From assembly GCF_900086705.1 (NCBI RefSeq), contig NZ_LT575483.1:373166-437165 (forward strand): a stretch of DNA of 64,000 bases, in the 5' to 3' direction. The notes under the pieces are model-generated. The model was not told where the DNA came from. It worked only from the letters and a program-made list of their open reading frames with translations, and made no database searches. Both the position numbers and the translations under genes were made by a program. The stretch's first letter is position 1. Each line of letters opens with the position of its first letter. The stretch comes from Massilibacillus massiliensis. GTDB lineage: Bacteria; Bacillota; Negativicutes; FLKF01. Positions 1 to 64,000 of the stretch are shown in pieces.

Positions 1-640
1 AATTCTCTGCTGCCGCAGCAGGCTCATGAATTTCAGTAAAACTACAATTGCCTAAACGAAGATTTACAAATTCTTTTAACTCTGCTTGATAAGCAAATTG
101 CCCCACAATCATAATTTCCGGTGGCATTAAACGATATAATTGGTCAAATAAATTTTGTTTGCCACTCTTCGCTTCATAGAGACCATAAAAACACTCACCT
201 GTTGAAACATCCGATCCTGCCAAAACAATTTGTGCACCATCTTGATAAATAAGCGCAATATACTGATTTGTTGCGTCAGTCAATACAGATTCTGAAAGCA
301 CAGTCCCAGGCGTAATAATTTTAATCACTTCACGTTTGACTAAACCTTTACTTGACTTTACATCTCCAGTTTGCTCGCAGATGGCAACTTTGTACCCTTT
401 ATGGATCAACTTTATAATGTAAGTTTCGGCCGCATGATAGGGAATCCCGCACATTGGAATACGCGCTGGCTGCCCCGCATCACGCCCAGTTAGTGTTATT
501 TCTAATTCGCGAGATGCCAATTCAGCATCTTCAAAAAACATTTCATAAAAATCGCCTAGCCTAAAAAATAAAATTTCATTAGGATGGCGACGCTTAATTT
601 CTTTATATTGCTCGATCATTGGAGTATGTGTTATCGCCAT
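1..640 (-). CDS. mutS: DNA mismatch repair protein MutS (5' part only)
   Basis: This is the first ~213 residues of MutS; the rest lies beyond the left edge. MutS dimers recognise mispaired or looped bases and recruit MutL. The visible part is the N-terminal mismatch-recognition domain. It includes the GDFYEMF stretch near residue 28, whose Phe-x-Glu stacks on the mismatched base, followed by the GIPYHA segment and the start of the connector domain. The start is the ATG at 638-640, preceded by GGAGAG. It lies 23 bases after the miaB stop, so the two are probably co-transcribed. miaB and mutS are also near each other in Bacillus. The identification is firm; completeness cannot be judged. Confidence 0.96.
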   Translation of the reverse strand, partial: MAITHTPMIEQYKEIKRRHPNEILFFRLGDFYEMFFEDAELASRELEITLTGRDAGQPARIPMCGIPYHAAETYIIKLIHKGYKVAICEQTGDVKSSKGLVKREVIKIITPGTVLSESVLTDATNQYIALIYQDGAQIVLAGSDVSTGECFYGLYEAKSGKQNLFDQLYRLMPPEIMIVGQFAYQAELKEFVNLRLGNCSFTEIHEPAAAAEN

Positions 641-663
641 GTTTTCTCTCCTTCAGCTGATTG

Positions 664-2046
664 CTATTTTACAAGCGTTCCTTTTAATACCCAAGTTTGC
701 GCATGTATGATTTTAATTTTTAATAATTGTCCGACTTCCTCTGTTCCTTCTTTTTTCCAAAGAACAATTTTATTTGTTCTCGTCCGACCAGAAAGAACTG
801 CATCATCGGTACGACTCACGCCTTCAACCATAACTTCCAAGACTTGTCCTTCATGCTGCTGATTGATTTCTAAACTAATCTGGTTTTGAACTTCCATTAG
901 CTGCTGTAAACGGGTTTTTTTTACTTCTGTAGGTACTTGTGCCTCCATTGTAGCAGCCGGTGTACCAGACCGTTTAGAATATAAAAAAGTATATGCAACA
1001 TCATAACGAATTTCTTTCAGAAATTCTAAAGTCTCTTCAAAATCCTCGTTGGTTTCCCCGGGAAAACCAACGATTAAATCCGTACTTATACTTGCATTCG
1101 GCACATTTGCACGAATTTTTTTCACAAGCTCGCGATAATATGAAATTGTATATCCACGGTTCATTGCTTTTAAAATTTTATCACTTCCATATTGCACTGG
1201 CAAATGAAAATGCTCACAAATATGCTTACTATTTTTAATGACTTCAATTGCTTTATCGCTTAAATCGCGAGGATGGCTTGTCATATAGCGCACTCTTTCA
1301 ATTCCAGGAACTTGGTCTGCCGCTGCTAACAAATCTGCAAAATCTACTTCCTGGCTATCTTTCCCATAAGAATTTACATTTTGCCCTAGTAGAGTGATTT
1401 CTTTAAATCCTTCACTTACAACTTTCTCTATTTCCTTTATAATATCACGTAATGGTCTACTGCGCTCTCTGCCACGGACATAAGGAACAATACAATACGT
1501 ACAGAAATTATTACAGCCATACATAATTGGAACCCACGTCGAAATGCTTCCATTGCGTTCTGTTGGAACTTCACTCGGCATTTCCTGATCTCCATTTGAC
1601 ATTGAAATAACCTTGCCGTTTGAAGTTTCTACTTCTTCAATTACCCTTGCCAACTCATGGACTTGGTTTGTCCCCATGACAAAATCCACATGCGGTGCTT
1701 TTTTAAATATCGCTTCGCTATCCTTTTGTGCCATACAACCCGCAATCCCAATGATTAGATCCGAATTCTCCGTTTTCAACCGTTTTAAATCACCAATTTT
1801 GCCATATATTTTATTCTCAGCACTCTCACGAACACAACAAGTATTCAAAAAGATCAAATCTGCTTCTTCCATAATTTCCGTTTTTTCATACCCCATGGCC
1901 TTTAACTGCCCGGCCAAGCGTTCAGAATCATTTGCATTCATTTGACATCCGTAGGTAATGGAAAAGAAGGTTTTCTTTTTCCCTGTTTGTTTTTCAAACG
2001 CATTATTTTGTTCTTTCAATCTATCTATCGATCCTTGATTTATCAT
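664..2046 (-). CDS. miaB: tRNA-2-methylthio-N6-dimethylallyladenosine synthase MiaB
   Basis: This radical-SAM methylthiotransferase adds the 2-methylthio group to i6A37 of tRNAs reading UNN codons. At 460 aa it has the full family architecture. The N-terminal UPF0004 domain has cluster cysteines at about C34, C70 and C104. The radical-SAM CxxxCxxC motif is at C178/C182/C185 (CNNFCTYC). A C-terminal TRAM domain ends at residue 460. The CNNFCTYCIVPYVRGRERSR segment separates MiaB from its paralogue RimO, which is also in this window. The start ATG follows a GGAGG, though about 13 bases away. It is followed by mutS. Confidence 0.96.
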   Translation of the reverse strand: MINQGSIDRLKEQNNAFEKQTGKKKTFFSITYGCQMNANDSERLAGQLKAMGYEKTEIMEEADLIFLNTCCVRESAENKIYGKIGDLKRLKTENSDLIIGIAGCMAQKDSEAIFKKAPHVDFVMGTNQVHELARVIEEVETSNGKVISMSNGDQEMPSEVPTERNGSISTWVPIMYGCNNFCTYCIVPYVRGRERSRPLRDIIKEIEKVVSEGFKEITLLGQNVNSYGKDSQEVDFADLLAAADQVPGIERVRYMTSHPRDLSDKAIEVIKNSKHICEHFHLPVQYGSDKILKAMNRGYTISYYRELVKKIRANVPNASISTDLIVGFPGETNEDFEETLEFLKEIRYDVAYTFLYSKRSGTPAATMEAQVPTEVKKTRLQQLMEVQNQISLEINQQHEGQVLEVMVEGVSRTDDAVLSGRTRTNKIVLWKKEGTEEVGQLLKIKIIHAQTWVLKGTLVK

Positions 2047-2195
2047 ATTAATTTCGTTTCCTCCAAAAGTCAGTTAATGTTTATATTATAACTTATTCTT
2101 CATGTTTATAGCAAAATAATAAATGAATTCTTTCTACTTTCTTCCCATGTATTTTTTAATAGATTTACCTTCGCATCTCTAATGCATATCGTTCT

Positions 2196-2828
2196 TTAAT
2201 TCTCCAATTTCTCCAGATGAGCATGATAATAATATACGATTTTAACCATAAAAAAATAGGCCATAAGTTCTGCTAACTCTTCTATAATCTGTCCTTGTAC
2301 TTCATTAAGAAGTACACCTTTTTCTCCTAATACGGAAAAAATGATATTACAAATGATTAAAACGATATATATCACCGGAACTGCTACCTGCACGACTTTT
2401 TCCCAACGCACATTGTAAACTAAAGCGAGCAAAACCCCCACAATAAATAGCAGAATTCCAAGTCGTATAAGCATATGATAAGGAATTTGGTCCATTGCAA
2501 TAAATGTCGGCCCTGCTTTGGTCATATTTGTTTGAAAAAAAACACGTCCCCAACTCAACTCTCGTCCTATTAGCAAAGCAAAAAAGCTAGCAATCGATAA
2601 ATACTGCATTTTTTCATTACGCGCAACGGATTTTTTATAAAAATAAAAATTCATACATAATCCTATTGCTAACACACCAACCTGTGCATTTTCTAAAATT
2701 CCATTTTCCCACCCCCACTGCATTGGCAATACTTTTGCCAGCGGAAGAATTGCAAAGAATCCAACAACCCCAGTCAAACTAACTATATCTAGACTCTTAT
2801 CAAATAAAAGCTCTTCAAACTTAAGCAT
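2196..2828 (-). CDS. Uncharacterised multi-pass membrane protein
   Basis: This 210-aa protein has about five or six hydrophobic segments, at roughly residues 15-33, 45-62, 75-90, 118-137 and 146-165, plus a short final one near 185-200. A conserved-looking GRELSWGR stretch lies near residue 88, and an acidic EELAEL segment precedes the last helix. I recognise no enzyme family; the RELSWGR-type motif recurs in uncharacterised bacterial membrane proteins. The start ATG follows GGAAAAG (AAGAAGGAAAAG). It lies between miaB and the P-loop/Asp23 gene, with 150-190 bases free on both sides, so it may be its own transcription unit. Function unknown. Confidence 0.75.
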   Translation of the reverse strand: MLKFEELLFDKSLDIVSLTGVVGFFAILPLAKVLPMQWGWENGILENAQVGVLAIGLCMNFYFYKKSVARNEKMQYLSIASFFALLIGRELSWGRVFFQTNMTKAGPTFIAMDQIPYHMLIRLGILLFIVGVLLALVYNVRWEKVVQVAVPVIYIVLIICNIIFSVLGEKGVLLNEVQGQIIEELAELMAYFFMVKIVYYYHAHLEKLEN

Positions 2829-2950
2829 TTTCTTTTCCTTCTTTCAAAATGGTAAACAGTTGTGTACAGTACACATTTATTTACCATTCTATACATTTTA
2901 TCAGATTCCTGCGAAAATGTAGAAGGAATAAATATTTTTATACTTATAAC

Positions 2951-2985
2951 AAATGCCCACCCCATGATTATGAGGCAGGCATTTT
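2951..2985 (-). terminator. Hairpin downstream of the P-loop/Asp23 gene
   Basis: The arms AAATGCC and GGCATTT extend inward through G-T wobble and G-C pairs to a stem of about 15 pairs with a 4-base loop. It begins about 30 bases after the stop of the gene ending at 3015. The minus-strand tail is not U-rich, while the plus-strand side is followed by TATTTTT. It could therefore be an intrinsic terminator in either direction, or only an RNA-stabilising hairpin. Confidence 0.45.
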
Positions 2986-3014
2986 ATTTTTATAAACGTT
3001 TTATGGTTATGTTT

Positions 3015-3848
3015 TTATGCACCAATCGTAAGTGTTTTTACGATTATATTGACTTGTTTTACAATCATTCCGGTCATATTTTCAACGGCTATTTTAATTT
3101 CGTTTTGTATTTCCGTTGCAGTTGTACGAAGATTGGTTCCATATCGCATTGTCACTTCCAACGTAACATCAATCCCCTTATCTTCCTCCTCCTCACGAAT
3201 ACGTTTCACTCTGACTTGTGAAGCGCGACTGATACTTTCTTTGCTTGTTGCAACTTTGTTTACAATCGCAACAATTGCCGAATCATCAATCAGAAGTTTT
3301 CCATAATAACTAAAAATAGGACGAACAATAGATTTTTCACCTAATCTTCGACGCTTAGCCTGTGGTTTTTTGAAAAAGCTCTCCAACGGATCAATAAGAT
3401 AGCCGGAAAAATGAGGTTTCAGCTCAATCGTTGGCACAGGAATAATATGTTTCCCTTCTTTTAATCGGCAATCACGTGCTTTTTCTATTTCCTCTTTTGT
3501 CGCAATATCTTCAATCCTAATCACTTTTTTTATTGCAGAAAAGCCTAAAATTTTTGCAATTTTATGCACCATATTTTCCGAAGTGCCCAATACTAAAATG
3601 CGTCTTGGATTCATTTGTTGAATCGCTTGCTTTATTTCGTCGGCATGCCCCGGAATAGAAAAAATTGCTCTTCTAACTGCCATAATCTTACTTGCTTCTC
3701 TTTTTGCAGAATGACCAGCAATAATCTTACCCTCGCGGATTAAAATTCCATCATCAATAATTGCATCTGCTTTATATTCATGTGCCACAATTAAAGCACG
3801 GTGACTTTTACCTGTGCCACTCGGGCCAACGAGAGCCATCACTTCCAT
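3015..3848 (-). CDS. P-loop NTPase with C-terminal Asp23/Gls24 domain
   Basis: The N-terminal half of this 277-aa protein is a P-loop domain with Walker A GPSGTGKS at residues 8-15 and a Rossmann-like core. The C-terminal ~100 residues, from about 175, look like an Asp23/Gls24 (DUF322) alkaline-shock domain, with paired 'IAxIVNKVA' and 'VTLEVTMRYG' strands. Asp23 proteins associate with the cell envelope in Gram-positives; the role of this fusion is unknown. I chose the ATG at 3848, which has a strong GAGGAGG 9 bases upstream. A longer frame to 3989 has no ribosome-binding site and an unlikely Cys-rich leader. A serine/HPr-kinase-type function is possible but not shown. Confidence 0.72.
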   Translation of the reverse strand: MEVMALVGPSGTGKSHRALIVAHEYKADAIIDDGILIREGKIIAGHSAKREASKIMAVRRAIFSIPGHADEIKQAIQQMNPRRILVLGTSENMVHKIAKILGFSAIKKVIRIEDIATKEEIEKARDCRLKEGKHIIPVPTIELKPHFSGYLIDPLESFFKKPQAKRRRLGEKSIVRPIFSYYGKLLIDDSAIVAIVNKVATSKESISRASQVRVKRIREEEEDKGIDVTLEVTMRYGTNLRTTATEIQNEIKIAVENMTGMIVKQVNIIVKTLTIGA

Positions 3849-4000
3849 ACTCGACTCCTCCTCAACCTGTAAATAACATTTTATTTTTAAGTAAGTCAAA
3901 AAAACTTTTTGCCAATCGTCGCTGTGTATATAAAAAATTATACTACATTTATGAAAAACACAAAAAGATTTTCTTACTTTATTATACAATGAAGCAACAT

Positions 4001-4816
4001 TTATCGAATAAACTGTTCAGCATATGAATCGTCTACTGTAAATACGCCCAATTCGTTTGGATAACGCTTTGGAATTGCATGAAAATCCGAACCACCTGTG
4101 ACTATGAGTCGATTCGTTTCGGCTAAAGCCTGATATTTTTGAACTTCTTCTGCCGTATGCTTAGGATGGAATACTTCTAAGCCATCAATTCCACTTTTTA
4201 TTACTTTCCCTACAATTTCATCATCACCAACAAGCCCTGGGTGTGCAAGTACAGCCAGGCCGCCTGCATGATGAACCAGCGAAATAATTTCTTCGATCTC
4301 TAATTTATAATGGGATGCATATGCCGGCCCATCTTTATATAGTAATTGATCAAAAACTTCTCCAATACTTTCAAAAAACTTCTTCTCTACTAAAACACGT
4401 GCCAAATGGGCTCTGCCAATAGACTCTGCATTACCTGCTACGGCTAAAATTTCTTCTTCCGTAATGGCATATCCCAGCGCTTGCATTTTTTCCAGCATCG
4501 TTTTCAAACGTTGCCAACGAAAGTCCACAAGTTTTTGCAAATTTGATTGCAGCATACGATTTGAAATATCAATATTTAACCCTAATATATGAACTTCATG
4601 GGTTGGCATATGCGCACTAAATTCAATTCCAGGAATAATTATGATTTCTTTATTAGGATAAAGCCCATCCTTTTGCAATTGATATAAACCTTTGACCGTA
4701 TCATGATCTGTAATTGCAATATAACGTAAACCAGCAGCCTTAGCTTGCCTAATAACTTCTCTGGGAGATAACCTTCCATCCGAAGCTGATGTATGAATAT
4801 GCAGATCACTACTCAT
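4001..4816 (-). CDS. PHP-domain phosphoesterase (TrpH/RNase AM-like)
   Basis: This 271-aa protein fits the YciV/TrpH class of metal-dependent PHP phosphoesterases. Family members include 3',5'-nucleotide bisphosphatases and the 5'-3' exoribonuclease RNase AM. Metal-binding motifs are visible: DLHIHTSASDG at residues 4-14, ITDHDT near 36, a LAHPG segment in the middle and GSDFH near the C-terminus. The start ATG at 4814-4816 lies one base after the pepA stop, with GGGGA upstream, so translation is probably coupled to pepA. The substrate cannot be read from the sequence. Confidence 0.85.
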   Translation of the reverse strand: MSSDLHIHTSASDGRLSPREVIRQAKAAGLRYIAITDHDTVKGLYQLQKDGLYPNKEIIIIPGIEFSAHMPTHEVHILGLNIDISNRMLQSNLQKLVDFRWQRLKTMLEKMQALGYAITEEEILAVAGNAESIGRAHLARVLVEKKFFESIGEVFDQLLYKDGPAYASHYKLEIEEIISLVHHAGGLAVLAHPGLVGDDEIVGKVIKSGIDGLEVFHPKHTAEEVQKYQALAETNRLIVTGGSDFHAIPKRYPNELGVFTVDDSYAEQFIR

Positions 4817-4817
4817 C

Positions 4818-6314
4818 TTATTTCCCCATCTCTAATGCGAATTGAATCAAAGTTCTGGTTGCAACTCCACTTGCGCCTTTTACCTGATAACCGTTTGCTT
4901 TTTTCAAATTAGCTGTACCTGCAATATCGATGTGTACCCATGGCACTCCTTTGGTAAAAGCTTCAATAAACATCGCGGCTGTAATCGTTCCCGCATTTCG
5001 TCCTCCAGTATTTTTCAAATCGGCAATATCACTTTTAAATTGTTCTTTATATTCCTCATAGTTTGGCAACTGCCACATTTTCTCACCTGTGGTTTTTGCT
5101 GCTTTTAATAATGCACTGCAAAGCTTGGTATCATTACTTACTACCCCAGATGCAACATCTCCTAGTGCAACAACACAAGCTCCTGTCAATGTTGCTATAT
5201 CGATAATTTTAGTTGCCCCTAATACAGTTGCATAATGAACCGCATCTGCTAAAATTAAACGACCTTCAGCATCTGTATTATCAACCTCAATTGTAATCCC
5301 ACTCATTGACTTAATCACATCACCAGGTTTCGTCGCATGTCCCGATGGCATATTCTCGCAACACGGAATTAAGGCCAACACGTTCGCCTTAGGCTGTAAC
5401 TGCGCAATCGCTCGCATTGTAGTCAAAACTGCTGCGGCACCTGCCATATCATCTTTCATATCGCCCATGTTTGCGCTTGGTTTTAGAGAAATACCACCAC
5501 TATCAAAAGTAATGCCTTTACCAATATAAGCCACGCATTCATTACTTTCTCTATTCCCTGTATATTTTATCACAATAAATTTAGGAAGTTCGTTACTCCC
5601 CTTCGCTACAGCAAGAAAAGCTCCCATATTTAAATCTTTAATTGCTGCTAACTCCATAATTTCTACTGTAAAATTATCAAAATGCGCTAACCTTTCCGCC
5701 TCTTTTGCCATATAAGTCGGCGTAACCGTGCAGGATGGATGGTTGACTAAGTCACGACAATGACAAACACTATCTGTAATCACTAACGTTTTATTCAAAA
5801 CACGCGTTGCAACGTCCACCTTTTTTTCATCTAGCTCACAAAAAATTACTTGTCCTAATACTGCATCTTTTTTTATTGTTTTATAAAATTCAAATTGGTA
5901 TGACCCCAGTATAACACCCTCAAAAGCTGCTTGCAGAGCAGTTTCATATGCAAAATTATAATTGAAATTTACATAAATACCAAGACTCTTTGCCTTCGTC
6001 TTTTTGACTGACCCCATTGCTTTACCAAAAAGATTCCGTAATTTATCACTTGTCATCTCGCTTTGCTCGCCCGCACCGATTAAGATGACACTTTTTACTT
6101 GTCTCGTTTCTAACATATGGAGAACATGAATTTCTCCATAGTTTACTGCATCCGGATATTGAACTAAAAATGGACGAATTTGTTCTTTCATCAATCCAGA
6201 AAAAAGATTCGATGATACCGCCTCTTCATCCAGCAACGAATTTTTAAATACTTGAATTAATAAAACATCTTGCGCGAACGCATCTTCTATTGCAGATCTC
6301 ACTTCTACTGACAT
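4818..6314 (-). CDS. pepA: Cytosolic leucyl aminopeptidase (M17 family)
   Basis: This hexameric two-metal exopeptidase removes N-terminal residues from peptides. It is about 498 aa, the usual family length. The M17 signature NTDAEGRLILAD is present. So are the metal/catalytic segments GKGITFDSGGISLKP and MKDDMAGAAAV, and the C-terminal domain is intact. Two adjacent ATGs are possible, at 6317 and 6314. The second sits 6 bases from GGAGGG and is preferred. A promoter-like sequence lies just upstream (6343-6370). It is probably co-transcribed with the downstream PHP gene, and it is separated from spoVS by a strong terminator. Confidence 0.93.
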   Translation of the reverse strand: MSVEVRSAIEDAFAQDVLLIQVFKNSLLDEEAVSSNLFSGLMKEQIRPFLVQYPDAVNYGEIHVLHMLETRQVKSVILIGAGEQSEMTSDKLRNLFGKAMGSVKKTKAKSLGIYVNFNYNFAYETALQAAFEGVILGSYQFEFYKTIKKDAVLGQVIFCELDEKKVDVATRVLNKTLVITDSVCHCRDLVNHPSCTVTPTYMAKEAERLAHFDNFTVEIMELAAIKDLNMGAFLAVAKGSNELPKFIVIKYTGNRESNECVAYIGKGITFDSGGISLKPSANMGDMKDDMAGAAAVLTTMRAIAQLQPKANVLALIPCCENMPSGHATKPGDVIKSMSGITIEVDNTDAEGRLILADAVHYATVLGATKIIDIATLTGACVVALGDVASGVVSNDTKLCSALLKAAKTTGEKMWQLPNYEEYKEQFKSDIADLKNTGGRNAGTITAAMFIEAFTKGVPWVHIDIAGTANLKKANGYQVKGASGVATRTLIQFALEMGK

Positions 6315-6342
6315 CATAATCCCTCCAAAGTGTATTACTGTT

Positions 6343-6370
6343 ATCATACCATAATAATAGAGAAAATCAA
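6343..6370 (-). promoter_or_regulatory. Putative sigma-A promoter of pepA
   Basis: On the minus strand, TTGATT (6365-6370) and TATGAT (6343-6348) are 16 bases apart, with TGG just before the -10 box (extended -10). It lies between the spoVS terminator and the pepA ribosome-binding site, exactly where an independent promoter is needed. Confidence 0.55.
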
Positions 6371-6390
6371 AAATTTGATGTACTCTATAA

Positions 6391-6426
6391 ATAATAAACC
6401 CTGTTCATTTGAACAGGGTTTATTAT
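6391..6426 (-). terminator. Perfect 16-bp hairpin terminator after spoVS
   Basis: Arms 6391-6406 and 6411-6426 are perfectly complementary with a 4-base loop; the core is AACCCTGTTC/GAACAGGGTT. T-rich flanks lie on both strands, so it may act in both directions. It begins 12 bases after the spoVS stop. Confidence 0.85.
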
Positions 6427-6437
6427 TTTTATAACAA

Positions 6438-6698
6438 TTATCTTGGCTCCACAATTAATTTGATCGCCGTGCGTTCTTCACCATCGATTAATATATCTGT
6501 AAAAGCTGGAATACATATTAGGTCAACTCCATGAGGAGCTACAAAACCTCGCGCAATCGCTACGGCTTTTACTGCTTGATTTAGAGCACCTGCACCTATG
6601 GCCTGCATTTCTGCACCACCACGCTCTCGAAGCACTCCTGCTAAAGCACCTGCTACAGAATTTGGATTAGATTTCGCTGATACCTTTAAAACTTCCAT
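6438..6698 (-). CDS. spoVS: Stage V sporulation protein S
   Basis: This 86-aa protein is a full-length match to the SpoVS/Alba-like family by recall: it begins MEVLKVSAKSNPNSVAGALA and ends TAIKLIVEPR. SpoVS is a small nucleic-acid-binding-fold protein needed for spore coat and cortex assembly in Bacillus. It is also found in many bacteria that do not sporulate. The start ATG follows GGAGGG. Its place after rny and ymdB matches B. subtilis order. The upstream region carries a sigma-H-like promoter, and a strong terminator follows. Identification is firm; a sporulation role here is not established. Confidence 0.95.
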   Translation of the reverse strand: MEVLKVSAKSNPNSVAGALAGVLRERGGAEMQAIGAGALNQAVKAVAIARGFVAPHGVDLICIPAFTDILIDGEERTAIKLIVEPR

Positions 6699-6747
6699 GA
6701 TTATTAGTACCCTCCTTTAATATTAAGAAAAAGAACTTATAATATAA

Positions 6748-6776
6748 ATATTCTGTATTTAACAAAAAATTCCTTC
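6748..6776 (-). promoter_or_regulatory. Putative sigma-H promoter of spoVS
   Basis: On the minus strand, GAAGGAATT (6768-6776) and ACAGAATAT (6748-6756) are separated by 11 bases. Both fit the B. subtilis sigma-H consensus RnAGGAwWW-N11-12-RnnGAATww at every specified position. B. subtilis spoVS is a sigma-H gene. The surrounding DNA is very AT-rich, and weaker sigma-A-like boxes (TTGTTA, TATAAG) overlap. Confidence 0.5.
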
Positions 6777-6811
6777 TAAAATTATTATTAAATTTCAAAT
6801 TTTTCCAATTA

Positions 6812-7597
6812 TTATATCTCGTCTTCGCGAATCATAATCCGTTGAACTTTCTGTACTTGATTTGTTTGATCATCAATCATGATAACTAAACCACAAAATA
6901 CATGCGGTCCGCTCGCAATATCAAATTTAACTGGCAAGCCTGTTAAGAATTTTTTTATAACTAAATCTCGATCAACACCCAAAACTGAATTCCAAGGTCC
7001 GACCATTCCTAAATCCGTAATGTATGCAGTTCCCTTAGGTAAAATTCTTTCATCAGCGGTTTGAATATGTGTATGCGTACCGACCATACATGTGATTCTA
7101 CCATCTACGTACCATCCCATTGCCATCTTTTCTGATGTTGTTTCAGCATGAAAGTCAAAAAGAATGAGATCACACTCTTGATTTAAACATTCAATAATTT
7201 CATCAGCTTTACGAAATGGGCAATCGAGTGCAGGCATAAACGTTCTTCCTGAGATATTAGCAATCCCTACTTTTTTATTGTTTACTTCAAAAATACAATA
7301 ACCTTTGCCTGGCGTTTGTGGTGGATAATTCGCTGGGCGAATTAAATATCTCTCATGGTCAATGAATTGAAATATTTCTTTTTTATCCCATATATGGTTT
7401 CCGGAAGTTACAACGTCAACCCCAGAATTATAAATTTCATCTAAAGTTTTTTTTGTTATACCTACCCCCCCTGCGGAATTTTCTCCATTTGCTATGATTA
7501 AATTCAATTGATATTTTGTTTTTAAAGCAGGAATATATTGCGTAACTGCTTGCCTGCCTATTTTTCCATATATATCACCAATCATCAGTATATTCAA
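6812..7597 (-). CDS. ymdB: YmdB-family metallophosphoesterase
   Basis: This 261-aa calcineurin-like enzyme belongs to the YmdB/TIGR00282 family; the Bacillus member is a 2',3'-cyclic-nucleotide phosphodiesterase affecting biofilm and motility decisions. Metal ligands are visible in GDIYG (residues 7-11), ANGEN, SGNHIWD, FDFHAE and GTHTHIQTAD. The start is a TTG at 7595-7597, with GGAGG nine bases upstream. The first in-frame ATG is five codons in and too far from that site. It sits downstream of rny and an unknown gene, and upstream of spoVS, as in Bacillus apart from the extra gene. Confidence 0.92.
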   Translation of the reverse strand: MNILMIGDIYGKIGRQAVTQYIPALKTKYQLNLIIANGENSAGGVGITKKTLDEIYNSGVDVVTSGNHIWDKKEIFQFIDHERYLIRPANYPPQTPGKGYCIFEVNNKKVGIANISGRTFMPALDCPFRKADEIIECLNQECDLILFDFHAETTSEKMAMGWYVDGRITCMVGTHTHIQTADERILPKGTAYITDLGMVGPWNSVLGVDRDLVIKKFLTGLPVKFDIASGPHVFCGLVIMIDDQTNQVQKVQRIMIREDEI

Positions 7598-7616
7598 GAG
7601 CCATAGCCTCCAAAAA

Positions 7617-8135
7617 CTATTTATTAAAAATCATGACGCGTCCTTCTTCACGTATACCAATCAAATTACTCGCCATCTGATTGATTTTTACGTTGCCTAT
7701 CATATTATCAATAAAATCTTCTTGAAATATACCATCTTCTTCCGTTGGTGTTGCATTTCCATCCGTAACAAGTGATTCACTAAAACATTCTTTCATTAGC
7801 GTACTAATCAAAGCAAATTCACCTTTCGACAAAGTATCCATATCTCTAAAAACTCTAATAAATGCAACTCCTTCATAACTGTCCATCTGTATATCAATCG
7901 TATTTGCTTTGAGTTCTTCAAGCACATGATATGTTAATACACTTTGTAATAGTTTGGTTTTGATCATCAGAAATTCTTCACCAGATGGTATTTTATTTAA
8001 TACAAATGTCATTTTCAATAAATTATTCATAGGATCAAAATTAATTGTACCAATTTCTGGGTAGCACACCAGTATAGATACTAATAAATTCACACCATCC
8101 GTATTTAATTTCTCTTCCTGTTCTAAGTTCATCAT
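7617..8135 (-). CDS. Uncharacterised protein between rny and ymdB
   Basis: This 172-aa soluble protein matches no family I recognise. The first ~110 residues alternate strand and helix (for example TINFDPMNNLLKMTFVL and NTIDIQMDSYEGVAFIRVFR) and look like a compact alpha/beta domain. An acidic linker near residue 130 and a basic tail ending VMIFNK follow. I prefer one of the tandem ATGs at 8132/8135, preceded by GGTGG, over the upstream ATG at 8159. It ends 19 bases before ymdB, so they probably form one operon. Its position suggests a link to RNA turnover or ymdB, but this is inference. Confidence 0.7.
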   Translation of the reverse strand: MMNLEQEEKLNTDGVNLLVSILVCYPEIGTINFDPMNNLLKMTFVLNKIPSGEEFLMIKTKLLQSVLTYHVLEELKANTIDIQMDSYEGVAFIRVFRDMDTLSKGEFALISTLMKECFSESLVTDGNATPTEEDGIFQEDFIDNMIGNVKINQMASNLIGIREEGRVMIFNK

Positions 8136-8238
8136 AAACACCACCCAATAATGTTGCATAACAACGATAAAATATAATCTACAACTCTAATTCGCTGTAT
8201 TTGATTCAATTCCCTTCAAGCTTATATAAAATATTAAA

Positions 8239-8264
8239 AACGACCTTGTAGTTACAAGGTCGTT
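8239..8264 (-). terminator. Hairpin terminator after rny
   Basis: The arms AACGACCTTGTA and TACAAGGTCGTT form a 12-pair perfect stem with a 2-base apex, extended by flanking A/T pairs. It lies 13 bases after the rny stop and separates rny from the next gene. Confidence 0.82.
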
Positions 8265-8276
8265 CATTTTGCCAAT

Positions 8277-9821
8277 TTATTTTGCATAATCAACTGCACG
8301 TGTTTCACGTATTACAGTCACACGAATTTGTCCAGGATATTCAAGCTCACTTTCAATTCTCTTAACAATATCACGCGCCAAAGCAACGGACGTGACATCA
8401 TCAACTTTATCTGGTTTTACCATAATACGAATTTCGCGACCTGCTTGAATAGCAAATGACCTATCCACACCTTCAAAAGACTCTGCAATTTCCTCTAAAC
8501 GAGTCAATCGTTTTAAATAACTTTCAAGACTTTCACGCCGAGCTCCAGGACGTGCTGCAGATACAGCATCGGCGGCTGCTACAAGAACAGCTTGTACGGT
8601 CTTAAACTCTTCATCACCGTGATGCGCTGCAATCGCATTAATCACTTCAGCAGACTCACGATATTTTTTAGCTAAATCAGCACCAATTGTTACATGCGGA
8701 CCTTCTACTTCATGATCTACTGCTTTACCCAAATCATGGAGTAAGCCGCCGCGTTTTGCCAGCATAACATCAACACCAAGTTCTGCTGCCATAACACCAG
8801 CCAAATGCGAAACTTCAATAGAATGTTTCAAAACATTTTGACCATAACTAGTTCTGTATTTCAAACGACCCAATAATTTAACTAATTCTGGGTGCAATCC
8901 ATGAACACCAGTTTCAAAAGTTGCTTGTTCACCAGCTTCTTTTATCCGTTGTTCAACTTCTTTTTGCGCCTTTTCTACCATCTCTTCAATGCGTGCTGGA
9001 TGAATTCGCCCATCCGTAATTAATTTTTCCAAGGCAATTCTAGCCACTTCACGCCGTACAGGGTCAAAGCCTGATAATATTACAGCTTCTGGAGTATCAT
9101 CAATAATCAAATCAATTCCAGTAAGAGTTTCTAAAGTACGAATATTACGACCTTCACGGCCAATAATTCTTCCTTTCATTTCATCATTTGGCAATGCAAC
9201 AACGGATACCGTTGTTTCCGCAACATGATCCGCCGCACAACGCTGGATTGCTAATGAAATGATGTTACGAGCACGCTTATCAGCCTCTTCCTTCGCTTGC
9301 TGCTCTATCTCTTTTATCATCATTGCTGTTTCGTGTTTTATTTCTTCTTCTGCATTTGCAAGTAACATTGCACGTGCGTCCTCAGAAGTTAAGCTAGAAA
9401 TTCTTTCAAGCTCAGATAACTGTTTCTTATGCAATTCATCAATTTTTTCTTGACATTTATCAACTTCAATTTCTTTGCTATTAAGTATTTCCTCTTTTTT
9501 CTCAAGGGAATCAATTTTTCGATCAAGGTTTTCTTCTTTTTGAACTAATCTACGTTCTAAACGTTGTAAATCATTACGACGTTCCTTTGTTTCTTTTTCT
9601 AATTCCAAACGTAACTTGTGAATATCTTCTTTCGCTTCAAGTAACGCTTCTTTTTTCTTAGCCTCACCCTTTTGCTGTGCATCAGCAATCAGTCTTTTAG
9701 CTGCTTCTTCAGCTGAACCGATTTGCGATTCAGCAGATTTTTTTCTCGTCCAATAACCAATACCTGCACCAATAACGATCGCAAGTATTACAGATAATAC
9801 TATTTCAACGATAATTTTCAC
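8277..9821 (-). CDS. rny: Ribonuclease Y
   Basis: RNase Y is the membrane-anchored endoribonuclease that starts bulk mRNA decay in many Firmicutes. The 514-aa product has the family order. An N-terminal transmembrane helix lies at residues ~4-22. A long charged coiled coil runs from ~30 to 190. A KH RNA-binding domain contains [15 protein letters not shown]. An HD hydrolase domain contains [10 protein letters not shown]. The start codon is GTG at 9819-9821, with a strong AGAGGAGG very close upstream. A consensus promoter lies about 150 bases upstream, giving a leader of about 140 bases. A terminator follows. Confidence 0.97.
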
Positions 9822-9971
9822 ACCTCCTCTGCTACGTTTTATTCATTTTTAAATAGAGCGCTCCACCCTACTTTTTTCTTACATACTCAATTGCTTCCCT
9901 CTGACAATTGATTGTGCTCTTTCAAGCAATAAAATACTATAAAATCATTATGGCATAACTGTACAAATTTT

Positions 9972-10000
9972 ATTTTAAAGGTTTTTGAAAGTAGTGTCAA
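9972..10000 (-). promoter_or_regulatory. Consensus sigma-A promoter of rny
   Basis: On the minus strand, TTGACA (9995-10000) is followed after exactly 17 bases by TAAAAT (9972-9977). The predicted transcript starts near 9965, leaving a leader of roughly 140 bases before the GTG of rny. That leader contains short complementary segments (TTGCTT/AAGCAA between about 9890 and 9931). It is the only clear promoter between recX and rny. Confidence 0.75.
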
Positions 10001-10032
10001 GCTAAGCTATTTTGTATATCCGAGACAAAGCC

Positions 10033-10063
10033 ATAGAAGTTCGCTATAAAATCGAACTTCTAT
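10033..10063 (-). terminator. Hairpin overlapping the recX stop
   Basis: ATAGAAGTTCG and CGAACTTCTAT form an 11-pair stem with a 9-base loop, and the TAG stop of recX lies in one arm. No U-run follows on the minus strand, so termination is uncertain. It may instead protect the 3' end of the recA-recX message. Confidence 0.5.
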
Positions 10064-10527
10064 ACATCTTCGTGATTTTCTTCACACTTCACATACGATG
10101 AAATTACCTCTTTAACAACAGCTTCTTTAAAGCCTTTACTATATAAATATCTCATCATAATTTTTACATCCATTGGATAGGGTGGTCTATATTTCTGCAA
10201 AAAAATTTTTTCCGCGACTTTTCTTTCATAGGTACATAACATCTGATTTTTACACTGCTCTACAAGACCCAATGAAAAACCTTTTTGCATTAATTTTTGG
10301 GCAATATAATTTAAACTGTACTTTTCTTTACGGCAGTATGATTCAAATAATGTAATACAAAGCGTGGCATCATCAAGATAGCCACGCTTTGTTAATATTT
10401 GAATCGCATCGTCAATGTCTTCCCCTGTATAACCTTTGCTTTGCAGTTTAAATTTTAGTTCTTCCGTTCCATATGCTCGCAATGCCAGGAGATCTACTGC
10501 TAAAATCAATGCTGTTTTTTTAGTCAT
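10060..10527 (-). CDS. recX: Regulatory protein RecX
   Basis: RecX binds RecA filaments and limits their activity. The ~155-aa protein has the three-helix-repeat composition of the family: [19 protein letters not shown], then [15 protein letters not shown], then [16 protein letters not shown] place the start at the ATG at 10525-10527, overlapping the end of recA by 8 bases. An upstream in-frame ATG is possible, because the ribosome-binding site here (GGAGA) is very close to the ATG. Co-transcription with recA from the LexA-boxed promoter fits the usual SOS pairing. Confidence 0.88.
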
Positions 10528-11569
10528 TCTCCTGCAGCTCACTTTGTGCGGCATTCTCTTCCGCTGGAGTCGTTCCCGTCGATACAATCAATTTTTCTCT
10601 GACTTTTTTCTCAATATCTGCAGTAATCTGTTTATTTTCTCTTAAAAATTCTTTTACATTTTCTCTACCTTGTCCAAGACGATTTCCATCGTAAGAATAC
10701 CAGGCACCACTCTTTTCAATAATCTCCATTTCCGTACCAATATCTACAATGCAGCCCTCATGTGATACGCCTTGACCATACATAATATCAAACTCAGCTT
10801 GCTTAAATGGAGGTGCAATCTTATTTTTAACAACTTTAATTCTAGTTCTGTTGCCGACTATTTCATTTCCTTGTTTTAATGTGTCAATTTTACGAACATC
10901 TAAACGAATGGTCGCATAAAATTTTAAAGCCCGTCCACCTGTTGTTGTTTCTGGACTGCCAAACATGACTCCAACTTTTTCACGAATCTGATTAATGAAA
11001 ACTGCTGTAGTTCGTGATTTACTAATTACCCCAGTTAATTTACGCATCGCTTGTGACATCAACCGCGCTTGTAATCCTACATGAGAATCACCCATTTCGC
11101 CTTCTATTTCTGCTTTCGGAACTAATGCGGCAACTGAGTCAACAACGACTACATCAATTGCACCGCTTCTCACCAAAGCGTCTGCGATTTCAAGCGCTTG
11201 TTCACCATTATCTGGTTGCGAAATAAGAAGATTATCAATATCTACACCGAGCTTTTTTGCATAAACAGGATCTAATGCATGTTCAGCATCAATAAAGGCA
11301 GCTATCCCGCCTAACTTTTGTGCTTCGGCGATAATATGTAATGCAACTGTAGTTTTCCCTGAAGACTCCGGACCGTAAATTTCCACAATACGTCCACGTG
11401 GAACGCCTCCAACTCCCAATGCAATATCCAGAGGTAATGTCCCCGTTGGAATTACTTCAATATTCATTCGTGCCGATGCTTCTCCCAACTTCATAATCGA
11501 ACCTTTACCAAAGTCTTTTTCTATTTGTTTCATCGCATTTTCTAAAGCTTTTATCTTATCAATACTCAT
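10520..11569 (-). CDS. recA: Recombinase A
   Basis: RecA forms ATP-dependent filaments on single-stranded DNA for strand exchange and triggers LexA self-cleavage. The 349-aa protein has Walker A GPESSGKT at residues 66-73, the [10 protein letters not shown] Walker B region, the MRKLTG loop-1 area and the usual acidic tail. The start at 11569 gives [10 protein letters not shown] and has GGGAG eight bases upstream; a longer reading frame to 11587 is unnecessary. Its promoter has a LexA box in the spacer (11605-11618). recX overlaps its 3' end. Confidence 0.98.
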
Positions 11570-11598
11570 ATAATCCGCTCCCTTCATTGTCTTTTATC

Positions 11599-11627
11599 AT
11601 TTTACAAACATTTGTTCGTAAAGTCAA
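11599..11627 (-). promoter_or_regulatory. recA promoter
   Basis: On the minus strand, TTGACT (11622-11627) and TAAAAT (11599-11604) are separated by exactly 17 bases. The spacer holds the LexA operator, so bound repressor would directly block RNA polymerase. The recA ribosome-binding site follows about 15-20 bases downstream. Confidence 0.85.
11605..11618 (-). promoter_or_regulatory. LexA (SOS) operator of recA
   Basis: The minus strand reads CGAACAAATGTTTG. It matches the Gram-positive LexA/DinR consensus CGAACRNRYGTTYC at all but the last base. It lies between the -35 and -10 boxes of the recA promoter, the classic repressor position. It is the only such box I noticed in the window. Confidence 0.85.
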
Positions 11628-11687
11628 TAGTTCTTTCAATCTACAACTGAAATTCGACAAGCGTAGATGAAAACCTTTACAAATAGC

Positions 11688-11730
11688 AAAAAAGACTAAA
11701 CTCCGGCTAAAAATAGAGTTTAGTCTTTTT
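11688..11730 (-). terminator. Terminator after the DEAD-box helicase
   Basis: AAAAAGACTAAACTC and GAGTTTAGTCTTTTT form a 15-pair stem with a 12-base loop. It lies about 12 bases after the helicase stop and upstream of the recA promoter, insulating recA from the cinA-helicase unit. The A/T ends allow action in both directions. Confidence 0.82.
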
Positions 11731-11742
11731 ATAAATAAATGA

Positions 11743-13332
11743 TTAACGGCTTTTCGCAGGTTCTACATTGATCTTATAACCCTTCATTGTGTTCCTATGC
11801 ATAACAGATAAAACACGTTCTGCAACATCTTCAGGCACTTCAACAAAAGTAAATCGATCATAAATATTGATGACACCAATAATATTACCTGGAATATCAG
11901 CTTCCGCTGCAAAAGCACGCACAATATCTTCTGGCCGTATTTTTTGACTTCGTCCGATATTCATAAATAATCGAACCATGCCTGGTGCGCCACCGGTATT
12001 TTCCATTTTTGAAGCTATAGCTGTATCTTCAGTTTCTTTTTCTTTAAAACCTTCTACAGATAATTTAATTGCTGCCGCTGCGATATCAATAGCATCATAG
12101 TCCCCCGATAAATCAGAGACAATTGTATGATAATCGGCAAATTTATTATTTTCCAAAGTTTTAATTAAACGTTCTTTAATTAATTCACGTTGACGTTCTA
12201 AAATATCAGCCGAAGACGGCAATTGCTTACGAACCAACTTTGCTCTCGTTAGACGTTCAATTAGCTTTAACTGACGATATTCACGCGGTTCAATAAAGGT
12301 CATCGCTACACCTTTTTTGCCAGCTCTACCAGTACGCCCAATTCGATGCACATAAGATTCATGATCTTGTGGAATATCATAATTAATTACATGCGTAATA
12401 TCCTCGATATCGATGCCACGTGCAGCAACATCTGTTGCAACTAAGATCTCTAACTTCCCTTCACGGAATTTTTTCATTACGCGGTCACGTTGTGATTGAC
12501 TTAAGTCTCCATGAAGTCCATCTGACATATAACCACGCGCCTGTAAGGAAGCAACAAGATCATCTACGCCTTTCTTCGTGCGACAGAAAATGATGAGTTT
12601 ACCGGTTTCTTCTACGTCTAATACACGACATAAACCTTCAAACTTATCACGCGTTTCATAATAAATCTGATCAATCAAAGGTACCGTCAAATTTTCCCGA
12701 CTAATGCTAACTTTTTTAGGGTTTTTCATATATTTACCAGAAAGTTTAGCAATTGGCCCCGGCATCGTAGCCGAAAATAATAAAGTTTGACGTTCTTCAC
12801 TAGATAACTGTTCTAAAATGGCTTCGATATCCTCAACAAACCCCATATCTAACATTTCATCTGCTTCATCAAGAATCAACGTTTTTACATTTTCTAATTT
12901 AATGGTGTTCCGACGAACATGATCCAATAAACGACCTGGTGTTCCAACAACAATTTGAACCCCAAATTTCAATGAACGAATTTGACGATCAATGGATTGA
13001 CCTCCATAAATCGGTAAAGTCTTCACACGTTTATATTTTCCTATTTTATTAAATTCTTCTGCGATCTGAATCGCAAGTTCACGTGTTGGTGTCAATACCA
13101 AAGCCTGGATATGACGACTGCCATCTACGATCTTTTCAATCGTAGGAATTCCAAAAGCCGCCGTCTTTCCGGTACCAGTTTGTGCTTGACCAACAACATC
13201 ATGTCCTTCTAATACCAACGGAATCGTTTGACTTTGGATCGGTGAAGGTTCTTCAAACCCCATATCACTAACCGCTGCCAATACCTTTTTACTTAATTCA
13301 ATATCCCCAAATGTAGTTATATCTTTCTTCAA
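11743..13332 (-). CDS. DEAD-box RNA helicase (CshA/DeaD type)
   Basis: This 529-aa ATP-dependent RNA helicase is likely to act in cold adaptation, ribosome assembly or mRNA decay. Motifs appear in order: Q-motif GFEEPSPIQ (~25), Walker A TGTGKT (52-57), DEAD (~157), SAT, and HRIGRTGRAGKKG. The C-terminal ~75 residues, ending KGYKINVEPAKSR, form a DbpA-type RNA-binding domain, which places it with CsdA/DeaD/DbpA-like enzymes. The start is a TTG with AGGAGG upstream. It lies 20 bases after cinA, so the two are probably co-transcribed. RNase Y, encoded two units downstream, partners with such helicases in Bacillus. Confidence 0.93.
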   Translation of the reverse strand: MKKDITTFGDIELSKKVLAAVSDMGFEEPSPIQSQTIPLVLEGHDVVGQAQTGTGKTAAFGIPTIEKIVDGSRHIQALVLTPTRELAIQIAEEFNKIGKYKRVKTLPIYGGQSIDRQIRSLKFGVQIVVGTPGRLLDHVRRNTIKLENVKTLILDEADEMLDMGFVEDIEAILEQLSSEERQTLLFSATMPGPIAKLSGKYMKNPKKVSISRENLTVPLIDQIYYETRDKFEGLCRVLDVEETGKLIIFCRTKKGVDDLVASLQARGYMSDGLHGDLSQSQRDRVMKKFREGKLEILVATDVAARGIDIEDITHVINYDIPQDHESYVHRIGRTGRAGKKGVAMTFIEPREYRQLKLIERLTRAKLVRKQLPSSADILERQRELIKERLIKTLENNKFADYHTIVSDLSGDYDAIDIAAAAIKLSVEGFKEKETEDTAIASKMENTGGAPGMVRLFMNIGRSQKIRPEDIVRAFAAEADIPGNIIGVINIYDRFTFVEVPEDVAERVLSVMHRNTMKGYKINVEPAKSR

Positions 13333-13352
13333 ATTATATTTCCTCCTAAAAA

Positions 13353-14594
13353 TTAAAGTTCTTGTACATAGTGTCTTACAATGTCTAAAGCTGCCTGCGA
13401 TGTACGATATTTAATATATTTACGATCCCCATTGAAATTATATTTATATACTCGACTTCCAAGACTGCCTGTAATCGCAATATAAACCAATCCGACAGGT
13501 TTTTCTTCACTTCCACCTTCCGGACCGGCAATGCCGGTAATCCCAATACCAATATGCGTATGAAATTTATGCAAAATTCCCTCTGCCATTGCTATTGCAA
13601 CTTCTTCACTTACGGCACCCTTTTCTTGCAAAACCTCTTCTTTTACATGCAGTTCATCTTTTTTCACTTCATTGGTATAGGATACCACAGAGCCGTAAAC
13701 ATAATTAGAACTGCCTGATACATCAGTTAAACGACTCGTTAGCAAACCGCCCGTACAAGATTCTGCACACGCAATCGTTAATCTTTTGTCAGTAAGCAGC
13801 TTTCCAACAACCTCTTCCATATCACCATCGTCGACTGCAAAAATAAATTGACCAATACGCTTTCTTATTTCAGTTTCTACCTTACCAATAAGTGCTCTAG
13901 CCTTTTCATTTGTATCCGCTTTTGCCGTGATACGAACAATAACTTCCCCTGGTCTTGCAAGCAATGCTAAAGTTGGATTGCCTTGATTGAGAATTAAATC
14001 TTCAATTTTTTCCTCTAATAAAGATTCACCAATTCCAAACGTATTTAATACTCTTGATACAATGACACTTTCACATCCAAATTTTTTAGATAAATATGGA
14101 ACTACTTTTCGCATGAACATATCTTTTAACTCATGCGGTGGTCCAGGTAAATTGATAATGACTTTCCCACTATGCTCAAGTACGATGCCTGGAGCAGTCC
14201 CACAAGCATTATCCAACACAAAAGCGCCATCTGGTATCATAGCTTGCCGAATATTATTTTCCGTCATTTGCCTGCCGCGCGAACTAAAAATTTTTTCAAT
14301 ATTGTCAAGACTAGGTTGATGAAGTTTCATTTCTAAATCAAATAAGCTGGCAGTTACTAATTTGGTAATATCACCTTGTGTAGGGCCAAGGCCGCCTGAA
14401 GTAATTACAATATCGGCACGCTGTAAAGCAAGTTTTAATACATCAGTCATTCGTTGACGATTATCACCAACAGTGGTTTGATAAAGCACATCAAGCCCCA
14501 ATTTATTGAGTTGCTTTGCTAAATAAGCAGAATTGGTATTCACAATTTGACCTAACAATAACTCCGTTCCCGTTGTTACGATTTCAATAATCAT
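13353..14594 (-). CDS. cinA: Competence/damage-inducible protein CinA
   Basis: This is the full-length 413-aa two-domain form. The N-terminal MoCF-like (ADP-ribose pyrophosphatase/COG1058) domain contains TGTELLLGQIVNTNS and TSGGLGPTQGD. The C-terminal CinA (NMN deamidase-like, COG1546) domain starts near residue 255 and contains CAESCTGGLL and GITGIAGPEGG. The family recycles NMN in pyridine nucleotide metabolism and is linked to competence in Gram-positives. The start ATG has AGGAG upstream. The linkage to recA is conserved in Firmicutes, though here a helicase lies between them. Confidence 0.95.
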   Translation of the reverse strand: MIIEIVTTGTELLLGQIVNTNSAYLAKQLNKLGLDVLYQTTVGDNRQRMTDVLKLALQRADIVITSGGLGPTQGDITKLVTASLFDLEMKLHQPSLDNIEKIFSSRGRQMTENNIRQAMIPDGAFVLDNACGTAPGIVLEHSGKVIINLPGPPHELKDMFMRKVVPYLSKKFGCESVIVSRVLNTFGIGESLLEEKIEDLILNQGNPTLALLARPGEVIVRITAKADTNEKARALIGKVETEIRKRIGQFIFAVDDGDMEEVVGKLLTDKRLTIACAESCTGGLLTSRLTDVSGSSNYVYGSVVSYTNEVKKDELHVKEEVLQEKGAVSEEVAIAMAEGILHKFHTHIGIGITGIAGPEGGSEEKPVGLVYIAITGSLGSRVYKYNFNGDRKYIKYRTSQAALDIVRHYVQEL

Positions 14595-14658
14595 TTTATT
14601 ACTCCTTTCTAAATTTCGTTACTACATAAGTTTTTAAAGGCTACATGAGTCTAAACAA

Positions 14659-14691
14659 AAAATAGCAGGTATCTCGTGCCCCTACTATTTT
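14659..14691 (-). terminator. Probable terminator between rimO and cinA
   Basis: AAAATAG and CTATTTT pair, with one mismatch and then three more G-C/A-T pairs inside. On the minus strand the stem runs into TTTTTTG, as expected for an intrinsic terminator. It lies about 70 bases after the rimO stop and 65 before the cinA start. Confidence 0.65.
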
Positions 14692-14760
14692 CCTATATTC
14701 GTATCTGTTAACGTTACTTGCAACACACGCCTAATTGAAAAATTTATCAGTTCTAATTTG

Positions 14761-16095
14761 CTATTCAATTATTTTTTCACCTACGATATCATAAGTAAAT
14801 CCCTGCAACATCTTAACTCGAATCATACTCCCAGGTTTACTGTCTGTATCACCCTCAATATATACCTGTCCATCCACTTCCGGTGCTTCGCGATAAGAAC
14901 GACCATACGTAACATTCTTTTGCTCATTATCACGACCTTCTACCAGAACCTCCAGTGTTCTTCCTTCTACCGTTTGATTGATTTGTTCAGATATCTGACA
15001 CTGCAATGCCATTAAATCATGGTAACGTGCTTGCTTGATTTCATCAGAAATCTGACTTTCCATATCATATGCAGGTGTATCTTCTTCATGGGAGTATGTA
15101 AATACGCCTACCTTATCAAAACGTTGTTCTTCCACAAATTGTCGGAGTGATTGATATTGTTCATCCGTTTCACCAGGAAAACCTACGATAAACGACGTCC
15201 GTATTGTTACATTTGGAATTCGATCTTTAATTTTAGCAAGAAGTGCAGCTACACTTTCTCTCGTATCCAATCGAGCCATAGATTTTAAAACATCATTATG
15301 TGCATGCTGCAATGGCAAATCAATATAATTGCAAATTTTAGGTTCATTTGCAATTAGTTCAATTAGCTCATCTGTAAAATATTTAGGATAACAGTATAAA
15401 ATACGAATCCATTGTAATTTCTCAATCTTAACAAGCTCTTTCAATAAATCAACAAGTCTAATTTTACCATACAAATCCTTACCGTAACTTGTTGTATCTT
15501 GTGCAATCAAATTAATTTCTTTAACGCCGCTATTCGTCAAACGAACCGCTTCAGCAACAATGGATTCAATCGTCCTGCTGCGATAATTTCCACGAACCAT
15601 CGGAATTACACAATAAGAACAACGATTATTACAACCTTCTGCAACCTTAATATACGCACTATATTCTGGAGTTGTTGTAATACGCGTCATCTTCTCATCA
15701 TAGATCGTGTCTATCGGACCATCAATTACAACACGATTGCCCTTCAACGTCTCTTCTACTGCCTCAACAATTCGATGCCATGCACCAGTACCTACGACAG
15801 CATCTACTTCTGGCATTTCATCTAACAACTCTTGTTTATAACGCTGACCAAGACACCCAGCAACAATAATAGAACGACATTTTCCTTCATTTTTATATTC
15901 TGCCATATTAAGAACTGTAGTAATTGATTCTTCTTTCGCAGACTTAATAAAGCTACAAGTATTCACAATTAGAATATCCGCTTCGCTCGGATTTGATGTA
16001 AGCATAATTTGATGATCTGTTAAAGCACCTAACATTACTTCTGTATCAACCAAATTTTTTGCACACCCTAAACTAATAAAACCAGCCTTCAGCAT
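14761..16095 (-). CDS. rimO: Ribosomal protein S12 methylthiotransferase RimO
   Basis: This 444-aa radical-SAM enzyme methylthiolates the conserved Asp of ribosomal protein S12. The UPF0004 domain starts LGCAKNLVDTEVM, a RimO hallmark, with cluster cysteines C11, C47 and C81. The radical-SAM CxxxCxxC is at C155/C159/C162 (CNNRCSYC). A C-terminal TRAM domain ends GEKIIE. The start ATG follows GGAGG. It lies 15 bases after the substrate-binding-protein gene and is probably co-transcribed with it. Its paralogue miaB is about 13 kb away in this window. Confidence 0.96.
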   Translation of the reverse strand: MLKAGFISLGCAKNLVDTEVMLGALTDHQIMLTSNPSEADILIVNTCSFIKSAKEESITTVLNMAEYKNEGKCRSIIVAGCLGQRYKQELLDEMPEVDAVVGTGAWHRIVEAVEETLKGNRVVIDGPIDTIYDEKMTRITTTPEYSAYIKVAEGCNNRCSYCVIPMVRGNYRSRTIESIVAEAVRLTNSGVKEINLIAQDTTSYGKDLYGKIRLVDLLKELVKIEKLQWIRILYCYPKYFTDELIELIANEPKICNYIDLPLQHAHNDVLKSMARLDTRESVAALLAKIKDRIPNVTIRTSFIVGFPGETDEQYQSLRQFVEEQRFDKVGVFTYSHEEDTPAYDMESQISDEIKQARYHDLMALQCQISEQINQTVEGRTLEVLVEGRDNEQKNVTYGRSYREAPEVDGQVYIEGDTDSKPGSMIRVKMLQGFTYDIVGEKIIE

Positions 16096-16110
16096 TATTT
16101 ACCTCCAATT

Positions 16111-17154
16111 TTACGGTCTTTCTTTCAAACGAACATTTTTTACCCATCGATCAAGCACGGCAGATTTTTGCTCTACCGTTAAATCAGAATAATTTTCAAA
16201 AAGTTTCAGATTTTTACCTGTAAACATTTTATATGCAACGGTTTCCTGATTTGTCGGCACAAAGAAAAATTTATTTTTTTGTAAATAAAGCTGTACATCA
16301 TCCTGCACTAACCAATTTACAAACTGCTTTGTCTCTATTTTATTTTTTGTCGATTTTAATATGCCCACGCCCGTTAACATGTATGAAGTTCCCTCAGAAG
16401 GATAAATCATACTAATAGGAAAATTATCGTTGATATAACGAATCGTTTCACTCTGAACGGCAATTGCAATATCCACTTCTCCCATTCCAGCCATTCTTAC
16501 CGGCGTTGCCAAATATTTAGCATATTGCACAACTTTAGGATGTAACTGCGCAAGTAGTGTAAATGCCTTCTCTTCATCGTATTCAGCAACTAAAGTAAAT
16601 AGCAGGTTTGCAGATGCATCTGCGGCTAAAAAGTCTGTAATACCTAGCCTCACTTGATTCAAATTGGTAATATCATCCCAGCTTGAAGGAATTTTAGGCA
16701 ACATTTTTAAGTAATCTTTATTTGCACAGATGACAATTGGATCATACCAAATTCCGACCCAGGCTCCCTGCTCATCTTTGAACTGACTTGAAATAATGTC
16801 GGTTTGTTCCGAAGAATAATTAGAAAATACTTTCGCCTTGGCAATTTTAACAAGTACCTCTTTATTCGCAATTACTGCATCAGCAGAATCGTTCATTGGA
16901 ACTGCATCAACAGTAAATTTTTTTATTAATTCTTTTTCCGTCAATGGGATAAAATGAATCTTAACTTGGTGGGTAGTTTCATAAGCATCTGCCAAAATTG
17001 CAATATGTTCAACAGGCAGCGTTGTATAAACGGTGATACTTTTTTGGTTTTTATCAATATGATTGTCTGCATATCCAGCTAAATAAATATTACCTGCCAA
17101 AACAAGCACCAATAAAATAAAACTAACCAAAAATAAAGGTGTATATCGACGCAT
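16111..17154 (-). CDS. Periplasmic/lipid-side substrate-binding protein, Fe(III)/type-2 SBP-like
   Basis: This 347-aa extracellular solute-binding protein has a short basic N-terminus and one hydrophobic segment (residues ~5-25), a signal peptide or anchor. I see no lipobox. The mature part resembles the FutA/AfuA iron-binding and related ABC binding proteins: ITVYTTLPVEHIAILADAYE, then SADAVIANKEVL, then WVGIWYDPIVICAN. No permease or ATPase gene is nearby, so the ligand and transporter are unknown. I chose the ATG at 17154, seven bases from GGAGG. It has its own promoter after the ftsZ terminator and reads into rimO. Confidence 0.78.
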   Translation of the reverse strand: MRRYTPLFLVSFILLVLVLAGNIYLAGYADNHIDKNQKSITVYTTLPVEHIAILADAYETTHQVKIHFIPLTEKELIKKFTVDAVPMNDSADAVIANKEVLVKIAKAKVFSNYSSEQTDIISSQFKDEQGAWVGIWYDPIVICANKDYLKMLPKIPSSWDDITNLNQVRLGITDFLAADASANLLFTLVAEYDEEKAFTLLAQLHPKVVQYAKYLATPVRMAGMGEVDIAIAVQSETIRYINDNFPISMIYPSEGTSYMLTGVGILKSTKNKIETKQFVNWLVQDDVQLYLQKNKFFFVPTNQETVAYKMFTGKNLKLFENYSDLTVEQKSAVLDRWVKNVRLKERP

Positions 17155-17186
17155 GATAATGCCTCCAGAATAAAATAACAAATCTT

Positions 17187-17215
17187 ACTATACCTTTAAT
17201 TCGATAACTATGCAA
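17187..17215 (-). promoter_or_regulatory. Putative promoter of the binding-protein gene
   Basis: On the minus strand, TTGCAT (17210-17215) and TATAGT (17187-17192) are 17 bases apart. They lie downstream of the ftsZ terminator and about 32 bases before the start codon. I found no convincing Fur-type palindrome in the AT-rich region above it. Confidence 0.55.
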
Positions 17216-17353
17216 CATAAATTATTATAAAACTATAAAATAATAAGAAATAATTATGTTTTTTTCTATATAAGATCAATCTTTTGCGTAATCAACATAA
17301 ACTTCTTTCATTTGCTATTATAAGCATTATTAAAAAATTTAACAATATATTTA

Positions 17354-17395
17354 ATAAAGCTGACCGCTCATCAAATCATAAACGGTCAGCTTTAT
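17354..17395 (-). terminator. Terminator closing the dcw cluster after ftsZ
   Basis: ATAAAGCTGACCG and CGGTCAGCTTTAT form a 13-pair perfect stem with a 16-base loop, beginning 13 bases after the ftsZ stop. It marks the end of the division/cell-wall unit. Confidence 0.82.
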
Positions 17396-17407
17396 CTTAT
17401 CACTTCG

Positions 17408-18487
17408 TTATTTACGCATCCAAGTAGGAATATCTAAATCAGGCATTTTAAATACACCAAGTTTTGTCGGTTCTTCTGTCGTTAAATTCGAAGCAGATTC
17501 AGATACTACAGACCCTGCTGCCGGTTTTGCTGGTCGATCATCAAAGCCAGTCGCAATTACAGTAACACGTACTTCGTCATTTAAACTTTCATCAATAACA
17601 GAACCAAAAATGATATTGGCCTCTTCATCTGCAGCTTCAGCAATAATTTGAGAAGCTTCATTCACTTCAAATAAGCTTAGATTAGAACCACCTGTAATAT
17701 TAAGAAGTACACCTCTTGCTCCCTGAATTGAGGTTTCCAACAATGGACTATTAATTGCTGCTTCTGCCGCAGCAACTGCAGCGTTATCACCCGTACCAAT
17801 TCCAATCCCCATAAGTGCTGATCCGGTATCACTCATAATGGACTTCACATCAGCAAAATCTAGATTAATAAGCCCAGGAACTGCAATCAAATCGGAAATA
17901 CCTTGTACACCTTGTCTAAGTACATCATCGGCAATACGGAAAGCATCCATCATCGAAGTTTTTTTATCAACGACTTGTAATAAACGATCATTCGGAATTG
18001 TAATTAATGTATCTACTTTTTCTTTTAATTTTGCAGTACCACTTTCTGCTTGTTTTTGACGTTTACGTCCTTCAAATGAAAACGGTCTAGTTACTACCCC
18101 AACAGTCAACGCACCAATTTCCTTAGCACACTCAGCAACTACAGGAGCTGCCCCGGTACCGGTTCCACCACCCATACCAGCCGTAACGAAAACCATATCC
18201 GCCCCTTTTAATGCCTCAAGAATCTCTTCGCGACTCTCCTGTGCAGCTTGTTCTCCAATTTCAGGTCTCGCCCCTGCACCCAAACCTCTCGTCAACTTTT
18301 CACCAATTTGGATACGTTTTGGTGCCATAGCATGAATTAAAGCTTGCGCATCTGTATTTACAGAAATAAACTCAACACCTTGCAAACCTGAAGAAATCAT
18401 TCTATTTACAGCATTATTACCGCCACCGCCAACACCAATAACTTTTATTTTCGCAAATTGATCAAGATCCATATCTAATTCAAGCAC
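17408..18487 (-). CDS. ftsZ: Cell division protein FtsZ
   Basis: FtsZ is the tubulin-like GTPase that forms the division ring. The 359-aa protein has the tubulin signature GGGTGTG at ~106-112, the T7 loop [11 protein letters not shown], a variable linker, and the C-terminal peptide DIPTWMRK that binds FtsA. I chose the GTG at 18485-18487, which has GGGGGG eight bases upstream. It gives an N-terminus co-linear with B. subtilis FtsZ (MLE..., then [10 protein letters not shown]). A longer frame to 18511 overlaps ftsA and is not needed. ftsA ends 27 bases upstream. The spoIIGA-sigE-sigG genes that follow ftsZ in many sporulators are absent. Confidence 0.98.
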
Positions 18488-18514
18488 TCTATGTTCCCCC
18501 CACAAAATCAAATA

Positions 18515-19714
18515 TTATAAATTCAACATTTTTCTTAATTTACCAAAAACTGATTGATATACTTTTTTTTCTTCTATTTCTATAGTTTCTTCAACCATGA
18601 AGTTTTCTCCTGCATAACGCAGTAAACCATATCCTGTAATATCTTTTGGGTTCAAACATTCATCGGCTAAATCTTCTATTACGACCGGATTAACATGCAT
18701 TGTAAATGTTTTTTGCAAACTATCAGTAAAATTATAAAGGAATGAACATCCACCTGTAAAGTAAATATTCTCAATATTACGATCAATAAGTTCCAAACTC
18801 ACTGCCTCATAAAGAATATTGATTATTTCATTAACTCTACTATCAATAATATCATATAAGAAGTCATACTGTACATTCTTATCTTCAATATTTTCATCAC
18901 TACAATCTAAAATGATATTTTTCCCTAATAAATCATGATCCAATTTGCTAAAATATCGTTTTAATTTCTCTGTATGCTCAAAATCCAATGTAAGCCCTTG
19001 CATAATGTCATGAGAAATATATTCTCCACCAATTGGCAAAGAATATAATTTAATAAATTTACAATCTTCGTAAATCATCATTTCCGCATTGCCAGCACCA
19101 ATATTTATCAATAAATAAGATTTATTTTTCAAATGCCTGCTTAACAATTCATGCATACTGAAAATATTCGAAACAAACTGATGATTCTTTATTCCTGCAA
19201 TCTGTAAAGCTTCAACTAACTGATGAAAGCTATCATTTGAAATGGTAATTAATGAGCACTCACATTCTAATATTGTCCCACTTTTCCCCAATGGAATGTT
19301 TTCACATACACAACCATCCAACCGATATTGTTTTGGAATTATATGCAACACTTTTGCTTTCTCAGGCATCGCCATTAAAATTGCCGCATTATTTACATGT
19401 TCAATATCTGTTTTGTGAACACAGCTATTAGGCAGAGTAATACTGCCTAAAGCAAAGTGAGAATTTAAATGCATTCCACTAATTCCGACAATAACATCGT
19501 CTATTTTACCATTTTCTGTTTCATTTGTACACTCAATTACCTGTTTTATCGCATTACCTAATGCATGGACATCTTGAATCTCACCCTTTTCGAAACCTTT
19601 GGATCTAACTACACCTTCACTATAAATATCAATATAGCCTTTTTTCACATTTGCTCGATACGCTCTTAATTGGAATGTACCAATATCAATCGCTAAAATT
19701 CGTCGTGTCTCCAT
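18515..19714 (-). CDS. ftsA: Cell division protein FtsA
   Basis: FtsA is an actin-like ATPase that tethers FtsZ to the membrane. The 399-aa protein begins with an actin-fold phosphate-1 loop (ILAIDIGTFQLRA). It has the INIGAGNAEMMIY phosphate-2 segment and YFTGGCSFLYNF near residue 315. The last residues, VFGKLRKMLNL, form a short amphipathic helix typical of its membrane-targeting sequence. The protein is divergent overall and shorter than E. coli FtsA. The start ATG has GAGAGG upstream. It follows an intergenic gap containing two strong inverted repeats, so ftsA-ftsZ may have its own control. Confidence 0.93.
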   Translation of the reverse strand: METRRILAIDIGTFQLRAYRANVKKGYIDIYSEGVVRSKGFEKGEIQDVHALGNAIKQVIECTNETENGKIDDVIVGISGMHLNSHFALGSITLPNSCVHKTDIEHVNNAAILMAMPEKAKVLHIIPKQYRLDGCVCENIPLGKSGTILECECSLITISNDSFHQLVEALQIAGIKNHQFVSNIFSMHELLSRHLKNKSYLLINIGAGNAEMMIYEDCKFIKLYSLPIGGEYISHDIMQGLTLDFEHTEKLKRYFSKLDHDLLGKNIILDCSDENIEDKNVQYDFLYDIIDSRVNEIINILYEAVSLELIDRNIENIYFTGGCSFLYNFTDSLQKTFTMHVNPVVIEDLADECLNPKDITGYGLLRYAGENFMVEETIEIEEKKVYQSVFGKLRKMLNL

Positions 19715-19767
19715 AAAAACCTCTCAAAGTTATACATATTATGTACAATTGTAAATTCAATAAATTT

Positions 19768-19830
19768 TGTAAATTTCCTTTTTTAATAAGAATTTTCTTT
19801 TAAAATTTTTATTAAAAAAGGAAATTTACA
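19768..19830 (-). repeat. 22-bp perfect inverted repeat upstream of ftsA
   Basis: Arms 19768-19789 and 19809-19830 are perfectly complementary over 22 bases (ends TGTAAATTTCC/GGAAATTTACA) with a 19-base AT-rich loop. It lies between the hairpin after the small basic protein gene and the ftsA start. It could be an RNA stem controlling ftsA-ftsZ readthrough, or a DNA operator. Confidence 0.8.
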
Positions 19831-19833
19831 TGC

Positions 19834-19867
19834 AAAACGTAGCTAAAACAAATTTCAGCTACGTTTT
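19834..19867 (-). terminator. Hairpin after the small basic protein gene
   Basis: AAAACGTAGCT and AGCTACGTTTT form an 11-pair perfect stem with a 12-base loop, starting 16 bases after the stop codon. The tail is only a short T-run, so termination may be partial, which would let ftsAZ be transcribed from upstream. Confidence 0.65.
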
Positions 19868-19882
19868 ACCATCCAAACTAAG

Positions 19883-20218
19883 TTATTTTTTTAAAAAATA
19901 ACGCCTAATAATCGCTAAGTTTTGGAATATTCTAAGTCCAAACGCTAACATTGCAACATAGTATAAATCAATACCTAAACGATCTCCGATATAAACAAGT
20001 CCTGCCGCCATCAATGCATTTGTAAAAAATCCTGTAATAAACACGGTATTATCAAATTTCTCTTCAGCAGCAGCTCTAAGTCCTCCAAATACAGTATCAA
20101 GTGCTGCTAATAAGGCTACTGAAAATAATTTTGCATATTCTTGCGGAATACTAAGAGGACACAAACTCCCAATAATTAAACCTACAATAAGTCCCAAAAT
20201 AGGCAATAACATAATCAT
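19883..20218 (-). CDS. sbp: Small basic protein (DUF1290)
   Basis: This 111-aa membrane protein has about three hydrophobic segments, at residues 4-20, 58-78 and 84-100. The pattern of the DUF1290/Sbp family is clear: GLIVGL, then AALDTVFGGLRAAAEEKFDNTVFITGFFTNA, then FGLRIFQNLAIIRR. The gene lies between DUF881 and ftsA/ftsZ in Firmicutes, and its biochemical role is unknown. The start ATG overlaps the DUF881 stop by 4 bases and is preceded by GGAGGG, indicating coupled translation. Confidence 0.9.
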   Translation of the reverse strand: MIMLLPILGLIVGLIIGSLCPLSIPQEYAKLFSVALLAALDTVFGGLRAAAEEKFDNTVFITGFFTNALMAAGLVYIGDRLGIDLYYVAMLAFGLRIFQNLAIIRRYFLKK

Positions 20219-20904
20219 TCACCCTCCTTTACAGGACGTGCATGTTCAAAGCGGAATGTCCCCTTATATCCAGGTATCGTTACCTCTTCTGCTTTTTTTA
20301 TGTTAATCTGAATTCCCCAAAATTGTAATGTTTCAACCACACCACCACGCATTTTTAATGCATTTTCTAAATTCTTAGAATCTCCCAACGCTGTTATTTC
20401 ATAAGGTGGTGAATAACGCGTATTATTTACTGACAATGTCGGTCCTGCACAACGAATCTCAGAACTCGCAATTAAACGCTGCTCATTAATAGAAATTGCC
20501 TCTGCTCCTGCTGCCCAAAGTTCATTGATTACTTTTAAAAGATCGTCATCATGAATTAAATATAAATTTGGATTTTCACCTGTTTTAGATTGACGTTTAC
20601 TGTCATCAATTGTAACAACGAGACCAGGTCCTTTTAAAGGCGTGACCCCCGCTCCCATTTTTATATTTTCCATTTGCGTTGTTACAACTTCTTTATCTGA
20701 ACTTTTTCGAAGTGCTTGCACTTCTTCTAGCAAAGCATCACGATCTTTCTCTGTTTGTGCTAAACGCTGCGATAAATCTTCTATACGCTGAAATGGTACT
20801 GTCGATCTAATATCTTGTGTTGTCCTAAATTGCACCGCAATCATAAAACCAAGTACGATACATACCAATGCAATTGCTGCGCGGCCTTGTTTAATTGGCA
20901 ACAT
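20215..20904 (-). CDS. DUF881 membrane protein (YlxW/YlxX type)
   Basis: The 229-aa product has one N-terminal transmembrane helix (residues ~9-27), then a short coiled coil (~35-75) and an extracytoplasmic DUF881 domain. Family-typical motifs are GPGLVVTIDDS, INELWAAGAEAISINEQRL and a YEITALGDSKNLENAL segment. It is encoded next to ftsQ and the small basic protein in Firmicute dcw clusters; function unknown, presumably envelope or division related. The ATG at 20902-20904 is preferred over an upstream ATG because GGGAGGG lies just before it. Confidence 0.88.
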   Translation of the reverse strand: MLPIKQGRAAIALVCIVLGFMIAVQFRTTQDIRSTVPFQRIEDLSQRLAQTEKDRDALLEEVQALRKSSDKEVVTTQMENIKMGAGVTPLKGPGLVVTIDDSKRQSKTGENPNLYLIHDDDLLKVINELWAAGAEAISINEQRLIASSEIRCAGPTLSVNNTRYSPPYEITALGDSKNLENALKMRGGVVETLQFWGIQINIKKAEEVTIPGYKGTFRFEHARPVKEGE

Positions 20905-20926
20905 ACCAAACCCTCCCTTAACTGCT

Positions 20927-21673
20927 CTATTTTTTGAATTTAATAAACGGTGATGCAAAATTTAGATCTATGTATTCGATCGGCAATTTTGTTTTCTTCA
21001 GCTCGCCTAAAAACTCTTCTGTTAATTTTGCCTTTTCTAATAACCGCTCATTCTTTCCAATTCTAATTTGCACTGAACTGTTTGTATAAGCAATCAGCTG
21101 ATCTGATGATGTTGCATTTACCTCCGACATCTGGTTAATAGAAGATTCGTCTAAATACGAAAGATATTCCAATACATTATATAAAACCGCATGATCAACC
21201 TTATCTCCCACATAGAGGTTTTGCAAAACAATACCTGTTATCATAGGAACATTAATATTTTTGATATTTTTATAGGCGGCCAAAATCAAACCTGACTTAT
21301 CAATTTCAAGAAAACCGTAGTCACAAGCAATATACGCAATCGGTTTACGCTCTACAATGTGAATTGTAATTCTACTAGGAAAATCCCGTGATACAGCAGC
21401 TTCAGAAATACGTAAATCTTTCAGTAAGCGTTCTTGAATCTCTTTTGTGTTCAATCGAAAGATATTGATTTTCTCTGGCACACCTGCAATTTGGTAAATT
21501 TCTTCCGTGGTCAAATATTTATTCCCATCAACTTTAATTTCTCCTATAGAAAAAGTAGGTGAAATGATAAAAGAAAATCCCGTGATTAATACGATAAATA
21601 TAAATAATAAACTTAAAAATAATTGCTTTGAAGTCGAATTTTTCACTACACTACTATCCTCTAGATCAGCCAT
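20927..21673 (-). CDS. ftsQ: Cell division protein FtsQ/DivIB
   Basis: This 248-aa bitopic membrane protein is a divisome component that bridges early and late proteins. It has a short cytoplasmic tail and one transmembrane helix (~18-38). A POTRA domain starts with IGEIKVDGNKYLTTEEIYQIAG, and a beta domain contains RDFPSRITIHIVERKPIAYI. The C-terminal LPIEYIDLNFASPFIKFK is typical of FtsQ. The start ATG has GAGGTG upstream. It follows a strong terminator after ddl, so it may need its own promoter; none is obvious. Confidence 0.9.
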   Translation of the reverse strand: MADLEDSSVVKNSTSKQLFLSLLFIFIVLITGFSFIISPTFSIGEIKVDGNKYLTTEEIYQIAGVPEKINIFRLNTKEIQERLLKDLRISEAAVSRDFPSRITIHIVERKPIAYIACDYGFLEIDKSGLILAAYKNIKNINVPMITGIVLQNLYVGDKVDHAVLYNVLEYLSYLDESSINQMSEVNATSSDQLIAYTNSSVQIRIGKNERLLEKAKLTEEFLGELKKTKLPIEYIDLNFASPFIKFKK

Positions 21674-21771
21674 TTCAAATTCACCTCGATTTCTTTTTAT
21701 AATCGTAAAAACATTATTTATTATACACTAGCTTACCATAATATAAAATGTTTAATTGATACTTTATTAAA

Positions 21772-21806
21772 AAAATTTAGACAGCATGAAATGCTGTCTA
21801 AATTTT
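21772..21806 (-). terminator. Perfect 16-bp hairpin between ddl and ftsQ
   Basis: Arms 21772-21787 and 21791-21806 are perfectly complementary (core TTTAGACAGCAT/ATGCTGTCTAAA) with a 3-base loop. It starts 12 bases after the ddl stop. It divides the dcw cluster into an upstream murein part and a downstream division part, unless polymerase reads through. Confidence 0.78.
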
Positions 21807-21818
21807 ACATGAAAAGAA

Positions 21819-22748
21819 CTAATCTTTTGCCATCCATAATAATTTTTCACATAAATCCGGAAAACTTACGCCGGCAGCCTGTGCAGCTTTTGGCACCAAA
21901 CTCGTTGAAGTCATTCCTGGGACAGAATTGACTTCAAGCACATAAGGAATTCCATCTTCACCCAGCATCAGATCAACACGCGCGATTCCACTGCACCCAA
22001 GAAGATCAAATGCCCGCAAAGCATTTTTTTGCACTTTCTTCACGACATCCTCATCTAGTGCAGCTGGCACCAGATATTCTGTTGCACCTTTTGTATACTT
22101 CGATTCATAATCATATTTACCTGAGTGAGGAATAATCTCAATGATTGGAAACGCTTCCTTATTTTCGTTTCCCCAAACAGCAACAGTTAACTCACGACCT
22201 TTAATAAATTCTTCCACTAATATATTAGGGCTGTATTTAAATGCGTTGTTTATAGCCGCTTGCAAATCCTCTATTTTCTCTACAATCGTCACACCGATGC
22301 TGGACCCTTGTGCCGCTGCTTTTACCACAACCGGGATTGCAAATTCATTGGTAATTTCATTTGCTAAATCACGTTTTAAATCAAATTTTGTATAAACTTT
22401 AGATTTTGGCGTAGAAATCCCACTCGCAACAAATAAACTTTTTGATGCCGCTTTATCCATCGCGATTGCACTGGCAAGCACACCCGATCCAGTGTACGGA
22501 ATTCCTAATAAATCTAATGCACCTTGTAATTTTCCATCTTCACCAAATTTACCATGAATTGCATTAAAAACTACATCACATCCGCTTTTTTGTAACTGTT
22601 CAAATAATTTTGGCGGGTCAAGTTCTATGCCAACAGCATTATATCCTTTTTCTAATAATGCACCCAATATTGCATTTCCTGTATTTAATGAAACTTCCCT
22701 TTCTTCTGAAGGTCCTCCCATCAATACTACAATTTTTTTATCTTTCAT
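21819..22748 (-). CDS. ddl: D-alanine--D-alanine ligase
   Basis: This 309-aa ATP-grasp enzyme makes the D-Ala-D-Ala dipeptide for peptidoglycan. GGPSEEREVS opens the N-terminal domain, HGKFGEDG and the VKAAAQGSSIGV ATP-grasp loop follow, and EVNSVPGMT supplies late metal and phosphate ligands. The omega loop YDYESKY retains the tyrosine of D-Ala-specific (not D-lactate) ligases, as far as the motif can tell. The start at 22748 has GGAGAG upstream. An upstream in-frame ATG at 22787 would overlap murA and is not preferred. It lies 14 bases after murA. Confidence 0.95.
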   Translation of the reverse strand: MKDKKIVVLMGGPSEEREVSLNTGNAILGALLEKGYNAVGIELDPPKLFEQLQKSGCDVVFNAIHGKFGEDGKLQGALDLLGIPYTGSGVLASAIAMDKAASKSLFVASGISTPKSKVYTKFDLKRDLANEITNEFAIPVVVKAAAQGSSIGVTIVEKIEDLQAAINNAFKYSPNILVEEFIKGRELTVAVWGNENKEAFPIIEIIPHSGKYDYESKYTKGATEYLVPAALDEDVVKKVQKNALRAFDLLGCSGIARVDLMLGEDGIPYVLEVNSVPGMTSTSLVPKAAQAAGVSFPDLCEKLLWMAKD

Positions 22749-22762
22749 GAATGTTCTCTCCT

Positions 22763-24013
22763 CTATTCCATATCCCGAATAATGCATGCGCCTAAACTTT
22801 GTAATTTCTTTTCTATCGTTTCATATCCGCGATCAATATGATTTACTTGTTTTATAACAGATGTTCCTTCTGCAGCTAATGCAGCTAAAACTAACGAAGC
22901 TCCAGCTCTTAAGTCTAATGCTTCTACAAGAGTTCCTGTTAACTTATTTACACCACGAACAATTGCGCTGCGTCCTTCAACTCGGATTTTCGCTCCCATC
23001 CGAATCAACTGATCTACATGCTGAAAACGATTTTCAAATATCGTTTCTGTTACAATACTTGTTCCCTTAGCAATCGTTAATACAGCAAGCATCGGTGCCT
23101 GTAAATCCGTCGGAAACCCCGGAAACGGAAGTGTTTTTATATCGGTATTATATAATTGATCAGCTTTTACCCGTATAAAATCATTTCCAACAGTAAGAAT
23201 CGCCCCAATTCCTGATAACTTATCTAAAAGCGAAAACAAACAATTTGTGGGAACATTTGTTACTGTAACTTCTCCACGTGAAATCGCACCAGCTAAAATA
23301 AAAGTTCCTGCTTCAATTCGGTCCGGTATAACCGTATGCTCCGTCGCGTATAATTTTTGCACTCCATGAATTAAAATGGTATCTGTCCCAGCACCGCAAA
23401 TACGAGCTCCCATTTTATTTAAGAATGTTTCTAAATCAATAATTTCTGGCTCACGCGCTGCATTTCGAATCGTCGTTATCCCTTCTGCTAAAACAGCCGA
23501 CATCATCGCATTTTCAGTCGCACCTACACTTGGAAAATCTAATACAATTTCGGCTCCAGCTAATCTTTTTGCCTCTGCGATAATGAGCCCATGTTTCTCT
23601 GTTACATTTGCTCCTAGTTTTTCCAGCGCTTTAATGTGCAAATCAATTGGTCTTGGTCCAATCGTACAACCACCAGGATAAGACAAACGAACTTCTTTAA
23701 ATCGGCCAATTAAAGCACCCATTAAAAAAATAGAAGCACGCATTTCTCGCATCAATAGCTCTGGAATAAAAACCTCACTCACTGCGCTACTGTCCACAAC
23801 TAAAGAATTTCCTTCTCGTGAAACCTTAGCACCTAAAAGTTCTAAAATAGCAACCATATTCTTAATATCACTTAAATCAGGCACATCATGAATTATACTT
23901 GTTCCTGAACATAACATTGTCGCCGCTAAAATTGGCAAAGCAGCATTTTTTGCTCCACTAACTCTAACAGAGCCTTTCAAATGTACTTCCCCTGTGACGA
24001 TAAACTTATCCAT
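22763..24013 (-). CDS. murA: UDP-N-acetylglucosamine 1-carboxyvinyltransferase MurA
   Basis: MurA performs the first committed step of peptidoglycan synthesis, transferring enolpyruvate to UDP-GlcNAc. The 416-aa protein has GAKNAALP at residues 20-27, with the conserved Lys, and the loop PGGCTIGPRP. That loop carries catalytic Cys116, the residue attacked by fosfomycin. FPTDLQAPMLA and RAGASLVLAAL complete the fold. It lies between murC and ddl, where murB lies in some other dcw clusters. The start ATG has AGGAGG upstream. Confidence 0.96.
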   Translation of the reverse strand: MDKFIVTGEVHLKGSVRVSGAKNAALPILAATMLCSGTSIIHDVPDLSDIKNMVAILELLGAKVSREGNSLVVDSSAVSEVFIPELLMREMRASIFLMGALIGRFKEVRLSYPGGCTIGPRPIDLHIKALEKLGANVTEKHGLIIAEAKRLAGAEIVLDFPSVGATENAMMSAVLAEGITTIRNAAREPEIIDLETFLNKMGARICGAGTDTILIHGVQKLYATEHTVIPDRIEAGTFILAGAISRGEVTVTNVPTNCLFSLLDKLSGIGAILTVGNDFIRVKADQLYNTDIKTLPFPGFPTDLQAPMLAVLTIAKGTSIVTETIFENRFQHVDQLIRMGAKIRVEGRSAIVRGVNKLTGTLVEALDLRAGASLVLAALAAEGTSVIKQVNHIDRGYETIEKKLQSLGACIIRDME

Positions 24014-24057
24014 CGCCTAACCTCCTAGAAAAGTACAATCACCCCAAATTATCACAT

Positions 24058-25437
24058 TTATTTCTCATTTAATTTTGCAACAAGCTCTTCCCCTGTCAAA
24101 TAAATGTTACCAGCCCCCATTGTCATAACAAGATCCCCTGCTGTGACAAAATCGCTAAGATAAGATGCAATTTCTTTCCTATCTGCAATATATACAATAT
24201 CTTTATGCATATGCTTTTCTACTTCGGTTCGGATCGTTTCACCCGAAACACCTTCAATCGGTTTTTCTCCAGCAGAATAAACATCTGTTAGAACAAGCAT
24301 ATCTGCTTCATCAAAGCAAACTCCAAACTCTTTACGTAGTAACTGCGTACGCGAATATCTGTGTGGCTGAAACACGCAAATCAAACGTTTGGGTTTTGTT
24401 TGTCTGGCTGCAGATAGTGTTGTGCTAAGTTCTGTCGGATGATGCGCGTAATCATCAACTACCCACACATCCTTCACCCTGCCTTTTGTTTGAAAACGAC
24501 GTTTGGCACCATTAAATTGGCGAAGCCCTGCTGCCATAGATGTGATAGAAAGCCCCAATTGATCCCCCACAATAATAGAAGCCAACGCATTTAAAACATT
24601 GTGTTTACCAGGAATATTCAATGAAATTCTACCTAAATTTTCGCCATGTCGATACACTTCAAAAGACGTTCCTGCACCATTTGTTGTAATATTTTTCGCA
24701 ACATAATCTGCGTCCTCATCTATCGCATAAGAAATAAATTTACGGTCAAGTTTTTTTGCAATATTTCTAATATGTACATTATTAAAACAAAGAACTGCTA
24801 ACCCATCTTTTTGTGGTAAATTATTTAAAAATTTCTCAAAAGTTTTTAAAATATTTTCCATCGTACCATAGAAATCCATATGATCATTTTCAATATTTGT
24901 AACAACGGCGATTTTAGGCAATAATTTTAAGAAAGAACCATCACTTTCATCTGCCTCCGCAACCAGATATTCACCATGACCGAGTTTAGCATTACTTCCT
25001 AAGTAATCAACTTCTCCTCCAATAATAATGCTAGGATCACTCCCTGCATAATCTAACATTACACCAATCATTGAAGTCGTCGTTGTTTTTCCATGAGCAC
25101 CCGCAATCGCAATACCCATCTGCTGATTCATTAATGCCGCTACAATGTCCGAGCGATGAAATATTTTTATATGCTTCTCTTTTGCTGCAACTACTTCTGG
25201 ATTTTGTTCAGATATTGCGGTAGACACTACGATTGCATCTGCATTCTTAACATTCTCTTTTCTTTGCCCATAAAAAATAGTAGCCCCTAAAGCTTTTAGT
25301 TTTGAAACAATTTCTGAATCTTGCAAATCAGAACCTGAAACTTCAAACCCCTTTTCAACCAAAATTTTCGCAATTGCGCTCATGCCAGCTCCACCAATGC
25401 CGACAAAATGAATTTTATTAATACCATTTAGCAACAA
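24058..25437 (-). CDS. murC: UDP-N-acetylmuramate--L-alanine ligase MurC
   Basis: MurC adds L-alanine to UDP-MurNAc. The ~459-aa protein has the N-terminal Rossmann motif HFVGIGGAGMSAIA, the ATP-binding GAHGKTTTTSM loop and the DYAHHPTE segment. The C-terminal Mur ligase domain has QPHRYSRT. I place the start at the TTG at 25435-25437, which has AAGGAG seven bases upstream. ATG codons further upstream (25458, 25464) have no ribosome-binding site and would add a charged leader. It lies between murG and murA. Confidence 0.94.
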   Translation of the reverse strand: MLLNGINKIHFVGIGGAGMSAIAKILVEKGFEVSGSDLQDSEIVSKLKALGATIFYGQRKENVKNADAIVVSTAISEQNPEVVAAKEKHIKIFHRSDIVAALMNQQMGIAIAGAHGKTTTTSMIGVMLDYAGSDPSIIIGGEVDYLGSNAKLGHGEYLVAEADESDGSFLKLLPKIAVVTNIENDHMDFYGTMENILKTFEKFLNNLPQKDGLAVLCFNNVHIRNIAKKLDRKFISYAIDEDADYVAKNITTNGAGTSFEVYRHGENLGRISLNIPGKHNVLNALASIIVGDQLGLSITSMAAGLRQFNGAKRRFQTKGRVKDVWVVDDYAHHPTELSTTLSAARQTKPKRLICVFQPHRYSRTQLLRKEFGVCFDEADMLVLTDVYSAGEKPIEGVSGETIRTEVEKHMHKDIVYIADRKEIASYLSDFVTAGDLVMTMGAGNIYLTGEELVAKLNEK

Positions 25438-25519
25438 TTTTTCTCTCCTTTCGCGCATCAACAACCTTAACTAAATATGTGCTATATTTTATGCATAAAA
25501 TATGCAATCTGTTACAATA

Positions 25520-26632
25520 TCAACATTGTTTTGCCAGGTTTATTGCAAGACCTGCAATTTCGCTTGCAGCTTCTGGCTTTCCTAACGCCAGACTCGCCTT
25601 AGCCATATGCTCTAATTTCGTATCATTTTCTAACAATTCATCTATTACATGAATCAGACACTCTGCTGATAAATCACAATCGCGAATGACAATTGCCGCT
25701 CCTTTTTTTTGCATTATCATTGCATTGTATTCCTGATGATTTTCAGCTGCATAGGGATATGGAATCAAAATAGAGGGAATGCCTCTAGCGGTAAGCTCTG
25801 CAAGACCAACTGCCCCAGCTCTAAATATTGCCAAATCTGCAATTGCCAAAGCTTGTGGCATATCATACAAATATGGTTTAATTATAATATTTCCAATACC
25901 TTCCGTATCTATACCTTGCTTTTGCAGCTTTGTAACTATGTCATTATACTCATTTTTGCCAGTAACATGCAATAGTTGTATATTACTATTTTTCGAAAAA
26001 TGTTTATGTACAGCAATCATTGCACGATTGATACTTCTCGCACCACGACTTCCACCCGAAATCAAAATTGTCTTTTTCTTACGATCAAGCTCAAATTTAT
26101 AAATTCCCGCATTCTTATCTGCACTCATGACTTCCTGTCTAATGGGATTTCCAGTAAACACGACTTTATCTGGAGAAAAATATTGCCCGGCTTCGTTATA
26201 CCCAACCGCAATTTTATCAACAAACTTCGCCAAAATTTTATTTGTAATGCCTGGAATTACATTCTGTTCCTGAATCATGGTTGGAATTTTCATTAGACTA
26301 GCAGCTAATAAAACTGGCCCGCAAACATACCCCCCAGTACCAATTACAACATTTGGCTTAAACTCCTTGATAATTTTTCTTGCTGTCCATACACTCTGCA
26401 TCGACTTGAAAATTGTTTTAACATTCTTTACACTCAGCTTGCGTTCAAAGCCACAAATATCTACCGTTTTAAATGCTAGTCCTTCTTTAGGAATAATATC
26501 CGCCTCTAAACCAGCCTTTGTCCCGACATACAATACTTCACAATGATCCGTCATAGATTGTATTGTTTTGATCAAAGTAATAGCGGGGTAGATGTGCCCA
26601 CCTGTTCCCCCGCCCGATACAATTATTCTCAT
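25520..26632 (-). CDS. murG: Lipid II synthase MurG
   Basis: MurG is the membrane-associated glycosyltransferase that adds GlcNAc to lipid I. The 370-aa GT-B protein starts MRIIVSGGGTGGHIYPA with the glycine-rich acceptor loop. It has GGYVCGP and QEQNVIPGITNK, a second glycine-rich loop ISGGSRGARSINRAM, and the donor-site segment FRAGAVGLAELTARGIPSILIPYP ending in AAENHQ. The start ATG follows ftsW by about 40 bases. It is a standard member. Confidence 0.96.
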   Translation of the reverse strand: MRIIVSGGGTGGHIYPAITLIKTIQSMTDHCEVLYVGTKAGLEADIIPKEGLAFKTVDICGFERKLSVKNVKTIFKSMQSVWTARKIIKEFKPNVVIGTGGYVCGPVLLAASLMKIPTMIQEQNVIPGITNKILAKFVDKIAVGYNEAGQYFSPDKVVFTGNPIRQEVMSADKNAGIYKFELDRKKKTILISGGSRGARSINRAMIAVHKHFSKNSNIQLLHVTGKNEYNDIVTKLQKQGIDTEGIGNIIIKPYLYDMPQALAIADLAIFRAGAVGLAELTARGIPSILIPYPYAAENHQEYNAMIMQKKGAAIVIRDCDLSAECLIHVIDELLENDTKLEHMAKASLALGKPEAASEIAGLAINLAKQC

Positions 26633-26674
26633 GAATTATCCTACGCTCCTTACTACCGAGATTCCCCAATCCTA

Positions 26675-27772
26675 TTAAATTGCACGTTTGGATATGTTAA
26701 GCAAAATGCCCACGCCAGCCATCGTAAAAATAAGTGCTGACCCTCCAAAACTTAAAAAGGGTAATGGAATACCAGTAACCGGCATTGAAGCTGTTACAAC
26801 AGCAATATTCATCAATGCCTGCACCAATATCATTGTCGTTAACCCTGTAGCTAATATACTTCCATACACATCAGGCGCTGACATCGCTGTTCTTAAACCG
26901 CGCCAAGCAAACAAGAAAAATAACACCAAAATTGTTGTTGTTCCGATCAAACCAAGTTCTTCTCCTAAGATAGAGAAAATAAAATCTGTATGAGGTTCTG
27001 GCAAATATAAAAATTTTTCACGACTACGACCCAATCCAACACCGAAAATTCCACCTGACCCAATTGCATAAAGTGACTGAATGATATGATATCCGGTATT
27101 TAACGGATCGGCCCAAGGATCATGAAAAGCCACCAATCTCTTTAACCGATATGGCTCAGCTAATATTGCCGCCACAATACCAACAACACCAACTGCGGTT
27201 AAGGATGCTAAATGCCAAATTTTTGCGCCTGCGATAAAGAGTAAAACAAAAACTGTACCCGCAATGGATAAGGCTGTGCCGAGATCTGGTTCCTTTAATA
27301 TGAGCCCAAAGATAATGGCTAACATACCCAATTGCGGAACAACACATTTTCTAAAGTTTTCAATCTTATTTTGATAGTTTGCTAAATAATAAGCGCTAAA
27401 CAACACCATACTTAATTTAGCAATTTCAGATGGTTGAATATAAAGCGAACCACTTCCCAGCCACCGTCTTGCACCATTTACTACCTTTCCCATTCCCGGA
27501 ACTAAAACTAAAATTAGTAATATAATCGTAATTAAAATAATAGGTTTTGCTAGTTTTCGCCATACATGATAATCGATATTCATCGTAAAAATCATCGCTA
27601 GTAATCCAAGTGAAGCCCACACAATTTGCCGTTTCAAAAAATAGTAGCTATCGTTAAAATTTACATTCGCCGATACGGCACTTGCACTATATACCATTAC
27701 GATGCCTAGCCCCAATAAAGCTAAGACTGAATAAAAAATGATATAATCGGGCGAATTAGGTCTAGCAACCAA
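26675..27772 (-). CDS. ftsW: Peptidoglycan glycosyltransferase FtsW (SEDS family)
   Basis: This 365-aa membrane protein of about ten helices is the septal lipid II polymerase partnering with the PBP encoded by ftsI. SEDS hallmarks are visible: ARRWLGSGSLYIQPSE, LKEPDLGTAL, SLYAIGSGGIFGVGLG and the PEPHTDFIFSILGEELG signature, ending PFLSFGGSALI. The start is a TTG with GGGGGGAG upstream, giving the usual short basic N-terminus. It lies 12 bases after murD. It could also be called SpoVE-type, but its dcw location favours FtsW. Confidence 0.94.
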   Translation of the reverse strand: MVARPNSPDYIIFYSVLALLGLGIVMVYSASAVSANVNFNDSYYFLKRQIVWASLGLLAMIFTMNIDYHVWRKLAKPIILITIILLILVLVPGMGKVVNGARRWLGSGSLYIQPSEIAKLSMVLFSAYYLANYQNKIENFRKCVVPQLGMLAIIFGLILKEPDLGTALSIAGTVFVLLFIAGAKIWHLASLTAVGVVGIVAAILAEPYRLKRLVAFHDPWADPLNTGYHIIQSLYAIGSGGIFGVGLGRSREKFLYLPEPHTDFIFSILGEELGLIGTTTILVLFFLFAWRGLRTAMSAPDVYGSILATGLTTMILVQALMNIAVVTASMPVTGIPLPFLSFGGSALIFTMAGVGILLNISKRAI

Positions 27773-27784
27773 GCGAACTCCCCC

Positions 27785-29143
27785 CTATTTTAATTTATAA
27801 ACAAGTTCTTTAAACGCTCTCCCCCGTTCTTCAAAACCATCAAACATATCATAGCTGGCACAAGCTGGTGATAATAATACGACTTGTGGGTGATTTGCTA
27901 ATTGATTTGCTAATTTAACAGCTTCTTCCATAGAATACCCAGTTTCATAAATGTTATGAAACTCATTTGCAATCGCTGCTTCTTTAAATCGCGCTGCAGC
28001 ATTTCCTATCAAAATGAGTGCATCTACTTTCTTTTTCACAAGTTGCATAAATTCTGTTAAATCTGTATTCTTGTCATGACCTCCGGCAATTAAAATAATA
28101 TGCCCATCAAACGCTTCTAATGCCTTAATTGATGATTCAGGGTTTGTTGCTTTCGAATCATTAAAATACGGAACTCCATGAATCGTTGTTACAGGTTCTA
28201 TTCGATGTTCTACCCCAGAAAATTCTTTTAAAACTTCAGCCATTGATTGAACATCAACACCAGCTAAAAAAGCAACGCCAGCTGCAGCTAATGCGTTTTC
28301 AATATTATGTCCGCCTTTTATTTTCACATCATCTACTGAACAAATTTTATAGGACTTCCCTTGCCAAACAATCATCAACTCATTATTTTTAACAAAAGCG
28401 CCCTCATTCAATTCCCTTAAGCGGCTAAAAAACATTACCGTACTTTTTGCCCGCTTCGCCATATCTCGTACTTTGTCATCATCATAATTCAGTACTAAAT
28501 AATCGTCCTTTGTATGATGAGAGAAAATCTTTTCTTTCATCTTTTGATAATTCTCTAAAGAACCATGCCGTGCAATATGATCTGGAGTAACATTTAAAAT
28601 ACTTACTATATGCGGATTGAAATCGATGGAGGCTTCTAATTGATAACTCGATATTTCTGCAACTATGCAGCCTTCTGCTCCAACTCTATGTACCTCACTC
28701 GATAACGCTACGCCAATATTTCCACCAACACCTACTTTCTTACCTGTCTTTTTCATAAATTCACCAAGTAATGTTGTTGTTGTTGTTTTTCCATTTGTTC
28801 CGGTAATCGCATACATTGGCACTTTACATAAACGATAAGCGACTTCAATTTCACTGATTACCTCGACACCTTTTTCTATTGCTCTTTGTACCAATGGAAC
28901 TGAAATCGGTACACCCGGTGACAAGATTAAATAGTCAATATTCGTTACTAAAGCTTCATCTTGAGCTCCTAATTCGACTTGTATTCCACACTTTTTTAAC
29001 GTGTCTAAATCATATTTTTGTGCAATTTGTTCATTTGCATCACTTAAAATTACAGTGGCGCCTAATTCTTTTGCAACTCGTGCAACCGCATTACCGCTGA
29101 TTCCAACGCCTAAGACAACAACTTTTTTATTTGCAAAATTCAT
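27785..29143 (-). CDS. murD: UDP-N-acetylmuramoylalanine--D-glutamate ligase MurD
   Basis: MurD adds D-glutamate to UDP-MurNAc-L-Ala. The 452-aa protein has the N-terminal UDP-binding fold (KVVVLGVGISGNAVAR), the ATP loop GTNGKTTTTTLLGEF, HDKNTDLTEF and the late SPACASYDMFDGFEERGRAF signature. These identify MurD among the Mur ligases. The start ATG has AGGAGG upstream. It lies between mraY and ftsW with short gaps. Confidence 0.96.
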   Translation of the reverse strand: MNFANKKVVVLGVGISGNAVARVAKELGATVILSDANEQIAQKYDLDTLKKCGIQVELGAQDEALVTNIDYLILSPGVPISVPLVQRAIEKGVEVISEIEVAYRLCKVPMYAITGTNGKTTTTTLLGEFMKKTGKKVGVGGNIGVALSSEVHRVGAEGCIVAEISSYQLEASIDFNPHIVSILNVTPDHIARHGSLENYQKMKEKIFSHHTKDDYLVLNYDDDKVRDMAKRAKSTVMFFSRLRELNEGAFVKNNELMIVWQGKSYKICSVDDVKIKGGHNIENALAAAGVAFLAGVDVQSMAEVLKEFSGVEHRIEPVTTIHGVPYFNDSKATNPESSIKALEAFDGHIILIAGGHDKNTDLTEFMQLVKKKVDALILIGNAAARFKEAAIANEFHNIYETGYSMEEAVKLANQLANHPQVVLLSPACASYDMFDGFEERGRAFKELVYKLK

Positions 29144-29159
29144 TATTTATTCCTCCTGC

Positions 29160-30119
29160 TTAACTCACAATTAATATCGTTAAAGCAACTACACTAAAAA
29201 ATACTCCAGTTAACCAAAATACAGTGACAACCTTGGTTTCTGTCCAACCAGATAATTCAAAATGGTGATGAATTGGACTCATCAAAAAAACACGTTTTCC
29301 TGTAGTTTTAAAAGAAATTACCTGAATAATAACGGATAACGCTTCAACTACGAAAATTCCGCCGACAATAATAAGCAAGGCTTCTGTTTTTGTCATCACT
29401 GCAACTGCAGCTAACGCACCACCTAAAGCCAAAGAACCTGTATCTCCCATGAACACTTTTGCCGGATGTACATTAAATCGTAAAAAGCCTAAGGTTGCTC
29501 CAGCAACTGCCATACAAAAAATTGCCAGCTCTATTTTTGCAAAATACATACATATAACCGCATAAGTAACAGCTGCTACAGTGGTAGTTCCAGCAGCAAG
29601 TCCATCAAGTCCATCTGTTAAATTGACGGCATTTGTAGTGCCTACAAGTACAAAAAATATCAATACATAGTATAGTGCACCAAAGTCTATATTATGTCCG
29701 ATAATCGGTATCCAAAGATCTGTTCCGCGGCCCATATAATTCGTTGCAATATAAGCTAATGCAACCGCCATCATAATTTGACCCAATAATTTTTGTTTTG
29801 CCTTTAACCCTAATGACCGCTTAAGCACAACTTTTATAAAATCATCTAAAAATCCAATGAAACCATGACCCAAAGTTAAAAATAAAGCCAACCATACTTC
29901 CATCGTATTTCCAGAAAAAACAATCGTAGGAATAACCAAAGCAAACAAAATAATAAGTCCGCCCATGGTTGGCGTTCCCGATTTTGCATAATGACTCTTT
30001 GGCCCTTCCTCACGAATACTTTGCCCAAATTTTAATTTTCGCAGCAACGGAATGATAAGCGGTCCACTCACCATCGTGATAATCACTGCCATAATTGCCG
30101 CATAAAATAATACTGCCAT
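29160..30119 (-). CDS. mraY: Phospho-N-acetylmuramoyl-pentapeptide-transferase MraY
   Basis: MraY makes lipid I from UDP-MurNAc-pentapeptide and undecaprenyl phosphate. The 319-aa protein has about ten transmembrane segments and the family's cytoplasmic motifs: GTPTMGG, GFLDDFIKV with the paired aspartates, NLTDGLDGLA, VFMGDTGSLALGG and PIHHHFELSGW. The start ATG has AGGAGG upstream and lies 14 bases after murF. It is a complete and ordinary family member. Confidence 0.97.
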   Translation of the reverse strand: MAVLFYAAIMAVIITMVSGPLIIPLLRKLKFGQSIREEGPKSHYAKSGTPTMGGLIILFALVIPTIVFSGNTMEVWLALFLTLGHGFIGFLDDFIKVVLKRSLGLKAKQKLLGQIMMAVALAYIATNYMGRGTDLWIPIIGHNIDFGALYYVLIFFVLVGTTNAVNLTDGLDGLAAGTTTVAAVTYAVICMYFAKIELAIFCMAVAGATLGFLRFNVHPAKVFMGDTGSLALGGALAAVAVMTKTEALLIIVGGIFVVEALSVIIQVISFKTTGKRVFLMSPIHHHFELSGWTETKVVTVFWLTGVFFSVVALTILIVS

Positions 30120-30133
30120 AGATATCCTCCTGC

Positions 30134-31495
30134 TTACATCAACTCAATCACTTTTTCCATCTGCATACCACGTGAACCTTTTACGAGTACCGTATCACCA
30201 GCTTGCAATAAATTTTTTAAAATTATTCCCGCCTCACGATGAGAATCACAGGCGAAAACATGATCAATGCCATTTTTACGTGCAGTGTCTGCAATATATT
30301 TTGCCATCTGACCAATTGTCACTACAACATCAATATTTCGCTGCGCTAGCTTAAGACCAATATCGGCATGCGCTTTTACTGCAATATCCCCCAATTCTAA
30401 CATGTCTCCCAGAACAACTACAGCTCTTTTTTTCGCGACTTCTTTTAAGGTTTCAATCGCTGCGGTCATTGACATTGGACTAGCATTGTAGGCATCATTA
30501 ATGACTGTATATTGCCCTACAGTATGGATCTCCAAACGCATTCCACTTGCCGTAAAATTACACAAGCCTTTTTGCATATCCTTCGCACTTAAACCAAGGT
30601 AGAACCCCGCTGCGATTGCAGCAAGTGCATTATAAACATTATGCTTTCCAACCATAGGTAAAGTAAACGAATATTTAGTTCCGTTAAAACTACAATCAAA
30701 TATAGTTTTTTCATCAACGATTTGCACATTACTTGCCCTTATGTCAGCATCTTCGGAAAACCCAAAGTATATTACAGTCCCGTTTGCCTTGCTCTGCATA
30801 GAACGCACATAGGTATCATCCACATTTAAAATAGCTACACCTTTTCCCATAGCACCGACAAGTTCACTTTTAGCTTTCGCAATATTCTCCAAAGAACCTA
30901 ATAGCTCCATGTGCGTCTCACCAACATTTGTTACTATCCCAATCGTCGGTGAAGCAATTTTAGCCAATACATCAATTTGCCCAAATCCACGCATTCCCAT
31001 TTCTACGACCGCAACATCATGTACTTCTGTTAAATTCAATAAAGTAAGCGGTAAACCAATTTCATTATTGTAATTTGCTTTTGTTTTCAGCACATTAAAT
31101 TTACTACCAAGCACTGCCGCTGTCAAATCTTTCGTCGTTGTTTTTCCATTAGACCCAGTAATCGCAATCACAGGAATAGAAAAAGAATCGCGGTATAATT
31201 TTGCCAATTGCTGATATGCAGTTAAAGTATCGTCTACTCTTATGACTGTAGCAGAAAATCTTTCAAGTTCCGCTACTGTATAATCTTGGCTTACGATGAT
31301 ACCATATGCTCCATTTTCAATTGCTTGTGCGACAAATGTATGTCCATCAAAACGCTCTCCTCTAAGTGCTATAAATAATGCGCCCTCTTCAATTAAACGA
31401 GTATCCGTTACGACTTTTGTAAAATTCTGTTTTATATTTTTTAATAAACAGCCTTTGGTTGCAAGTGTCACATTCTCCACCGTAAAATTGAGCAT
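30134..31495 (-). CDS. murF: UDP-MurNAc-tripeptide--D-Ala-D-Ala ligase MurF
   Basis: MurF adds D-Ala-D-Ala, made by the Ddl encoded downstream, to complete the UDP-MurNAc-pentapeptide. The 453-aa protein has DTRLIEEGALFIALRGERFDGH in the substrate domain, the ATP loop GSNGKTTTKDL, an NDAYNASP motif and the C-terminal Mur ligase domain ending VLVKGSRGMQMEKVIELM. The ATG directly abuts the murE TAA with no gap, so translation is coupled. Confidence 0.96.
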   Translation of the reverse strand: MLNFTVENVTLATKGCLLKNIKQNFTKVVTDTRLIEEGALFIALRGERFDGHTFVAQAIENGAYGIIVSQDYTVAELERFSATVIRVDDTLTAYQQLAKLYRDSFSIPVIAITGSNGKTTTKDLTAAVLGSKFNVLKTKANYNNEIGLPLTLLNLTEVHDVAVVEMGMRGFGQIDVLAKIASPTIGIVTNVGETHMELLGSLENIAKAKSELVGAMGKGVAILNVDDTYVRSMQSKANGTVIYFGFSEDADIRASNVQIVDEKTIFDCSFNGTKYSFTLPMVGKHNVYNALAAIAAGFYLGLSAKDMQKGLCNFTASGMRLEIHTVGQYTVINDAYNASPMSMTAAIETLKEVAKKRAVVVLGDMLELGDIAVKAHADIGLKLAQRNIDVVVTIGQMAKYIADTARKNGIDHVFACDSHREAGIILKNLLQAGDTVLVKGSRGMQMEKVIELM

Positions 31496-32983
31496 TTATT
31501 TTAGCCCCCTGATTGCCTCACGAGCAATTTCTTTATCATCAAAATGAATCGTTCTATCTTTTAAGATCTGATAATCTTCATGTCCTTTTCCTGCAATAAT
31601 AACAATATCTCCCGCCTCTGCAATAGAGATCGCTTGATGAATCGCAGTCTTACGATCTGTAATCTTTTCATGCTGCTTATCACCCAATACCGCAAGAACA
31701 CCTTCTTCCACTTGAGATAAAATAAATTCAGGATCTTCAGTTCTTGGATTATCTGAAGTTGCGATAACTACATCCGATAATTCCGTAGCAATACGCCCCA
31801 TAATCGGACGTTTCGTTCTGTCTCGATCTCCACCACAGCCAAATACTGTAATAATACGATTTTCTGCAATTTCTCTTGCTGTTTTTAAAATATTTTCAAG
31901 CCCATCTGGTGTATGTGCATAATCGACGATTACACTGAAATTTTGTCCTTCATCTACTAACTCAAAACGTCCTGGAACGCTCGTAAATGCCTCCAATGTT
32001 TCTCTTATCACTTTTTCATCAATACCTTCGGCTAAAGCAGCGCCGATCGCACCCATAACATTGTAAACATTAAATACGCCAGTAATTTTTAAATTTAACG
32101 GCATACTCCCAAAATCACCTGTAACCGTAAAATTTGCCCCGCGTGCCAAAACACAAATATCTTGCGCAATAATATCGGATTTTTTCTTTACACCATATGT
32201 AAGTACATTACATTTTGTTTGATCAAGCATCGCTTGGCTTGCATCATCATCCAAATTCACAATCGCATTTTTATTAGATTTTGCATTATTTTCATCGACC
32301 AATGATGCAAATAATTTTGCCTTTGCTGCAATGTAATTTTCGAAAGTTTTATGATAATCCAAATGGTCTTGTGTTACATTGGTAAATACAGCAGCATCAA
32401 ATTCACAGCCAGCAACCCTATTTTGTGCCAATGCGTGTGATGAAACCTCCATGACAACATAATCCATTCCACAGTCAGCCATTTCCGCTAATATACTTTG
32501 TAAATCAATAACATCCGGTGTAGTGTTGTGAATTGGCAGCACACGATCTTCAATCAAGATCTGAATCGTTCCAATCACACCAACTTTAAAACCGGCAGTT
32601 CTTAATATAGCACGAATTAAATAACTCGTTGTTGTTTTTCCGTTGGTACCAGTAATCCCGATCATCCGCATTTTTCTTGCTGGATAGTCATAAAAATATG
32701 GCACAATAGCCTGTATGCTAGCTTTAACATCTTGCACTCGGATCACAGTAATATCATCGGGTACAACTACATCTTTTTCTACTAACACGGCTACAGCACC
32801 ATTTTTTACTGCTTGCTCAATATAATTATGCCCATCGACAGTCGCACCGGTAATACAGACAAATAACATATTCGCATTCACTTTACGAGAGTCATGTGCA
32901 ATCATTTCGATTTTCTTATCTTTTTCACCATATACCTGACATCCCGGCAATAAATCTATCATTTGTTTTAAATTTTTTTCCAT
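31496..32983 (-). CDS. murE: UDP-MurNAc-L-Ala-D-Glu--meso-diaminopimelate ligase MurE
   Basis: This 495-aa Mur ligase adds the third residue of the stem peptide. DSRKV opens the UDP domain, the ATP loop GTNGKTTT is at 111-118, and DYAHTPDGLENIL lies in the middle. The amino-acid-selecting motif DNPR is at 411-414, followed by TEDP. DNPR indicates meso-diaminopimelate rather than lysine, and so the peptidoglycan chemotype of this organism. The start ATG has GGGGG upstream. It begins 99 bases after ftsI and abuts murF. Confidence 0.96.
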   Translation of the reverse strand: MEKNLKQMIDLLPGCQVYGEKDKKIEMIAHDSRKVNANMLFVCITGATVDGHNYIEQAVKNGAVAVLVEKDVVVPDDITVIRVQDVKASIQAIVPYFYDYPARKMRMIGITGTNGKTTTSYLIRAILRTAGFKVGVIGTIQILIEDRVLPIHNTTPDVIDLQSILAEMADCGMDYVVMEVSSHALAQNRVAGCEFDAAVFTNVTQDHLDYHKTFENYIAAKAKLFASLVDENNAKSNKNAIVNLDDDASQAMLDQTKCNVLTYGVKKKSDIIAQDICVLARGANFTVTGDFGSMPLNLKITGVFNVYNVMGAIGAALAEGIDEKVIRETLEAFTSVPGRFELVDEGQNFSVIVDYAHTPDGLENILKTAREIAENRIITVFGCGGDRDRTKRPIMGRIATELSDVVIATSDNPRTEDPEFILSQVEEGVLAVLGDKQHEKITDRKTAIHQAISIAEAGDIVIIAGKGHEDYQILKDRTIHFDDKEIAREAIRGLK

Positions 32984-33082
32984 TTCAACTTACCCCCTAC
33001 TATATAGTATTATTACCAATCCTATTAACAATATATTATAAACTGTAAAAGCATATTTTTACAGCCTACTTCTTACAATTTT

Positions 33083-34771
33083 TCATTTTGATTCAATTTT
33101 CAAATAGCGAAATACATCTTGCATTGCATTTTTGAAAACAGGAGCCGCAATTTGTCCGCCATAATAAATCCCTTCAGGTTCATCAATTGCAACCATAAAA
33201 ACAATTTTTGGCTTATCTGCCGGAGCAAACCCAATAAATGAAGCAATATATTTTCCTGGCATATATCCACCCTGACCTACTTTTTGTGCAGTTCCTGTTT
33301 TACCACCAGTACGATATCCCTCTACGAACGCATTCTTCCCCGTGCCATTTTCTACAACACTTTCTAAAATTTCTTTTACCTGTGTTGAAACTTGAGGAGA
33401 AAGTACTTGACCTAGCTCTTCTTTTTCAAAACTTTGTACCATAGAACCATCTTTATTTTTGATTTCTCTCACAATTTGCGGTTTCAAATGCATACCTCCA
33501 TTGGTAATTGCACAAACAGCATTAATCAACTGAATAGGTGTCACTGCAACACTTTGGCCCATCGCCATCGTTGCGATATTAATTGGAGTAACCTTACTTT
33601 CTTTTATTAATATGCCCTTCGCTTCTCCAGGTAAATCAATGCCTGTAGTTTTACCTAAACCAAATGCATTTAAATATTTATAAAAGTTTTCAGCCCCTAA
33701 TCTTAATCCAACTGTCACAAATCCGGTATTACAAGAATTTTCAACAACTTCTTTAAAAGTTTGACTGCCATGGCCACCATGCTTCCAGCAATGAATCGTT
33801 CTACCCTGAACCTCAATTGCACCAGAGTCAAAAAATCTTTCATTTACATTTACAATTTCTTCACCAAGTGCAGCTGCTGTAGTTAATATTTTAAAGGTTG
33901 ACCCAGGCTCAAATGCATTTGAAATTGCAGCATTCCGCCAATTTTTCGGTGCATATTCAGCAAATTTATTGGGATTGTAATCAGGACGATTCGCAAGTGC
34001 CAAGACTTCTCCTGTATAGGGATCCATTGCGATAATCGTAGCCGCTTTTGCCTTTGTATCCTGCATGACCTTATCTAATTCCCGTTCCACAATTTGCTGA
34101 ATTACAATATCTATCGTCAAATACACATCATTGCCGACTTGCGGTGCAATATATCGATGCATAGCATACGGGATTTCTCTTCCTTTTGCATCATACTCGA
34201 TGACAATGCTTCCCCTATTTCCACGCAGGTATTGATCAAAAGTAAGTTCTACCCCATCTAGCCCTTGACTATCCAGCCCAGTAAAACCTAATACATGCGC
34301 CGCTATATTATCATTTGGATAATACCTTTCCCCCTCTTCCGTTAATCCAATCCCTTCTAAATCTGCTTTTTTTACATTTTCAGCCTGCTCTTCTGTAATT
34401 TTACGCGCAATCCAAGTAAAAGCTTGTCGTTTTTTTAATTTATTTGCTAATTTATTTTGATCTAAATTCAAAATAGCAGCCAGATTGGCTGCTGTCTTTT
34501 CCACATCATGTATTTCGGCTGGTATCGCATAAACCGATTCAATGCTGATACTCACTGCCAACTTTTGTCCATTTCGATCATAAATATCCCCTCGCCTCGC
34601 TTCAATAGGAATATTTCTAACGCGCTGATCTATTGCACTTTCATTTAACCAATGACTCTGATAAAGCTGAAGATATCCCAGACGACAACTTAATGCTCCC
34701 ATAATTACCATAACAAAGATAAGAACCACTGCTAATCTTTTTCGAATCGTAACATGTGATGCTGACGCCAA
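33083..34771 (-). CDS. ftsI: Septal penicillin-binding protein (FtsI/PBP2B, class B)
   Basis: This transpeptidase cross-links septal peptidoglycan with FtsW. The 562-aa protein has one N-terminal transmembrane helix (~13-31), a PBP dimerisation/pedestal domain, and the three penicillin-binding motifs: S291-TFK, S346-C-N and K491-TGT. It ends shortly after the transpeptidase domain and has no PASTA repeats, unlike SpoVD and PBP2B of Bacillus. The start is a TTG with GGGGGAG upstream. It follows ftsL by 24 bases. Confidence 0.93.
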   Translation of the reverse strand: MASASHVTIRKRLAVVLIFVMVIMGALSCRLGYLQLYQSHWLNESAIDQRVRNIPIEARRGDIYDRNGQKLAVSISIESVYAIPAEIHDVEKTAANLAAILNLDQNKLANKLKKRQAFTWIARKITEEQAENVKKADLEGIGLTEEGERYYPNDNIAAHVLGFTGLDSQGLDGVELTFDQYLRGNRGSIVIEYDAKGREIPYAMHRYIAPQVGNDVYLTIDIVIQQIVERELDKVMQDTKAKAATIIAMDPYTGEVLALANRPDYNPNKFAEYAPKNWRNAAISNAFEPGSTFKILTTAAALGEEIVNVNERFFDSGAIEVQGRTIHCWKHGGHGSQTFKEVVENSCNTGFVTVGLRLGAENFYKYLNAFGLGKTTGIDLPGEAKGILIKESKVTPINIATMAMGQSVAVTPIQLINAVCAITNGGMHLKPQIVREIKNKDGSMVQSFEKEELGQVLSPQVSTQVKEILESVVENGTGKNAFVEGYRTGGKTGTAQKVGQGGYMPGKYIASFIGFAPADKPKIVFMVAIDEPEGIYYGGQIAAPVFKNAMQDVFRYLKIESK

Positions 34772-34795
34772 TCATATCTCCCCCAATTATAATTG

Positions 34796-35161
34796 TTAAT
34801 TGCCGCTTTGAGAAGCAAAGTATACTTCTTCAGGCACAATCATCCCCAAGTTTGACATCGCCATATTTTTAATACGTTGTGGCGATTTTAATTTTGCATT
34901 TTCAAGCTTTAAACGTTCATTTTCACTTTCTAGTTGTGTAGCTTGAGATTTTACTTGAACTAAAGCATACCCTTTACTTACAATCATCTCGCTTCTAATC
35001 GTAGTAAACATAGCTAGAGCGGCAAAAACAGCAATTAAGATAAAACATCTTTTACGCAGTTTTCTATCAACTTGCGGTATGCTTATGGCAGCTTGATCTT
35101 GCGTTGGTTGTTCTTCATATATTTCAAACTCATCAAACTCAAGTTTTCTTTTTGCTAACAT
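34796..35161 (-). CDS. ftsL: Cell division protein FtsL-like
   Basis: This 121-aa bitopic protein has an acidic cytoplasmic N-terminus (~38 residues), one transmembrane segment (~40-57) and an extracytoplasmic leucine-zipper coiled coil (~68-95) ending LGMIVPEEVYF. This is the septum-formation-initiator layout. Location between rsmH and the septal PBP gene is diagnostic. Sequence conservation in this family is low, so identity rests on architecture and context. The start ATG has AGGAGG upstream. Confidence 0.87.
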   Translation of the reverse strand: MLAKRKLEFDEFEIYEEQPTQDQAAISIPQVDRKLRKRCFILIAVFAALAMFTTIRSEMIVSKGYALVQVKSQATQLESENERLKLENAKLKSPQRIKNMAMSNLGMIVPEEVYFASQSGN

Positions 35162-35202
35162 ATATATTTCCTCCTATCTAAATTTAGAACACAATCCAAC
35201 CT

Positions 35203-36144
35203 TTATAACTTTTCCGCTACTCTTAGCTTCGCACTGCGAGCACGCGGATTTTCATCTAACTCACTCACTGAAGCCACCATAGGCTTACCAATCACTCTGA
35301 TTTCTGCTTTATGATTACATATACATACCGGTAGTCTCGGAGGGCAAATACACCCTTTTGCTAAGGTTTGCAATGTTTGCTTTGCGATTCGATCCTCTAA
35401 CGAGTGAAAAGTTATAATGCAAATTCTCCCACCAACATTCAAATGTGCAACGGCAGTTTTGAATGCATCTTCCAGTATACCAAGTTCATTATTTACCTCT
35501 ATTCGAATTGCTTGAAAAGTTCTTTTGGCAGGATGTCCACCTTCTTTTCTTGCCCCTGCAGGTACAGCCTTCTTGATAATATCGACCAACTCACCAGTAG
35601 TATGAATTGCGCCATTCACCCTAGTTTCAATCATAAATTTGGCAATTCGTTTAGCCCAACGTTCTTCACCATACTTATAAATGATATTCGTAAGCTCCTC
35701 TTCACTATAAGTATTTACCACATCAAACGCAGATAACCCAGCTTGCGTGTCCATTCTCATATCTAATGGAGCATCTTGCATATAAGAAAAGCCTCGCTTT
35801 GCTACATCAAGCTGATGCGAAGAAACCCCTAAATCAAATAAAACACCATCAACCTTTTCAACGCCTAGATCCCCTAAAACCCGATGCAGTGCATTAAAAT
35901 TTTGATTTACAATATCTACTCTACATCTTGCCCCAGCAAGCCTTTCTTTTCCGACAGTAATCGCCGCCGGATCTTGATCAATTCCGATAAATCGCCCTTT
36001 CGGACTCAATCGATCAATCACACGCCTTGCATGTCCACTGCCGCCTAAAGTACAATCCACATAAACACCATCTATATTCGTCACTAGTGCATTGATGGTT
36101 TCTTCCATTAAAACACTGATATGATGAAAGTCCAAAAGTAACAT
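35203..36144 (-). CDS. rsmH: 16S rRNA (cytosine1402-N4)-methyltransferase RsmH
   Basis: RsmH (MraW) N4-methylates C1402 in the 16S P-site. The ~313-aa protein has FHHISVLMEE at its N-terminus, the SAM-binding segment VDCTLGGSGHA, the FDLGVSSHQLD motif, and RTFQAIRIEVNNE and ITFHSLEDRI near the C-terminus. The start is uncertain. The ATG at 36144 is very close to GAGGGG. A TTG at 36135 is 10 bases from it and gives the common family start 'MDFHHISVL'. It is the first gene of the dcw cluster; no mraZ precedes it. Confidence 0.95.
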   Translation of the reverse strand: MLLLDFHHISVLMEETINALVTNIDGVYVDCTLGGSGHARRVIDRLSPKGRFIGIDQDPAAITVGKERLAGARCRVDIVNQNFNALHRVLGDLGVEKVDGVLFDLGVSSHQLDVAKRGFSYMQDAPLDMRMDTQAGLSAFDVVNTYSEEELTNIIYKYGEERWAKRIAKFMIETRVNGAIHTTGELVDIIKKAVPAGARKEGGHPAKRTFQAIRIEVNNELGILEDAFKTAVAHLNVGGRICIITFHSLEDRIAKQTLQTLAKGCICPPRLPVCICNHKAEIRVIGKPMVASVSELDENPRARSAKLRVAEKL

Positions 36145-36174
36145 TCCCCTCAATTCAATCAATTACTACATCAT

Positions 36175-36218
36175 AGTATTGCAAAATATCAAATAAAATT
36201 TACATAAATAGCAATACT
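36175..36218. repeat. Inverted repeat upstream of rsmH
   Basis: AGTATTGC (36175-36182) and GCAATACT (36211-36218) are 8-base complementary arms 28 bases apart, in the AT-rich region where the dcw promoter must lie. Possibly an operator; chance is not excluded at this length. Confidence 0.35.
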
Positions 36219-36239
36219 TTTATTATTTTATTTCTTATC

Positions 36240-36268
36240 AAAAAATCCTCTTTTTTTCTGGATTTTTT
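36240..36268 (-). terminator. Terminator after the deacetylase gene
   Basis: AAAAAATCC and GGATTTTTT form a 9-pair stem with an 11-base A-rich loop, with T-runs on the plus-strand side and a short one on the minus side. It separates the deacetylase gene (stop at 36310) from rsmH, so the dcw cluster needs a promoter below it. Confidence 0.62.
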
Positions 36269-36309
36269 TTTATTTTTTTATAGAATAAGTCATTATACCT
36301 AGATATCTA

Positions 36310-37116
36310 TTAACTTTTAATCCATCCTAGCCGCTCTAATAAAGGTATGTATTGAATTCTTTGACAAAAACTTTTAAAAGTTTGTTCCGTATGAAAAATA
36401 GGCACGCGCTCTAAAGCGTAAATATTGCTAGCTTTATCAACATTACCATATTTTATGGTGAATGCAGCTTTATATCCAGCTTCCTTAACAAATTGTGCAA
36501 TTTTTAAATTGTAAGTACCCGTCGGATACGCAAAATAGCTAACCTTTTTACCAAGTTGATATTCCAACGCCTGTGCTGATCCTATCAACTCTTTTCTTAT
36601 TTCTTCTTCTTTTATCTCAGTTAAAGATTTATGCTGCATCGTATGTGAACCGATGGAAAATCCAGAATCTGATAATTCACGTACCTGATCCCATGTCATA
36701 AATCTCGGATCAGAACTAATAAAATCAGTTACAACAAATATCGTTGCTGTAAAACCATATTTTTTCAAAATCGGATATGCATTTGTATAATTATCTAAAT
36801 AGCCGTCATCAAAAGTAATGATCAATGGTTTATCTGGTAGAGAAGTTCCATTTTCTAAATTATCGATCAATTGATCCGGGGTAATCGTAGAATACCCTTC
36901 TTCTTTTAAATAAGCCATTTGCTCATCAAAATCTTTTGGATTTACCGATAAAGAAATATTCATATTATCTACTTTATGATAATTTAAAACAACCACTTTT
37001 GTATCATTTTTACATGGTTCCATGTATTTTGCATCCATTGATTTTGGCGCTGAAAGCACGATTGGCAAAACAACTAACATACCAATCAGCAGAATATATT
37101 TGTAAGAATACTTCAT
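36310..37116 (-). CDS. Polysaccharide deacetylase (NodB/CE4 family)
   Basis: This 268-aa secreted or membrane-anchored hydrolase has a basic N-terminus and hydrophobic segment (residues ~5-22), then a CE4 domain. NYHKV lies early, TFDDGYLDNYTNAYPIL carries the metal-binding DD pair, SHTMQHKSL supplies the H-x3-H ligands, and FAYPTG follows. CE4 enzymes N-deacetylate peptidoglycan or other GlcNAc polymers; which one here cannot be read. The ATG at 37114-37116 has AAGGAG nine bases upstream. It directly follows the Lgt-like gene and is probably co-transcribed with it. Confidence 0.88.
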   Translation of the reverse strand: MKYSYKYILLIGMLVVLPIVLSAPKSMDAKYMEPCKNDTKVVVLNYHKVDNMNISLSVNPKDFDEQMAYLKEEGYSTITPDQLIDNLENGTSLPDKPLIITFDDGYLDNYTNAYPILKKYGFTATIFVVTDFISSDPRFMTWDQVRELSDSGFSIGSHTMQHKSLTEIKEEEIRKELIGSAQALEYQLGKKVSYFAYPTGTYNLKIAQFVKEAGYKAAFTIKYGNVDKASNIYALERVPIFHTEQTFKSFCQRIQYIPLLERLGWIKS

Positions 37117-37141
37117 TTTGAACTGCTCCTTCTTATACACT

Positions 37142-37945
37142 TTATACCCTAAAAATATTTTTTATCATGAAATTATATGGCACAAATTTTCTTAACAAAT
37201 ACAATCCACTACAAAATATAAATCCGCCTAAACTAAAAACTTGCCCTAAATGTAATTGCATTCCAGTCTGTATCGACAAATAAAAAAAACCAAATAAAAA
37301 TCTACCCAAACAAACTAAACTCATCCCAATTAAAAATATATTTCCCGCTAAAATGCTATGATTTTTGATTTGAATCCAGGTAAGTATGCTAATAATTAGA
37401 AACGTAACAAATTGCCATATCGATTGATATAAGGCAACTGGAGTAAAATATTCATACTGTTCAAAACCTGCCGGTCTAAAAGCATATTCAATATATTCTA
37501 CAATTTTTCCGTCATCCGGCATACCAACCACAGTTTGAAGAACAAAATTTCCTAGCTGTACAATTGCAAGTCCTAATACAAAGGCTGGCACTAAACGATC
37601 TAGCCAACTCCATAAAGACACATTCACAATTTTTGTATAAAAATATAATACGCAAAGAAAACCTAAAAAAGCTCCATAAATTGAAAATCCACCACGGGTT
37701 AAAGAAAAAACTTCAACGAACTTCCCAGCATATAAGTGCCAATGCAAAACAACATAAAAAATACGCGAAAAAATAAGACCGACTGGTAATCCCCATAGCA
37801 ATAAATCAAGAACTGGCTCAAATCTTTCATGACGAAAAAACAACACCAATCGTGTGATAGCCATTCCTGCTAAAATTGCCATACTGAGCATAAAACCATA
37901 CCAATAAAAATTTAAATTTCCTATTGAAAACGCAATAATCCCCAT
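37142..37945 (-). CDS. Divergent Lgt-family membrane protein lacking catalytic residues
   Basis: This 267-aa protein of about seven transmembrane helices shows the prolipoprotein diacylglyceryl transferase (Lgt) layout. FYWYGFML stands for the usual RWYG segment. RGGFSIYGAFLG (84-95) stands for GGLSFHG, with the essential His replaced by Tyr. QLGNF (130-134) stands for RxGNF, with Arg replaced by Gln. TPVALYQ stands for HPSQLYE. GRFLFGFFY near the end lacks the final Glu of RFxxE. It is therefore probably not a working Lgt and may do something else with the deacetylase encoded just downstream. A true lgt would have to be elsewhere. Assignment to the superfamily is by motif alignment from memory. 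Confidence 0.72.
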   Translation of the reverse strand: MGIIAFSIGNLNFYWYGFMLSMAILAGMAITRLVLFFRHERFEPVLDLLLWGLPVGLIFSRIFYVVLHWHLYAGKFVEVFSLTRGGFSIYGAFLGFLCVLYFYTKIVNVSLWSWLDRLVPAFVLGLAIVQLGNFVLQTVVGMPDDGKIVEYIEYAFRPAGFEQYEYFTPVALYQSIWQFVTFLIISILTWIQIKNHSILAGNIFLIGMSLVCLGRFLFGFFYLSIQTGMQLHLGQVFSLGGFIFCSGLYLLRKFVPYNFMIKNIFRV

Positions 37946-38054
37946 AATTTCACAAACTCTCCTATAAAAATAATCACACGCCTATCATTTTACCTCCATA
38001 TGCAGAAAAATGCCAGTATATTTTAGAATAACTATTATATCTCTGTAAAAAATA

Positions 38055-38063
38055 TGTTATAAT
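38055..38063 (+). promoter_or_regulatory. Extended -10 promoter of the DUF1858 gene
   Basis: TGTTATAAT combines the extended TGn with a perfect TATAAT (38058-38063), about 42 bases before the plus-strand ATG. The -35 region is weak, as is common for extended -10 promoters. It is the only plus-strand promoter I can support in the window. Confidence 0.7.
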
Positions 38064-38105
38064 GACTTTTGATAAAAATTCAAATCATCATAAGGAGATG
38101 CTATC

Positions 38106-38300
38106 ATGACTATAACAAAAGAAATGGGTATCCTTGAAGTAGTTCAAAAATATCCGCAAACTGTTGAAGTATTTCAAAATGCTGGTATGGGCTGCCTAGG
38201 TTGCGCTGCCGCTCGTTTTGAAAATATCGAGCAAGGTGCTGGAGCACATGGTATTGATATAGATAAGCTCATTGAAAACTTAAATAAAGTAGTGGAATAA
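38106..38300 (+). CDS. DUF1858 redox-disulfide domain protein
   Basis: This is the only plus-strand gene in the window: 64 aa, forming a single DUF1858 domain. It has the MGCLGCAAARFE motif with C30-L-G-C33, as seen in proteins associated with hybrid-cluster enzymes and other anaerobic redox systems. The pattern of a short helix, CxxC and two helices (GIDIDKLIENLNKVV) matches the family, whose function is unknown. The start ATG has AAGGAG upstream. It has its own extended -10 promoter and converges on proS through a shared terminator. Confidence 0.85.
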   Translation: MTITKEMGILEVVQKYPQTVEVFQNAGMGCLGCAAARFENIEQGAGAHGIDIDKLIENLNKVVE

Positions 38301-38321
38301 GAAGAATAATTTTTTTCATAA

Positions 38322-38353
38322 AAGGGAGCATACCATTTTTGGTATGCTCCCTT
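38322..38353. terminator. Convergent bidirectional terminator
   Basis: AAGGGAGCATACCA and TGGTATGCTCCCTT form a perfect 14-pair stem with a 4-base loop. It lies 21 bases after the DUF1858 stop and 7 bases after the proS stop, with T-rich tails on both sides, and so can end both transcripts. Confidence 0.88.
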
Positions 38354-38360
38354 CTGTTTT

Positions 38361-40067
38361 CTATGATAAATCTGCAAGAATTTTCTTTACAGCATCTAAA
38401 CAATTGGATCTTGTATAATTTAATGTATCGCCTGAACGTCTAACCTTCAATTCAATTGTATCTTCGTTCACAGCTTTTGGACCGACTGTAATACGTAGTG
38501 GATAGCCAATTAAATCTGCATCCTTAAATTTAACACCAGCACGTTCTTTCCGATCATCAAGAATTGTCTCGATCCCCATCCTTTGGAGATTTGCATATAA
38601 TTCTTCCGCAATTATCATCTGCTCTTCATCTTTTGCATTTATAGGCACAACAGCAACCATATACGGCGCTATTGCTACTGGCCAAATAATACCGTGTTCA
38701 TCAAAATTTTGTTCGATCGCTGCTGCCATCGTTCGACTTACACCAACGCCATAGCATCCCATTACCATTGGTTTTTCACGACCATTTTCATCAAGAAAAG
38801 TGGCTTTTAACGCTTCGCTATATTTCGTTCCCAATTTAAACACTTGTCCTGCTTCAATGCCACGAGCAGTTTCTAAAGGTGCGCCACAATGCGGACATGG
38901 GTCCCCCTTCTCAATTAAACGAAGATCCGTTACGATAACATCTTTAAAATCACGTTTGGGATTTAAATTTTTATAATGTTTGTCCTCAATGTTCGCACCG
39001 CCGATTGCATTGCACATTTCCATCACTGTATGATCTACAACAATTTTTGCACCTTGAATGCCAACAGGGCTCATAAATCCAGGAACCCCACCGACTTCGC
39101 GAATTGCTTGATCAGTCGCCATAGTAAGTGCAATTGCGCCCACCGCGTTTTGCAATTTTATATCATTGACTTCGTGATCCCCTCTAACAAAAGCTAAGAC
39201 AACTTCTTCTTTTTCATTTTGAAACGCTACTGCTTTAATTGTTTTCTTTATATCCACATTCAAAAATGTAGCAAGAGATTCAATCGTTTTCGTATCCGGT
39301 GTATCTATAATCTCTAACGGTAATGCAAGCTCCGCCTCTGACATTAGAGGCTTTAATTCAGCTTTCTCAACATTAGCTGCATAATCACAAGCATTACAAT
39401 ATACAATTCCAGCTTCACCAGACTCAGCAATTACCATAAACTCATGCGTATTGCTGCCCCCGATTGCACCACCATCAGCCTCTACTGCACGAAAATTCAA
39501 ACCACATCTCGAAAAAATCTTCGTATAGGCATTGTACATTTTTTGATAGCTTATATCCAGCCCAGCTTCATCCTTATCAAAAGAATATAAATCCTTCATA
39601 ATAAATTCACGTCCACGCATTAACCCAAAACGAGGACGAATCTCATCCCGATACTTATTCTGAATCTGATACAACATAAGTGGTAACTGACGATAAGAGC
39701 GAACATCACTACGTACTAAACTGGTGATCATCTCTTCATGCGTTGGCCCAAGACAAAAACTACGCGCGTGCCGATCCTTTAAACGGAACATTTCATCTCC
39801 ATAAACATCCCAACGACCAGTTTCGTGCCACAATTCAGCGGGTTGCATAATTGGCATTGCAAGTTCTTGCCCACCTGCGGCATCCATTTCTTCACGAACA
39901 ATCGTCTCAATTTTTTTCAAGACACGCCAAGCAAGTGGTAAATATGTATAAACGCCCCCGGCAGCCTTTCTGATTAAGCCTGCTCTTAGCATTAATTGAT
40001 GACTTACGACTTCTGCATCAGCCGGTGTCTCACGCAAGGTTGGTGCATATAATTGTGTTGTACGCAT
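38361..40067 (-). CDS. proS: Prolyl-tRNA synthetase
   Basis: This 568-aa bacterial-type ProRS charges tRNA-Pro and carries an editing (YbaK-like) insertion between class II motifs 2 and 3. The N-terminal segment [20 protein letters not shown] is typical. Motif 2 includes the [16 protein letters not shown] stretch, and the insertion lies at roughly 225-380. [11 protein letters not shown] is motif 3, and an anticodon-binding domain ends the protein. It follows ispG by 6 bases, with GGA near the ATG. The ispG-proS and rseP neighbourhood is standard for Firmicutes. No T-box is present upstream. Confidence 0.97.
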
Positions 40068-40073
40068 TAAAAC

Positions 40074-41135
40074 TTAGTCCTCCTCTAAAATTTTATCAAT
40101 CTCTAAAAATAATTCGTCTACTAACTCTTCTTCTGGAACTTTTCGAATGATCTGACCTTTTCTAAAAAGTAATCCTTCGCCCTTCCCGCCGGCAATACCA
40201 ACATCAGCTTCTCTCGCTTCTCCGGGGCCATTGACCACACATCCCATGACAGCAACACGAATCGGTTTCTTAACCTGATTTAACTTGTTTTCAACCTTAA
40301 TCGCAATTTCTGCTAAATTGATATTACAACGTCCACAGGTTGGACAAGAAATCATCGTCGGTCCATATTCTTTCAGTCCTAATGATTTTAAAATTTGATT
40401 TGCAACCTGGACTTCAACGACAGGATCACCAGTTAATGAAATCCGAAACGTATCACCAATTCCCTGCGATAATAAAGCCCCAATTCCTACAGCCGATTTA
40501 ATCATACCAGAATTGATCGTGCCTGCTTCTGTAATTCCTAAATGTAATGGATAATCAACCGTCTCAGACATTAACTGATAAGCAGCGATTGTAAGTGGAA
40601 CATCATGTGCTTTTAATGAAATTTTCGTATCATAAAAATTAAGACGTTCCAAAATTTTTATATGCTGCAAAGCGCTCTCAACCATCGCTTCCGGCGTCGC
40701 TTTACCATATTTATTTAATAAAACTTTATCTAATGATCCGGCATTTACACCAATACGAATCGGAATATGGCGTTTTTTCGCTTCTTTAACTACCAATTCC
40801 ACCCGATCTGCGTCTCCTATATTTCCAGGATTCAATCTAAGCGCATCCACGCCGCTTTCCATTGCAGCAAGTGCCAATCGATAATCAAAATGAATATCCG
40901 CAATTAGCGGAACACGAACTCCATTTTTTATCACTTTTAATGCCTGTGCAGCTTCCATATCCGGAACAGCTAAACGAACAAGATCACATCCAGCCTCCGT
41001 TAATGCATCGATTTGTGCAATTGAAGCTGAAATATCGTTTGTCTTTGTATTCGTCATAGATTGTACTGCAATTGGAGCGCCTCCACCAATTTGAATATCA
41101 CCTATTTTTATTGCTCGTGTGTTTTTACGTACCAT
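40074..41135 (-). CDS. ispG: 4-hydroxy-3-methylbut-2-enyl diphosphate synthase IspG
   Basis: IspG is the [4Fe-4S] enzyme of the MEP isoprenoid pathway. The 353-aa protein is the bacterial two-domain form: a TIM barrel with VQSMTNTKTND and LRLNPGNIGD, then the C-terminal cluster domain. That domain carries CPTCGRCN (Cys at ~262 and ~265) and GCVVNGPGEA, which give three cluster ligands. It shares the window with dxr and uppS, so three steps toward undecaprenyl phosphate are encoded together. The ferredoxin at 45150 is a possible electron donor, by inference. The start ATG has GAGGA upstream. Confidence 0.96.
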   Translation of the reverse strand: MVRKNTRAIKIGDIQIGGGAPIAVQSMTNTKTNDISASIAQIDALTEAGCDLVRLAVPDMEAAQALKVIKNGVRVPLIADIHFDYRLALAAMESGVDALRLNPGNIGDADRVELVVKEAKKRHIPIRIGVNAGSLDKVLLNKYGKATPEAMVESALQHIKILERLNFYDTKISLKAHDVPLTIAAYQLMSETVDYPLHLGITEAGTINSGMIKSAVGIGALLSQGIGDTFRISLTGDPVVEVQVANQILKSLGLKEYGPTMISCPTCGRCNINLAEIAIKVENKLNQVKKPIRVAVMGCVVNGPGEAREADVGIAGGKGEGLLFRKGQIIRKVPEEELVDELFLEIDKILEED

Positions 41136-41219
41136 AAAAATTCCTCACAATCAAAACAATCCTTTGTATAATGAAAATTTAGTTCACTTAATTTAAATCT
41201 ATAGCGATTTAAATAAAAA

Positions 41220-42254
41220 TCATCCAAATAAATTCAATCTTATAATATCCTTAAAAGTTGCAAAAATCATCAGTCCCATAAGTAAAACAAACCCGATCAT
41301 TTGTGCATATTGTACACTTTTAGCACCAAGAGGCTTCCCTCGAAGTGCTTCTAAAATCAAAGTAACAAAATGTCCGCCATCTAAAGCAGGAACAGGTAAC
41401 AAGTTAATAATCCCTAAATTGATGCTTAAAAAAGCAGCAAATTGCAATAACGGCACAAATCCCATTTGGGCAACTTCACCTGCCATTTGGGCAACACCAA
41501 TAGGACCAGCTAAATCAGCAGCAGCTCTGCCCGTAAACATTTGACTTAAACCTTCTACCATTTTCATAATGATAAAACCAGTATTTTTAAAAGCTAACCC
41601 AACTGATTCTAAGATTCCGGGATGATATGTATCAACAGAAGATACTACCCCAATTAAAGCACGTTTTGAGGTTTCATCATATTCAGGAATCATGCTTGCT
41701 GTATGTTCTTCTCCATTACGTTCAAAATGGACTTTTAATACTTTGCCACCACTTACTTGAACCGTTTCAACAAATTCACGCCAAGAAGCAATTTGTTTTC
41801 CATCAATTTCTATGATTTTATCTCCAGCCATAAGTCCAGCTTGTGCTGCTGATTTATGTGAAATCACTTCACCTAAGATGGGTTCATTAGATGGCGTCGT
41901 TATTCCAGAACTCATAAAAATAATACAAAAAATCAATACGGGCAAAACAAAATTCATAAAAGAACCTGCCAGGATAACAAGCATCCTAGCCCATATTGGC
42001 TTCGCATTATAAGAACGTTCATCTTGCTCTTCATCAGGATCCATTCCTGCAATTTTATTAAATCCACCAAGTGGAATAATTCTAAGCGAATATAAAGTTT
42101 CCCCATGTTTAAAACTTATAAGTTTAGGACCAAAACCAATAGCAAATTCATCAACGCGCATCCCCACCATTTTAGCTGTAATAAAATGCCCGAATTCATG
42201 AAATAAAACGAGTAAACCAAATACAAAGATAGTTGCAATTAGTGTAGTAGACAA
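41220..42254 (-). CDS. rseP: RseP/RasP site-2 metalloprotease
   Basis: This membrane zinc protease cleaves substrates within the membrane, for example anti-sigma factors and FtsL in Bacillus. The 344-aa protein has HEFGH at residues 19-23 in the first transmembrane helix, a single PDZ domain (~110-195), and NLLPVPALDGGH in the third helix. The start is a TTG with AGGAGG seven bases upstream. It lies between dxr and ispG, the usual Firmicute location. A 9-pair A/T-rich hairpin (41191-41214) follows its stop codon. Confidence 0.94.
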   Translation of the reverse strand: MSTTLIATIFVFGLLVLFHEFGHFITAKMVGMRVDEFAIGFGPKLISFKHGETLYSLRIIPLGGFNKIAGMDPDEEQDERSYNAKPIWARMLVILAGSFMNFVLPVLIFCIIFMSSGITTPSNEPILGEVISHKSAAQAGLMAGDKIIEIDGKQIASWREFVETVQVSGGKVLKVHFERNGEEHTASMIPEYDETSKRALIGVVSSVDTYHPGILESVGLAFKNTGFIIMKMVEGLSQMFTGRAAADLAGPIGVAQMAGEVAQMGFVPLLQFAAFLSINLGIINLLPVPALDGGHFVTLILEALRGKPLGAKSVQYAQMIGFVLLMGLMIFATFKDIIRLNLFG

Positions 42255-42283
42255 ACCTTCGCCTCCTGTCCAGCAAATTTTTA

Positions 42284-43438
42284 TTACTTAGTATGTTCTG
42301 AAAGATCTTTTGCATACGCTCTAACCCACGCATCTGTATCATACAAATTTTTTAAATTTGGCTCTAATATCACTTTATGATATTCCATCGCATCATGAAT
42401 AATATCATAAATCTGTAAAAAGGATATCTTACCACTTAAAAAAGCATTTACAGCAATCTCATTTGCTCCATTAAAAACACAAGGCATAGTTCCACCTATT
42501 TGCCCTGCCTTATAAGCGAGTTTCAACGCAACGAAAGTATCCATATCGGGCTCTTCAAATGTCAAATCCTTGAGCGTTTTAAAATCAATTTTAGGGAAAT
42601 CAGCCTTTACACGATTTGGATAGGTTAGAGCATATTGAATTGGTACACGCATATCTGGCATCCCCAATTGCGCAATCACAGCTCCATCATTAAATTCTAT
42701 CATGGAATGAATGATGCTCTGTGGATGAACAATCGTCTCTATTTGTTCATACGTTAAACCATATAACCATTTTGCTTCAATAACTTCCAAGCCTTTATTC
42801 GCCAAAGTTGCAGAATCAATTGTAATTTTCTTTCCCATTGCCCAATTTGGATGTTTCAAACATTCTGCCACTGTAACTTTAGCTAATTCAGCCCTTGTTC
42901 TACCCCTAAAAGGACCACCAGATGCTGTAATAATAATTTTATTTAAATTATGTTTATTTTCTCCCTGCAAGCACTGAAATATTGCACTATGTTCACTATC
43001 CACCGGCAAAATAGAGATTCCTTTTTCCTTAGCCAAGTTCATAACAATTTCCCCAGCAACGACTAAAGTTTCTTTATTGGCTAAAGCAATATTTTTTTTT
43101 GCATGAATTGCTGCTATCGTCGGTTCAAGACCAGCAAACCCTACCATTGAGGTAACTACAGTATCGACATTTTCAAGCGTTGCTGCCTGTAATAAGCCTT
43201 CTTTACCCGATAAAATTTTTGTGCAACCTATGTATCGATCTTTTAATCGTTTTGCGGCAGATGGATTCACCAATACTGCGTATTCCGGTTTAAATTTTTC
43301 AATTTGTTCTTCTAGTAATCGATCATTTGTATTCGCTGCTACAGCAATTATTCTAAACATATCTGGATTCTTTGCTACGACGTCTAAAGTCTGTGTACCA
43401 ATAGATCCCGTAGAACCCAATACTGCAATATTTTTCAT
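42284..43438 (-). CDS. dxr: 1-deoxy-D-xylulose 5-phosphate reductoisomerase
   Basis: Dxr makes MEP from DXP with NADPH, the committed isoprenoid step. The 384-aa protein begins KNIAVLGSTGSIGTQTLDVV (dinucleotide fold). It contains LANKETLVVAGE, PVDSEHSAIFQCLQGE and the flexible-loop region with HPNWAMGKKITIDSATLANKG. ATG 43438 is preferred because GAGGA precedes it; the frame extends to 43459 but overlaps cdsA. Its neighbours cdsA, uppS and rseP match the Bacillus order. Confidence 0.96.
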   Translation of the reverse strand: MKNIAVLGSTGSIGTQTLDVVAKNPDMFRIIAVAANTNDRLLEEQIEKFKPEYAVLVNPSAAKRLKDRYIGCTKILSGKEGLLQAATLENVDTVVTSMVGFAGLEPTIAAIHAKKNIALANKETLVVAGEIVMNLAKEKGISILPVDSEHSAIFQCLQGENKHNLNKIIITASGGPFRGRTRAELAKVTVAECLKHPNWAMGKKITIDSATLANKGLEVIEAKWLYGLTYEQIETIVHPQSIIHSMIEFNDGAVIAQLGMPDMRVPIQYALTYPNRVKADFPKIDFKTLKDLTFEEPDMDTFVALKLAYKAGQIGGTMPCVFNGANEIAVNAFLSGKISFLQIYDIIHDAMEYHKVILEPNLKNLYDTDAWVRAYAKDLSEHTK

Positions 43439-43459
43439 TCTATTTTCCTCACAATTCAA

Positions 43460-44287
43460 TTAGTACAACTTAAACAGATGAATATAGTAATAAACAAACG
43501 GCACCGTAAACATGATGCTATCAAAGCGATCTAAAGCACCGCCATGCCCAGGTAGAAGCTGTCCAGAATCTTTAATTCCAGTCAAACGTTTAATTGAAGA
43601 CTCTACTAAATCGCCAATTGTTGCAACAACCGCAATACATATTCCTAAAATACTCATATGTAATATCGAAAAGTGGAACAAGTGTGCAAGCCCTATAAGT
43701 AAAAGGATTGTACCTATAATACCACCTATGAACCCTTCAACAGTTTTCCCTGGACTAATCGTCGGACATAATTTATGCTTCCCAATTCTTGATCCAACAA
43801 AAAATGCAAAGGTATCACTTGCCCATGTCCCGACAAAAGCAACCCAGAGCAGCGCTCCTCCTGCAGAAATAGAACCAATCGCGGTCTCAATCATCACAGC
43901 ATCATCAGTAAATCTCAATAATATTAAATGCGCAAACGACAATGCAATATAAAATATTCCGCTCACGGTCATCGCGGCATGATTGAGCGTAAAATTCGTA
44001 TAATCTAATACCACTTTTCCCAAAATCATTAAAAACGAAATCGTGAGAACCGCCACAAATTCTTGGCTGTTGCCAATCCAAGCACAACTTAATAGAAAAA
44101 CAATCGTAAGCATGCCAAAGCTATACCACAACTTTATTCCAATATTTTTAAAAGCTTTAAAAAATTCATGCCAGCCAATCATTGCAAATAAAATCACAGA
44201 TAAACCAAATACAGCTCCACCGTAATTTACAACATATATCGTAGCTATAATTCCAATAATACCTGTTATGATTCTTTTAATTAACAT
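43460..44287 (-). CDS. cdsA: Phosphatidate cytidylyltransferase CdsA
   Basis: This integral membrane enzyme makes CDP-diacylglycerol, the branch-point precursor of phospholipids. The 275-aa product has about eight transmembrane helices. The CdsA signature is near the C-terminus (CPTISPGKTVEGFIGG, then DLVESSIKRLTGIKDSGQLLPGHGGALDRFDS), with conserved metal-binding aspartates. It lies 10 bases after uppS and just before dxr. The ATG has a weak ribosome-binding site (AAGGTG). Confidence 0.94.
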   Translation of the reverse strand: MLIKRIITGIIGIIATIYVVNYGGAVFGLSVILFAMIGWHEFFKAFKNIGIKLWYSFGMLTIVFLLSCAWIGNSQEFVAVLTISFLMILGKVVLDYTNFTLNHAAMTVSGIFYIALSFAHLILLRFTDDAVMIETAIGSISAGGALLWVAFVGTWASDTFAFFVGSRIGKHKLCPTISPGKTVEGFIGGIIGTILLLIGLAHLFHFSILHMSILGICIAVVATIGDLVESSIKRLTGIKDSGQLLPGHGGALDRFDSIMFTVPFVYYYIHLFKLY

Positions 44288-44297
44288 TCTTCACCTT

Positions 44298-45086
44298 TTA
44301 TGATGGGCTCTTTGCTTTTACCCCACCAAACCTTCTATCTCTTTTTTGATAATCACGGATTGCCTCATACAAATGGCAAGGCTTAAAGTCCGGCCAATTG
44401 ATATTCGTATACCAAAATTCAGCATATGCAGCTTGCCAAAGTAAAAAATTACTAATCCTATAGTCTCCACCCGGTCGAATCACTAAATCCAAAGGGGGAA
44501 CTCCAACTGTATCCAGAGAATCTTCTATCATTTTCTCATCAATAGCATCTATCGATACTCTATTTTCTGTTACTTTTTGAGCAATTATCTTAACAGCACG
44601 CGTAATCTCATCTCTACTACCATAATTTACGGCTAAATTTAATATCAATCCAGTATTATCAACGGTACGCGTCTGAGCATTTTCAAATTTAATTTTTAAC
44701 TGATCGGATAACTCTTCAATCCGACCGATAAATCTTATTTTAATATTTTCAGCATCTAATTCATCAATTTCACGATCAATATATTCTGAAAATAGGTTCA
44801 TTAAAAAAGTAACTTCTTCATCCGGCCTTTTCCAATTTTCTGTAGAAAAAGCATAAGCAGTCAAAGCCTTTATGCCGATATTTGACGCCGATCTAACAAT
44901 CTCTTTTAAGCTTTCTACTCCAACGCGATGACCAAAGGTACGCAACAAACCTTGCTTCTGTGCCCATCTTCCATTTCCATCCATAATGATAGCAATATGT
45001 CTTGGTAATTTCGATAAATCTATATCAGCATAAACTTCCGCAGATTTATTCTCCGCTTCTTTCCTACCAATCCACTTTTTCCACAT
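44298..45086 (-). CDS. uppS: Undecaprenyl diphosphate synthase
   Basis: UppS is the cis-prenyltransferase that makes the C55 carrier lipid for cell-wall synthesis. The 262-aa protein has IAIIMDGNGRWA (catalytic Asp at residue 36), GHRVGVESLKEIVR, AFSTENWKRP and the C-terminal DLVIRPGGDYRISNFLLWQAAYAEFWYT. The start ATG has GGAGG upstream. It follows the ferredoxin gene after a terminator and leads into cdsA and dxr. Confidence 0.96.
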   Translation of the reverse strand: MWKKWIGRKEAENKSAEVYADIDLSKLPRHIAIIMDGNGRWAQKQGLLRTFGHRVGVESLKEIVRSASNIGIKALTAYAFSTENWKRPDEEVTFLMNLFSEYIDREIDELDAENIKIRFIGRIEELSDQLKIKFENAQTRTVDNTGLILNLAVNYGSRDEITRAVKIIAQKVTENRVSIDAIDEKMIEDSLDTVGVPPLDLVIRPGGDYRISNFLLWQAAYAEFWYTNINWPDFKPCHLYEAIRDYQKRDRRFGGVKAKSPS

Positions 45087-45118
45087 AATTTACCTCCAAC
45101 ATATGAACTTAAGAAACG

Positions 45119-45146
45119 AAACCCCCTCTAGCTTAAGAGGGGGTTT
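45119..45146 (-). terminator. Terminator after the ferredoxin gene
   Basis: AAACCCCCTCT and AGAGGGGGTTT form an 11-pair GC-rich stem with a 6-base loop, just after the ferredoxin stop. The minus-strand tail is TCGTTTCTT. It may partly separate frr-ferredoxin from uppS. Confidence 0.8.
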
Positions 45147-45149
45147 TTA

Positions 45150-45320
45150 TCATGGAGCTAAAATAGCACCAACTGGACAAACCGCCGCACAAGCACCACA
45201 CTCAACGCATTCTTCAGAAGAAATTTCATATTTGGAATCTCCTTCTGAAATAGCACCTACTGGGCAAGTTCCAGCGCAAGAACCACAAGAAATACAATCA
45301 TCATTAATTTTATAAGCCAT
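45150..45320 (-). CDS. 2[4Fe-4S] ferredoxin
   Basis: This very small gene encodes 56 aa beginning MAYKINDDCI and ending PVGAILAP. It has two CxxCxxCxxxCP motifs: Cys 9, 12, 15 and 19, and Cys 39, 42, 45 and 49. This is the classic clostridial 8Fe-8S low-potential electron carrier. The ATG at 45318-45320 is preceded by AAGGGGG inside the end of the upstream small gene, and a terminator follows. It sits unusually between frr and uppS. Electron donation to IspG, encoded nearby, is possible but unproven. Its presence suggests an anaerobe. Confidence 0.95.
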   Translation of the reverse strand: MAYKINDDCISCGSCAGTCPVGAISEGDSKYEISSEECVECGACAAVCPVGAILAP

Positions 45321-45327
45321 TTGTAAA

Positions 45328-45528
45328 TTACACCCCCTTTCCCATCGTTGCTGCGACGATCAAATTTAAAGAACCATCGTTTCCCTGCTGCTGTTTTACA
45401 ACATACACCATCGTTTCATCAAGAGGAAAGTAATCACGTGTAGGATATGTATATTGGATCGTATACTTCCAACCTTCATTATCTAACTTTCTAATGACAT
45501 CCTGCAATTGAAACCCTACCGTATCCAA
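45328..45528 (-). CDS. Small uncharacterised protein after frr
   Basis: This 66-aa soluble protein follows a helix-strand-strand pattern (FQLQDVIRKLDNEGWKYTIQYTYP, then TMVYVVKQQ, then LNLIVAAT). It is faintly like one PASTA-type or dsRNA-binding-sized unit, but I assign no family. The start must be TTG at 45526-45528, because the codons just before it are AAA and the frr stop TGA in the same frame. The ribosome-binding site is weak (GGAAG), so translation is probably coupled to frr. The ferredoxin start lies 7 bases after its stop. Confidence 0.65.
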   Translation of the reverse strand: MDTVGFQLQDVIRKLDNEGWKYTIQYTYPTRDYFPLDETMVYVVKQQQGNDGSLNLIVAATMGKGV

Positions 45529-45531
45529 TTT

Positions 45532-46089
45532 TCACACTTCCATTATTTCTTTTTCTTTACCAGCCATTACAACATCTATTTCTTTAATATATTTATCTAT
45601 TAACTTTTGCATATCCTCTTGTGCTTTTTTATTTTCATCCTCAGTAATCAATTTATCTTTTTCAAGTTTTTTTATTGCATCATTTGCATCACGACGGATA
45701 TTTCTTAATGCAACTTTAGCATCCTCAGCTTTTTTATGGATAACTTTAGCAAGTTCATTTCGTCTTTCCTTGGTTAGTTGCGGAATCGATAGTCGAATCA
45801 TTGTTCCGTCATTGTTTGGATTTAAACCTAAGTCAGATTTCATAATAGCTTTTTCAAGTGCCGCTAACATTGTCTTTTCCCAAGGTTGTATCGTAATCAT
45901 CCTCGGTTCTGGAACACTCACATTCGCAACTTGATTTACAGGCGTTGGAGTTCCATAATAATCAACCATTACTTTATCTAATAATGCAGGGGTCGCACGA
46001 CCAGCACGTAGAGACGAATACTCTCTTTTTAATGATTCCACGGATTTTTTCATTCGATCTTCATGAGAATTAAATACTTCCTTAATCAC
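45532..46089 (-). CDS. frr: Ribosome recycling factor
   Basis: RRF splits post-termination ribosomes together with EF-G. The 185-aa protein has the full family length, with LRAGRATPALLDKVMVDYYGTPTPVNQVA near residue 27 and ending KEKEIMEV. The start is GTG at 46087-46089, overlapping the pyrH TAG as TAGTG, with GGAGGG eight bases upstream. The overlap indicates coupled translation. The small gene downstream starts one codon after its stop in the same frame. Confidence 0.97.
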   Translation of the reverse strand: MIKEVFNSHEDRMKKSVESLKREYSSLRAGRATPALLDKVMVDYYGTPTPVNQVANVSVPEPRMITIQPWEKTMLAALEKAIMKSDLGLNPNNDGTMIRLSIPQLTKERRNELAKVIHKKAEDAKVALRNIRRDANDAIKKLEKDKLITEDENKKAQEDMQKLIDKYIKEIDVVMAGKEKEIMEV

Positions 46090-46814
46090 TATGCTTTCCC
46101 TCCAACCGTAGTACCAATATTTTGCCCTAATGCTACTTTTAAAATATTCGTGTGCTCATCCATATTAAATACAACAATAGGAATTTTATTATCCATACAT
46201 AAGCTAGTTGCCGTTGAATCCATAACTGCCAGTCCACGTTGAAGAACCTCAATATATTCTAACGTTTCAAATTTCTTTGCGTCAGGGTTATAACGCGGAT
46301 CTGCGTCATAAACACCATCCGTATTTTTCTTTGCCATTAAAATTACATCCGCTTCAATCTCAGCGGCACGAAGTGCAGCCGTTGTATCGGTTGAAAAATA
46401 AGGATTACCTGTTCCAGCCGCAAAAATAACAACTCTACCTTTTTCAAGATGACGAATTGCTTTACGTCTAATGTAAGATTCCGCCATCTGTCTCATTTCA
46501 ATTGCACTCTGCACCCTTGTATCCACATCAATCTTTTCTAATGCATCTTGAAGAGCCAATGAATTCATAACAGTGGCAAGCATTCCCATATAATCAGCTG
46601 TTGCGCGATCCATACCTTTCGAGCTTCCCGCAAGCCCACGCCATATATTTCCACCACCAACAACGACAGCAACATCGATATGATGGTTACGAATTCCTTT
46701 TATTTGCTGTGCAATTGATTCCACAACTACTGGGTCAATACCAAACCCTTTATCACCAGCGAGAGCCTCACCACTTAGTTTTAGAATTACACGTTTATAT
46801 TTAGCTGTTTCCAA
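46089..46814 (-). CDS. pyrH: Uridylate kinase
   Basis: This hexameric UMP kinase makes UDP for RNA and for UDP-sugars of cell-wall synthesis. The 241-aa amino-acid-kinase-fold protein has KLSGEALAG near its start, [26 protein letters not shown] and [11 protein letters not shown]. Two TTG codons are possible starts, at 46820 and 46814. The second is better spaced (7 bases) from GGGGG and gives an N-terminus co-linear with B. subtilis PyrH. A terminator lies between tsf and pyrH; no strong promoter was seen. Confidence 0.95.
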
Positions 46815-46877
46815 ATACAAAACCCCCAGTATTTATTCATTCGACAAATCTTATAAATTTCCTTCGACTTTTAAAAA

Positions 46878-46898
46878 AGAGAACACAACGTGTTCTCT
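46878..46898 (-). terminator. Terminator between tsf and pyrH
   Basis: AGAGAACAC and GTGTTCTCT pair over 9 bases with a 3-base loop and run directly into TTTTT on the minus strand, a textbook intrinsic terminator. It lies 5 bases after the tsf stop. Confidence 0.85.
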
Positions 46899-46902
46899 CT
46901 TA

Positions 46903-47553
46903 TTATTTTACTGCAGCCATTACTTCAGCAGCAAAATCATCTACTTTTTTCTCAATACCTTCACCAAGTTGATATCTTGTAAATCTTCTAATCGAAATAT
47001 TTTCACCAATCTTAGCAATTTTACTGTTAATAATCTGTGCAATTGTCTGATCTGGATCTTTGATAAACGGCTGCTCCATTAAGCAAATTTCCTTATAATA
47101 TTTTTCAATACGACCAACAATCATCTTTTCAACAATGTTTTCAGGTTTTCCTTCATTTAAAGCCTGTGCACGTAATACTTCACGCTCATGATCAAGTACC
47201 GTTGGATCTACTTCTTCACGACGGACAAATAAAGGGTTAGTAGCTGCGATTTGCATAGCAACATCTCGAGCCAACTCTTTAAAATCATCCGTTTTTGCAA
47301 CAAAATCAGTTTCACAGTTGATTTCAACCATAACACCAATTCTTCCCCCACCATGAATATAAGCTTCAACAACACCTTCAGCAGCAACACGTCCAGCTTT
47401 TTTTGCAGCAGCAGCCAGTCCTTTTTCACGTAGGAAATCAACTGCTTTTTCTATATTACCATCCGTTTCATTTAGTGCCTTTTTACAATCCATCATACCA
47501 GCGCCAGTTATTTCACGCAATTCTTTAACCATTGCAGCAGTTACAGTTGCCAT
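46903..47553 (-). CDS. tsf: Elongation factor Ts
   Basis: EF-Ts is the nucleotide exchange factor for EF-Tu. The 216-aa protein has [19 protein letters not shown] at the start, a [11 protein letters not shown] helix, and the [13 protein letters not shown] core motif. It is shorter than E. coli EF-Ts (283 aa) but in the range of compact Firmicute forms. The ATG at 47551-47553 has GGGGG upstream; an upstream in-frame ATG at 47577 is not needed. It follows rpsB after a hairpin, as usual for the rpsB-tsf pair. Confidence 0.96.
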
Positions 47554-47583
47554 ATAAATCCCCCTATACTTAATCAAATTAAA

Positions 47584-47606
47584 GGTAAGGGAAGATTTCC
47601 CTTACC
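47584..47606 (-). terminator. Hairpin between rpsB and tsf (terminator or attenuator)
   Basis: GGTAAGGGAA and TTCCCTTACC form a 10-pair perfect stem with a 3-base loop and run into TTTAATTT on the minus strand. It lies 17 bases after the rpsB stop and 30 before the tsf start. It probably reduces, rather than abolishes, tsf transcription. Confidence 0.75.
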
Positions 47607-47623
47607 CTAATCGTTCACATATT

Positions 47624-48334
47624 TTATTCAGCTTCTTCTTCTTCAGTAACGTCACCTTGACGTCCTTCAATAACAGCATCCGCCATTCTTGCTGTAAGAA
47701 GTTTTACAGCACGTATTGCATCATCATTTCCTGGAATAACATAATCTATTTCGTCTGGATCACAGTTTGTATCAACAATACCGACAATTGGAATACCTAG
47801 TTTTTTCGCTTCAGCTACTGCAATTCTTTCTTTACGAGGATCCACAATAAACAAAGCTCCTGGAAGTTTCGTCATTGTTTTAATACCGCCTAAGAATTTT
47901 TGCAATCTTTCCATTTCATGACGCAATGAAAGAACTTCTTTTTTTGTCAAAACTTCAAACGTACCATTTTCTTCCATCGTTTCTAATTCTTTCAAACGAT
48001 TAATACGTTTTTGAATCGTCTGGAAGTTTGTAAGCATTCCGCCTAACCATCTTTCATTCACATAGTACATGTCCGCTTTAATTGCTTCGTCTTTCACAGC
48101 CTCTTGTGCTTGTTTTTTTGTACCAACGAAAAGAATAGACTCACCTTGCGCCGCAACGTCACGAAGAAAATTATATGCTTCGTCCACTTTTTTTACTGTT
48201 TTTTGCAAATCAATAATATAGATTCCGTTACGTTCTGTGAAGATATAAGGAGCCATTTTAGGGTTCCATCTTCTTGTTTGATGTCCGAAATGAACACCTG
48301 CTTCTAATAGTTGTTTCATAGAAATTATAGCCAT
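47624..48334 (-). CDS. rpsB: 30S ribosomal protein S2
   Basis: The 236-aa S2 protein begins [31 protein letters not shown] and contains [14 protein letters not shown] and the [21 protein letters not shown] segment, all typical. The ATG at 48332-48334 has GGAGGT upstream; the open frame to 48403 is leader. A strong promoter lies about 100 bases upstream, which fits the high expression expected for a ribosomal gene. This gene begins the translation-factor block after the flagellar cluster, as in Bacillus. Confidence 0.97.
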
Positions 48335-48438
48335 GTGGTGCACCTCCTGTTTTTTTCCTCCGCATTCATCATCTTTTGTTTTCACCAAGATGGCACAGTA
48401 CAAAATTAGAATGCGTGCGTTTTTTTACACCGTCAAAT

Positions 48439-48467
48439 AGTATACCATATTATAATTATGATAACAA
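48439..48467 (-). promoter_or_regulatory. Strong promoter of rpsB
   Basis: On the minus strand, TTGTTA (48462-48467) and TATACT (48439-48444) are separated by 17 bases, with TGG before the -10 box (extended -10). Transcription would begin near 48432, giving a leader of about 98 bases before the rpsB ATG. It lies after the swrB-like stop and separates flagellar from ribosomal transcription. Confidence 0.75.
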
Positions 48468-48491
48468 GAATATTTTTCTATTATTTTATAT

Positions 48492-49007
48492 TTAACTTAA
48501 TTTTTTATTTTTATACATTTGCTTAATTAACTTAATTGCCCCTTTTCCAACACCAGTCTTTTTTGATATCTCATCCAAAGAAAAACCTTCTCCAAGCATA
48601 TGAAATACTTCTGTGTTAATCGCTGATTCTTTCAGCATGATTTTAGGTTTATCTATGCACGAAGTTGTTGGTTCTTCCATTACTGGCTCCATCAATTTAA
48701 CAGTATTTTCGGACAACTCTTTTTGTACAACTTCTTTTTTCTGCCCTTCAAGTTTTTCTATTTTTTTCATATATTGATCCAATTGGACAATTTTTTGATT
48801 TGCCTCTTCAATCAAGAACTCCAATTGATTTACATGTTCTTCCATACGTTTTATAATAACATCTGCAGCCTCTTCTAAATGAATCTGCAGCCGTGTCGTA
48901 GAATAATCTAAACCATCATTTACATTATTCTTTTTTATTTGTCGTCTAATGATCACAACCACCATAACGACCAATATGAAAAAAAAACCTACCATAGCCG
49001 TAATCAT
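48492..49007 (-). CDS. SwrB-like membrane protein of the flagellar operon
   Basis: This 171-aa protein has an N-terminal transmembrane helix (~3-20), a long charged coiled coil (~45-100), a linker, and a C-terminal helix-turn-helix-like unit (MLGEGFSLDEISKKTGVGKGAIKLIKQMY). The layout and position, after the motility sigma factor gene and directly before rpsB, match B. subtilis SwrB, which promotes flagellar hook-basal-body maturation. Sequence identity to SwrB cannot be judged here, so the link is by context and architecture. The ATG at 49007 has GAGGTG upstream. Confidence 0.72.
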   Translation of the reverse strand: MITAMVGFFFILVVMVVVIIRRQIKKNNVNDGLDYSTTRLQIHLEEAADVIIKRMEEHVNQLEFLIEEANQKIVQLDQYMKKIEKLEGQKKEVVQKELSENTVKLMEPVMEEPTTSCIDKPKIMLKESAINTEVFHMLGEGFSLDEISKKTGVGKGAIKLIKQMYKNKKLS

Positions 49008-49031
49008 AAAACACCTCATATAGAAAAAACA

Positions 49032-49349
49032 TTACATTCTTATATCAACATTTCTGCCGCGAATCGTATCAGTTACAGAATTTTCTTCCGTCTCTTCTTC
49101 CTTACGCTTTGCATTTCTTTTTTCTGCTTCTTTTTTCTCTCTTTCTTTCTTTTGCTGATCCTTTATCTTTTGACCTTCTGATTTTTCTGAAGTTTGTACT
49201 TGTGTTAATTTAGCATCAGATTGTTGTTCAAATTTTACAGCACCCTGTTCATGTTGCACTACGCTCTGTTGATCTCTCACATGCTGTATTTTTGCAACCT
49301 CTGTAGATTTTGGAATAATTACTTGCATATCTAATGGGCTAATATTCAT
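49032..49349 (-). CDS. Uncharacterised charged coiled-coil protein
   Basis: This 105-aa hydrophilic protein has a short N-terminal segment (MNISPLDMQVIIPKSTEVAKIQ) and a Gln/Lys/Glu-rich stretch (~40-90) likely to be helical or disordered. It has a final TIRGRNVDIRM. No signal peptide, transmembrane segment or known domain is visible. The ATG at 49349 has AGGTGG upstream; a GTG at 49361 is the alternative. It sits between the DUF342 gene and the swrB-like gene, so a flagellar or motility role is inferred only from location. Confidence 0.62.
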   Translation of the reverse strand: MNISPLDMQVIIPKSTEVAKIQHVRDQQSVVQHEQGAVKFEQQSDAKLTQVQTSEKSEGQKIKDQQKKEREKKEAEKRNAKRKEEETEENSVTDTIRGRNVDIRM

Positions 49350-49392
49350 CCATTCCACCACCTAAAAGTAATTATATACAGACAATATTCAA

Positions 49393-51036
49393 CTAATATT
49401 CGCCAATCTTCACTTCGCCATCTTCCTCAAAAAAAGTACAATGCTGTGTTTTGGATTTTATTTGTTTAACAATAGATCGAACAATAATCTTGACACCAGA
49501 ATATGTAATATCAGAAACTTTAATTTTACCCGTTTTTAAATTTTCAAATTCATTTTCAATTTGCTTAATTTTATCTTTTAATGCTTTCACCTGTCCAGCA
49601 AGTGGAAATTGCGACTTCGTCAAACGAAGTAATAATTCCTTTTTCGCTAAAGGGAGTTCATTAGGATTGATTGCCTTTAAAACATTCAAAGCTTTTTTCG
49701 CTTGATCTAATTCTCCTTCAGCCTTTTTCAATGCTTTTTTTGCCTCATCATATTGATTCAGGAGCATTGGATTAATCCCAACTTCCAATTTAGTGCTCGT
49801 ATCCATTTGATTACCTGCAACTTTTACGAGAATTTCTTCTCCCGCAATCGCACTTCCACCCGCAATCATACCTCGTTTCCCCTGCACTACAATTTTCTTT
49901 CCTGCACTAATATTAGAATGCAATACCGCTTCGCTAATAATAATATCTCTACCGGCAGTAATATTCGCATTTTCTGCAAAACTTGCTTTTACATCTTCTT
50001 TCGCTGCCACAATACCACGTTGCATTCCCTGAATTCCAGCTTTTACAGTAATATTTTTTCCTTCCACAGTTCCCCCACTAATATTACCATAAATCTCTAC
50101 ATCACCTTCTGCTTTAACACTAAAACCTAATTGAACGCTGCCACGAATTACAACACTACCATTGAAATTAATATTTCCTGTAGACAAGTCTACATCACCT
50201 TTAATTTCGATTGTCGGTACAACGGTCATCTTATTTCCTGTTATTGTGAATTGCCCGTCAATTAAAGAAATAATCTTATGTTCTTCAATAATTTTAGTAT
50301 TTTTACCTGTCGGTATCATGACTGGTTTTCCTGGCTTTGCAGCAACAGTATCACCAAAAATATTCATTCCTGGTTCACCTTGTGTATGTGGAATACGCTC
50401 TGCCAATACTTGCCCTTTATTTACAATCGTAAATAAATTTAAATTTTTGAAATCAACTCTGCCATGCTCCAGCTCTGCTGGGCGCCCTTTTGCATCAGTA
50501 TCAATATACTTTATTAATTTTGCATCAATTCCATTTTTAGGTTTCGTCCCTCTGACAATCACAGCTTCAAAACTACCTGTCCCATTTACACCTTTTACTA
50601 ATTTTTTTATAGCTTCTTCATCCACTCCAAAAACAATACCTTTTTCATTTAGCTTATCCATCACCATATTAAAAGTAGGTATATTCGAGTTTCTATCCAT
50701 TGCAATACTTGCAGTCGCTTCCATTTTGTCTTTGCTCACATAAATATTAATTTCAGGATCAATATTTTCCACAAGCTCTTCATCAATCAAAGGATTACAT
50801 ATTTTAACTTCAACTCCATCCTTATTACGAATTGCCTTCGTAATAAGCTCAATATCATAATCCACACTTCCATGTTCATTTAATATTTTTGTAATATCTG
50901 TTAATTCGAAATCATTGCTCATTTCATCTTGTGGAAAAACAGTAAAGAAAACTCCATCTTCTTTAAATTTTATACTATATCCTTTTTCTTCACTACCCGT
51001 TTCGGAACATTCAAACTTCGTATTTTTGTCATCCAT
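49393..51036 (-). CDS. FapA-like DUF342 protein
   Basis: This 547-aa protein has the DUF342 (FapA family) architecture. An N-terminal region with ECSETG...GYSIKFKEDG is followed by the FapA beta domain (~150-250) with DAKGRPAELEHGRVDFKNLN and GEPGMNIFGDTV. A parallel-beta-helix-like section full of GNINFNGSVVIRGSVQLGFSVKAEGDVEIYG repeats runs to ~430. A coiled coil (~440-500) and a short tail follow. Such proteins bind nucleic acid or polymerise in other bacteria; the role here is unknown, but Firmicute motility loci often carry one. The ATG at 51036 has GGGGAGG upstream. Confidence 0.85.
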   Translation of the reverse strand: MDDKNTKFECSETGSEEKGYSIKFKEDGVFFTVFPQDEMSNDFELTDITKILNEHGSVDYDIELITKAIRNKDGVEVKICNPLIDEELVENIDPEINIYVSKDKMEATASIAMDRNSNIPTFNMVMDKLNEKGIVFGVDEEAIKKLVKGVNGTGSFEAVIVRGTKPKNGIDAKLIKYIDTDAKGRPAELEHGRVDFKNLNLFTIVNKGQVLAERIPHTQGEPGMNIFGDTVAAKPGKPVMIPTGKNTKIIEEHKIISLIDGQFTITGNKMTVVPTIEIKGDVDLSTGNINFNGSVVIRGSVQLGFSVKAEGDVEIYGNISGGTVEGKNITVKAGIQGMQRGIVAAKEDVKASFAENANITAGRDIIISEAVLHSNISAGKKIVVQGKRGMIAGGSAIAGEEILVKVAGNQMDTSTKLEVGINPMLLNQYDEAKKALKKAEGELDQAKKALNVLKAINPNELPLAKKELLLRLTKSQFPLAGQVKALKDKIKQIENEFENLKTGKIKVSDITYSGVKIIVRSIVKQIKSKTQHCTFFEEDGEVKIGEY

Positions 51037-51075
51037 GCAAAATACCTCCCCGAAACTATATAACGAATTTGTTAT

Positions 51076-51131
51076 TTGCATCAATATATAAAAACAAATT
51101 TTAAAATCTTTATTTATATATATTGATGCAA
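51076..51131 (-). repeat. 15-bp inverted repeat between fliA and the DUF342 gene
   Basis: TTGCATCAATATATA (51076-51090) and TATATATTGATGCAA (51117-51131) are perfect complements separated by 26 AT-rich bases. It lies 56 bases after the sigma-factor stop and about 40 bases before the DUF342 start. It may be an operator or an RNA hairpin; there is no U-run. Confidence 0.65.
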
Positions 51132-51187
51132 TTTAAACTATACATTCGTTTCTATAGTAATATCTATTTCATCCAAATACTACTCTT

Positions 51188-51946
51188 CTATACCAAGCTA
51201 GATTTAATTCTAGACAAATAGCCACGCAACCGGAAGACTGCTTTCGTATGTAACTGCGAAATTCTTGCCTCAGATAGTTTAAGAATTAAGCTAATTTCTT
51301 TTAATGTCAATTCATCATAATAATATAAAGACACCACTAATTTTTCTTTATCTGGTAACTTATCTATTGCTCTCGCTAAACTCTCTTGTAGTTCCTTTTG
51401 TTCAATATTATCTGATGGATTTACCATTGCACCTTGCACCGTTTCAGTCCTTACATATTCCTCTAAAGGAATTACAGTTGCTACATTTAACTGATTCAGC
51501 AATATACTCAAGTCTTTAATAGAAATCCCTAATTTATCTGCAATCTCTTGATCTGTTGCTGCCCTGCCAAAACTTGCCTCTAATTCATTCACTACATGCT
51601 CATATTTTCTAATTTTCTGTCTTAAAGAGACTGGTAACCAGTCTCTCGCACGAAGTGAATCTAAAATTGCACCTCTGATCCTAACACCCGCATACGTTTC
51701 GAATTTGTTACCACGATTAGGCTCATAACGCTCAATCGCATCCAAAAGACCAAAAAAACCGCTACTAATTAAATCATCGCGATCTACATATGCTGGCAAA
51801 CTAATTGCAATGCGACCAGCAATTATATTTACAAGCGATAAATATATATGGACTAACTTTTCCCTGATTTGAGGACTTCTATCAACCTGATAAGCATTCC
51901 ATAATTCTTCAACCTCATATTTTTGCTTGCTTAAACTATTAGACAT
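51188..51946 (-). CDS. fliA: Motility sigma factor FliA/SigD (sigma-28)
   Basis: This 252-aa sigma-70-family factor directs late flagellar and chemotaxis transcription. Region 2 has LVNIIAGRIAISLPAYVDRDDLISSGFFGLLDAIERYEPNRGNKFETYAGVRIRGAILDSLR. Region 3 has QKIRKYEHVVNELEASFGRAATDQEIADKLGIS. Region 4 has EKLVVSLYYYDELTLKEISLILKLSEARISQLHTKA. The order and length are those of SigD. It lies after cheD and a small membrane protein gene, as in Bacillus apart from the extra gene. No flgM is in this window. The start ATG has a plausible ribosome-binding site. Confidence 0.95.
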   Translation of the reverse strand: MSNSLSKQKYEVEELWNAYQVDRSPQIREKLVHIYLSLVNIIAGRIAISLPAYVDRDDLISSGFFGLLDAIERYEPNRGNKFETYAGVRIRGAILDSLRARDWLPVSLRQKIRKYEHVVNELEASFGRAATDQEIADKLGISIKDLSILLNQLNVATVIPLEEYVRTETVQGAMVNPSDNIEQKELQESLARAIDKLPDKEKLVVSLYYYDELTLKEISLILKLSEARISQLHTKAVFRLRGYLSRIKSSLV

Positions 51947-51970
51947 TTTCTATTCACCCTCCAACTACAA

Positions 51971-52345
51971 TTAACTGTTAGGCGGCGAAACAACACGTTT
52001 AAAATTATCTGTAGTAAATGGAGCAAAATCTGCTTCTTTTTGCTCCTCTTTCAAACTATCAAGAGAATCTCCACTCATATTTGCTTCATTCGTCTCATCC
52101 TGGATAAATTCTTCGTTCTTTTCGTCAGAGAGCTTCTCAGATTCTAAAGCTTTTTTCACATAAGATAAAAAAAACTTTTCACCAACTACGCCCATAACAT
52201 AGCCAAAACTTGCAAAAATACCAATTGAAATCAGCGTACGATACAGTATGACCGTGAATCTAGCCTGATTTATAATTCCCATAAAAATAGTTATCACTGC
52301 AACAATCGCTGCCAGTCCAATAGCCAGCCATATCTTTAACACCAT
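51971..52345 (-). CDS. Two-helix membrane protein between cheD and fliA
   Basis: This 124-aa protein has two transmembrane segments, at ~3-22 and ~34-52, and an acidic cytoplasmic-type tail (~60-124) ending FKRVVSPPNS. No known domain is visible. The ATG at 52345 has AGGTG upstream; a longer frame to 52381 overlaps cheD. It is 10 bases after cheD and 24 before fliA, so co-transcribed. A role in motility is inferred only from that position. Confidence 0.68.
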   Translation of the reverse strand: MVLKIWLAIGLAAIVAVITIFMGIINQARFTVILYRTLISIGIFASFGYVMGVVGEKFFLSYVKKALESEKLSDEKNEEFIQDETNEANMSGDSLDSLKEEQKEADFAPFTTDNFKRVVSPPNS

Positions 52346-52355
52346 AATCACCTGC

Positions 52356-52841
52356 TTAAAGTTCTTTTTCACCCTTATCAATCGTCTTAATTCTATAAAT
52401 TCCGGTTTCTAATTTTAATTCTACTGTTCGACCATAATTACCGCCTGTATCATTCGCGATCAATTTAATATTCAAATCCTTTAAAATCGCTTTCACAGCC
52501 TCCGCATTACGTTCACCAACACGCATGATATCAGTTGCATTCGCAAATTTAAACATCTGCGCACCACCTGCAATTTTAGCAACAATACGCGACTTTACCG
52601 CACCTAATGCAATCATATCCTTTAACATTAACGGAATACCAGTATCCGCAAATTTTGCGGGGTTCTCATTCGACCTGGCTTGTGCACTATCAGGAAGCAT
52701 AATATGAAGCAAGCCGCCAACTTTAGCGGCAGGATCATAGAAAGCAATACCTACACAAGATCCTAACCCATAACTAATTAATGAATTTGGTGAAGCCCCA
52801 ACTTTATAATCAGCCATTCCTACTCTTATTAACTCTGACAT
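52356..52841 (-). CDS. cheD: Chemoreceptor glutamine deamidase CheD
   Basis: CheD deamidates glutamines of chemoreceptors and binds CheC. The 161-aa protein has the deamidase catalytic motif GLGSCVG with Cys29, then LLHIMLPDS with His46, and the conserved KIAGGAQMF and GNYGRT segments. It is two bases downstream of cheC with a clear start, matching the cheC-cheD pairing of Bacillus and Thermotoga. Confidence 0.95.
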   Translation of the reverse strand: MSELIRVGMADYKVGASPNSLISYGLGSCVGIAFYDPAAKVGGLLHIMLPDSAQARSNENPAKFADTGIPLMLKDMIALGAVKSRIVAKIAGGAQMFKFANATDIMRVGERNAEAVKAILKDLNIKLIANDTGGNYGRTVELKLETGIYRIKTIDKGEKEL

Positions 52842-52843
52842 TA

Positions 52844-53506
52844 TTATTTCACCCCTACTGCGGATAAAATAGTATTCAATGATCCTGGGTCAGGGATTAA
52901 AAAGAAATGTCCTCTAATACCATCATCTTCTGATAAAAACTCTGTCTCAATAACCAAAGCATGATCACCCATCTGGCCTAACTGAACTAATACTACACTT
53001 AAAATCGCTCCAGCCATATCTAAAGCCAAAGCCGGAATGGATGGTAATAACGTCAGTTTCGTAAAATAAGATAAAGCATTTAAATAAGAACCTGCTAAAA
53101 TATTGCCTATTTCCATAAGTGCAGATTCATCCATAAAATCTAAATTTTTGGTAGATCCCCGTTCCTTAGCCATAAGCATATCAATTAAATAAAAAGCACT
53201 ATCTCGTGGTAATAAAAACAAAACACTTCCCGGTGCTAAGCCATATACTCGCAAAAATACCCCTACAACCATCGCATCAGGTCCACCAACAACATCAGGG
53301 ACATCACCTAATGGCATAATTGCGACTTTTGGCACAGACATATCAATCTTGCGATTGATAATCTGTGATAATGCAGTTGCCGAATTCCCCGCACCAACAT
53401 TGCCAATTTCTCTAAGCGCATCAAGCTGATCTGCGGATAAATTTAATATTTCATCTGTCACTACTGACACCTCATTCATTCCACCAAAATTATTTTGCTT
53501 CTCCAT
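52844..53506 (-). CDS. cheC: CheY-P phosphatase CheC
   Basis: CheC dephosphorylates CheY-P and is stimulated by CheD. The ~220-aa protein carries both phosphatase helices: ALREIGNVGAGNSATALS and SALMEIGNILAGSYLNALS, each with the E-x2-N pattern. Full-length CheC has two sites, as here. The start may be ATG at 53506, which overlaps cheW by 17 bases, or ATG at 53479, which has GGTGG nearby. The first gives translational coupling. CheY itself is not in this window. Confidence 0.93.
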   Translation of the reverse strand: MEKQNNFGGMNEVSVVTDEILNLSADQLDALREIGNVGAGNSATALSQIINRKIDMSVPKVAIMPLGDVPDVVGGPDAMVVGVFLRVYGLAPGSVLFLLPRDSAFYLIDMLMAKERGSTKNLDFMDESALMEIGNILAGSYLNALSYFTKLTLLPSIPALALDMAGAILSVVLVQLGQMGDHALVIETEFLSEDDGIRGHFFLIPDPGSLNTILSAVGVK

Positions 53507-53954
53507 TCAATCCAATAATCTCGTCTAGCTTAAGCATAATGACCAAACGATTATTTAAATTTCCTACACCACTGATGAAATTATTTCCACTTGCATTACC
53601 GTCAACTACGGCTTCTGGCGCTTCTATATTGTCTGGTCCAATCGCTAAAACTTCCGTAACTGCATCAACAATCATTCCTACGGAAATGTCATCAACTTTA
53701 ACAATAATAATGCGTGTATCTTCAGAATAAGGCTCTTCAGTTAAGCTTAAACGTTTTTTTAAATCAATTACCGGTAACACACTACCACGCAAATTCATAA
53801 CACCTTTTATAAAACCAGGTGTATAAGGAACACGTGTAATATCAGTTAATTTTTTTATCTCCTGCACATTTAAAATATCCACGCCATATTCTTCACGCGC
53901 TAATTTAAACGCGACCAATTGCACTTCATCATTTGAATATGTTTTTTCAGACAT
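53490..53954 (-). CDS. cheW: Chemotaxis coupling protein CheW
   Basis: CheW links chemoreceptors to the CheA kinase. The 154-aa SH3-like-fold protein has VAFKLAREEYGVDILNVQEI, then YTPGFIKGVMNLRGSVLPVIDLKKRL and IVDAVTEVL, the standard segments. The start ATG follows GAGGGGGG, 20 bases after cheA; cheC overlaps its 3' end. Confidence 0.95.
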   Translation of the reverse strand: MSEKTYSNDEVQLVAFKLAREEYGVDILNVQEIKKLTDITRVPYTPGFIKGVMNLRGSVLPVIDLKKRLSLTEEPYSEDTRIIIVKVDDISVGMIVDAVTEVLAIGPDNIEAPEAVVDGNASGNNFISGVGNLNNRLVIMLKLDEIIGLNGEAK

Positions 53955-53973
53955 AACAGTAATCCCCCCTCAC

Positions 53974-56016
53974 TTATTGCATCAGCGTTCCAACATCTAA
54001 GATTAACGCAACTTGACCATTTCCTAAGATCGTAGCACCCGCAATCACCTTAATCCCAGTTAATAAGTTACCTAATGTTTTGATTACGATCTCTTGTTGC
54101 CCAATCAAATTATCTACAATAATTCCCGCTTTTTGATCTCCCATATGTACAACAACAACAAATAAGTCATTGCTTTCTGTTTCTTCACATTCAGGAACGT
54201 TCAATACATCTGCCAAACGAATAATTGGAATGATTTGACCACGCAGTAAAATCACTTCTTTATTCTGAATTGTTTTAATATCATCCATTGTAATATTAAT
54301 TGTACTGTCGATATTCCCCAAAGGAATTGCATAAATCTCTTCGTGAACCTTCACCAACAACGCTTGAATAATAGCTAAAGTTAAAGGTAACCGAATTTTA
54401 AATTTACTGCCTTCATCGATTTTAGTTTCAACATCAATTAATCCACCAAGTGACTCAATTTTATTTTTTACAACGTCCATTCCAACGCCTCTACCAGATA
54501 CATCGGTAACAACTTCAGCGGTTGAAAATCCAGGTAAAAATACTAATCGTACCGCATCGCTATCATCCATCTTATCTGCATCATCTTGACTGATAAGCCC
54601 CTTTTCAACAGCTTTGCTTTTAATCTTGTTAGGATCAATCCCTTTACCATCATCTTCTACCATAATGATAACGTTATTGCCTTCATGTCGAGCAATTAAC
54701 CCTACTTCCCCAGTTGGATCCTTGCCTTTCGCAATACGTTCATCAGGATGCTCAACACCATGATCAATTGAATTCCGAATTAAATGTACCAACGGATCTC
54801 CAATCTCATCAATTACAGTCCTATCTAATTCAGTTTCTTCCCCTTCAATCGTTAAATTAATCTCTTTATTTAATTCACGAGATAAATCACGTACCATTCT
54901 TGGAAAACGATTAAATACTTGTCCAACAGGAACCATTCTCACCTTCATTACAACCGATTGTAAATCCGTAGTTACTCGGTCCATTTGCTCTATCGTTTCC
55001 ACAAGCTCTGTCAAACGATGCGTAATTCCAATTTGCTCTAAACGTGTCTTGTTGATTACCAGTTCTCCAACTAAGTTTAATAATGAATCTAATTTTTCAA
55101 TATCAACACGTACTGATTGTCCACTCTTTAATTTTTTCTCAATTCCAGCAGTTGCCGTTTTAGGCTTTGCAACAGCAGGTACCGATTCTGCATTTGCTTT
55201 AGAAACAGGCACCGTAGAAGTACCTATATTATCCTGTTTGGATGCTACCTCACCAGAAATTTGAATACTATTAATCTCTACACTTTCAACTTCTGATACT
55301 GCCAATAAGACCTCTTGAACTTTAGAATTCTCATTACTAGTAATAAAAATTATATCGAAACTGTTGTCAAAATTCTCTTGTTCTAAATCTTCTGTCGGCG
55401 GAACAGTTTTAATCACTTCACCAATCTCTTCTAAAGCATTCATAATAATATACGCTCTAGCTGACTTCAACAGACAAGTTTCACTTAATTTAATTTTAAT
55501 TTCAAGTGGCTGTAACCCCGAAGCTTTTGCTTTATTAATCACAGCAATTTCAGTATCATTAAATTCTGTTGAAGATTTCACCGCAACACTACTTGTTTCC
55601 TTTGTAGATCCGCTTTGACTCATTTGTGGAATTGATTCACCTTTAGCGATAGAAACAAGTTTTTTTACGAGTGCAGAAACATCAATTCCGTGCTCCGTTT
55701 CACTTTCAACACTTTCTACCATTTGTTCTAATGTGTCAACACATTTAAAAATTGTATTAACAATATCATCATTCGCCTTTAATTGATTTTTCCTAAGCAA
55801 ATCGAGAACATTTTCCATCTCATGAGTTAACTCAGCTATTTCAGTAAATCCCATAGTAGCTGACATTCCCTTAATTGTGTGTGCACTACGAAAAATTTCA
55901 TTGAGTACAGATGGATCTTCAGGGTTATGCTCCAACTCAAGCAGACAGCTATTCAGCGTTTGCAAATGTTCACGAGACTCTTCTAAAAACATTCCCATAT
56001 ACTGGTTTGTGTCCAT
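53974..56016 (-). CDS. cheA: Chemotaxis histidine kinase CheA
   Basis: CheA is the sensor kinase that phosphorylates CheY and CheB. The 680-aa protein has five regions. The P1 HPt domain has phospho-His46 (FRSAHTIKGMS). A P2-like response-regulator-binding region follows, then a P3 dimerisation domain (~310-360). The P4 ATPase has HLIRNSIDHGVE, VEDDGKGID and GRGVGMDVVKN. A P5 CheW-like domain ends GNGQVALILDVGTLMQ. ATG 56016 has GGGGGAA upstream and starts one base after the cheB stop. Confidence 0.96.
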   Translation of the reverse strand: MDTNQYMGMFLEESREHLQTLNSCLLELEHNPEDPSVLNEIFRSAHTIKGMSATMGFTEIAELTHEMENVLDLLRKNQLKANDDIVNTIFKCVDTLEQMVESVESETEHGIDVSALVKKLVSIAKGESIPQMSQSGSTKETSSVAVKSSTEFNDTEIAVINKAKASGLQPLEIKIKLSETCLLKSARAYIIMNALEEIGEVIKTVPPTEDLEQENFDNSFDIIFITSNENSKVQEVLLAVSEVESVEINSIQISGEVASKQDNIGTSTVPVSKANAESVPAVAKPKTATAGIEKKLKSGQSVRVDIEKLDSLLNLVGELVINKTRLEQIGITHRLTELVETIEQMDRVTTDLQSVVMKVRMVPVGQVFNRFPRMVRDLSRELNKEINLTIEGEETELDRTVIDEIGDPLVHLIRNSIDHGVEHPDERIAKGKDPTGEVGLIARHEGNNVIIMVEDDGKGIDPNKIKSKAVEKGLISQDDADKMDDSDAVRLVFLPGFSTAEVVTDVSGRGVGMDVVKNKIESLGGLIDVETKIDEGSKFKIRLPLTLAIIQALLVKVHEEIYAIPLGNIDSTINITMDDIKTIQNKEVILLRGQIIPIIRLADVLNVPECEETESNDLFVVVVHMGDQKAGIIVDNLIGQQEIVIKTLGNLLTGIKVIAGATILGNGQVALILDVGTLMQ

Positions 56017-56017
56017 T

Positions 56018-57091
56018 CTAAATTCCCCCAATTGTTTTGTGTATCTTACTATTTTTTACTAACTGAACTAACTCTGCTGCAATTGCATCCACCGGTAAAA
56101 TCTTGTCAACTAAACCTAGCTCTGCCACAGCTTTGGGCATCCCGTAAACAACTGCTGTACTCTTATCTTCAGCAATTGAATAACCGCCTGATCGTTTTAT
56201 GTATTGCATTCCTTTTGCTCCATCACTCCCCATACCAGTAAGTACTACTGCTATAACCTTATTACCAAATTTAGCAACAGACTCAAATAATACATCTACG
56301 GCTGGTCGATGGCTTGCAATCGGCGGATTTTGATTGAGTTTTATTACTCGAGCCTCACCCTGACTTTCAATTGTCATGTGATAGTTTCCCGGAGCAATAA
56401 ATACTTTACCTGCTTTTATTATATCATTATTTTCAGCTTCCTTAACATCTAATTTGGATAGCGTATTTAAGCGATCCGCCAAAGATTTCGTAAAGCCAGC
56501 AGGCATATGTTGCACAATTACCACCCCACAAGGCAAATCAAGCGGCAATTGCGTGATAATTTGTTGAAGTGCTTTTGGCCCACCAGTAGATGTCCCAATC
56601 GCAATTAATTTTTCATTATTATAACTTACCATCATTGCTTTATGATCGGATTTTATAAGATTTGAAACCAACTTCGTTCCAGCAAATGGTTTAACAAGGT
56701 TTGCATTCACTGCTGCACGGCATTTTAATAGAATTTCATCCTTAATCTTATCAATACTAGGAAGAGGACCTGATACTTTCTCTATAAAATCCACCGCTCC
56801 TAGCGATAATGCTTTAATTGTCGCATCGGCGCCAGCCTTTGTTAAACTACTAATCATTACAACAGGAATCTTATAATCCTTCATCAAATACTCTAACGTA
56901 GTCAAACCATCCATAACAGGCATATGAATATCCATCGTAACTAAGTCAGGTTTTAATTTTTTTATTTTATCAATTGCCTCTTTTCCATTACTCGCAGTGT
57001 CTAGCACAACAAAATCTGGCTCCTGTGAAAATAAATCAGATAATAACTTTCTCATAAAAACGGAATCATCGGCAATTATAATTTTTATCAT
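56018..57091 (-). CDS. cheB: Chemotaxis methylesterase CheB
   Basis: CheB removes methyl groups from receptor glutamates and can deamidate glutamines. The 357-aa protein has an N-terminal receiver domain with phospho-Asp54 (MDIHMP) and acidic pocket D8/D9. A linker precedes the methylesterase domain, which has the catalytic serine in GTSTGGPKAL, the histidine in QHMPAGFT and the aspartate in TGMGSDGAKG. The ATG at 57091 has GGGGTG upstream; the frame to 57112 would overlap the PilZ gene. No cheR is seen here. Confidence 0.95.
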   Translation of the reverse strand: MIKIIIADDSVFMRKLLSDLFSQEPDFVVLDTASNGKEAIDKIKKLKPDLVTMDIHMPVMDGLTTLEYLMKDYKIPVVMISSLTKAGADATIKALSLGAVDFIEKVSGPLPSIDKIKDEILLKCRAAVNANLVKPFAGTKLVSNLIKSDHKAMMVSYNNEKLIAIGTSTGGPKALQQIITQLPLDLPCGVVIVQHMPAGFTKSLADRLNTLSKLDVKEAENNDIIKAGKVFIAPGNYHMTIESQGEARVIKLNQNPPIASHRPAVDVLFESVAKFGNKVIAVVLTGMGSDGAKGMQYIKRSGGYSIAEDKSTAVVYGMPKAVAELGLVDKILPVDAIAAELVQLVKNSKIHKTIGGI

Positions 57092-57108
57092 ATTTATCAC
57101 CCCACATA

Positions 57109-57777
57109 TCAACGTTGTTTCTGGAGCAATTCCCTTTGGCGTTTAAAAATAAAACGAATTAGCTTTGTTCTTATCGCCTCTGACAAGTCTACAAATTTGG
57201 TACCTATCCAAAAAATCTTATCAGATTTATTTACTTCTATGGCTCTGACAACTTCACAATAAGTTTGCAAGTTCCCAACTTCCGGAAATTGAGCATCTAT
57301 ATAAATTTTTTGTCCTGGTTGAACAATCTGTTTCATAACCAACTGAACACCACCACCACTAACATCTTTAATATAGCAAGAAATTGGCGGTAACAAATTA
57401 TGTTTCTCATCTTCAAGTTGTACCTTTAAAGGCAGAAGAGCATCAACTCTAACAAATTCTCTAAGTTGAACTTTTTCTATGTCCTCCGGCATCTTTATAA
57501 TCCAGACAGGAACAGCTCCGGCTTTTTTATCAATATAAACAGAAGTAAATCGATAAGACGTTTGATTTTTTACAAATCTAACGCAAACATCACTGCCGAA
57601 CATAGGAATAATCGGATATCCTTTTACCATGGGCATTGCTAAAATTAAATTTTGGGAATCATACTCTTCAATTCTACTGGTATATTTATGATTTTCTGTA
57701 TCGGTAGTAACACTTACTTCCACACACTGCCCAATTTCTAAAATTCCACTAGGCAAAAATTTTTGTCTATCCACCAT
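57109..57777 (-). CDS. PilZ-domain protein YcgR-like (c-di-GMP flagellar brake)
   Basis: This 222-aa protein has an N-terminal YcgR_N domain (~1-100) and a C-terminal PilZ domain. Both c-di-GMP contact motifs are present: RxxxR as REFVR, near residue 115, and the D/N-x-S-x-x-G motif as DVSGGG. YcgR-type proteins bind c-di-GMP and slow flagellar rotation. This is likely here because the gene sits between flhG and cheB in the flagellar operon, like the related B. subtilis ypfA product. The start ATG has GGGAG upstream. Confidence 0.88.
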   Translation of the reverse strand: MVDRQKFLPSGILEIGQCVEVSVTTDTENHKYTSRIEEYDSQNLILAMPMVKGYPIIPMFGSDVCVRFVKNQTSYRFTSVYIDKKAGAVPVWIIKMPEDIEKVQLREFVRVDALLPLKVQLEDEKHNLLPPISCYIKDVSGGGVQLVMKQIVQPGQKIYIDAQFPEVGNLQTYCEVVRAIEVNKSDKIFWIGTKFVDLSEAIRTKLIRFIFKRQRELLQKQR

Positions 57778-57808
57778 TCACAAACACTCCCAACACAGAA
57801 AATTAGTA

Positions 57809-58723
57809 TCATCTTAAAAAAGACATAAATTTATTCACAAATCCCTTTAACCCTTTTGCCTTTGCTGAAACTTCCCCATTTGTAAGATTTTTCGCGATAT
57901 GTTTAATGCATTTTGCAGAAACTGTATTTGGATACATTAAAATCAAAGGCACCTGTGCTTTAACAGCACGGATCAAATTCCGATCTTCATAAATTTCTCC
58001 GAAATATATGACTGTTAAATTTAAAAATTTTAAAGCAGTTTTACTTAATTTAGAGACAACTAAGGTCGCTTCTCCTGTCTCATACACACGATTTACAATA
58101 AGCTTTATCTTAGCATGATTTGTACAATTTGAATAAGCCTTCATAATCGCATAAACATCTGTCATCGCCGTGGGTTCTGGTGTCGTCACTAAAATAACCT
58201 CATCGGCAGCCTTCAAAAAATTTAGAACATTATTACCAATTCCAGCCCCTGTATCTAACAAAATAATATCAGCAATATCTTCACAGCGATTTAATTTTCG
58301 CATCAATTTGTCAAATGCACTATATCCCAAATTCGCCAATTGCTCAATTCCAGATCCTCCAGATAGATATTTGACCCCACAAGGTCCATCCACAAGAACA
58401 TCTTCTAAATTTATATCATCTTGTAACAACTTAAGTAAATTATGTTTTGAAGAAGTCCCCAAAACAACATCAACATTCGCCATTCCTAAATCAGCATCAA
58501 TAATTAACACTCTTGTTCCTTGCATAGATAATGCAATTGCTAAATTAACAGTAATATTAGTCTTGCCAACACCACCCTTGCCACTACTAACTGCTATTAT
58601 TCGCGCTTTATGTTCAAGATTCCTATTAGAATGATCAAATTCGATAAATTGTTGTTTTTTAATGACAGATTGCTTCCCATTGACTAACTTTCTTAAACTT
58701 TCTGCTTGATCAATCTCCATCAT
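57809..58723 (-). CDS. flhG: Flagellar number regulator FlhG (MinD-like ATPase)
   Basis: FlhG is a ParA/MinD-type ATPase that acts with FlhF to set flagellum number and position. The 304-aa protein has a basic N-terminal helix, the deviant Walker A SSGKGGVGKT (residues 46-55) and VLIIDADLGMANVDVVLG. LLDTGAGIGNNVLNFL follows. The C-terminus has an amphipathic, membrane-binding-type helix (KGLKGFVNKFMSFLR). The start has GAGGT upstream. It lies 5 bases after flhF. Confidence 0.93.
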   Translation of the reverse strand: MMEIDQAESLRKLVNGKQSVIKKQQFIEFDHSNRNLEHKARIIAVSSGKGGVGKTNITVNLAIALSMQGTRVLIIDADLGMANVDVVLGTSSKHNLLKLLQDDINLEDVLVDGPCGVKYLSGGSGIEQLANLGYSAFDKLMRKLNRCEDIADIILLDTGAGIGNNVLNFLKAADEVILVTTPEPTAMTDVYAIMKAYSNCTNHAKIKLIVNRVYETGEATLVVSKLSKTALKFLNLTVIYFGEIYEDRNLIRAVKAQVPLILMYPNTVSAKCIKHIAKNLTNGEVSAKAKGLKGFVNKFMSFLR

Positions 58724-58728
58724 ACTTT

Positions 58729-60006
58729 TTACCTCAACAATAACTTCGCCAACTCTTTTGAATCCGCTAAAACAATATCATCCGGTACACTTTGCCCATT
58801 TGTAATATAAGAAAGTGTGATTGGATACTGATAAACTAGATTTATAATAGCCCCAACTGTACTTGTTTCATCGACCTTCGTAAATAAAACTTTATCAGGT
58901 TCGCAAACAGAAAACTTTCTAAGAATATCTACAGCATCTTTATATTTCGTTGTTGCACTTAATACCAAATGTTTTTCAATATCTGCATTTACTTCTAATA
59001 AACATTTCAATTCCTCTAATTGGAAATCATTATGCTGACTTCGTCCAGCGGTATCAATCAGAACTAATTGTTTATCACGATGCTTGTCAATAGCAACCTT
59101 TAATTCATCAGGTGAATATACAATCTCAAGCGGTATCCCTATAATATCAGAATACGTTTTCAACTGTTCAACTGCCGAAATCCGATAAGTATCCGCTGTA
59201 ATAAGCGCCACACTACAAGCTTTATCCAAAACAAAATTTGCCGCTATTTTAGCTATTGTCGTAGTTTTCCCCACACCCGTCGCACCAATTAAAGCAACTA
59301 TTTTAGTTCTATCTTCATGAATTTCAATACCCAGAGCAGGCCTCATTGCCTGTTCAAAATAATCGGCCAAAAAATCTGCCGTTTCCGGCATATCTTTATT
59401 ATTTAACACAGCTTCATCAAGAATATTTGTTACAATCTCTTCAGCAATTTTACCATCCACTTCGTTTTCGGTTAGAGCATCAAATAAAGACATCGTTTCA
59501 ACTTTATTTTGAGGTACAGAACTAATAACTTGTTCTAACATTTTTTTCATATGATCTAACTCTTGCTGCAACTGCACGATTTTATCGTCTTTAGATGTTA
59601 TATCATTTTCAAGTGTTTTTTCTTTACTATTGCGTTCAAGATTCTCTACGAAATTCGTCGTTTCTATACTTACATCTGCTGCTTCTTCTTTAACGTTTGT
59701 AATATCGTTATCAGATAATATAGGATTAGCTGGTAGTTGTTGGCTACCAGCATTTGTATATTGCTTTACTATATTTTTAGGAAGTATAACCTCTGGTATA
59801 ACAGGAGACGATTTAGGAACTACAGGCATTTGTGGTTTATCTTCTACTGCAGCAGTTACTTCAATCATCTCTTTTCCCATATAGCCGAAAATTCCGCCTT
59901 TGTGAAATCGTCGTGTATGTAAAATCACTGCATCAATACCAAGTTCACTTTTAACTTGTCCCATTGCTTCTTGCATAGAACTAGCTGTAAATACTTTGAT
60001 CTTCAT
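58729..60006 (-). CDS. flhF: Flagellar biosynthesis GTPase FlhF
   Basis: FlhF is an SRP-type GTPase that places flagella. The 425-aa protein has the family's N-terminal basic region (MKIKVFTASSMQEAMGQVKSELG) and a variable linker (~60-170). The NG domain has the G1 motif GATGVGKTTT at 241-250, DTAGRS and TKVDETSTVG. The ATG abuts the flhA TAA with no gap, so coupled. The variable linker and FlhF-FlhG order are normal. Confidence 0.95.
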   Translation of the reverse strand: MKIKVFTASSMQEAMGQVKSELGIDAVILHTRRFHKGGIFGYMGKEMIEVTAAVEDKPQMPVVPKSSPVIPEVILPKNIVKQYTNAGSQQLPANPILSDNDITNVKEEAADVSIETTNFVENLERNSKEKTLENDITSKDDKIVQLQQELDHMKKMLEQVISSVPQNKVETMSLFDALTENEVDGKIAEEIVTNILDEAVLNNKDMPETADFLADYFEQAMRPALGIEIHEDRTKIVALIGATGVGKTTTIAKIAANFVLDKACSVALITADTYRISAVEQLKTYSDIIGIPLEIVYSPDELKVAIDKHRDKQLVLIDTAGRSQHNDFQLEELKCLLEVNADIEKHLVLSATTKYKDAVDILRKFSVCEPDKVLFTKVDETSTVGAIINLVYQYPITLSYITNGQSVPDDIVLADSKELAKLLLR

Positions 60007-62070
60007 TTATATTTTCACCACCCCTAAAACTTGAATTTCAACATCAGGCTGAATTTCTGCATGCGATAATACAACAAGTCCAGGAACTGAACGTTCAATG
60101 AGTTTGCGAAAATAAAGGCGAACGGCTGGACTTGTAAGCACAATTGGCTGATATCCAAGATTCGTTAACTTAGGCAATTCCTCATTTATGCTATGAAGTA
60201 ACAACTGCATATGATTCGGCTCTAAGCTCACATAGGAACCACGATCATTCCGCTGTACAGCTGAAGATATAATGTTTTCTGCAGCAGGATCTAAAGTAAC
60301 AACTGGCAGAATATTATTTTGCACGTTTTGCTTTGTTATTTGCCTAGATAATGCATGTCGTACATATTCAGTCAATATTTCCGTATCCTTAGTCATCTTA
60401 GCATAGTCAGCTAAAACTTCTAAAATTGTAACCATATCACGAATCGAAATTCGTTCTCTCAATAAATTAGCTAATACTTTCTGAACATCACCAATCGACA
60501 TTAAATCCGGAATCAATTCCTCCACAACAGATGCATTATTTTGCTTGATACTATCTACTAAATTTTGCGTCTCTTGACGTCCCAAAATCTCCGAAGCATG
60601 TGCCTTAATGACTTCTGTGATATGTGTAGCTAATACCGATACTGCATCAACAACTGTATAACCATTTAACTCGGCTTGTTCTCTTTCTGCTTCTGGAATC
60701 CAAAGTGCAGGTAAACCAAAAGCAGGCTCTATTGTATCAATCCCTGTAATTTCTTCAAGCACGGTTCCTGAATTCATCGCTAAATAATGATCTAATAATA
60801 ATTCGCCTTTTGCGATCTCAATTCCTTTTAACTTTACACTATAGGCATTGGGTTTTATTTGTATATTATCACGAATACGTATTGTTGGAACAACAAGCCC
60901 CATCTCTAGTGCACATTGCCGACGTATCATAACGATACGTTCTAATAAATCTCCGCCCTGCCCTTTATCCACCAAAGGAATCAAACTATAGCCAATTTCA
61001 AGTTCCATTGGATCGACTTGTAATAATGAAATAATATTTTCAGGTTTTCTAATTTCTTCTTTTTCCTTCTCTTCTTGTTGCTCCATGCTATTTTCAACAG
61101 ATGCATTGGCATTTTTTCTTAAATTATAGGCAATCATAAATGTAATTGCTGCCAATACCGTAAAAGGAAGCCCCGGCAAACCAGGAACCATCGCAAGTGC
61201 ACATAAAACACCCGATGCAATAAAAAATACCCGCGGATTATTAAATAGTTGTGTAGTCAAGTCTTGGCCTAAATTATTATCTGATGCAGCTCTCGTTACC
61301 ACAATACCGGTTGCAGTCGAAACTAACAATGCCGGGATTTGATTTACTAAACCTTCACCAACTGTCAACAACGTATACGTGGATAAAGCATGGGCGACAT
61401 CCAAATTACGCTGCACCATGCCAATCACAAATCCACCTAAAATGTTTATAATGATGATGATAATTGCAGCAATCGCATCTCCCTTTACAAACTTACTCGC
61501 ACCATCCATTGCGCCATAGAAATCGGCTTCATTTTGTATTTTCATACGTCTTTTCCGAGCTTCAGCATCAGAAATTGCACCAGAATTCAGATCCGCATCT
61601 ATACTCATCTGTTTTCCGGGCATCGCGTCCAAAGTAAAACGTGCTGCAACCTCAGCAACACGTTCCGATCCTTTTGTAATAACAATAAATTGAATAATAA
61701 TTAAAATAACGAACACAATAAAACCAACAACCGCGTTACCACCAACAACGAAGTTACCAAAAGACATGATGACTTCTCCCGCATAACCTTGTAACAAAAT
61801 TAACCGTGTAGAGGATACATTCAAAGCCAAACGAAATAAAGTGGTAATTAACAACAAGGACGGGAAAACCGAGAACTCTAGCGGTTCTGTATTATAAATC
61901 GCTACCATAACAATGACTAATGATAATGTAATATTTACACATAATAATAGGTCTAATAATAAGGTAGGCAATGGAATAATCATCATAATAACAATTGTTA
62001 TAATTGCAACAGCTATGATAATATCGCTATACTTTTTTATAAAACCAGTAGAAGATGTTTGCGTAGACAA
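60007..62070 (-). CDS. flhA: Flagellar export-gate protein FlhA
   Basis: FlhA forms the nonameric export gate. The 687-aa protein has about eight N-terminal transmembrane segments (to ~330) and a conserved cytoplasmic loop with RVAEVAARFTLDAMPGKQMSIDADLNSG. The large C-terminal cytoplasmic domain is present, containing QNLVDSIKQNNASVVEELIPD and a final VPGLVVLSHAEIQPDVEIQ segment. The start is TTG at 62068-62070 with a GGGGCG site upstream. It lies between flhB and flhF as in Bacillus. Confidence 0.96.
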   Translation of the reverse strand: MSTQTSSTGFIKKYSDIIIAVAIITIVIMMIIPLPTLLLDLLLCVNITLSLVIVMVAIYNTEPLEFSVFPSLLLITTLFRLALNVSSTRLILLQGYAGEVIMSFGNFVVGGNAVVGFIVFVILIIIQFIVITKGSERVAEVAARFTLDAMPGKQMSIDADLNSGAISDAEARKRRMKIQNEADFYGAMDGASKFVKGDAIAAIIIIIINILGGFVIGMVQRNLDVAHALSTYTLLTVGEGLVNQIPALLVSTATGIVVTRAASDNNLGQDLTTQLFNNPRVFFIASGVLCALAMVPGLPGLPFTVLAAITFMIAYNLRKNANASVENSMEQQEEKEKEEIRKPENIISLLQVDPMELEIGYSLIPLVDKGQGGDLLERIVMIRRQCALEMGLVVPTIRIRDNIQIKPNAYSVKLKGIEIAKGELLLDHYLAMNSGTVLEEITGIDTIEPAFGLPALWIPEAEREQAELNGYTVVDAVSVLATHITEVIKAHASEILGRQETQNLVDSIKQNNASVVEELIPDLMSIGDVQKVLANLLRERISIRDMVTILEVLADYAKMTKDTEILTEYVRHALSRQITKQNVQNNILPVVTLDPAAENIISSAVQRNDRGSYVSLEPNHMQLLLHSINEELPKLTNLGYQPIVLTSPAVRLYFRKLIERSVPGLVVLSHAEIQPDVEIQVLGVVKI

Positions 62071-62100
62071 AATTTTTCGCCCCTTATTACATATTGTTTA

Positions 62101-63240
62101 TTATGACAATTTCTTTTTAAGCCTATAAACATAGGCCAGCACTTCCGCAACAGACTTATATAATTCATGTGGGACCACGTCACCAACTTCTGTAGTCGCA
62201 TACAAAGCCCGTGCAAGTGGTTTATTTTCAACAATGGCAACCTTAGCTTCTTTTGCAATGGATTTGATTCTTTGTGCAATCAAATCTTGCCCTTTTGCAA
62301 CAATCACTGGTGCCATCATACCTTTTTCATACTTTAAAGCAACCGCAAAATGTGTTGGATTTGTAATAATAACATCTGCTTTTGGCACTTCTTGCATCAT
62401 CCGCTGCATCGCAATTGCTCTTTGCTTTTGCTTAATCTTAGCCTTAAGCTGTGGATTTCCCTCCGACTGCTTTGCTTCATCTTTAATGTCTTGTTTACTC
62501 ATTTTAATACTTTCATTGTGCTGCCATTTTTGGTATAAATAATCCAAAACTGCAAGCACCAGCAAAACTTCGCATATCTGAAAAGCTAAGCTAAACAACA
62601 TAGTAGAAACCATACGTAAAGCTTCATAAATATCTACGTAGACCAATTTAGGCAAATGCACAATTTCTTTTTTTAAAAATCCAACAATAAAATAACCAAT
62701 AATTAAAATCTTAAAAATAGATTTCAGTAATTCAACTAACGAACGTTTTGAAAACATACGTTGCATACCGGAAATAGGATTCAACTTACTCAAACTTGGC
62801 ATAATTGGTTCAAAGGTAAAATTAATTCCAACTTGAAATAAATTCACAATTAACGAAACGACTAAAATTGATAACATAATTGGCAACGCAGTTTTCATTA
62901 ATAAAATAACAACATCAAAAAAGATATTCATCACAACTTCTGTCGTAATATTCTCAGGTATATTAGAGAAAACAAAAATCATATAATATGCTATTTGGTC
63001 GTAAATATAGCTGCCTAAAATTTTAAGTGAAAAAAACGCCATCAATAAAATAAATGTAGAATTTATCTCTTGACTTTTACCAACTTGTCCTTTTTTCTTT
63101 GCGTCCGCTTTCTTTTTCGGTGTTGCTTCTTCTGTTTTTTCGCCATTAAATAGCTGCAAGTCAAAATCAAAATACCGATTTGCTTTATCTTGACTTTGAG
63201 ATTTATCCCATCGCCCGTAATATAATATAAATATTTCCAT
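62101..63240 (-). CDS. flhB: Flagellar export protein FlhB
   Basis: FlhB controls substrate switching from hook to filament export. The protein has about four transmembrane segments and the autocleavage site NPTH (TNPTHFAVALKYE) in its cytoplasmic domain. It also has the LQLFNGEKTEEATPKKKADAKKKGQV start typical of the family. The start codon is uncertain. The Bacillus-like N-terminus has no ATG, GTG or TTG directly in front. The frame continues open through ATGs at 63240, 63249 and upstream, overlapping the end of fliR, with no clear ribosome-binding site. I give the 63240 ATG as a cautious choice. Confidence 0.9.
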   Translation of the reverse strand: MEIFILYYGRWDKSQSQDKANRYFDFDLQLFNGEKTEEATPKKKADAKKKGQVGKSQEINSTFILLMAFFSLKILGSYIYDQIAYYMIFVFSNIPENITTEVVMNIFFDVVILLMKTALPIMLSILVVSLIVNLFQVGINFTFEPIMPSLSKLNPISGMQRMFSKRSLVELLKSIFKILIIGYFIVGFLKKEIVHLPKLVYVDIYEALRMVSTMLFSLAFQICEVLLVLAVLDYLYQKWQHNESIKMSKQDIKDEAKQSEGNPQLKAKIKQKQRAIAMQRMMQEVPKADVIITNPTHFAVALKYEKGMMAPVIVAKGQDLIAQRIKSIAKEAKVAIVENKPLARALYATTEVGDVVPHELYKSVAEVLAYVYRLKKKLS

Positions 63241-63985
63241 ACATTTCATTAAAAGCCACATCCAAAAACAAGATGTAAAAAGGTAATGCAAAAGCTAAAA
63301 CAAATAATCCAATAAAAATTTTTGCAGGAATACCAACAACAAAAATATTCATTTGCGGCATCGTTCTTGCAAGAATGCCTAGCGCTACATCTGTCAAAAT
63401 AATTGCAACTAATACAGGTAAACTAATCTTTATTGCAATCGTAAATGTAGCAGCAACCATATCTATTACTAATTTCGTGATACTTGGAGCGAAAGGATTA
63501 CTTAAAATGGGAACCAACTGAAAACTATCAAATAATCCTGTCAGTAATAAATGATGACTATTCGTAACTAGAAAAATAATAATTGCTAAATTATATTTAA
63601 AACTTCCAATCAAAGGAATTTGCTGTCCAGTCGTTGGATCTAATACATTTACCATCGCAAAGCCAACTTGCATGTCCAAGATCTGCCCAGCCATACGTAT
63701 ACCATGAAAAACCAAGGAAGCAATAAATCCAATCATCCATCCAATAAAAAGTTCTGTACAAATAACAATAATATACCCAATTAATGTTTCTGGAATCACC
63801 ATTCCATTCTGTAAGCTGACCAGTGGAAACAATACAAATGAAATTGCAACTGAAGCACTAATTCTAATCACACCCGGAATATTTGCACTACCTAAAAAAG
63901 GAGAAATAATAAAAATCCCGCTAATCCGTGTCAATACCAATAAAAAAAGGCCCAATTGATTCTCTAATACATTTAATATATCCAA
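63203..63985 (-). CDS. fliR: Flagellar export protein FliR
   Basis: FliR is a core membrane component of the flagellar export gate, working with FliP and FliQ. The 260-aa protein has about six transmembrane helices and family-typical segments: LVLTRISGIFIISPFLG, then FGLFVLAFALPFYI-like hydrophobic stretches, with LDMQVGFAMVNVLDP in the middle. The start is TTG at 63983-63985 with GGTGG about 10 bases upstream, and the gene is complete. It precedes and overlaps flhB; fliQ is expected just beyond the right edge. Confidence 0.93.
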   Translation of the reverse strand: MDILNVLENQLGLFLLVLTRISGIFIISPFLGSANIPGVIRISASVAISFVLFPLVSLQNGMVIPETLIGYIIVICTELFIGWMIGFIASLVFHGIRMAGQILDMQVGFAMVNVLDPTTGQQIPLIGSFKYNLAIIIFLVTNSHHLLLTGLFDSFQLVPILSNPFAPSITKLVIDMVAATFTIAIKISLPVLVAIILTDVALGILARTMPQMNIFVVGIPAKIFIGLFVLAFALPFYILFLDVAFNEMYGNIYIILRAMG

Positions 63986-63998
63986 TTTAATATATCCA
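63971..63998. repeat. Tandem 14-bp direct repeat at the fliR start
   Basis: ATTTAATATATCCA occurs twice back to back (63971-63984 and 63985-63998). On the minus strand the two copies cover the spacer after the ribosome-binding site and the first codons from the TTG start. It could be a recent slippage duplication. Confidence 0.9.
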
Positions 63999-64000
63999 CC

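Follow-up and report, generated by a model that had tools for sequence, protein, structure and literature searches.

The window, a stretch of 64,000 nucleotides from the genome of Massilibacillus massiliensis, comes from a member of the Negativicutes, a diderm class related to clostridia. It carries a gene for an Lgt-family membrane protein, here called lgt3, followed on the same strand by a CE4 polysaccharide deacetylase gene and the start of the dcw cluster; the features considered are listed below, with positions 103 to 243 numbered as in E. coli Lgt.

37142..37945, minus strand: lgt3, encoding a 267-aa Lgt-family protein with seven transmembrane segments and without Arg143 (PF01790 match and alignment to E. 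coli Lgt)
37676..37678, minus strand: Tyr90 codon, at the site of His103 (alignment; Tyr in 32 of 33 subtype B proteins)
37556..37558, minus strand: Gln130 codon, at the site of the catalytic Arg143 (alignment to E. coli Lgt)
37424..37426, minus strand: Gln174 codon, at the site of Glu202 (alignment; Gln in all 33 subtype B proteins)
37301..37303, minus strand: Arg215 codon, equivalent to the conserved Arg239 (alignment)
37289..37291, minus strand: Gly219 codon, at the site of Glu243 (alignment)
36310..37116, minus strand: CE4 polysaccharide deacetylase with an N-terminal membrane anchor (PF01522; ATG start, with an in-frame GTG at 37140)
37042..37065, minus strand: P-x5-P-K motif of the CE4 anchor (PIVLSAPK; positions 26-33 with the GTG as residue 1), which accompanies subtype B lgt3
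36802..36816, minus strand: CE4 catalytic motif TFDDG, conserved in the orthologue alignment
35203..36162, minus strand: rsmH (mraW), where the dcw cluster starts here; a conserved downstream neighbour (neighbourhood table)
34796..35161, minus strand: ftsL-like gene, also a conserved downstream neighbour (neighbourhood table)
38106..38300, plus strand: small gene of 64 aa, divergent from lgt3, DUF1858-like by eye (read from the sequence)

The lgt3 product matched the LGT family profile PF01790 (E=1.1e-37; 130.1 bits, cut-off 24.9) and fell below the cut-off of the Lgt equivalog TIGR00544 (88.3 versus 118.9 bits). Its AlphaFold model, whose confidence was medium (pLDDT 66.6, built from 5 sequences), had E. 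coli Lgt (5azb) as its sole significant solved fold (Foldseek E=2.3e-5, probability 1.00, TM 0.59), which together with the profile match bears out the Lgt fold proposed in a first-pass annotation of the sequence. Alignment to E. coli Lgt revealed replacement of His103 by Tyr90, Gly142 by Val129, Arg143 by Gln130, Asn149 by Leu136, Glu151 by Thr138, Glu202 by Gln174, Tyr235 by Val211, Glu243 by Gly219 and Arg246 by Tyr222; the signature GRxGNFxNxE has thus lost its arginine, and the hydrogen-bond network Tyr235/Glu243/Arg246 has been replaced throughout by Val211, Gly219 and Tyr222. Conversely, Tyr26, Arg73, Gly98, Gly99, Gly104, Asp129, Asn146, Gly154 and Arg239 (Arg215) are retained. Since the flanking Asn146, Gly154 and Arg239, among others, are kept in place, and no arginine lies at or beside position 143, the missing residues have not merely shifted in the alignment; the Gln in place of Arg in RxGNF and the absent final Glu of RFxxE, both noted in the first pass, are real, and against a solved Lgt the absence of Arg143 and several other residues is genuine.

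Published mutagenesis indicates how much weight each of these changes can bear. The E. coli variants R143A, R143E and R143K are inactive, as are variants changed at R246 and most of those changed at Tyr235 (PMC4728403); Gln was not among the substitutions tried at position 143 (A, E and K only; PMC4728403). Glu243 is essential according to PMC4728403, and E243A complements according to PMC13251419. As E202Q keeps good activity (PMC4728403) and Firmicutes Lgt normally have Tyr at 103 (PMC13251419), the changes at His103 and Glu202 are not diagnostic; Tyr90 in the GGxSxHG loop and Gln174 in the LYE motif are present as first described, but they do not mark a lost activity. Most weight therefore falls on the missing Arg143 and on the substitutions at 235 and 246, which are the telling losses.

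The genome (4.0 Mb, 98% complete) holds two further PF01790 genes, which rules out the possibility that lgt3 is its only lgt: L001 (G000:C6:3523109-3523840), located after a glmS-like gene, and L002 (G000:C6:523724-524464). Both carry Arg143, Arg239, Glu243 and Arg246, and both have Gln, not His, at 103, where E. coli has the essential His103; we refer to this canonical form as the Gln103 type. The L002 type was near-universal in the class (354 of 379 genomes, and 227 of the 234 good ones). At least one PF01790 gene besides lgt3 was found in 42 of 44 genomes with lgt3; the exceptions were G278 and G315, the latter an 87% complete genome whose sole Lgt is a basal lgt3 that keeps Arg143.

A search of the class detected lgt3 in 62 of 380 genomes. 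In a tree of 93 proteins, lgt3 formed one clade (support 91); clostridial and three chloroflexal Lgt fell on its side of the tree, E. coli Lgt and the Gln103 type on the other (94). The G315 protein, with identities of up to 57% to Lgt from other classes in the phylum, branched first; Arg143 was lost across the rest of the clade, whose branch after G315 had a support of 99. In subtype A, which comprises family f25 and others, the remaining residues were mostly kept, and subtype B (33 rows, support 100, a long branch), which includes the window protein, lost most of them. This pattern suggests that lgt3 would be the inherited Bacillota-type Lgt of the Negativicutes, and that the Gln103 type would have taken over the work of lipoprotein lipidation from it.

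Could Lgt3, even with Arg143 gone, have kept an Lgt function, be it weak or restricted to special prolipoproteins? The common fold and family, the retained Tyr26, Asn146, Gly154 and Arg239, a Gln at 143 that lies outside the E. coli mutant set, and the Lgt-like proteins of other phyla that are devoid of Arg143 and Arg239 and suspected of acting on other substrates (PMC13251419) would all fit such an activity. We nevertheless consider it highly improbable, given that several of the changes that individually inactivate the E. coli enzyme are combined in this protein, that another Lgt is present in the genome, and that the score stays under the equivalog cut-off.

Within subtype B, position 143 is variable (Q in 14, E in 13 and others in 6 of the 33 rows), and the subtype has invariant residues of its own: Tyr14, Ser88 and Gln174 in 33 of 33, Tyr90 and Tyr222 in 32 of 33. 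Between close lgt3 pairs dN/dS ranged from 0.05 to 0.39, and no internal stop was present in any listed lgt3 orthologue. The invariant residues and the low dN/dS values show that subtype B is not drifting freely; lgt3 is under purifying selection. Furthermore, the altered-Lgt pattern recurs in dozens of genomes and is therefore not a product of chance.

The neighbouring gene was assigned to the CE4 family by its match to PF01522 (E=2.8e-33; 114.9 bits, cut-off 23.1), with 6dq3 as its closest solved relative (E=1.6e-28). The motifs TFDDG, HTxxH and AYP are invariant across the family, the catalytic motifs are intact in the window protein, and the catalytic D111/D112 and H166/H170 are shared by 95% or more of 45 orthologues. 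The protein scored below all equivalog cut-offs, including that of PgaB (TIGR03938; 122.3 versus 321.9 bits). It shares the CE4 fold and the catalytic Asp/His motifs with PgaB/IcaB and PdaA (PF01522), but unlike them it heads the dcw cluster and has no pga/ica genes among its neighbours. The gap to lgt3 is 25 bases, as first described, when translation starts at the ATG at 37116, a start supported by a GGAG ribosome-binding site, and 1 base when it starts at the first in-frame GTG at 37140. The first-pass description as a secreted deacetylase holds for the deacetylase, by profile and motifs; by eye, the N-terminus has no obvious signal-peptidase site, and the protein looks membrane-anchored rather than freely secreted.

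The pairing of the two genes proved to be conserved in relatives, with the CE4 gene downstream of lgt3 on the same strand in 52 of 56 distinct orthologues examined; the four exceptions (G141-G144) belong to one genus, in which the CE4 gene is located elsewhere. In genus g50 (L110, L111, L112, L113) the CE4 gene has moved away from lgt3, with neither gene nor the anchor motif lost. A YbaK-like gene sometimes lies between the two. The pair heads the dcw cluster, and in most loci mraZ, rsmH, ftsL and further dcw genes follow; mraZ is absent between CE4 and rsmH in the window (36163-36309), and likewise in the loci of G089, G135, G136 and G318. No CE4 gene adjoined lgt in 19 clostridial loci. Across the 380 genomes of the class search, CE4 was present in 273, including all 62 lgt3 genomes; it occurs without lgt3 in most genomes, so the lgt3 partner is dispensable for CE4, and lgt3 without CE4 was not seen. 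A mirror-tree comparison gave a partial r of 0.69 for lgt3-CE4 given rsmH, a value that is not specific to this pair because lgt3-ftsL was nearly as high (0.62).

Comparison of the CE4 N-termini revealed the motif P-x5-P-[KRHS] where the single membrane anchor ends. It was present in 33 of 33 CE4 proteins from genomes with subtype B lgt3, four unlinked ones among them, and in 1 of 48 from genomes in which the absence of lgt3 was verified by profile search, counts that are post hoc in part of the data since the motif was spotted during this comparison. The one exception, G140, keeps the motif without lgt3 and belongs to the same genus as G141-G144. Mapped onto the CE4 catalytic-domain tree, the presence of lgt3 changes about 11 times; of the independent pairs on the best tree, 10 of 11 agreed, none disagreed and one tied (sign test P=0.002), a P value that is not firm because strong branch support underlies only two of the 11 pairs, of which one agrees and one ties. 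With the pattern fixed, 20 held-out, previously unseen loci showed the motif in 4 of 4 with lgt3 and 0 of 16 without, these loci being kin of the first set and hence not fully independent. The contrast was confined to few positions: among 77 CE4 columns at least 97% conserved with lgt3, 62 stayed at or above 90% without it and only the anchor residue Pro26 dropped below 30%, the next-largest contrasts being Ser31 and the C-terminal tail (274, 276, 270). Identity barely moved in the CE4 domain, which thus stayed conserved (0.69 with lgt3, 0.65 without it), and dropped from 0.38 to 0.23 in the anchor. The contrast was not seen in subtype A, where lgt3-less genomes are few.

Damage at the gene junction was considered as a cause of the anchor change; this reading is weakened by G141-G144, which keep the motif although their genes are unlinked, and by G256, G247 and G258, whose CE4 genes are collinear with those of lgt3-bearing kin yet encode SGQK in place of SSPK. 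A broader alternative is that lgt3 and CE4 are merely co-regulated in the wall cluster and that the motif reflects some other difference between lineages. The small number of pairs on strongly supported branches, the lgt3-ftsL distance correlation and the frequent occurrence of CE4 without lgt3 are in its favour; the agreement among independent pairs on the best tree, the held-out loci, the motif kept in G141-G144 and the restriction of the change to anchor and tail speak against it, and we accord it a slim chance.

A diverged lgt3 hidden upstream of every lone CE4 gene was sought in 20 and then 40 loci, and only genus g56 was positive. Here diverged genes (L151:784-1512, L146:851-1570 and L175:511-1233) adjoin CE4, with spacings of 2 and -4 bases in the two loci measured; their products are 19-21% identical to the window protein and have lost the GGxSxYG loop, and the CE4 proteins of this genus have lost the anchor motif too. 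Such joint divergence would be expected if the subtype B protein packs against the CE4 anchor and tail, and g56 possibly represents the end stage of the lgt3 series. A profile search of 55 genomes returned otherwise canonical Lgt copies only, bar one weak, unlinked match in G114 (G114:C34:2606-3205; E=2e-11), a genome without lgt3 in which the match lies away from CE4.

The g56 genes also bear on the idea that lgt3 is a dispensable relic, slowly decaying and retained by a transcribed cluster. Their extreme divergence, the long branches, the clean absences and the roughly 11 presence changes on the CE4 tree are what a relic would leave; this reading is decidedly unlikely in view of dN/dS values well below 1, the stop-free listed orthologues, the newly invariant residues, and an anchor motif that goes along with lgt3 in G141-G144 too, despite the unlinked genes.

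The explanation we favour, with belief and doubt in about equal measure, is that Lgt3 may be a membrane pseudoenzyme partner of a CE4 envelope-glycan deacetylase and not a prolipoprotein diacylglyceryl transferase. A fuller scenario, towards which we are slightly more sceptical than convinced, is that a lipid transferase displaced by a second Lgt type became a dedicated non-catalytic partner, holding CE4 through the transmembrane anchor of the latter where the wall is built, and that the intermediates are still alive: Arg143 is present in G315, lost in subtype A, lost together with most other residues in subtype B, and only a remnant persists in g56. After its replacement by the Gln103 type, lgt3 would have lost Arg143 and, in subtype B, also His103, Glu151, Tyr235, Glu243 and Arg246. 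The seven-helix body of Lgt3 would then bind the single CE4 anchor, and probably the C-terminal tail, so as to hold, position or stabilise CE4 on the outer (periplasmic) side of the inner membrane; there CE4 would deacetylate peptidoglycan, as its dcw position suggests, or another envelope glycan. Homology, the missing residues, the further Lgt copies, the conserved operon, purifying selection and the tie between lgt3 and the anchor motif are established here; the loss of diacylglyceryl transfer, the physical binding of Lgt3 to CE4 and the CE4 substrate are points that we infer. The original observation of an altered Lgt beside a deacetylase is confirmed; its proposed recruitment to envelope or polysaccharide modification is partly supported, strong as an association, strengthened by the anchor result and unproven as a function. 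The three checks set out in the first pass (a further lgt in the genome, alignment to a solved Lgt, pairing in relatives) all came out in its favour.

The main rival to a non-catalytic partner is an enzyme of changed chemistry, because new polar residues (Gln174, Tyr90, Tyr222, Tyr14, Ser88) are invariant at the old cavity positions. Such an enzyme would bind phosphatidylglycerol or another lipid and transfer a group to, or cleave a lipid for, the glycan whose amine CE4 exposes; the retained Arg239, Asn146, Tyr26 and GG-S-YG loop and the conserved deacetylase pairing are consistent with it. We regard it as unlikely, though worth serious attention, as the Arg143 position varies within subtype B, no known catalytic set is recognisable, the g56 proteins without the GGxSxYG loop still adjoin CE4, and the CE4 contrast affects the anchor and tail and spares the surroundings of the active site.

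Compared with known systems, Lgt3 has the family, fold, GG-loop, Tyr26, Asn146, Gly154 and Arg239 in common with Lgt (PF01790, TIGR00544; E. coli 5azb/5azc), but is without Arg143, Glu151, Tyr235, Glu243 and Arg246, is additional to other Lgt genes and adjoins CE4. An Lgt-like subgroup without Arg143 and Arg239 has been described in Deinococci, Acidimicrobiales, Anaerolineales, Acidobacteriales and Myxococcales, with another substrate or mechanism suggested (PMC13251419); it resembles Lgt3 in the loss of Arg143, whereas most members of the Negativicutes group keep Arg239, and the group has CE4 as a partner, none being named for that subgroup. The second Lgt of M. smegmatis, MSMEG_5408 (Y26H, N146C), is presumed to have low activity, as cited in PMC13251419; in that account it is, like lgt3, a second copy with altered conserved residues alongside a working one, but different residues are changed and no deacetylase pairing is reported there. 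In Sporomusa ovata, G230E in Lgt2, treated as an ordinary Lgt, was one of the mutations shared by two independent methanol-adapted cultures (PMC4632017). When a fitting start codon is taken for the numbering, residue 230 is Gly in 9 of 9 f25 lgt3 proteins examined, while the Gln103 type has Lys or Ala there, so that Lgt2, judged from this one residue number, is probably a subtype A lgt3; G230E may thus be the first phenotype lead for lgt3. Our literature search, which lay largely outside subscription journals, found no publication describing a pseudo-Lgt/CE4 pair.

Lgt has been put forward as a drug target, and which of its residues are catalytic is still under debate; a natural sequence of losses that begins with Arg143 and extends to other residues, beside a working copy, helps to separate catalytic residues from those for fold or lipid binding. 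Proteins such as Lgt3, which match PF01790 well, would be annotated as Lgt though they are probably not, and this label can lead predictions about lipoprotein processing and about essentiality astray. Should the partnership be real, it would tie a membrane pseudoenzyme to glycan deacetylation in diderm Firmicutes.

On the other side of lgt3, small open reading frames occupy the site of the 38106..38300 gene in many relatives (neighbourhood table). Between this plus-strand gene and proS, a terminator-like perfect 14-bp stem with a loop of 4 is located at 38322-38353, T-rich on the plus side.
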